From a virus: a stretch of 22,014 nt of DNA. Under the pieces are notes generated by a model, which was given only the letters and a program-made list of their open reading frames with translations, did no database searches and had not been told where the DNA came from. How positions within the stretch are numbered: the stretch's first letter is position 1; each line of letters opens with the position of its first letter. Where the stretch lies: positions 1-22,014 of the IMG/VR virus record IMGVR_UViG_3300035034_002232; one strand, written 5' to 3'. This document shows positions 1 through 22,014 of this stretch, one piece after another. A program made the position numbers and the translations under genes.

Positions 1-134
1 GAAGATGATAATGTTCATGAAAATAGCACACTATACTTCTTATTAGGGGGGAATATAGTGATACCTTATGTTGTTTAGGAAGTAACAACCATAATAATCG
101 TAACCAAGAAGAACGTTAGTAGGAGTACCTAAAG

Positions 135-401
135 ATGATGATAAAAACCTGTAAACTAGAACACGCGTCATTAACTGCCTTAGCTCATTATGTCGATTAC
201 CAGACCTCAGACATGGATATAGGAGATGAATCTCTTAGGAGCGTCCTCGTGGACGATAAGAGATTCATTCTTACCATCTCCTGCTTCAAGGGAAATGATG
301 AGGATCATACCAGAAAAGTGAAGGTCCTTGAGATCTCATCTTATTCAGTAGATGACCTCCTCTCTTATGAGGTTCCTTCCTTTTTGCAAGAGGGGATTTA
401 A
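135..401 (+). CDS. Small hypothetical protein (88 aa)
   Basis: I do not recognise this protein. It is short, rich in charged residues and serine, has no signal peptide or membrane segment, and is probably cytoplasmic. The start at 135 is supported by an AGGAG Shine-Dalgarno sequence at 121-125, nine bases upstream; a second ATG follows directly at 138. The stop lies four bases before the start of the HNH endonuclease gene, so the two are probably co-transcribed. The codon pattern is intact across the whole frame. It lies ahead of the terminator at 1481-1531, so it may belong to a transcription unit separate from the packaging genes. Confidence 0.6.
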   Translation: MMIKTCKLEHASLTALAHYVDYQTSDMDIGDESLRSVLVDDKRFILTISCFKGNDEDHTRKVKVLEISSYSVDDLLSYEVPSFLQEGI

Positions 402-405
402 GAAA

Positions 406-1344
406 ATGACAAAGAATAATAAGAATCAAAGAGTTGACCTCCCATTTTTCCCGAAATATAAGGTAAGTGAGGCTGGAAGGGTATTTAGCTATAAAAGCGA
501 TAAAATAGATGGAAAGGAAATCGGTGCTACGGGAAGCAGAGGACGGATTTCCTGTTCATGTAGATCCTCATATAACGGATTGACTTATATGATGACCAGG
601 GCCCGATTTATCCTCCTGACTTTTAGAGGAGCTCCCGGCAATCTCAGCATTCCTGAATATTTGGAGCTATCCAAGCCCGGAACTGGCAAGAAGCAGGTTC
701 CTTACGATGCTCGTCATCTTGATGGTGACCACACTAATGATCATATCTCGAATCTGGCATGGGGTACCAGAAGGGACAACTGTATAGACTCCCTGAGGCT
801 CAATGAGAATCCTATTTACAAACTGACTGAAAAAGAAAAGTTAGAAATCTGTGATCTCTATGATAGCGGAGATTATAAACAAGTTGATCTTGCTAAGAAA
901 TATGGGTGCACACAGGCAAATATCAGTCATACCGTAAACAAGTGGGATCATCCCTTGAGAACCCCCGAGGAGGATCGAGAGGCCTACCAGGACTTTCTAA
1001 GTAAAGAGCAGGTCTTAGAGGTTATAACTCTCTTAGACGACCTGTCACTCTCTTATAATGATATTGCTAATCTAACCGGGAATACAGGGTCACAGATCCT
1101 CAATATCAATCTTGGCCGGACCTACCAGTCTTATTTTGAAGAGGAGGATAATACGATATCTTTTCCTATTCGTCGTCCCACCAAGCATCGAAAACTGACA
1201 CAGGAAAAAGCAGATAAGATAAGAGAAAGAAAAGAGGAAGGTGTTATTCCCTTGGCAGACGAGTATGAAGTATCAAAATCTACCATCTATGCAATATGGT
1301 CAGGACGAAGATGGAATGGTGATAATGATGATAATGACTTTTAA
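406..1344 (+). CDS. HNH endonuclease with NUMOD4-like N-terminus and three HTH-like units
   Basis: Probable DNA endonuclease of 312 aa. Residues about 12-40 (FPKYKVSEAGRVFSYK) resemble a NUMOD4 DNA-binding motif. Residues 103-121 (RHLDGDHTNDHISNLAWGT, then RRDN) match the HNH_3 pattern, with His104 and the Asn of the SNL motif as likely active-site residues. Three helix-turn-helix-like units follow at about 140-181, 199-241 and 264-303; each begins with a K/Q-E helix and ends in a recognition-like helix such as CTQANISHTV or VSKSTIYAIW. The C-terminus is a short Asn/Asp run. The start at 406 is preferred over 352 because it follows the upstream stop and has AGGGG at 391-395. Family knowledge: such proteins are usually free-standing homing endonucleases, though HNH proteins near terminases can also act in packaging (HK97 gp74). 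The triple HTH would also fit a specific DNA-binding role. Confidence 0.85.
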   Translation: MTKNNKNQRVDLPFFPKYKVSEAGRVFSYKSDKIDGKEIGATGSRGRISCSCRSSYNGLTYMMTRARFILLTFRGAPGNLSIPEYLELSKPGTGKKQVPYDARHLDGDHTNDHISNLAWGTRRDNCIDSLRLNENPIYKLTEKEKLEICDLYDSGDYKQVDLAKKYGCTQANISHTVNKWDHPLRTPEEDREAYQDFLSKEQVLEVITLLDDLSLSYNDIANLTGNTGSQILNINLGRTYQSYFEEEDNTISFPIRRPTKHRKLTQEKADKIRERKEEGVIPLADEYEVSKSTIYAIWSGRRWNGDNDDNDF

Positions 1345-1356
1345 TGACTTTTAATG
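1333..1356 (+). repeat. Direct tandem repeat, 10-bp unit, about 2.4 copies
   Basis: The unit AATGACTTTT is repeated at 1333-1342 and 1343-1352, followed by AATG. It spans the stop codon of the HNH gene (1342-1344). It probably arose by local slippage; no function is evident. Confidence 0.7.
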
Positions 1357-1404
1357 GAATGTCAGTTGATATCTACTCGTTTATAGAAGTGAGAGCACAA
1401 TCAA

Positions 1405-1425
1405 CGTTTTTTATACTAAAAAACG
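1405..1425. other. AT-rich hairpin in the intergenic gap
   Basis: CGTTTTTT (1405-1412) and AAAAAACG (1418-1425) are perfect inverted repeats around ATACT. The stem is almost all A-T and no T-run follows outside it, so it is a weak terminator candidate. The centre also contains TATACT, which resembles a -10 box, but no matching -35 is seen. Confidence 0.35.
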
Positions 1426-1480
1426 GAGATCGCTTTTAGTTAGGTTTATTTGGTCGTATACCTATCATCTTAGTTTCGTA

Positions 1481-1531
1481 CTAGAAAAGCCTTGTTATTG
1501 CACTCACATTGTAATAACAAGGCTTTTCTAG
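1481..1531. terminator. Probable bidirectional intrinsic terminator
   Basis: CTAGAAAAGCCTTGTTATT (1481-1499) is perfectly complementary to 1513-1531, giving a 19-bp stem with a 13-nt loop. The inner GCC...GGC stem is followed by TTTTCT on the + strand and by the same sequence on the - strand, so either direction could terminate. It separates the HNH unit from the packaging and structural operon. The 1345-1602 gap holds this hairpin, the AT-rich hairpin at 1405-1425 and a repeated 10-mer, and no credible gene. Confidence 0.8.
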
Positions 1532-1540
1532 GTTCAGGAT

Positions 1541-1550
1541 TCGTTTATAG
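1541..1550 (+). repeat. Second copy of the 10-mer TCGTTTATAG (first copy 1377-1386)
   Basis: TCGTTTATAG occurs at 1377-1386 and 1541-1550, on either side of the terminator hairpin and both in the only sizeable gap. The second copy is 53 bases before the first gene of the packaging operon. TTATAG is -10-like, but no convincing -35 is present, so a phage late-promoter or activator element is only a guess. Confidence 0.25.
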
Positions 1551-1602
1551 GCACTATGAATAGTAGTCATTCACGCACACTCTTCAAGGACTCATCCTCA
1601 TA

Positions 1603-1848
1603 ATGCTAACAGAAAAAGACTTGGAACGCTTGGTAGCCCCTCTCATTGATCATCTCATTGACCACTCTCTTGAAATAGACATTATCATGCAGGGATCGTC
1701 CCTGATCATAGGTATTTACCTTGAGGACGAGGGAGATCGAGCTAAGGTCATTGGTAGAGGGGGAAAGGTAATCAACGCTCTTAGGACGTATTTCACGGCC
1801 TTGGGAGGTAAGCATAAGATGGCTATCTTATTGGAGGTCCTTGAATGA
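1603..1848 (+). CDS. Small KH-domain RNA-binding protein, KhpA/YlqC-like
   Basis: An 81-aa protein that is essentially one KH domain. Residues 48-66 (KVIGRGGKVINALRTYFTA) carry the GxxG loop (Gly51-Arg-Gly-Gly54) with the helix that follows. They align by eye with the KhpA signature GKVIGKQGRIAKALRT, and the overall length matches KhpA (about 75-80 aa). In bacteria KhpA, usually paired with KhpB, binds RNA and affects translation and cell division; its gene normally sits near rpsP. Here it is the first gene after the terminator and overlaps the next gene by four bases (ATGA), so it belongs to the packaging operon. AAGGA at 1586-1590 is a Shine-Dalgarno candidate with slightly long spacing. 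The KH assignment is fairly secure; the phage role is unknown. Confidence 0.8.
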   Translation: MLTEKDLERLVAPLIDHLIDHSLEIDIIMQGSSLIIGIYLEDEGDRAKVIGRGGKVINALRTYFTALGGKHKMAILLEVLE

Positions 1849-2153
1849 AGGTCTACGTTCTTCTAACTACTAGTGGAAAGATCAAAGGTGTCTTCGATAC
1901 CAAACCAGAAAATGATGATGATAAGATCATCGAATGTACCCTTAATGAACGAATAGAGACTCTTGAGTATCGATATATCGTCATTCCATTATGGGACCTC
2001 CATCATGATGAGGCTCATCTGGCAAAAACGAAGAAAGTGGAAACCCGAGAAGAAGCTCTAATCTATAAAAGAGAGTTAGAGTCAGAAGGGAATGCCACTT
2101 ATGAAGAAATCCGAATCCTACCACTCCAATATAAGGATAGAAAATGCGAGTAG
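1845..2153 (+). CDS. Hypothetical protein (102 aa)
   Basis: No family is recognised. The N-terminus MKVYVLLTTSGKIKGVF looks like a beta-hairpin, and the middle (ETLEYRYIVIPLWDLHHDEAH) is hydrophobic with two adjacent His. The C-terminal half is charged and probably helical. No membrane segment or signal peptide is seen. Translation starts in an ATGA overlap with the KH gene, with a strong GGAGG at 1833-1837 seven bases upstream. The tight coupling suggests it is made together with the KH protein and may work with it, but that is inference. Confidence 0.7.
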   Translation: MKVYVLLTTSGKIKGVFDTKPENDDDKIIECTLNERIETLEYRYIVIPLWDLHHDEAHLAKTKKVETREEALIYKRELESEGNATYEEIRILPLQYKDRKCE

Positions 2154-2482
2154 AAGACAAAGACGGCACAGTCCTGAGAAGGGGACCCAAAATATCATTG
2201 AAAGCAGAAGGGCCGAAAGTTTCCCTCTCTAAGAGACGACAGAATGTTATCTTTATCTTTGCTGATCATGTGAAGGTAGGAGGTCACATCCACTTTGAGA
2301 AGGGAGATATTATCCAGTTCACTGAGAATGGATATATTCTTAATGAGAATGATAATGCTGAGAATGATAATGAGAAGCCGAACTGCATTCAAGGGTTTTT
2401 CAGAAAGTGGAAAAAACAAAAGGTTCTAGTTCCGTATAAGAAAGAAGATGATGATGAGAATGATGAGAAGGAGGATAAGTAA
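2144..2482 (+). CDS. Hypothetical acidic-tailed protein (112 aa)
   Basis: Not recognised. The N-terminal 35 residues are basic (RRGPKISLKAEGPKVSLSKR). The central part (HVKVGGHIHFEKGDIIQF) looks like short beta-strands. The C-terminus is strongly acidic and repetitive, coded by GAT/GAG/AAT triplets. It overlaps the upstream gene by ten bases and has AAGGA at 2133-2137. Only two bases separate it from the small terminase gene, so it belongs to the packaging operon. The basic front and acidic tail could suit a nucleic-acid-associated protein, but nothing in the sequence proves that. Confidence 0.65.
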   Translation: MRVEDKDGTVLRRGPKISLKAEGPKVSLSKRRQNVIFIFADHVKVGGHIHFEKGDIIQFTENGYILNENDNAENDNEKPNCIQGFFRKWKKQKVLVPYKKEDDDENDEKEDK

Positions 2483-2484
2483 TC

Positions 2485-2991
2485 ATGACTAAGAATGATA
2501 AAAAGCCATGGGATAGATTAACTTCGGAAGAAACAGAAGATCTTCCCTATAACGAAACAGGCAACGCCTTTACCGCTTTCACCACGTATTTAGAAACAGA
2601 GCCTAGTCAAAGAAACCTAAAAAACACTGCAAAAATCTGTAAAAGTTCGGTTTCATGGGTACAGACATGGTCTTCCCTTTTTGAATGGAAGAGACGAACC
2701 CGGGCCTTTGATGAATGGAAAGGGAGAAGGCGACTAGAGATACAGATAGAACGCATTGAGAAAGCCCAGGCTCTTATCAGTGATGAACTCCTTACGATGA
2801 TCAGGACTTATATTGGTCAAACCCTTGATGGCGATATCACGGGACCACAGGCTAGCGCATTTAGAGACTTATTAGACAGGGCAGGTCTAAAAGTTATCGA
2901 AGAGCACAGCCATGATGTTAATATCATCGATCCCTCGGTCTTAGATGGTATTTTTGGTAAGAAGAATAATGATGATGATGATGATAAATAA
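2485..2991 (+). CDS. terS: Terminase small subunit
   Basis: Predicted DNA-recognition subunit of the packaging motor (168 aa). Residues about 40-75 hold a helix-turn-helix-like segment (NLKNTAKICKSSVSWVQTWS) followed by the aromatic and basic stretch WKRRTRAFDEWKGRRRLE, as in many small terminases of Gram-positive-type and Mu-like phages. The middle (about 88-140) is helical and would serve oligomerisation. The tail ends in five consecutive Asp. The start at 2485 has AAGGAGG at 2468-2474. The large subunit gene follows immediately. Identification rests on this domain layout plus position; sequence identity with known TerS proteins is always low. Confidence 0.82.
   Translation: MTKNDKKPWDRLTSEETEDLPYNETGNAFTAFTTYLETEPSQRNLKNTAKICKSSVSWVQTWSSLFEWKRRTRAFDEWKGRRRLEIQIERIEKAQALISDELLTMIRTYIGQTLDGDITGPQASAFRDLLDRAGLKVIEEHSHDVNIIDPSVLDGIFGKKNNDDDDDK
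2965..2985 (+). repeat. AAT/GAT triplet run at the TerS-TerL junction
   Basis: Two AAT and five GAT triplets encode NNDDDDD at the end of TerS. In the TerL frame the same bases read as five consecutive ATG codons (2969-2983), so the Asp tract doubles as a cluster of possible start codons. Confidence 0.85.
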
Positions 2992-3028
2992 TGATCATGA
3001 AAAGAAGCTGAAAGCAAACCGGAAGAGA

Positions 3029-4300
3029 ATGAGTAACTTCTGGCGATCCTATCAGTGGGATTTTATCGAAGACGAATCCCCTTTCATTGTCTGGCTAAAG
3101 TCCCGGCGGATTGGTGCCTCAGAAGCTGCCATCTACAAAATAATCAAGAAGTGCCTCAGCCGCCCCTATCATATGGTATATGTCTCTTCTTTTTCATTAC
3201 GGGAAGCTAAGGAAATCCTGAGACGAGTAGGAATGTGGATTAACCTGATCATTCCCTCCTGTACGGGAAAGAGCTTAGGATGTGAAGTTCAGAAAACCCT
3301 AGTCGAGTTTCCTAATGGATCTCGCATTGAAGCCTTACCCGCTGAGAAGATTAGATCAAGGGGAGGAACAATTCTATTAGATGAATTCGCTTTTTATAAG
3401 AATGCTAAGGATGTATTAAGTGCGATCCTGCCCGCTACCTTAACAAACGAAGATCTACAGGTCATTGTGATTTCAACTCCTTTCGGAGACACGGGTGAGT
3501 TTTTCAACATGGTACAGGGATCCAAAGAAAAGAAACGTCCCTATCATCGTTGGACCTTACATGAGACGGATATCCATGATGCTGTCAATCAAGGGTTTGG
3601 GGTAGATATCGAAGATATTAGAAAAGACTACCCTCCTGATATCTTTGCACAAGAGTTTGAGTGCCAGTTCACGAGCGATGATAATCAGTATTTCTCGAAT
3701 GAACTGCTACTGAACGCTCTCTATGAAGATCACTGGATGGATCATCTACCTCTTCACAAGCCTCCAGTCTTCTTTGGTGGCCTTGATCTGGCTTCCACCC
3801 ATGATGCCTCAGCCCTGACCTCTCTATTTGTCTCAGATGATGCTAGAAGCCAAAAGGTTGTCTTGCCTGTAGATATCATCAAGGAAGCTGGAGTCTCTAT
3901 GGACTATGAAGACCAAAGACCTTTGATTGAAGGGATTTTAGACAAGAGAGACTTCTTGAAAGTGGCAGTAGATGCCGCCGGAGAAGGAAGCGGTTTGGCA
4001 CAGACATTGACATCCAAATATGGAACTTCCACTATTTCGTCGATAAAAGGGGGACATTGGCCTAAAGTATTGGACCTTATCCCTACTCTCAGAATGGATC
4101 TAGAGAAAAGAGATCTCATTCTGCCATCAGGTGATAGGAACCTATTGCGAGCTTTCCGTTGCATTGAAAAGAAAGTAATGACATCTCGTAAGATAAAGTG
4201 GAATGCTAAACAAACAGCCAAAGGACATGCTGATGAGTTTTATTCTACCTTACTGGCCTACAGTCAGATCGGTAAAAAAACTACCTGGACCTTCGGATAA
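3029..4300 (+). CDS. terL: Terminase large subunit (ATPase-nuclease)
   Basis: Packaging ATPase and DNA nuclease, 423 aa from this start. The ATPase shows a Q motif (Tyr8-Gln9), a deviant Walker A KSRRIGAS at 24-31 without the usual GK-S/T lysine (so Lys24 or the arginines may substitute), Walker B ILLDEF with Asp118-Glu119, and a coupling motif STP at 149-151. The RNase H-like nuclease has its acidic residues at Asp253 (GGLDLAS), Asp315 (VAVDAAGEG) and Asp402 (GHADEFYSTLLA). This layout fits the Mu gp28-like/Terminase_6 families. The frame is open from 2945 and has in-frame ATGs at 2969-2981. I chose 3029 because it sits just before the conserved YQ segment and follows GGAAG, although that spacing is short. 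The start is uncertain; the stop and function are not. Confidence 0.92.
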   Translation: MSNFWRSYQWDFIEDESPFIVWLKSRRIGASEAAIYKIIKKCLSRPYHMVYVSSFSLREAKEILRRVGMWINLIIPSCTGKSLGCEVQKTLVEFPNGSRIEALPAEKIRSRGGTILLDEFAFYKNAKDVLSAILPATLTNEDLQVIVISTPFGDTGEFFNMVQGSKEKKRPYHRWTLHETDIHDAVNQGFGVDIEDIRKDYPPDIFAQEFECQFTSDDNQYFSNELLLNALYEDHWMDHLPLHKPPVFFGGLDLASTHDASALTSLFVSDDARSQKVVLPVDIIKEAGVSMDYEDQRPLIEGILDKRDFLKVAVDAAGEGSGLAQTLTSKYGTSTISSIKGGHWPKVLDLIPTLRMDLEKRDLILPSGDRNLLRAFRCIEKKVMTSRKIKWNAKQTAKGHADEFYSTLLAYSQIGKKTTWTFG

Positions 4301-4311
4301 GGAAGATAAGA

Positions 4312-5730
4312 ATGACAAAAGAAATCAAATATGTGACAACTTCTCGATCTCAGGATAATGAGGATCATAAGAATAATGATGATGATCCCCGTTATTCTAC
4401 TCCGAAGAAAGAAGTGAAGTCTGCCAAACTGACGCAGATGATCCAGAAGCCTAAGGATACCGTAGATCTTGCTACCTTCTTTCGTAACGAACCCGAGACG
4501 CGATCCAGAAAGGATCTACTCACGGCCTATCATAATAACCCTGCTTTCTTTGCGGTCGCCAATAAGATTTCAAATGATGTGGCTGCAACTATATGGAAGG
4601 GATCGGACTTTGATACCAGAGCGAAGGTCTTAGATTCCAGTGTCCTAGCAGATCTGGCAAAAGATCCCTCGTCTTATATGAGCCCTGCCTCTTTTTGGAA
4701 GATCGTTTCCATCTATCACGAAGTGTTAGGAGAAGCGACTATTATCATTGATGACGAGCCTGATGATCCGAACCGAGTTATTGATCTCATACCCGTACCT
4801 CCTACTGCTTGTCAACTGGAGCAAAATGGATCGGATCAACTATATTGGAGAGTGGACTTCAATCATTTTCAGAGAACGATCCCCTTAGATAGAATGATGG
4901 TATGGAAATCCCCTCATACCCTAGACCCTTTTGGTAGGGGTAAAGGCGTGGGACATGCTCTTTCTGATGAGGTAGAGATCGAGGAGTACGCAGCCAAGCA
5001 CGAAGCTAGTGAGCTTTTTAATCACGCACGCCCTGACTTCATCGCACATGGAGTAGGAATGGATGAGGATGCTCGTCAGGCGTTCAAGAAGGCATGGAAT
5101 GACAACTTCACAGGTCCCAACAATAGAGGCAAACCTCTCTTTACTGCCAGTGAAAGTGGTGGTGAAGGTAGTCATGGTGAGATTCAGATCCATGAACTGA
5201 GTCGACCCCTTAAAGATCTAGGTCTGATAGAACTACGCAAGTTTTCACAAGACGTGATCAGACAAACCTTCGGTGTCAGCCCTGAGATCTTAGGGATTGT
5301 AGAAAATAGTAATAGAGCAACCATTTCAGCCGCTCAAAAGATCTATGGTGAGAACGTCTTGATCCCTAGACTGGAGTCATTGTGTAGCGAGTTCACACGA
5401 ACGATAGGTCCTCTCTTGCAAGCCCGAGGAGAGCATCTGGACTATGAATCACCTATTCCACCTGATATCAATCTCAAAAGAGATATCATGAAAGACCATC
5501 CTCAGGCATTTACGGTCAATGAGGTACGAATCCTAGCAGGAGAGCCTCCACTTGAAGGTAGAGAAGGTGGTGATGAGCTAATGGCTCCTGCTCCTGCTCA
5601 GATGATGAATAATGGTGGTAATAAGAGTTATTATGATCACCCTCATCATCATGATCACAGATCAGTAAAAAAAAAGTCAACAGAAAACTCAGTAGCATAC
5701 CTCAAGGCTTTGAAAGCAAGAATGTCCTGA
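4312..5730 (+). CDS. Portal protein (HK97-type)
   Basis: Forms the dodecameric portal ring at the head vertex through which DNA enters and leaves; 472 aa. Diagnostic segments are DPFGRGKGVGHALSDEVEIE (about 204-223) and FGVSPEILGIVENSNRATIS (about 320-339), the latter typical of Phage_portal (PF04860). The N-terminal 40 residues are polar with an Asn/Asp run, and the C-terminus is His-rich (DHPHHHDH) and then basic. AGGAAG at 4300-4305 precedes the start. Near the 3' end an A9G tract (5667-5676) contains the in-frame heptamer A AAA AAG. The -1 frame is open from 5655 into the head morphogenesis gene, so a fraction of ribosomes may make a portal-MuF fusion of 718 aa. Confidence 0.95.
   Translation: MTKEIKYVTTSRSQDNEDHKNNDDDPRYSTPKKEVKSAKLTQMIQKPKDTVDLATFFRNEPETRSRKDLLTAYHNNPAFFAVANKISNDVAATIWKGSDFDTRAKVLDSSVLADLAKDPSSYMSPASFWKIVSIYHEVLGEATIIIDDEPDDPNRVIDLIPVPPTACQLEQNGSDQLYWRVDFNHFQRTIPLDRMMVWKSPHTLDPFGRGKGVGHALSDEVEIEEYAAKHEASELFNHARPDFIAHGVGMDEDARQAFKKAWNDNFTGPNNRGKPLFTASESGGEGSHGEIQIHELSRPLKDLGLIELRKFSQDVIRQTFGVSPEILGIVENSNRATISAAQKIYGENVLIPRLESLCSEFTRTIGPLLQARGEHLDYESPIPPDINLKRDIMKDHPQAFTVNEVRILAGEPPLEGREGGDELMAPAPAQMMNNGGNKSYYDHPHHHDHRSVKKKSTENSVAYLKALKARMS
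5667..5676 (+). promoter_or_regulatory. Putative -1 frameshift site (A9G tract) in the portal gene
   Basis: Nine A followed by G. In the portal frame the codons are AAA AAA AAG, so 5670-5676 reads A AAA AAG, the slippery heptamer of E. coli dnaX. A -1 slip continues with GTC at 5676 and reads without stop to 6464, through the head morphogenesis gene. No strong downstream hairpin and no upstream Shine-Dalgarno-like stimulator is obvious. A homopolymer miscount would give the same picture. Confidence 0.5.
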
Positions 5731-5795
5731 AAACAGAAGAGTCCGAATCCTTACTGGATTACCATGAAAGTGAAGACGGACCCATAGCACAAAAC

Positions 5796-6467
5796 TTGGA
5801 TGCGGTCCAGACCGAACATAAGGCTGCTTTTGTAGGAGGCATTAGGAACATAGAAGATCCACAAGCCTTAGACGCTTTTGTAGAAAACATGAGAAGAGAC
5901 TGGAGGCCCCTTTACCAAGAAGCAGCCTTAGAGGGTCTGTTGGTCATCGAGAGAGCTTCTATTGCTCTCATGCGTGAAGAGATGGGGGTCAACCCAGAGA
6001 GTCTTGTAGAAGAGGAATCAGACCGTATCCGAAGGCACGCGAATCGAATAGGAACGGAAGCTTATGATGATGTGAATACCGCACTTCTGGCACAATATGT
6101 TGACTTCATTGAAAACGAAGAAGACTTTGAAGAGTTCGAGCCTTATATCTTAGCTACCTCAACCCTAGCAGGGTTTGCAGTAGGGGGGGTAGCTGCTGCT
6201 TTTAATGAAGGCAGAGAACGGGTGGTGTCCTTTCTCCAGGGATTTAATGGAGAAGATGAAGATGATGATGAACAGGTAATAATGATAATAGCTACACGAA
6301 CCGCCGTCATGGATAAAAACACTTGTGACCAGTGTCAGGCATTACATGATACTAGCTATCCTTATGACACCCCCGATTATCATGCTAACAAACCACCTTT
6401 ACAGTGTGTCTGGATGCCGAACTGTAGATGTACCATGATCTATAATACTGAAAAAGAAGAAGGCTAA
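5796..6467 (+). CDS. Head morphogenesis protein (Mu gpF/SPP1 gp7-like)
   Basis: Minor head protein usually bound to the portal and packaged into the procapsid. The C-terminus shows the Phage_Mu_F (PF04233) signature: TCDQCQALHD at about 177-186 and PNCRC at about 208-212, four cysteines likely to bind metal. A hydrophobic Gly/Ala stretch (about 129-142) and helical N-terminus precede it. The start is doubtful: position 5796 is a TTG with no Shine-Dalgarno sequence, and the first in-frame ATG (5889) also lacks one and would cut into the domain. The frame is open upstream without stops to 5655, overlapping the portal gene by 76 bases. It may therefore be made mainly as a -1 frameshift extension of the portal from 5676, adding about 40 residues before residue 1 here. 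Confidence 0.85.
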   Translation: MDAVQTEHKAAFVGGIRNIEDPQALDAFVENMRRDWRPLYQEAALEGLLVIERASIALMREEMGVNPESLVEEESDRIRRHANRIGTEAYDDVNTALLAQYVDFIENEEDFEEFEPYILATSTLAGFAVGGVAAAFNEGRERVVSFLQGFNGEDEDDDEQVIMIIATRTAVMDKNTCDQCQALHDTSYPYDTPDYHANKPPLQCVWMPNCRCTMIYNTEKEEG

Positions 6468-6523
6468 ACTCACTTATCTCTTTATTAAGAGCAACTATTA
6501 GCGCAACCCTCTAGAGGATAAAT

Positions 6524-7363
6524 ATGTCAAAGATTAAAAAAGAACATGAAAACAGTCTAAAGAAGGCTGATCCTGATCAGACTGATGATCAGAGGACCCT
6601 CACATTTATCGCTTCTACCTCTAGTGTAGATCGAAGCGGTGATGTTATTAACCAAACAGGATGGGATACTGATGAGTTTAGTAAGTCAGGTTCATTTTTA
6701 TGGAATCACAATGCAAAGGAACTTCCACTAGGAAGCCCTGTTGATGTGTCCTTGAATGAGGATGGTAACTTAGAGGTCAAAGTAAGGTTTGCTTCCAAAG
6801 AGGCAAACCCCAAGGCTGAGCAGGTCTATCGTCTTTATAAAGAAGGGATCATGCACGGTGTTTCGGTAGGATTCTTACCCTTAGAGAGTGATGATAATGA
6901 AACTACAGGTGGTAAAAACTACCATCGTCAATCTCTACTTGAACTAAGTGCAGTTCCCATCGGTGATAATCCAGAAGCAGTCATAAGACGAGCATATGAA
7001 ATGGAAAAAGAGTTTGGTCAAGAAGTTGAGAGGGTTATCAAGTCCTTTGGTGCTTCTCTGGAAGATGAAGAAGATAATGATGATAATAATGATGAGGACA
7101 AATCCTCCCTTGAAGAGCGAGTTGCTTCCTTAGAAGAAGAGTTGAAAGCACTCAAAAACAGTAAAGAGAATGAAGAAGAGAAAGAGAATGAGGATCCAAA
7201 GCCCGAAAAAGATGAATCAGAAGAAGAGGCTAAATCCTACTTCCAAAGTTTAGATGAGTTAGGGGAAGGCGAAGAGTTTTATTTGCCGGTACCCCATTAT
7301 GAAGACCCCGACGAGACGGACTCTCAATACGAGTGGATCATCTATTTCGAGGATAACCAATAA
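6524..7363 (+). CDS. Prohead protease (HK97/U35 type) with acidic scaffold-like tail
   Basis: Maturation serine protease that cleaves the capsid N-terminal arm and itself inside the prohead; 279 aa. Likely catalytic triad as in HK97 gp4: His62 (FLWNHN), Ser114 (HGVSVGF) and Glu140 (LLELSAVP). The protease domain ends near residue 160. The last 120 residues are a highly acidic, coiled-coil-prone tail (SLEERVASLEEELKALKNSK), then an aromatic and acidic end; such tails often act as scaffold. AGAGGA lies 6 bases upstream of the start, inside a perfect palindrome CCTCTAGAGG (6508-6517). It is the longest member of the head unit after the portal and capsid and sits directly before the capsid gene, as in HK97. 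Confidence 0.93.
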   Translation: MSKIKKEHENSLKKADPDQTDDQRTLTFIASTSSVDRSGDVINQTGWDTDEFSKSGSFLWNHNAKELPLGSPVDVSLNEDGNLEVKVRFASKEANPKAEQVYRLYKEGIMHGVSVGFLPLESDDNETTGGKNYHRQSLLELSAVPIGDNPEAVIRRAYEMEKEFGQEVERVIKSFGASLEDEEDNDDNNDEDKSSLEERVASLEEELKALKNSKENEEEKENEDPKPEKDESEEEAKSYFQSLDELGEGEEFYLPVPHYEDPDETDSQYEWIIYFEDNQ

Positions 7364-7370
7364 AACCCTA

Positions 7371-7382
7371 TAGGAGAACAAC
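7371..7382 (+). promoter_or_regulatory. Strong ribosome binding leader of the capsid gene
   Basis: TAGGAGAACAAC with AGGAG at 7372-7376, eight bases before the ATG. The identical 12-mer precedes the sheath gene (11125-11136), and the tube gene has the close variant TTAGGAGAAACC. Confidence 0.75.
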
Positions 7383-7384
7383 CA

Positions 7385-8698
7385 ATGAAAAAAACAATGA
7401 CAGACAAGCAGCTAAAGGACATGATCCTAGGTATTGCCAAGGACGCAGGTCTTGTAGATGTTAAAGAGATGGAAGAGAAGATGGACAAGGCTGTATCAGA
7501 CTTTGAAGCCAAGTCCAATAAAGAGCAGGTCGAAGCTGTAAATAAAGCCTACCAGAAAGGTCTTGTTTCTGGAGCTACTAACCAGAGAACAGGTAAGGAA
7601 GCAAAAGTAGGGGATCTCTTTGGAGATGCTATGCATTATGCCTTCAAGTCCGTTTTCTCGGAAGGTAGAGTAGATCTGGACTATATGGCAAAAGCAGCTA
7701 AGGAAGAAGATCCGCATGTATCTGCCCTTATTAAGAACTTTGTTCAGAAAAAGCAGACCGTAGGCGTTGCTGCTGATGGTGGCCGTATGGTACCTGAGGA
7801 CCTTTCTACGGACTTCATTTCGTGGATCCGACCTGATTCCCTCTTTGATCGCTTGGGAACCCGTAGAGTGGAAGTACCTCAGGGTAAAAAGCTCTATAAC
7901 TTCGCAGATTCCGGTGTCAGTGCTGGATGGGGGTCCGAACTGACCGCTCCTACTGCGTCTAAACTTACGGTAGACCGTAGGGACTTGGAGCTTAAAAAGC
8001 TACAGGTCTTGAACGTTCAGTCCCGAGAAGTTCTTTTGCAGTCCCGAGAAGACTTCAAGTCGATCGTCATGAGAGACATTCAGGATGCGGCTAGAGATGA
8101 GTTGGAAGACAAGTTCCTCAATGGTTCTGGTGTTGGTGACATTCCCCTTGGTATCCTAGCTCAAAAGGATTCCTCTCAGGAACTAACTTCTGCTGCTGAC
8201 GGTACTGATATTCAGGAAGTCATTCGTGAGCTTATTTCGCTTCCCTACTACTTGCAGAACGAAAATCAGAGAATGAGAAATGCTGGATATCTCATGACAC
8301 CCCGAGACTATGCATACCTCTTATCCGCACAGGATTCCGGTATCTTCTTGCTGGCTCAGATCGCACAAGGTTCTTTCATGGGGTATAGCGTCGAAGTGAC
8401 GAACTACCTCCCCGAGAACATTGATGTTTCCGTAGCGCAAGATGGATCGGAGCTTGACGGCTCTCGTATCGTCTTCTGTGACTGGAATGAAGTCCTTGAA
8501 GGGTATGGTCCTAACATGGAGATTCGACACTCTAGAGACGCTATGGTAAAAGATAGTGCTGATAACGATATCAACCTTTTCACTCAGGATGCAGAAGCTA
8601 TCATCATGCGTCAGGATGCAGGAGTTCTCTTGCGTCGACCCAAAGCATTGGCAACCGCTGAAAGATGTGTCTTCTCGAAGTCACTCAAGCGTGACTAA
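7385..8698 (+). CDS. Major capsid protein (HK97 fold)
   Basis: Main shell protein, 437 aa, Phage_capsid family (PF05065). The first about 110 residues are charged and helical, corresponding to the scaffolding delta domain that the protease removes. The fold region begins near VGVAADGGRMVPEDLSTDF (about 126-144), a typical start of the mature N-arm. The conserved GWGSEL, the long spine helix SREDFKSIVMRDIQDAARDE and the loop LNGSGVGDIPLGIL follow in the expected order. The mature N-terminus probably lies between residues 105 and 126; the exact site cannot be read from sequence. It has the best Shine-Dalgarno of the head genes and is followed by a terminator hairpin, consistent with high output. 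Confidence 0.95.
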   Translation: MKKTMTDKQLKDMILGIAKDAGLVDVKEMEEKMDKAVSDFEAKSNKEQVEAVNKAYQKGLVSGATNQRTGKEAKVGDLFGDAMHYAFKSVFSEGRVDLDYMAKAAKEEDPHVSALIKNFVQKKQTVGVAADGGRMVPEDLSTDFISWIRPDSLFDRLGTRRVEVPQGKKLYNFADSGVSAGWGSELTAPTASKLTVDRRDLELKKLQVLNVQSREVLLQSREDFKSIVMRDIQDAARDELEDKFLNGSGVGDIPLGILAQKDSSQELTSAADGTDIQEVIRELISLPYYLQNENQRMRNAGYLMTPRDYAYLLSAQDSGIFLLAQIAQGSFMGYSVEVTNYLPENIDVSVAQDGSELDGSRIVFCDWNEVLEGYGPNMEIRHSRDAMVKDSADNDINLFTQDAEAIIMRQDAGVLLRRPKALATAERCVFSKSLKRD

Positions 8699-8709
8699 GT
8701 CTTAAAACG

Positions 8710-8741
8710 AGCGGGGGGTCTTCTAGTTTAGATCCCCTGCT
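8710..8741 (+). terminator. Probable intrinsic terminator or attenuator after the capsid gene
   Basis: AGCGGGGGGTCT (8710-8721) pairs with AGATCCCCTGCT (8730-8741), 12 bp including two G-U pairs, with the 8-nt loop TCTAGTTT. A pyrimidine-rich stretch (TGCCCTCTTCTTCTT) follows rather than a clean T-run. It probably lowers read-through into the connector genes. Confidence 0.65.
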
Positions 8742-8783
8742 TGCCCTCTTCTTCTTAAAATACTCACAACCAAGAGAACTCAA

Positions 8784-9116
8784 ATGTCAAAGAAAAAAAT
8801 AATCGTAAAGTTTATTGAAGGCGGCTCGTCTTATATGAAGGGAGACGTCACAGAACTGTATGAAAAGCAAGCAGAAGACCTCAAAAAGAAAGGGTTCGTT
8901 ACCTATCTGAAGACAAATAAAGTGCAAAAAGAAGTGGTGACAACGTCAACAGCAGCAACAGCAACAATGACGACAAAGGCCACTAAAGAAGATAAAGTTG
9001 AGAAGAGTTATTATGATATCCGGTCTGAGGCTGCAAAGATAGCCAAAGACCAAGGAATCGAACCTGAGTCATGGAAGCAAGACGTTCTAATAGACTTTAT
9101 CAAAGAGAATAGCTAA
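8784..9116 (+). CDS. Small head/connector-region protein (110 aa), SAP/Rho_N-like C-terminus
   Basis: Residues 1-40 (IIVKFIEGGSSYMKGDVTEL and on to KKKGFVTYL) match a common small phage motif of the form 'yrkGdv.el.ee.A..L.k.Gfv', often encoded between capsid and connector genes. A low-complexity Thr/Ala linker (about 52-66) comes next. The C-terminal 35 residues (IRSEAAKIAKDQGI through VLIDFIKEN) resemble SAP/HeH or Rho_N helix-extended-helix units like that at the end of lambda FI-type proteins. The start has only a weak AGAGAA ribosome site, suiting lower expression than capsid. A head-decoration or DNA-packaging accessory role is plausible but unproved. Confidence 0.65.
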   Translation: MSKKKIIVKFIEGGSSYMKGDVTELYEKQAEDLKKKGFVTYLKTNKVQKEVVTTSTAATATMTTKATKEDKVEKSYYDIRSEAAKIAKDQGIEPESWKQDVLIDFIKENS

Positions 9117-9118
9117 TA

Positions 9119-9772
9119 ATGAGCAAACCACTAACAACGCTTCAATCTTGCAATGACGTCTTAGGGCTTCAGACGGGAGATGATCCCATTAATGACCGAT
9201 TGGTCATGAGATACATACGAGTCGCCTCAGATCTCTTTGAGAAGCTTACAAACGTGGTCTGGTCTTATGAGCCTACTGTTGTTCAAAAGATGCCGTCTAA
9301 AGGAGGACGATCTCTCTATGGATTTTCCAACCTACCCTTATTGTCTGTATCCGAAGTTAGGTATCAAGATCAAGTACAGGACGAAGATGGATATGAGATA
9401 GATGGTATCATGCTAACCAGAAAATCCAATCAAGGCTGGTGGCATAATACAGACTACTACGATAACACTTCTTATGTGAGTTCTCGTAAGTCCTCGTATG
9501 AAGCCAGTAAAGACTATCAGATCACCTATGAAGCTGGTTATATAACCCCTCAACAGGCGATAGATGATGATTCACTGGAGAGAACCCTACCCTATGACCT
9601 TGAAGACGCCATTATCGAGTTTGTTAAGTTCAAATACCTGAATAGTGATAGAAATGAAGGGATTGCTTCTGAGTCTACGGATGCATGGTCTATTTCCTAT
9701 GCACAAGGCATAGACAACGTACCTTCTACCTTCAAAGGAATGGTCCGTAAGTATCGAGTATATTTACTATGA
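9119..9772 (+). CDS. Head-tail connector protein (gp6/gp15-like adaptor)
   Basis: Likely ring-forming adaptor that binds below the portal; 217 aa. The N-terminus (CNDVLGLQTGDDPINDRLVM) and the C-terminal helix (YDLEDAIIEFVKFKYLNSDR followed by EGIASES) follow the pattern of HK97 gp6/SPP1 gp15 connectors, where an N-terminal helix pair is joined to a C-terminal helix by a beta-rich insert. The insert here (about 55-150) is larger than in the small siphophage connectors and rich in Tyr and Ser. It ends with an ATGA overlap into the next gene, indicating translational coupling. No strong Shine-Dalgarno is present. Confidence 0.75.
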   Translation: MSKPLTTLQSCNDVLGLQTGDDPINDRLVMRYIRVASDLFEKLTNVVWSYEPTVVQKMPSKGGRSLYGFSNLPLLSVSEVRYQDQVQDEDGYEIDGIMLTRKSNQGWWHNTDYYDNTSYVSSRKSSYEASKDYQITYEAGYITPQQAIDDDSLERTLPYDLEDAIIEFVKFKYLNSDRNEGIASESTDAWSISYAQGIDNVPSTFKGMVRKYRVYLL

Positions 9773-10194
9773 CATTTAAGAAAGGGTTTCATTTAGATAA
9801 GCGAGTATGGGACAAGCTAAAAAAAGAAATCAAAGGGGATCTGGCAATCTCGGCAGGTGTCAATGAAAGAGATGCTACCCCCTATCCTGAAAACCCTGAG
9901 GTAACTACCGCTGATGTTGCCATGTTTCACGAGCTAGGAACAGTGAAGATGGAAGCAAGACCTTTCATTGAGCCGGGCACTAACAACCAGATAGTAGCAG
10001 ACCATATGGCTAATGCAGCCAAGGCTATCTTAGAAGACGGAAGGACCGAAAGGAAAGCATTGGAAAGTGTCGCTCCTTATGTAGAACAACAGATACGAAC
10101 CGTGATCCGAGAGAAGAACATACTGGACACAGGACTGTTGACGAGAACGGTATCAGCTATCGTCAAAAGTAATAATAATGATGATCCTCAATAA
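9769..10194 (+). CDS. Neck/tail-completion protein (HK97 gp10/Mu gpG-like)
   Basis: 141 aa. The motif series AISAGVNERDATPYPENPEV, then VAMFHELGT, RPFIEPG and finally DTGLLTRTVSAIV is that of the HK97-gp10/phage virion morphogenesis family, which completes the head-tail junction or tail end. Position between connector and head-closure genes agrees. It starts in a four-base overlap with the preceding gene. It contains a run of seven A (9819-9825, A AAA AAA in frame), but the -1 frame there stops at 9864, so no fusion is expected. Confidence 0.8.
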   Translation: MTFKKGFHLDKRVWDKLKKEIKGDLAISAGVNERDATPYPENPEVTTADVAMFHELGTVKMEARPFIEPGTNNQIVADHMANAAKAILEDGRTERKALESVAPYVEQQIRTVIREKNILDTGLLTRTVSAIVKSNNNDDPQ

Positions 10195-10208
10195 GAACTG
10201 AGAAGATT

Positions 10209-10571
10209 ATGCCAAGAAGACCAGTAGGATCTAGAAAACAGTTAGTAAAGAGAGCTTCTGGTCAAGGGGAGCATACTAGGGACGGCTACCAGCCTCCCTC
10301 TAGAGTCAATGTGAGAATCATAGCATCCATACAGCCTATGAACTCTAAAGTAGCAGAGACGCTTCCTGAAGGACTGAGAACAAGTGCTTCTATTGTCATC
10401 TATTCTACAAATCTTATGAAAACCGTAGAGATGGACAAGAACTCCTTTGACGTGCTTTGTTATGGTGATCTCACCTATGAGATCCATGAAAGTAAAAAGC
10501 ACGATGAGCACGCACCCATTCCTCATTATCGCTATGTTGGTGTTGCTTCTAATAATAATGGAACGGACTAA
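10209..10571 (+). CDS. Head-closure / head-tail joining protein
   Basis: 120 aa, probably the stopper ring that seals the connector. The central part VRIIASIQPMNSKVAETLPE resembles the 'v.a.vqp.s..d.q.lpeG.r' pattern of phage head-closure proteins of the SPP1 gp16 type. The end (DLTYEIHESKK then HYRYVGVA) fits their last strands. The N-terminus is basic and unstructured-looking. GAGAAG upstream is a weak ribosome site. Gene order, between the gp10-like protein and the tail terminator, supports the call more than sequence does. Confidence 0.7.
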   Translation: MPRRPVGSRKQLVKRASGQGEHTRDGYQPPSRVNVRIIASIQPMNSKVAETLPEGLRTSASIVIYSTNLMKTVEMDKNSFDVLCYGDLTYEIHESKKHDEHAPIPHYRYVGVASNNNGTD

Positions 10572-10578
10572 GATCCTC

Positions 10579-11118
10579 ATGACAAAACCTACTGAACTAC
10601 AAAAGAGAACATGGGATTGGATACAGGCTTCTCTACAGGAAGAGACAGACTTATCTATCATCTATGGGCACCAGAGAGGTGATGTGCCTTCTACGCCTTT
10701 TGTTATGCTACAGGAAGGGGATGAGATCCAGAGGTGGCATGAGACAATAACTTATACTGCTAATCCAGAAGATCCTGAGACGATCCTGAAAAAGATCATC
10801 ACTGAACACGAAACAAATATGATCGTATCTATTTATGACGAGGAAGGGAGACATAAAGATCTTCTGAGAACTCTCTCCAAAAGTCATCATAATATAGATA
10901 TAGCTTTGTTACTTAGTGCTAATAGTTTGGTAGTCAGAGGTCACGGTCCTCTACTGTCTCTTTACGAGCCATTAGACACGATAACCTTGCCAAAAGCGGT
11001 TACCACTTTCAGGATTGCTTACAGGCATATTCAAGAGACAGAAGAACTTTGGATCAAAGAGATTGAGGCCGCTGGTCAAGAAGATCTCGACGGTCTTACC
11101 CTCATTAAAAACCTTTGA
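10579..11118 (+). CDS. Neck / tail terminator protein (LIC_12616-like)
   Basis: 179 aa. FVMLQEGDEIQRWHE near residue 37 and the final FRIAYRHIQETEELWIKEIE segment match the phage neck terminator family (LIC_12616 type), which caps the tail tube and joins it to the head in contractile-tailed phages. The frame is open back to 10447 inside the previous gene. I chose ATG 10579, eight bases after the upstream stop; ATG 10558 is an alternative that would overlap. No clear Shine-Dalgarno is seen for either, so translation may be coupled to the upstream gene. Confidence 0.75.
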   Translation: MTKPTELQKRTWDWIQASLQEETDLSIIYGHQRGDVPSTPFVMLQEGDEIQRWHETITYTANPEDPETILKKIITEHETNMIVSIYDEEGRHKDLLRTLSKSHHNIDIALLLSANSLVVRGHGPLLSLYEPLDTITLPKAVTTFRIAYRHIQETEELWIKEIEAAGQEDLDGLTLIKNL

Positions 11119-11124
11119 ACCTTT

Positions 11125-11136
11125 TAGGAGAACAAC
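11125..11136 (+). promoter_or_regulatory. Strong ribosome binding leader of the sheath gene
   Basis: TAGGAGAACAAC, identical to the capsid leader at 7371-7382, with AGGAG at 11126-11130, nine bases before the ATG. Confidence 0.75.
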
Positions 11137-11139
11137 ATT

Positions 11140-12213
11140 ATGGCTGATTTTAACAACAAGATTTCACTTACCCTACAAACAGATGCTCCTCAGGTCACGC
11201 AGGCTGGCTTTGGAACGGTAATGGTAGTCGGAGAACCCGAAGCTTCCTTTACTGAGAGAGTCCGTACCTATGCGTCTCCTGTTGAGATTGAAGCAGACAG
11301 TGCTGATGTGAGCGCACAGATGAAAAGACAGTTGCTACAGGCTTTCGCAGGGACAAACAAACCCTCTCAGGTCAAGGCTGGTCGAAAAGAGGACGTCGAA
11401 GGCTATGACGAAGCGCTAGCTGCTATTCAGGACGAAGATGGAGACTTCTATGGTCTGGTCATCGAATCCCGAACACAAGCAGACCAGGAGCTTGCTGCCG
11501 CCTTTGCTCTCACCAATAAGAAGTTCTTTTTGGCACAATCCTCGGACGCCCTTATCGGAGACGGATCGGACTCTACAGATATAGCCTCTACTTTGAAAGC
11601 TGCATCTAACGCTAGAGCAGGTGTTATTTATAAAGCAGATGATGATGCTCCCGGAGACGTTGCATGGTTAGCGGATAGACTGGCTATCAACCCCGATACA
11701 CAGAGTGCGACCTTCGCTCATGTTATCTTACAAGGTATTGCGGTAGATAATGTTAGCACCACGTTCAAAACTGCAGGACTTGAAAAGAATGCAAACTTTC
11801 ACCTTCCTTTCTACGGACTAAACGTAGTTAACCCTGGTCGTCTAGCAGACGGTACTCCAATGGATCAAAGGATCACGTTGGACTGGCTCTTAGCTCGTTG
11901 TAATGAAGGCATTGCACAGGCGCTTGTAAACGCTTCTGTCGCAGGAAAGATCCCTTATACAGATCAAGGGTTCAAAAAAGTAGAAAGCCCTGTTCAAAGC
12001 GTTCTAGCTACCGGTATCGGAGCGGATCACTTTGTGGCTGGAACTGCTTTCGTGAAGATGCCTAGACGACGTGATATCCCAAGTGGTGACGTACAGTCTA
12101 GAAAACTTACCTTTACTTTCGGTGTTGCATTGGCTGGAGCCGTGGAAGAAGTCGAAGTAACGGGAACCGTAACCTTTGATATCGCTGCTCTTGCTCTTTT
12201 GGCAGAACAGTAA
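11140..12213 (+). CDS. Contractile tail sheath protein (DUF3383 family)
   Basis: 357 aa. The start (ISLTLQTDAPQVTQAGFGTV), the AI-Q-DEDGDFYGLVIESR segment near 96-113 and the C-terminal ..VTGTVTFDIA strand follow the DUF3383 pattern, a compact sheath type found in AP22- and Pam3-like contractile phages. This gene fixes the tail type as contractile. Like most sheaths its C-terminal part (about 260-357) should form the inner beta-strand handshake domain. It is preceded by the strongest Shine-Dalgarno of the tail module and followed by the tube gene, the usual order. Some homologues are simply labelled 'DUF3383 domain-containing protein'. Confidence 0.88.
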   Translation: MADFNNKISLTLQTDAPQVTQAGFGTVMVVGEPEASFTERVRTYASPVEIEADSADVSAQMKRQLLQAFAGTNKPSQVKAGRKEDVEGYDEALAAIQDEDGDFYGLVIESRTQADQELAAAFALTNKKFFLAQSSDALIGDGSDSTDIASTLKAASNARAGVIYKADDDAPGDVAWLADRLAINPDTQSATFAHVILQGIAVDNVSTTFKTAGLEKNANFHLPFYGLNVVNPGRLADGTPMDQRITLDWLLARCNEGIAQALVNASVAGKIPYTDQGFKKVESPVQSVLATGIGADHFVAGTAFVKMPRRRDIPSGDVQSRKLTFTFGVALAGAVEEVEVTGTVTFDIAALALLAEQ

Positions 12214-12262
12214 ACTCGAACTTAACAAACTAGAAAACCCCTCTTCTTAGGAGAAACCAAAA

Positions 12263-12685
12263 ATGAGCAAGTTCAACGGAACATACGATTTTAATCAAGT
12301 CATTCATGAAGTGGATGGTGAGATAATGACAGGTTATGGTGACGGCGATGTCATCACAATCGAATATGATGAAACCATCTGGGTCAAGCATGTAGGAACG
12401 GACGGTACTGTTACCAGAAGTAAACAGAACCAGCCCGGAGCTACTGTTACCATGAATCTATCCCCTCAATCCCCTATGTACTCTGTTTTAATGGCAAAGG
12501 TGGAAGCCGATGCTGATACTGGAGACGGTATGTTTGACCAGAGCGTTGAAGACATTGGAGACTCGGGAGAGAAAACCATCATGAGAGACTGCTTTGTAGA
12601 GTCCTTCCCTACTCGAACCTATGGTCGCGAAGCTACCGAAAGGGAGTTTGTCATCATGTGTTCGGAAGTGGAGAACCAGGACTAA
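12263..12685 (+). CDS. Tail tube protein (DUF3277 family)
   Basis: 140 aa. FNGTYDFNQVIHEVDGEIMT, then GYGDGDVITIEYDET and VGTDGTVTRS, give the signature of DUF3277 tube proteins: a short N-strand, a 'gfadGd' turn, then 'vG.DG...R'. It polymerises as the inner tube inside the sheath. The start has AGGAG at 12249-12253, close to the capsid and sheath leader. Gene order, directly after the sheath and before the chaperone, fits. Confidence 0.88.
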   Translation: MSKFNGTYDFNQVIHEVDGEIMTGYGDGDVITIEYDETIWVKHVGTDGTVTRSKQNQPGATVTMNLSPQSPMYSVLMAKVEADADTGDGMFDQSVEDIGDSGEKTIMRDCFVESFPTRTYGREATEREFVIMCSEVENQD

Positions 12686-12691
12686 GTAACG

Positions 12692-12717
12692 TCATCATCA
12701 TCATCATCATCATCATC
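12692..12717 (+). repeat. Intergenic (TCA)8 microsatellite
   Basis: Eight TCA triplets plus TC between the tube stop and the chaperone gene. On the other strand this is (GAT)8. It is the only long triplet run in the window outside a coding frame. Confidence 0.9.
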
Positions 12718-12750
12718 TAATCTAACTCAACTCATACAATAGAGAATCAA

Positions 12751-13281
12751 ATGTCAAACCCAAGAAACAAGCAACACAAGAAGTTCACAAATCTCCTAGG
12801 TGAAGACGTAGAATACGTGTCCTCGCCTTTTGGAGCAAAGCACAGCATATCCCTTCTTCCGAAGGTAATGAAGCTAGTAGGAGGTCCCTTAGGACACCTT
12901 ACGGATGCGATTGACACACTAGAAGACGTTCAAGGCTCTAAGCTGAATGGACAGGCACTAGTCACCTCAGTCACCACTTTGGCAGACTTTATCGAGGAAG
13001 AGGGGATGTCTTTTATTGAGAAGATGTTGGAGTCAACCTACAGAAAAGGCCCTGATGATGATGATTTTTGTCCGCTGAAAGGAGCCTATTTCAGTGAAGC
13101 CTACAAAGCAAACCTTTCTGAACTAGCGAGAGCAGTCTTCTTTGCTATTGAGGTCAACTATGCAGGTTTCCTAAAAAAGCATCTAGGGGACCTCTCATTG
13201 ATGGAGTTCGTCCAGGAAAGGATGCAAGCCAAAGGCGAATCCAAAGAAGAGTTGAATCCCTCTCAAAAAGAAGCTCAGTAA
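12751..13281 (+). CDS. Tail assembly chaperone, short form
   Basis: 176 aa. It lies between the tube and the tape measure, where phages encode the chaperone that coats the tape measure during tail assembly. The N-terminus (KQHKKFTNLLGEDVEYVSSP) and the helical end (ARAVFFAIEVNYAGFLKKHL) resemble chaperones of DUF3277/DUF3383 phages. The codons for Leu-Lys-Lys near residue 143 form A AAA AAG at 13173-13179. The -1 frame is open from 13152 to 13448, so a longer form of 232 aa is likely. The ribosome site AGAGAA is weak. Low sequence conservation is normal for this class, so identification leans on position and the two-frame layout. Confidence 0.8.
   Translation: MSNPRNKQHKKFTNLLGEDVEYVSSPFGAKHSISLLPKVMKLVGGPLGHLTDAIDTLEDVQGSKLNGQALVTSVTTLADFIEEEGMSFIEKMLESTYRKGPDDDDFCPLKGAYFSEAYKANLSELARAVFFAIEVNYAGFLKKHLGDLSLMEFVQERMQAKGESKEELNPSQKEAQ
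13173..13179 (+). promoter_or_regulatory. Putative -1 programmed frameshift site (A AAA AAG)
   Basis: In the chaperone frame this reads A AAA AAG, identical to the dnaX heptamer. An imperfect stem (GGACCTC at 13188-13194 with GAG at 13204-13206 and GTCC at 13210-13213, three-base bulge) begins eight bases later, a spacing that suits -1 frameshifting. The stem is small, so its role is uncertain. Confidence 0.6.
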
Positions 13282-13448
13282 GTGACAACAACTGGCTATT
13301 CTTGCGCATACACAGGAAATCCTCAGAATCATTACATGATCTCATGTATGAATGGACCCTAGACGAGATCATTGAGTACCACGAAGTGTTAGATATCGAA
13401 GCCGAAACCGAACGGATCTCTTATGAAGAGTCCAAAAAGAAGAGCTAA
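13179..13448 (+). CDS. Tail assembly chaperone, -1 frame extension (GT-like segment)
   Basis: A second coding segment in the -1 frame with respect to the chaperone gene. Between the chaperone stop (13281) and the tape measure it encodes a convincing stretch: NNWLFLRIHRKSSESLHDLM, then YEWTLDEIIEYHEVLDIEAE and a charged end KKKS. The WLFLR-hRKS-WTLDE-Y-VLD pattern resembles the second part of phage tail chaperone pairs. There is no ATG with a ribosome site: the only ATG (13344) lies mid-segment without a Shine-Dalgarno. Expression by -1 frameshift from the upstream gene, as in lambda G/GT or P2 E/E', is therefore likely. The part read between 13179 and 13281 looks less protein-like, so a later shift point is possible. 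Confidence 0.7.
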   Translation, partial: ASRGPLIDGVRPGKDASQRRIQRRVESLSKRSSVSDNNWLFLRIHRKSSESLHDLMYEWTLDEIIEYHEVLDIEAETERISYEESKKKS

Positions 13449-13454
13449 AAGATT

Positions 13455-15287
13455 ATGATTATTGCAGAACTAGTCTCGATGCTCTCCTTTCAACAGGATG
13501 AGAAGTCAAAGAAAAAGGTTGATAACACCTTGGATGGCTTTACTTCGTCTGTGAAAGGATTGAAAACTGCGGTTGCAGGCTTCGTGGCAGCAATGGTGAC
13601 GGGTCACGTAGCCCAACAGGTTAATCAGGTTGCCCAACAAGCAGCAGGCTTTGTACGGACCTCTCAGGCGGTAGGGTTAACAACAGATGCGGTTCAAGAA
13701 CTAACCTTTGCTTTCACCAGATCTGGTGTGGAAGCTGACGAGCTACGAAATGTGATGTCTCAGATCACTTTGACTTCCAAAGAAGCTGCGGAAGGAAGTG
13801 AAGATCTGGTCAAAACATATCGCAACCTTGGGATCTCGGTTAGTGATCTGAAAAAGATGGATCCCGATGAGACATTCATGGCAGTCGCAGAAGGTATGCG
13901 TAACATGGACGATCAGCAAGACCAGTTACGAGCAGGTATGAGACTCTTTGGAGAGGATATGGCAGCAAGACTTATGCCTGTCCTCTTAGAAGGTCGAGAA
14001 GGGTTAGAAGAGATACGAAATAGAGCCAATGAACTTGGTATCGTTTTTGACAATGACCAGTTGCAGAATGCCTTACAATATTCAGAGACGATGAAGGAGA
14101 CGGGAGAGGCTGCTAATGCTATCAAGACAGCCTTTGTGCTTAACCTTCTACCTTCTTTAACAGAAGTAGGTAAAGAGACAACTACCTGGATACTGGCCAA
14201 CAGGGAGTTCATTGAAAGTGGAATGGAAAAGGTAGTAGATGCTCTAGCTTTCGCTTTCCGTATGCTAATCGCTTCTGTGAGAGTAGGAAATATGCTCTTT
14301 CAGGAAATGGTAGAGTTTGCGGGTGGAGCTAATAATGCTTTTAAGATGTTGGCTTTCACCATTGCTGCCATTGCGTTCGCCAAACTCATCATGGGGATAC
14401 AGGCATTAGGAACTGCGGGCCTCATCGCATGGATGAAAATGCTGGCACCTATCGTCCTCTTAGCAGCGGGTATCCTAGGTATCCTCCTAGTGGTAGAAGA
14501 CTTCTTAGCTTTTATGGATGGAGAAGGTTCTCTATTAGGAGACATCTTCGGAGACAGTTCTGGTGATATCGCACATGCGACTTCTTTGGTAGGCGCTTTT
14601 ATTACTGCTATCATTGTACTCATTGGTGTTGTCATAGGTTGGCCGGTAGCCTTGGCAGTTGCTATTGCTACTCTCATTGGACTCGTCTGGAAAAACTGGG
14701 ATGAGATCAAGCAAGCAACCAATATGTTTTTAGAGTGGATGTCCTCAGCCATAACAGGTGCTTTCGATTCCTTTGTGGCAGCTATCTCCAGACTAGGAAA
14801 CTCTATATGGAATCCTATCAGAAATGGCTTCGTTGCCATGATCGATTTCATTATGAATCTGTGGGATGCTTTGGTTGGTGATTTCTCCAATGGAGTGTCT
14901 GAGATTACAGGAGCCATAGGAGACACCGTAGAAGGAGCTAAAAACTTGGTCAACAGGTTACCCGGTGTTCAAATCAACAGTCCAAATCGAGAAGAAGGGC
15001 TGATCCCGCATATCATGGGAGATGGTGGGGATATCGTAGCCGCAGGAATAGGTGGTGGTGCTCAAGGTCCTCAGATCGATATGACAAGGGAAAGGCACAA
15101 AAGCGAGAACCAGAGGCCAGTAGACCAATCCATACGCATCGATAGTGATATCACTATCGAAGGGTCTAACCTCTCACAAGAAGAGCTGAGAATGGCAGTC
15201 AGTGAAGGTCTTATTGGAGCCTCAGATCTTCTCAAATCCTATAATGATATGGATATTACAACTGATAATCAAACTGAGGATCTATAA
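13455..15287 (+). CDS. Tape measure protein
   Basis: 610 aa, the longest gene. It sets tail length and is injected with the DNA. The N-terminus (ELVSMLSFQQDEKSKKKVDN, then LDGFTSSVKGLKTAVAGF) is typical of tape measures of small contractile phages. Long helical, Ala/Glu/Gln-rich stretches follow. Two hydrophobic blocks (about 295-345 and 378-412) could insert in the host membrane. The C-terminus is polar and Gly-rich. At about 0.15 nm per residue the tail would be near 90 nm. The gene starts six bases after the chaperone extension ends. No lysozyme or peptidase domain is visible. Confidence 0.93.
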   Translation: MIIAELVSMLSFQQDEKSKKKVDNTLDGFTSSVKGLKTAVAGFVAAMVTGHVAQQVNQVAQQAAGFVRTSQAVGLTTDAVQELTFAFTRSGVEADELRNVMSQITLTSKEAAEGSEDLVKTYRNLGISVSDLKKMDPDETFMAVAEGMRNMDDQQDQLRAGMRLFGEDMAARLMPVLLEGREGLEEIRNRANELGIVFDNDQLQNALQYSETMKETGEAANAIKTAFVLNLLPSLTEVGKETTTWILANREFIESGMEKVVDALAFAFRMLIASVRVGNMLFQEMVEFAGGANNAFKMLAFTIAAIAFAKLIMGIQALGTAGLIAWMKMLAPIVLLAAGILGILLVVEDFLAFMDGEGSLLGDIFGDSSGDIAHATSLVGAFITAIIVLIGVVIGWPVALAVAIATLIGLVWKNWDEIKQATNMFLEWMSSAITGAFDSFVAAISRLGNSIWNPIRNGFVAMIDFIMNLWDALVGDFSNGVSEITGAIGDTVEGAKNLVNRLPGVQINSPNREEGLIPHIMGDGGDIVAAGIGGGAQGPQIDMTRERHKSENQRPVDQSIRIDSDITIEGSNLSQEELRMAVSEGLIGASDLLKSYNDMDITTDNQTEDL

Positions 15288-15289
15288 TA

Positions 15290-15889
15290 ATGACTAGTGT
15301 AACGTTTTTGAAACCAAGAAGAAATCACGGTCCCGAGATCGTCCGTCAAGAAGATGGTCTGGTTCTCCTCACTGCTGATATAGCAGTAGAAGAAGTGCAT
15401 GAGATCACCGCCGAAACAACCGATCATCCAGTAGAATCTTTAGGTAATATCACCGATCATATTCAGACCAGACCTAGAACCCTTAGAATGAGTCTTATCT
15501 TCTCTGCTACTCCTATCAATAAGAGACTTCGGGAAGTGGGGAGAGTAGATAAGGTTCACCAACTGTTTTTGCAGCTAATGGAAGACAGACTACCTGTTAA
15601 TATAGCAACGTCCTTAGAGTTTTATAGGAACATGGCTCTCACCAGATACAGCGTCAATAAAGATGCAGATACGGGACAGATGTTAAGTGTAGATCTGGAC
15701 TTCAAACAAGTGAGAGTAGCGAGCTCAAGCACCGTTCCTATTCCACCTGAACTTTTGGCTTCTACTTTCGCAGGGAGTGGTCAGAGTGAAGAAAACGTAG
15801 GAACACAATCAACCGAGGATCTAAGTGATGCTAATGCAGAAGGTTCAAACACTGTATTACAAGGTCTGTTTGGAATCGGAAGGAGATAA
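15290..15889 (+). CDS. Dit-like baseplate/tail-tip protein
   Basis: 199 aa. Residues about 35-70 (VHEITAETTDHPVESLGNIT and DHIQTRPRTLRMSLIFSATP) match the start of Dit-like tail proteins, where a strand carrying 'dHPVe.g..itDHi...P..l...g.is' forms part of the ring joining tube and hub. The following segment (HQLFLQLMEDRLPVNIATSL) is the usual 'l..l.....pv.v.T.l..y.nmvi' part. The C-terminal 50 residues are polar and low in structure. It starts two bases after the tape measure stop. Confidence 0.8.
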   Translation: MTSVTFLKPRRNHGPEIVRQEDGLVLLTADIAVEEVHEITAETTDHPVESLGNITDHIQTRPRTLRMSLIFSATPINKRLREVGRVDKVHQLFLQLMEDRLPVNIATSLEFYRNMALTRYSVNKDADTGQMLSVDLDFKQVRVASSSTVPIPPELLASTFAGSGQSEENVGTQSTEDLSDANAEGSNTVLQGLFGIGRR

Positions 15890-15898
15890 GAGAGGATC

Positions 15899-16294
15899 AT
15901 GACTATTATGAAGGCAACAAGACCTGTAAAAATACCTATTTACCCGAACCGAGTTACCTATAAGAGTCCTATCATCATAGGCTCTACTAGATATATGTTC
16001 CGTTTTCGTTATGTCCGCAGAAGTGATCGGTGGCATTTCGACATCGAAACCATGAATGGAGAGCCTATTGTAAGAGGCATTAGAATCGTAACAGGATGGC
16101 CTCTACTTGCTCCTTATGGTGACAACCGTTTACCAGGGAACAAAAATGAGGGAGAGATCATCTGCTATAGGACCGATGGTTCTAAAGAAGATCCAGGTCT
16201 TCAAGACTTTGGAAAGAATGCCATGCTTGTTTATTTCCCTGACGGAATCCCCTCTAAAGTTCCTGACCCTCCTCTTATCTTTGAGATCATATAA
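15899..16294 (+). CDS. Baseplate plug protein (Pam3 plug-like)
   Basis: 131 aa and beta-rich. IIIGSTRYMFRFRYVRRSDR followed by WHFDIETMNGEPIVRGIRIV, and the later WPLLAP and LPG, form the pattern of the small 'phage baseplate plug' family described in the cyanophage Pam3 and widely found next to hub genes. It would close the tube end at the hub. It lies nine bases after the Dit-like gene and two bases before the hub gene. The family call is by pattern, so moderately sure. Confidence 0.72.
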   Translation: MTIMKATRPVKIPIYPNRVTYKSPIIIGSTRYMFRFRYVRRSDRWHFDIETMNGEPIVRGIRIVTGWPLLAPYGDNRLPGNKNEGEIICYRTDGSKEDPGLQDFGKNAMLVYFPDGIPSKVPDPPLIFEII

Positions 16295-16296
16295 GA

Positions 16297-17172
16297 ATGT
16301 CCAATCTATTTAACAGAAATGTCTACTTTGCTTTTGGTTCGCCCGGAGAAACTGGAACAGAAGTACGTGGATTGCGAGTGTCTTTTGACATTCACAAAAA
16401 CGACGATCGAAGTCCTAATAATGGAACGATTAAGATTTATGGTCTGTCTTTGGACACTGTAGCTCAAATGCAAAGTGGTGGTGGTAATAATAATAATAGC
16501 CAGAAGACGATCTTGTTATATGCAGGCTATGGTGATCAGGCTTCTCTACTTTTCGTAGGGGATATCATGAAAGCCAAAGTTGAGAAGGAAGGTCCTGAAA
16601 GGATCACTACCCTCGAAAGTGGTGATGGTCAAACAGCTACTAGTGGTGCCCGACATACCAAAAGTTATGGTCAGGGAGCTTCCACTTCGGATATTTTAGG
16701 GGATCTTGCAGGAAGTATGGCAGGTTTCTTGGGACAAGATCAGGAAGCAGTCTCAAAAAGGGTAACAAGCAAGGCAGATGAGTTCTTACCTTCTCAGGTC
16801 AGTGAGTACCCCCGAGGTCTAGCAGTTTCAGGGCCATCCTCTCAGAGCCTCCAGAGGGTGTGTGTTGCCAACAAGCTAGACTGGATGATCATAGATGGAC
16901 AGATCGAGATTGTACCAGAGGGTGATGGTGCTCTCAGTGAGGAGGCTCATTTCCTCAGTCCGGACACAGGTCTTATTGGAAGCCCTACATGGACCGATGA
17001 TGGAAGGTTGGAAGCAACCACACTTCTCAGAGCAGATATCAGACCCCGATCCATTGTGAGAATCGAAAGCAGAGACTTTATCGGCGTTGCTCTTGTCAGA
17101 AGTGTGCAACACAAGGGCGACTCGGGCTATGAAAAAGACTTTTACTCTATACTCCAGATGACAGAACTCTAA
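16297..17172 (+). CDS. Baseplate hub protein (gp27/gpD-like)
   Basis: 291 aa. The opening GTEVRGLRVSFDIHKNDDRS with PNNGTIKIYGLS is the standard first strand pair of phage hub proteins, followed by TILLYAGYGDQASLLFVGDI. The later SLQRVCVANKLDWMIIDGQI resembles the second hub beta-barrel. It should form the trimer that links tube and spike. A triplet repeat (16477-16497) inserts GGGNNNN into a loop before the TILLYAGY strand. It sits between the plug and spike genes, as expected. Confidence 0.82.
   Translation: MSNLFNRNVYFAFGSPGETGTEVRGLRVSFDIHKNDDRSPNNGTIKIYGLSLDTVAQMQSGGGNNNNSQKTILLYAGYGDQASLLFVGDIMKAKVEKEGPERITTLESGDGQTATSGARHTKSYGQGASTSDILGDLAGSMAGFLGQDQEAVSKRVTSKADEFLPSQVSEYPRGLAVSGPSSQSLQRVCVANKLDWMIIDGQIEIVPEGDGALSEEAHFLSPDTGLIGSPTWTDDGRLEATTLLRADIRPRSIVRIESRDFIGVALVRSVQHKGDSGYEKDFYSILQMTEL
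16477..16497 (+). repeat. (GGT)3(AAT)4 codon run in the hub gene
   Basis: Three GGT and four AAT triplets encode GGGNNNN in a probable surface loop. It is in frame and so length change would be tolerated. Confidence 0.8.
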
Positions 17173-17190
17173 TAGGAACTCATTAAGACG

Positions 17191-17871
17191 ATGACAAAAC
17201 CCAATCGAAATATAACCCTGACGGAAGTGATCCGGAAAGGAGTAGAAGAGGGCCTAACAAAGGTACACACTACTCTCATTGCCAAGGTCCTTTCTTATGA
17301 TGATACTAAGACTACGGTTAACGTACAACCCGTACTCAAAGAGAGGTTAGGTCAAAACGACTATGAACCTTTCCCTGTCCTACAAGGCATTCCCTTTGTG
17401 TTTCAAAGATGGGGAACCTTCGTGATCAAAGCCAGACCAGTAGTAGGTCAAGAAGTGTTGCTTCATATCCATGAAAGGTCATTGGACGAAGTGTTGACAT
17501 CATCTCAACGAGAGAAGATCAAACCTAGAGATCCCCGAGCCTTCAACCTCACTGATGCTATTGCTACCCATGCTCCTAGCAGATATTCAGAAGCAGAAGG
17601 CGTTCCCGAAGGTGAGCTTCATATCGGACAAGAAGATGGTAATGTTGCTATCATTATTAAGGATGACGAAGTTCGCTTGGGTGCAAATGCAAGTGATGGT
17701 GTTGCTAATGGAAGCACAGTAGACACTAACTTCTCAAATATCGACGCCAGACTAAGTATAAACGAGACGTTTTTACAGTCTGTAGCTACCTTGCTTGCGA
17801 TTCCCTATACGGCAGCACCCGTTGCAGGACCTAATGGAACCGAATCGAACCTCATCAAAGTAGAGGACTAA
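17191..17871 (+). CDS. Membrane-puncturing spike (Gp138 N-terminal family)
   Basis: 226 aa. The N-terminal domain (HTTLIAKVLSYDDTKTTVNV, then VQPVLKERLGQ and the later GQEVLLHIHERSLDEVL) follows the Gp138_N OB-fold pattern, in which 'PVk.GD.gll.f.eRsld' is diagnostic. The middle (ELHIGQEDGNVAIIIKDDEV) looks like the beta-helix needle stem. The C-terminal Ala/Pro-rich end would be the tip region. No lysozyme domain is present. It follows the hub gene by 18 bases. Confidence 0.83.
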   Translation: MTKPNRNITLTEVIRKGVEEGLTKVHTTLIAKVLSYDDTKTTVNVQPVLKERLGQNDYEPFPVLQGIPFVFQRWGTFVIKARPVVGQEVLLHIHERSLDEVLTSSQREKIKPRDPRAFNLTDAIATHAPSRYSEAEGVPEGELHIGQEDGNVAIIIKDDEVRLGANASDGVANGSTVDTNFSNIDARLSINETFLQSVATLLAIPYTAAPVAGPNGTESNLIKVED

Positions 17872-17878
17872 GACCATT

Positions 17879-18301
17879 ATGAAAGACATTGCACTTACTA
17901 TCAGTACTAATGATCTGGACCTATCCAAAGCTAAGATGAGTCTATTAGAAGGAACCGATCTTATCAAACAGAAGATAAAGGTGAGACTACTTACCTTTGA
18001 GAACGAGCATTTTCTTTTTCAGGGAGAAGGCTTGCCCTACCTGGATAGCATCCTCATCAAAAACCCTGACATCTCAGAGATAGCAAATCTCTTCTCTGCT
18101 ACCCTCCTAGAAACAGAAGGCGTTCGCAGGATCGTGGACCTGGTTACAGACTATACTCCTGGACTGAGAACACTTGCTATCACCTTTACAATAGAGACTG
18201 AAGGAAGGGGAGGAGGAGGAGGACAAACTACTATTACAGATTCTTACGATCTTAACCTGAGCGCAGGGGAAGATCTCCTACTTAGAGGAGCGCAACTATA
18301 A
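17879..18301 (+). CDS. Baseplate wedge protein (gp25/DUF2634-like)
   Basis: 140 aa. The pattern LLEGTDLIKQKIKVRLLTFE, then LFQGEGLPYLDSILIKNPDI and the closing LLETEGVRRIVDL, corresponds to gp25-like/DUF2634 wedge proteins ('G...v.Q.l..rL.T..GE...d...G.py...il.k...'). It would sit at the base of the sheath and start its assembly. A (GGA)5 run gives a glycine stretch near residue 111. The stop overlaps the next start by one base (TAATG), so translation is coupled. Confidence 0.8.
   Translation: MKDIALTISTNDLDLSKAKMSLLEGTDLIKQKIKVRLLTFENEHFLFQGEGLPYLDSILIKNPDISEIANLFSATLLETEGVRRIVDLVTDYTPGLRTLAITFTIETEGRGGGGGQTTITDSYDLNLSAGEDLLLRGAQL
18209..18223 (+). repeat. (GGA)5 codon run in the wedge gene
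   Basis: Five GGA triplets encode five glycines between two beta-strand-like segments. Confidence 0.85.
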
Positions 18302-19488
18302 TGAGTAATCACCAGTTTGGTCTTAGTAACACAGGGTTTCGACCCAAGCGTCTTAATGATATCAGAACAGAAGTAGAAAACGCACTCAAGGATACCTTTG
18401 GTGACGACTTTCAGCTTGGATCTGATTCCGTAGCGATTCAGTTGGTTATGCCCGCAATGGCACAGCTATCTCAGGTATGGGAAGGTATGGAGCAAGTATA
18501 TAATAGCTTCTCACCCGACCAGGCAACCGGAGAGGCACTTGTAAACCTTGCGAGGGTCGTAGGTCTTAGTGGAAGGCTAGGGTCTTCACCAAGCACAGGG
18601 AGCGTTACCTTGACAGGTGATCCTAATGTCATCGTACCTTCTGGAACTGTATTTGAGAATACCACCACCGAAGATACCTTTGTGATGACCGAGCAAGGGA
18701 TTTTCCCTAGTGATGGATCCGATATTATAGTAGCTATCAGATCTCAAGAAGATGGCCCTATTCAAGCTGAGGTTGGAAGCATTGATCAGATCTTGACACC
18801 AATAGCAGGGTTGGATTCAGTAAGGAATGATACCACTTTGAGCGTGGGGAGACTACGAGAAAGTGACAGCGAACTACGGCTGAGAAGAGAGCAGTCTCTT
18901 TTCATTGGAGGTAAGTCCGTTGACTTGGCCATGAGAGCAGAGCTTCTGGAAACACAGGGAGTAACACAGGCGGTGGTAATAAGCAACAGAACCAATGAAA
19001 TAGATGCTAATGGTCTGGATCCTGGATTCATGGCGATTCTTTATCCGGTATCTTCGGATACGGACTATGTAGAAGGCATTGCTTCTACTGTTTTCAGGGC
19101 ACAACCCGCAGGCATTGAAAGTCAAGGCGATCAAGAAGTTCTGGTAGAAGACGAAGAAGGTCGAGAACAGAGCGTTTTCTTCCAGTTTGCTGTCGAACAG
19201 GGCGTAAGTGTTGTGGTTGATCTGGAAGTGGACCGTAACTATCCCAAGGGAGGTGGTGATACTTTGGTACAGGAAGTGATCAAAGGAGTTCTAGAAGATC
19301 AGAGAATCGGACAGGACGTGAGATTCCTACCTTATGCAAGTGCTATACAGCAACAGATAGAAGGCGTTATCTCGATTGATATCACCTTTGAAAACACAAC
19401 TGATCCCGAAATCGGTGGTTCGCTTAGTATCGACTTCAATGAGATCGCTATTCCAGACACTATTACCATTACAAGTGTGAGGATATGA
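18301..19488 (+). CDS. Baseplate J-like protein
   Basis: 395 aa, wedge component homologous to P2 gpJ/Mu gp47. The N-terminus (RPKRLNDIRTEVENALKDTF, then GSDSVAIQLV) and the segment FSPDQATGEALVNLARVVGL are classic for the family. The GSVTLTGDPNVIVPSGTVFE strand leads into the conserved central domain, and LRESDSELRLRREQSL marks its helical part. The length is typical. It is co-translated with the gp25-like gene upstream and followed after four bases by the next baseplate gene. Confidence 0.92.
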   Translation: MSNHQFGLSNTGFRPKRLNDIRTEVENALKDTFGDDFQLGSDSVAIQLVMPAMAQLSQVWEGMEQVYNSFSPDQATGEALVNLARVVGLSGRLGSSPSTGSVTLTGDPNVIVPSGTVFENTTTEDTFVMTEQGIFPSDGSDIIVAIRSQEDGPIQAEVGSIDQILTPIAGLDSVRNDTTLSVGRLRESDSELRLRREQSLFIGGKSVDLAMRAELLETQGVTQAVVISNRTNEIDANGLDPGFMAILYPVSSDTDYVEGIASTVFRAQPAGIESQGDQEVLVEDEEGREQSVFFQFAVEQGVSVVVDLEVDRNYPKGGGDTLVQEVIKGVLEDQRIGQDVRFLPYASAIQQQIEGVISIDITFENTTDPEIGGSLSIDFNEIAIPDTITITSVRI

Positions 19489-19492
19489 GATC

Positions 19493-20143
19493 ATGAATAA
19501 TAATGATAATAATAATGATGATGATGATGACCAAAACCAATCCCATGATAGAGACAACCTGAGACTGGAGACAGATCATGTTCAAAAGGGGCTTGATCTT
19601 TTATTAGGACAGTTTCAAGAGTCTACTTCCATTCGAGAGATCAATCGTATCCTTCTGGAGCAAGTACAAGAAGCAGAGGATACCATGTTTGACCTCTTTG
19701 TGTCCCGACCCTTGGATCTGGCAACTGGAGATAGTTTAGATATGTATGGTCAAGTGGTTGGAGAGCGACTAGGTACCTTAGATGATAAGACCTATCGTTC
19801 TTTCATCCGTGCTCGTATCCTATCCAACTTCGCACAAGGTGATATCGACAAGATCATCACCATTGTTAGAATCTATGTAGATGCAAGGAGAGTAGATTAC
19901 TTTCCGATGTACCCCCGAGCCTACTCCCTCACTTATGAAGTGGATATAGAGGCTACTGAGGACCAGAGACAGCGTATTAGAGATAGGATCGAACTCATCT
20001 CGCCGTCAGGAGTTGGAGTTCGCGTTCAAGAGGCGCTAACAGACCGAACCATGCGCTTTGGAGATGATCCGTCACTTGAAGGAGGAGGAGGAGGATGGGG
20101 TATTTCCGAGTTTTCAAGGCATATCAAGAAATATGATGATTAA
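19493..20143 (+). CDS. Baseplate/tail protein (DUF2612 or tail protein I-like)
   Basis: 216 aa. The block SRPLDLATGDSLDMYGQVVG, then ERLGTLDDKTYRSFIRARIL and NFAQGDIDKI, matches the 'LdtAvG.qLD..G..vG..R.g.sD..yR..i..ri..N.s.Gt...i' pattern of DUF2612 and similar wedge-end proteins that connect the baseplate to fibres. The first 14 residues are an Asn/Asp run coded by AAT/GAT triplets, unlike the rest of the protein. A second repeat, (GGA)5, lies near the C-terminus. It starts four bases after the J gene. Confidence 0.8.
   Translation: MNNNDNNNDDDDDQNQSHDRDNLRLETDHVQKGLDLLLGQFQESTSIREINRILLEQVQEAEDTMFDLFVSRPLDLATGDSLDMYGQVVGERLGTLDDKTYRSFIRARILSNFAQGDIDKIITIVRIYVDARRVDYFPMYPRAYSLTYEVDIEATEDQRQRIRDRIELISPSGVGVRVQEALTDRTMRFGDDPSLEGGGGGWGISEFSRHIKKYDD
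19496..19531 (+). repeat. AAT/GAT triplet run at the start of the DUF2612-like gene
   Basis: Twelve successive AAT or GAT/GAC triplets encode NNNDNNNDDDDD directly after the start Met. It is the longest such run in the window. Confidence 0.9.
20081..20095 (+). repeat. (GGA)5 codon run in the DUF2612-like gene
   Basis: Five GGA triplets encode five glycines before the C-terminal Trp. Confidence 0.85.
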
Positions 20144-20180
20144 TCATAACACAACAAACTCACACTGAGAGAAGATTATT

Positions 20181-21059
20181 ATGGCTACAAAACCAGACGT
20201 TATGCCCGCATGGGCGACCGATGACAACGAAGCAGAACTGGAACAACCAGCTTCTGGTTTGGTCACCAGAGGATTCAGAACAGGTGAACCCGCAGATCCG
20301 GGCATCTGGAACTGGTTAAAGAAGAAAGTCTGTGAATGGTTAGACTATTTTGAGCAAACCACAGACGAACTGGACACAAAAATAGACGATGAGATAGATG
20401 GAGTTAACACTACCATAGACGATCATGAACATGATGGAACTCCTATTGCTAAGGTCAACTTCTCGGATCACCTAGACTATGGTGAAAACGGTCTAATGAA
20501 AGTGACAAGTGATGACCTAGTAGGACATACGATCCGGTACGAGAGCGTAGACGGAAGCGTCCCTATAATATTTAGTGTAGAGGGAAGAGTGGAAGCAGAA
20601 GGTTCTCTTTGGGGACAGTACGTACATATAACACAAGAGGTAGCTCCATCTACCCCTTGGGATACCTTAGGACAAGTAAACCTGATCAAAGCCTTTGCTG
20701 ATGTCGATTTCATTTACGATGCGAGCGAACCCAATGACTGGAGGGCAGAGTTTAATGCTAGTCTAGGCATTGATGAAGCTTCGTCGGGAGCGACTGCAAG
20801 TGGTGTTACCTTCACTCTCTTAGGAACCGTAGGAGGATCCGAGTTTTGGGAACCTACCTTCTCTCTTTGCAATGCTTCTACCCTACAGGATTATGAAGTG
20901 ATCTGGAAAGGAGGACAGGTAGGAGGAGGTACGGCCACAAATCCTCATATCATTGCAGGAACTCCTCGTATCTTTGATGAGATGACAGGTACATGGGATA
21001 ACTACATACCAAACGGTACTTCAGGACGGTTTTTCAATGTCCGTCTAATCGTACTATAA
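20181..21059 (+). CDS. Tail fibre-like protein
   Basis: 292 aa. The N-terminus resembles the baseplate-attachment region of many tail fibres: MPAWATDDNEAELEQPASGL, then TRGFRTGEPADPGIWNWLKK and EWLDYFEQ. A short acidic coiled-coil-like stretch (TTDELDTKIDDEIDGVNTTI) follows at about 58-77, next to an HEHDGTPI turn often found in phage fibres. The rest is beta-rich with Gly, Thr and Trp and is not recognised; it may carry receptor binding. The weak GAGAGAAG is the only ribosome site. It begins the fibre region, 37 bases after the last baseplate gene. Confidence 0.7.
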   Translation: MATKPDVMPAWATDDNEAELEQPASGLVTRGFRTGEPADPGIWNWLKKKVCEWLDYFEQTTDELDTKIDDEIDGVNTTIDDHEHDGTPIAKVNFSDHLDYGENGLMKVTSDDLVGHTIRYESVDGSVPIIFSVEGRVEAEGSLWGQYVHITQEVAPSTPWDTLGQVNLIKAFADVDFIYDASEPNDWRAEFNASLGIDEASSGATASGVTFTLLGTVGGSEFWEPTFSLCNASTLQDYEVIWKGGQVGGGTATNPHIIAGTPRIFDEMTGTWDNYIPNGTSGRFFNVRLIVL

Positions 21060-21085
21060 AGCTAACTTACAAGGAGACATGAACA

Positions 21086-21754
21086 ATGACAGTTACAACA
21101 CTACAAATGCGAGAAGGTCAGGTTTATAGCCTTGGTCAAAAACTCGACTGGAAAGAACAAATAGGTTCCGAGGGAGTTCCCGGACTCAGTGGAGAAGGAG
21201 TGACCATAGGTCGAAAGACTGTGATTGCAGCCTATGCCATTCAACCTAGAATAAATATCGCCTATAAGACGGTAAAGTTTAGAGTAGATGCTTTGAACAT
21301 AGGAGATAATATTACCTATTCAATAGACGGAGCAGTTGCTACCTCTTATGTGGTAGGTTCTACGGATATGGACTTGGAACTAGCCTCGCTCACAGACAGT
21401 ATTACATCCTCTCTTAGTTTGGATGTTACCGCTTCCTATGAAGGATCAGAGGTAGTAGTAACTGGAAACACTTCTGACTCTTATACGTTTTCTATCACTT
21501 TCGAGGATGATAACGAAGGTGAGGTCACTCACGAGGATGCGGATTCATGTGATTTTCGTATCTATCTCAGACCCCCCTTGTCCTCTTCTAACAATCGTTG
21601 GAACCTTGTCAATGGTGGTCAAGGATCGGTAGAGTTTCGCGGCCTTACAGACCGTTTGATTACGTCAGGTTATGACCAGATGTACATCGAAGTCTATAAC
21701 AAAGATGATGCGTCCAAAAATGTAACGGTTTTCATCGCACCTGCATCTCTTTAA
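21086..21754 (+). CDS. Hypothetical beta-rich protein of the fibre region (222 aa)
   Basis: Not recognised. The sequence alternates polar and hydrophobic residues throughout, as in beta-sandwich proteins, for example TVKFRVDALNIGDNITYSID and SYEGSEVVVTGNTSDSYTFS. The first 40 residues lack strong structure. No signal peptide, coiled coil or cysteine pair is seen. The start has AAGGAG at 21071-21076, nine bases upstream. It lies between a fibre-like gene and a coiled-coil-prone gene, so it may be a fibre subunit, a virion decoration or a host-binding accessory; these cannot be told apart here. Confidence 0.65.
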   Translation: MTVTTLQMREGQVYSLGQKLDWKEQIGSEGVPGLSGEGVTIGRKTVIAAYAIQPRINIAYKTVKFRVDALNIGDNITYSIDGAVATSYVVGSTDMDLELASLTDSITSSLSLDVTASYEGSEVVVTGNTSDSYTFSITFEDDNEGEVTHEDADSCDFRIYLRPPLSSSNNRWNLVNGGQGSVEFRGLTDRLITSGYDQMYIEVYNKDDASKNVTVFIAPASL

Positions 21755-21775
21755 TGAGAAAGGAAGACTAGAATA

Positions 21776-22014
21776 ATGACAGATCTGAAAGGCATATCAT
21801 ATCGCTTTGTTGAACTGAAAGGATACGGAAAACTGGTTTCCGTCAAGAGGATATCTATTCCTTTCACAATGTCTTCTATCTTAGACACAGACTTACGAGT
21901 CTTATCTAGCATTGAAGATCTTACTTATCTGTCTTCTTATAACTTAGATGCTTTGAGTGTGGTAGAAAGCTCTCTAACCGAGATGCTAGATTCTCAGGCT
22001 TCTCTAGAATCTCA
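21776..22014 (+). CDS. Partial gene, coiled-coil-prone protein (runs off the window)
   Basis: Open from ATG 21776 to the window edge (79 complete codons). AGGAAG upstream supports the start. After a beta-like opening (ISYRFVELKGYGKLVSVKRI), the sequence becomes Ser/Leu-rich with regularly spaced Leu (SSILDTDLRVLSSIEDLTYL, then SVVESSLTEMLDSQASL). That looks like a trimeric coiled coil or fibre shaft. No family is recognised, and the remaining part is missing. Confidence 0.7.
   Translation, partial: MTDLKGISYRFVELKGYGKLVSVKRISIPFTMSSILDTDLRVLSSIEDLTYLSSYNLDALSVVESSLTEMLDSQASLES

Follow-up and report, generated by a model that had tools for sequence, protein, structure and literature searches.

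How a minor head protein stays at few copies beside a twelvefold portal is an old question, and the head genes of one uncultured phage raise it in a specific form. In this phage (IMGVR_UViG_3300035034_002232; the window hereafter, meaning the whole stretch of 22,014 bases analysed), the frame of a MuF-like head protein opens within the portal gene, in -1 relative to it. How is this frame entered? A preliminary description had proposed a -1 frameshift at A AAA AAG that joins the two proteins. From the comparisons reported here we consider it probable that the A9 run in the portal gene is a slippage site, by which one gene would give both portal and portal-MuF and which would set their ratio.

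Portal gene, A9 tract and overlapping frame

The head locus comprises the following features.

4312..5730, + strand: portal ORF (PF04860, phrog_2662); 472 aa, the product without slippage
5667..5675, + strand: A9 homopolymer, the putative slippage tract, read directly; G5676 follows
5670..5676, + strand: A AAA AAG, a slippery heptamer of the portal frame; A AAA AAA at 5667-5673 overlaps it
5677..5730, + strand: portal C-terminal tail STENSVAYLKALKARMS, read only without slippage and overlapping the MuF frame
5655..6467, + strand: MuF-like frame, stop-free, -1 relative to the portal; 5676-6467 would be fused to the portal after a slip

The portal ORF matched the PF04860 profile with E=1.5e-36 (126.7 bits against a cut-off of 39.1) and the portal family phrog_2662 with 9.9e-46, and its ATG is preceded by the Shine-Dalgarno-like GATAAGGAA. 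Codons across the tract read GTA AAA AAA AAG TCA (5665-5679). This A9 is the sole homopolymer of at least eight within the window. With G5676 it forms an X XXY YYZ heptamer in the zero frame with an open -1 frame (A AAA AAG, 5670-5676), and its length of nine within coding sequence reaches the threshold taken for transcriptional slippage (PMC1088944). The portal frame stops at TGA 5728-5730, and over 5677-5730 the coding score was ambiguous in this frame and in that of MuF. Our reading of the sequence reproduced what had been described before: a MuF frame that is stop-free from 5655 to 6467 and begins inside the portal gene, a dnaX-type heptamer where both frames are open, and a product of 718 aa with a -1 slip at A AAA AAG beside one of 472 aa without it.

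In the mechanism we propose, the A9 would lie in a flexible linker between portal and MuF domains, which in this portal clade are normally one fused protein. Translation without a slip would end 17 codons after the tract and release the portal; a -1 slip of the ribosome on A AAA AAG, or the addition of one A by RNA polymerase, would lead into the MuF frame. If few of the 12 portal subunits carried MuF in this way, the ratio of the minor protein would be fixed without a separate start site. We infer that slippage occurs at some rate and that both forms would enter virions.

Neither the tract nor the heptamer is more frequent in the window than expected. Synonymous shuffling of the window genes gave 0.97 A9 runs (1 observed) and 2.6 heptamers (2 observed, in about 6,000 codons), so that the unusual feature is their location, not their count. 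The -1 frame is open for at least 80 codons at just 1.1% of codon positions, and both zero-frame A AAA AAG heptamers are found there (probability about 1e-4). The second belongs to a tail gene.

12751..13281, + strand: tail assembly chaperone (PF21822 Phage_TAC_15, E=1e-12; phrog tail assembly chaperone)
13173..13179, + strand: second zero-frame A AAA AAG, within the chaperone gene, the only other one of the window
13179..13448, + strand: extension of the chaperone in the -1 frame, which stays open until the tape-measure gene

The tape-measure gene starts at 13455 (phrog_8125, 6.7e-39), and the 89-aa extension in front of it had one weak family match only. Chaperone and extension have the appearance of a gpG/gpGT-like frameshift layout. 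Two other genes were observed upstream of the terminase, a NUMOD4/HNH homing-endonuclease-like gene (352-1344) and a small KH-domain gene of KhpA/B-like type (1603-1848).

Translation and identity of the MuF-like frame

Two codons of the MuF frame come into question as internal starts.

5796..5798, + strand: TTG, weak candidate start without Shine-Dalgarno, within a predicted helix; judged unused
5889..5891, + strand: first ATG of the frame, without Shine-Dalgarno, within a predicted helix; judged not to be a start

That no ATG precedes 5889 and that TTG 5796 lacks a Shine-Dalgarno, as reported earlier, was confirmed: the calculated Shine-Dalgarno energies were -0.1 kcal/mol at the ATG and only -3.2 kcal/mol, with a spacing of 14, at the TTG. 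All 27 other listed gene starts in the window are ATG (27/27), most of them normally spaced from a GGAG/GAGG/AGGA-type element. The candidates are located 66 nt (TTG) and 159 nt (ATG) downstream from the portal stop. A codon-usage model trained on the other genes of the window scored the MuF frame at +7.6 over 5731-5795, where in-frame sequence averages 6.9 and off-frame sequence -8 to -11, and at +18.1 over 5796-5888. An AlphaFold model of the MuF-like part, started at 5676 (pLDDT 69.8, alignment of 35 sequences), was confident from about residue 31-36 in this numbering, upstream of TTG 5796, which is residue 41 within helix 36-57; ATG 5889 is residue 72 within helix 62-103. The lack of a start with a Shine-Dalgarno, the early codon usage and a predicted fold that begins upstream of the candidate starts together indicate that the MuF frame is most likely translated by entry from upstream.

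A strong Shine-Dalgarno-like AGGAGG was also seen within the MuF frame (5832-5850), shortly upstream of ATT 5841/ATA 5850. It is probably incidental, encoding Gly-Gly in a segment that resembles FIGGL of phage Roos.

The assignment of the frame 5655-6467 as MuF-like draws on several signals that are weak but agree. PF04233 (Phage Mu F / SPP1 gp7) matched with E=1.1e-4 and 23.3 bits, under its cut-off of 29.6, which is why we call the frame MuF-like and do not file it as a member of that family. PHROG matches were to phrog_4728/2841 (head morphogenesis), and a profile of fused tails found the frame at 7.8e-7 in a 3-frame search. The frame follows the portal, matches MuF relatives and ends with the C-terminal Cys pair typical of them (CRC end), of which, across 36 sequences, C250 never varies and C252 hardly does. 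Foldseek returned viral minor capsid and head morphogenesis models at a probability of about 1 with TM scores of only 0.25-0.43, and a fold search of the PDB gave no significant match.

Fused and separate MuF in relatives

Scanning IMG/VR and GTDB genomes with profiles yielded 168 portal loci, 138 of them distinct. MuF was recognised beside the portal at 98 loci, in a single in-frame ORF at 91 and in another ORF at 7, the window included. The window portal is homologous to the portals of the fused relatives, and its own fusion needs a slip or one extra A. The idea of a portal-MuF fusion is therefore well supported, by these 91/98 loci, by the lack of a usable MuF start and by codon usage and fold upstream of the candidate starts.

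Among the unfused loci, L053, L070, L072 and L139 have a MuF gene with an ATG or GTG start, and in L107 an extra small ORF stands before MuF. L053 and L070 were considered as -1 splits and rejected, since their MuF starts with GTG at the portal stop and a slippery site is absent. At L099 (1165-2154) an apparently broken portal-MuF fusion changes frame without a slippery tract; it is possibly an assembly error or a pseudogene and gives a base rate for broken fusions. Isolates with a separate MuF gene include Cellulophaga phi12:1, Marinomonas P12026, Pseudoalteromonas SL25 and others; their MuF starts with ATG or GTG at the portal stop, in some cases downstream, and a search at their portal ends for a slippery site opening the MuF frame found none. 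The portal of Faecalibacterium phage Roos (714 aa, E=3e-36 to the window portal) ends with a MuF-like CRC.

Profile, pattern and TerL searches located no relative with more than 36% portal identity to the window. Single-protein pattern scans gave no close kin, blastn of the window against phages gave no match, and the TerL-based search found nothing close. A DNA pattern spanning the A-tract had two matches, both unrelated and due to chance. Searching genomes of the class and order to which a Clostridia host belongs, and of the class of the UBA1221 host, yielded few extra fused genes.

Homopolymers at the portal-MuF linker

Runs of at least nine identical bases (A, T, G or C) were counted in 95 fusion genes dereplicated at 75%, including isolates, for which the linkers were set by hand. 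Seven runs were found in linkers (5,287 codons) and none elsewhere (65,425 codons). An earlier count over 145 fusion genes, with the linker bounded by profile columns, had put all 12 runs of at least nine A into the linkers (8,194 codons), the remaining 98,888 codons being free of them. The linker hypothesis came from the same data as the first counts; the later scan, which contributed many relatives of L140 and further tracts, and the isolates are more independent. All seven runs are situated 39-51 codons past the portal domain, and the window tract at +33. The chance that all seven fall in the linker is about 1e-8 by raw position and about 3e-4 with the amino acids held fixed in a synonymous shuffle. 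As this shuffle expects 3.6 runs within the linker and 7.8 outside, against the observed 7 and 0, retention in the linker and purging elsewhere both contribute. In the same AT-rich loci, neighbouring ORFs have no such run in 174 kb and non-ORF DNA has 12 in 64.7 kb, a rate that the linkers exceed about six-fold (Poisson 2e-4). This restriction of nine-base runs to the linker of fusion genes appears to be a new result.

By lineage, runs of at least nine occur in 7 of the 39 fused lineages that are AT-rich and in no GC-rich ones, so the tract is not essential to the family. The expectation that homologues share a slippery tract was thus borne out in 7/39 AT-rich fused lineages and failed in the other 32, the nearest relatives having 36% portal identity. 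In GC-rich genes, the linkers showed no enrichment in general X XXY YYZ heptamers.

Two of the tracts were found in sequenced isolates, where the genes carry no annotation beyond portal protein.

L356 (Bacillus phage Silence), 829-2931: T9-bearing portal-MuF gene
L357 (Geobacillus phage GBK2), 336-2393: T9-bearing portal-MuF gene

Their proteins (700 and 685 aa in full length) are 58% identical. Both tracts, AGT TTT TTT TTG in Silence and AAT TTT TTT TTA in GBK2, have the same phase as the window, with the heptamers T TTT TTG and T TTT TTA. The tract of L320 (GTA AAA AAA AAG) is exactly that of the window, and L323 (ATA AAA AAA AAG) shares its phase and heptamer. L140, L202 and L289 have AAA AAA AAA G. 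The seven relatives all encode the fusion in one frame; portal alone would result there from a -1 slip, with a -1 stop 1-4 codons after the tract in 7/7, as at 44% of control linker positions. The polarity of the window is the reverse, with portal by default and fusion after a slip, and its combination with a slippery tract was seen in no other relative.

Constraint on the tract varied between groups. In five sequences of the L289 group AAA AAA AAA is invariant, in a linker otherwise full of indels and in genes where 37% of conserved codons vary synonymously. Several members of the YEKKYK group lost A8 by synonymous change, and the constraint is hence not universal. A large group of related phages comprises L140, whose fused gene comes from a UBA1221 MAG, and L246-L287; many of its linkers have A8 (GAA AAA AAA) or A9, and others have lost the tract synonymously. 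In the L289 group alone, a hairpin of 5-6 bp (GCCCTG/CGGGGC) directly follows the A9 (L289, L291, L292, L294 and L301). C-to-T changes preserve it by G-U pairing, neighbouring codons vary little, and it is modest in strength, with z about -2 in two of the five. A role as stimulator of slippage is possible.

For the window, the part of the earlier proposal that puts MuF on only some portal subunits gained from the restriction of nine-base homopolymers to the linker in relatives. A broader reading, which we hold tentatively and with a little less than even confidence, is that the evolution of a nine-base A/T tract at the joint, in either polarity, is recurrent among portal-MuF phages with AT-rich hosts; the tract would act as a recoding switch for portal composition, with MuF on a fixed fraction of the dodecameric portal.

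Alternative explanations

The window might also hold an ordinary in-frame portal-MuF fusion whose contig lost one A of an A10, by sequencing or assembly error or by a replication-slippage mutation. The in-frame fusion is the rule of the clade, one added A restores it, homopolymers are the commonest sites of indels, and such breaks do exist in these collections, as the apparent one at L099 illustrates with no slippery tract at all. The other identified structural genes of the window look intact, however, and the -1 layout of the chaperone is normal, so the contig is not error-rich. An A10 would moreover be slippery itself, its loss altering the polarity of the site and not its presence, and the linker homopolymer result in the family is independent of any A lost in this contig. 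Such a loss seems rather unlikely to us. We regard as very improbable an independent MuF protein whose translation starts within the gene, at TTG 5796, at ATG 5889 or at some non-standard codon, and is coupled to portal termination. Several unfused relatives and isolates do have a MuF gene of their own with ATG or GTG near the portal stop, but most of them start at or near that stop, whereas the candidates of the window lie well downstream, lack a Shine-Dalgarno and fall within predicted helices, with 5731-5795 already coding-like.

Nine-base runs could, on the other hand, be tolerated and not used. Disordered linkers rich in Lys would contain them, a slip there would cost a MuF whose loss is harmless, and elsewhere they would be purged as slips destroy the protein. 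Amino-acid content indeed explains part of the linker excess, the depletion beyond the linker is strong, and the YEKKYK members drop A8 synonymously. Against mere tolerance speak a linker rate about six-fold over that of non-ORF DNA of the same loci, the T9 of Silence and GBK2, which encodes Phe-Phe and not Lys, and the narrow range of positions. We think this explanation unlikely and retain slippage at the A9 as the preferred one.

Proposed slippage by ribosome or RNA polymerase

A ribosomal -1 slip and one A added by RNA polymerase would give an identical product, and we rate the two about equal. The heptamer A AAA AAG, the phase shared by 5/8 sites including the window, and the same heptamer in the chaperone gene would favour the ribosome. 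The run length of nine and the lack of stimulators would favour the polymerase: selection against A/T runs in many bacterial genomes appears at length nine (PMC1088944), the A9 of Thermus dnaX slips such that half of the product is short (PMC1088944), and tssM1 slippage likewise occurs without stimulators (PMC4256274). No stimulatory RNA structure was found at the window tract (fold z=+0.77 and +0.54, for folds free of pseudoknots) and none common to the tracts; CTCATCATCATGATCACAGATCAGT, upstream of the window heptamer, contains no Shine-Dalgarno-like or purine-rich element, and Rfam and tRNA scans were empty. Of the dnaX-type ribosomal shift proposed originally, the heptamer with its open -1 frame stood; as a mechanism the shift is one candidate only: downstream structure and upstream element are absent, and an A9 is equally a site of transcriptional slippage.

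Comparison with known systems

If the proposal is true, a slippage tract at the fused portal-MuF joint would answer the copy-number question for this clade and bring to the portal a recoding familiar from tail chaperones. Annotation is affected as well: a fused gene whose linker holds a tract may yield two proteins, and split genes like that of the window resemble separate genes or pseudogenes. The sequenced isolates Silence and GBK2, with T9 at the joint, make the idea directly testable.

In dnaX, an A9 (Thermus thermophilus, transcriptional slippage) or the heptamer of the window (E. coli A AAA AAG, ribosomal -1) leads to two products that share their N-terminus (PMC1088944, PMC3711429), as we propose for the window. 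Its polarity is that of the in-frame fusion relatives; the window, in contrast, concerns a phage head gene with a short default product and lacks the Shine-Dalgarno-like element and hairpin that stimulate E. coli dnaX. A short default product from which a slip leads to a long one is known from Citrobacter rodentium tssM1, where transcriptional slippage on A11 supplies both products, needed in a set ratio (PMC4256274), and from Shigella mxiE, where transcriptional slippage restores the long product (PMC1088944). These are other proteins, and slippage was measured there whereas it is predicted in the window. Closer in function is the lambda gpG/gpGT-type chaperone frameshift, which sets a ratio of short to extended product in a phage morphogenesis gene and whose counterpart in the window has the same A AAA AAG; there, however, a tail chaperone is affected, whereas the portal extension would be a separate virion domain.

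In Microbacterium clusters EA/EB (PMC7302621), Roos and Arthrobacter phages, portal and MuF domains likewise follow each other in that order, fused in a single frame, unlike in the window. No nine-base tract is present in Roos or in the GC-rich fusion genes tested, and the literature on portal-MuF fusions, as far as our incomplete search covered it, holds no report of slippage at the joint. In SPP1, the portal gp6 brings only few copies of gp7 (MuF) into the head (PMC6316719). MuF on the portal and few copies per head are also what we propose for the window, where a single gene would take the place of the two separate genes of gp6 and gp7 and a minority of slipped subunits would give an SPP1-like low MuF copy number.
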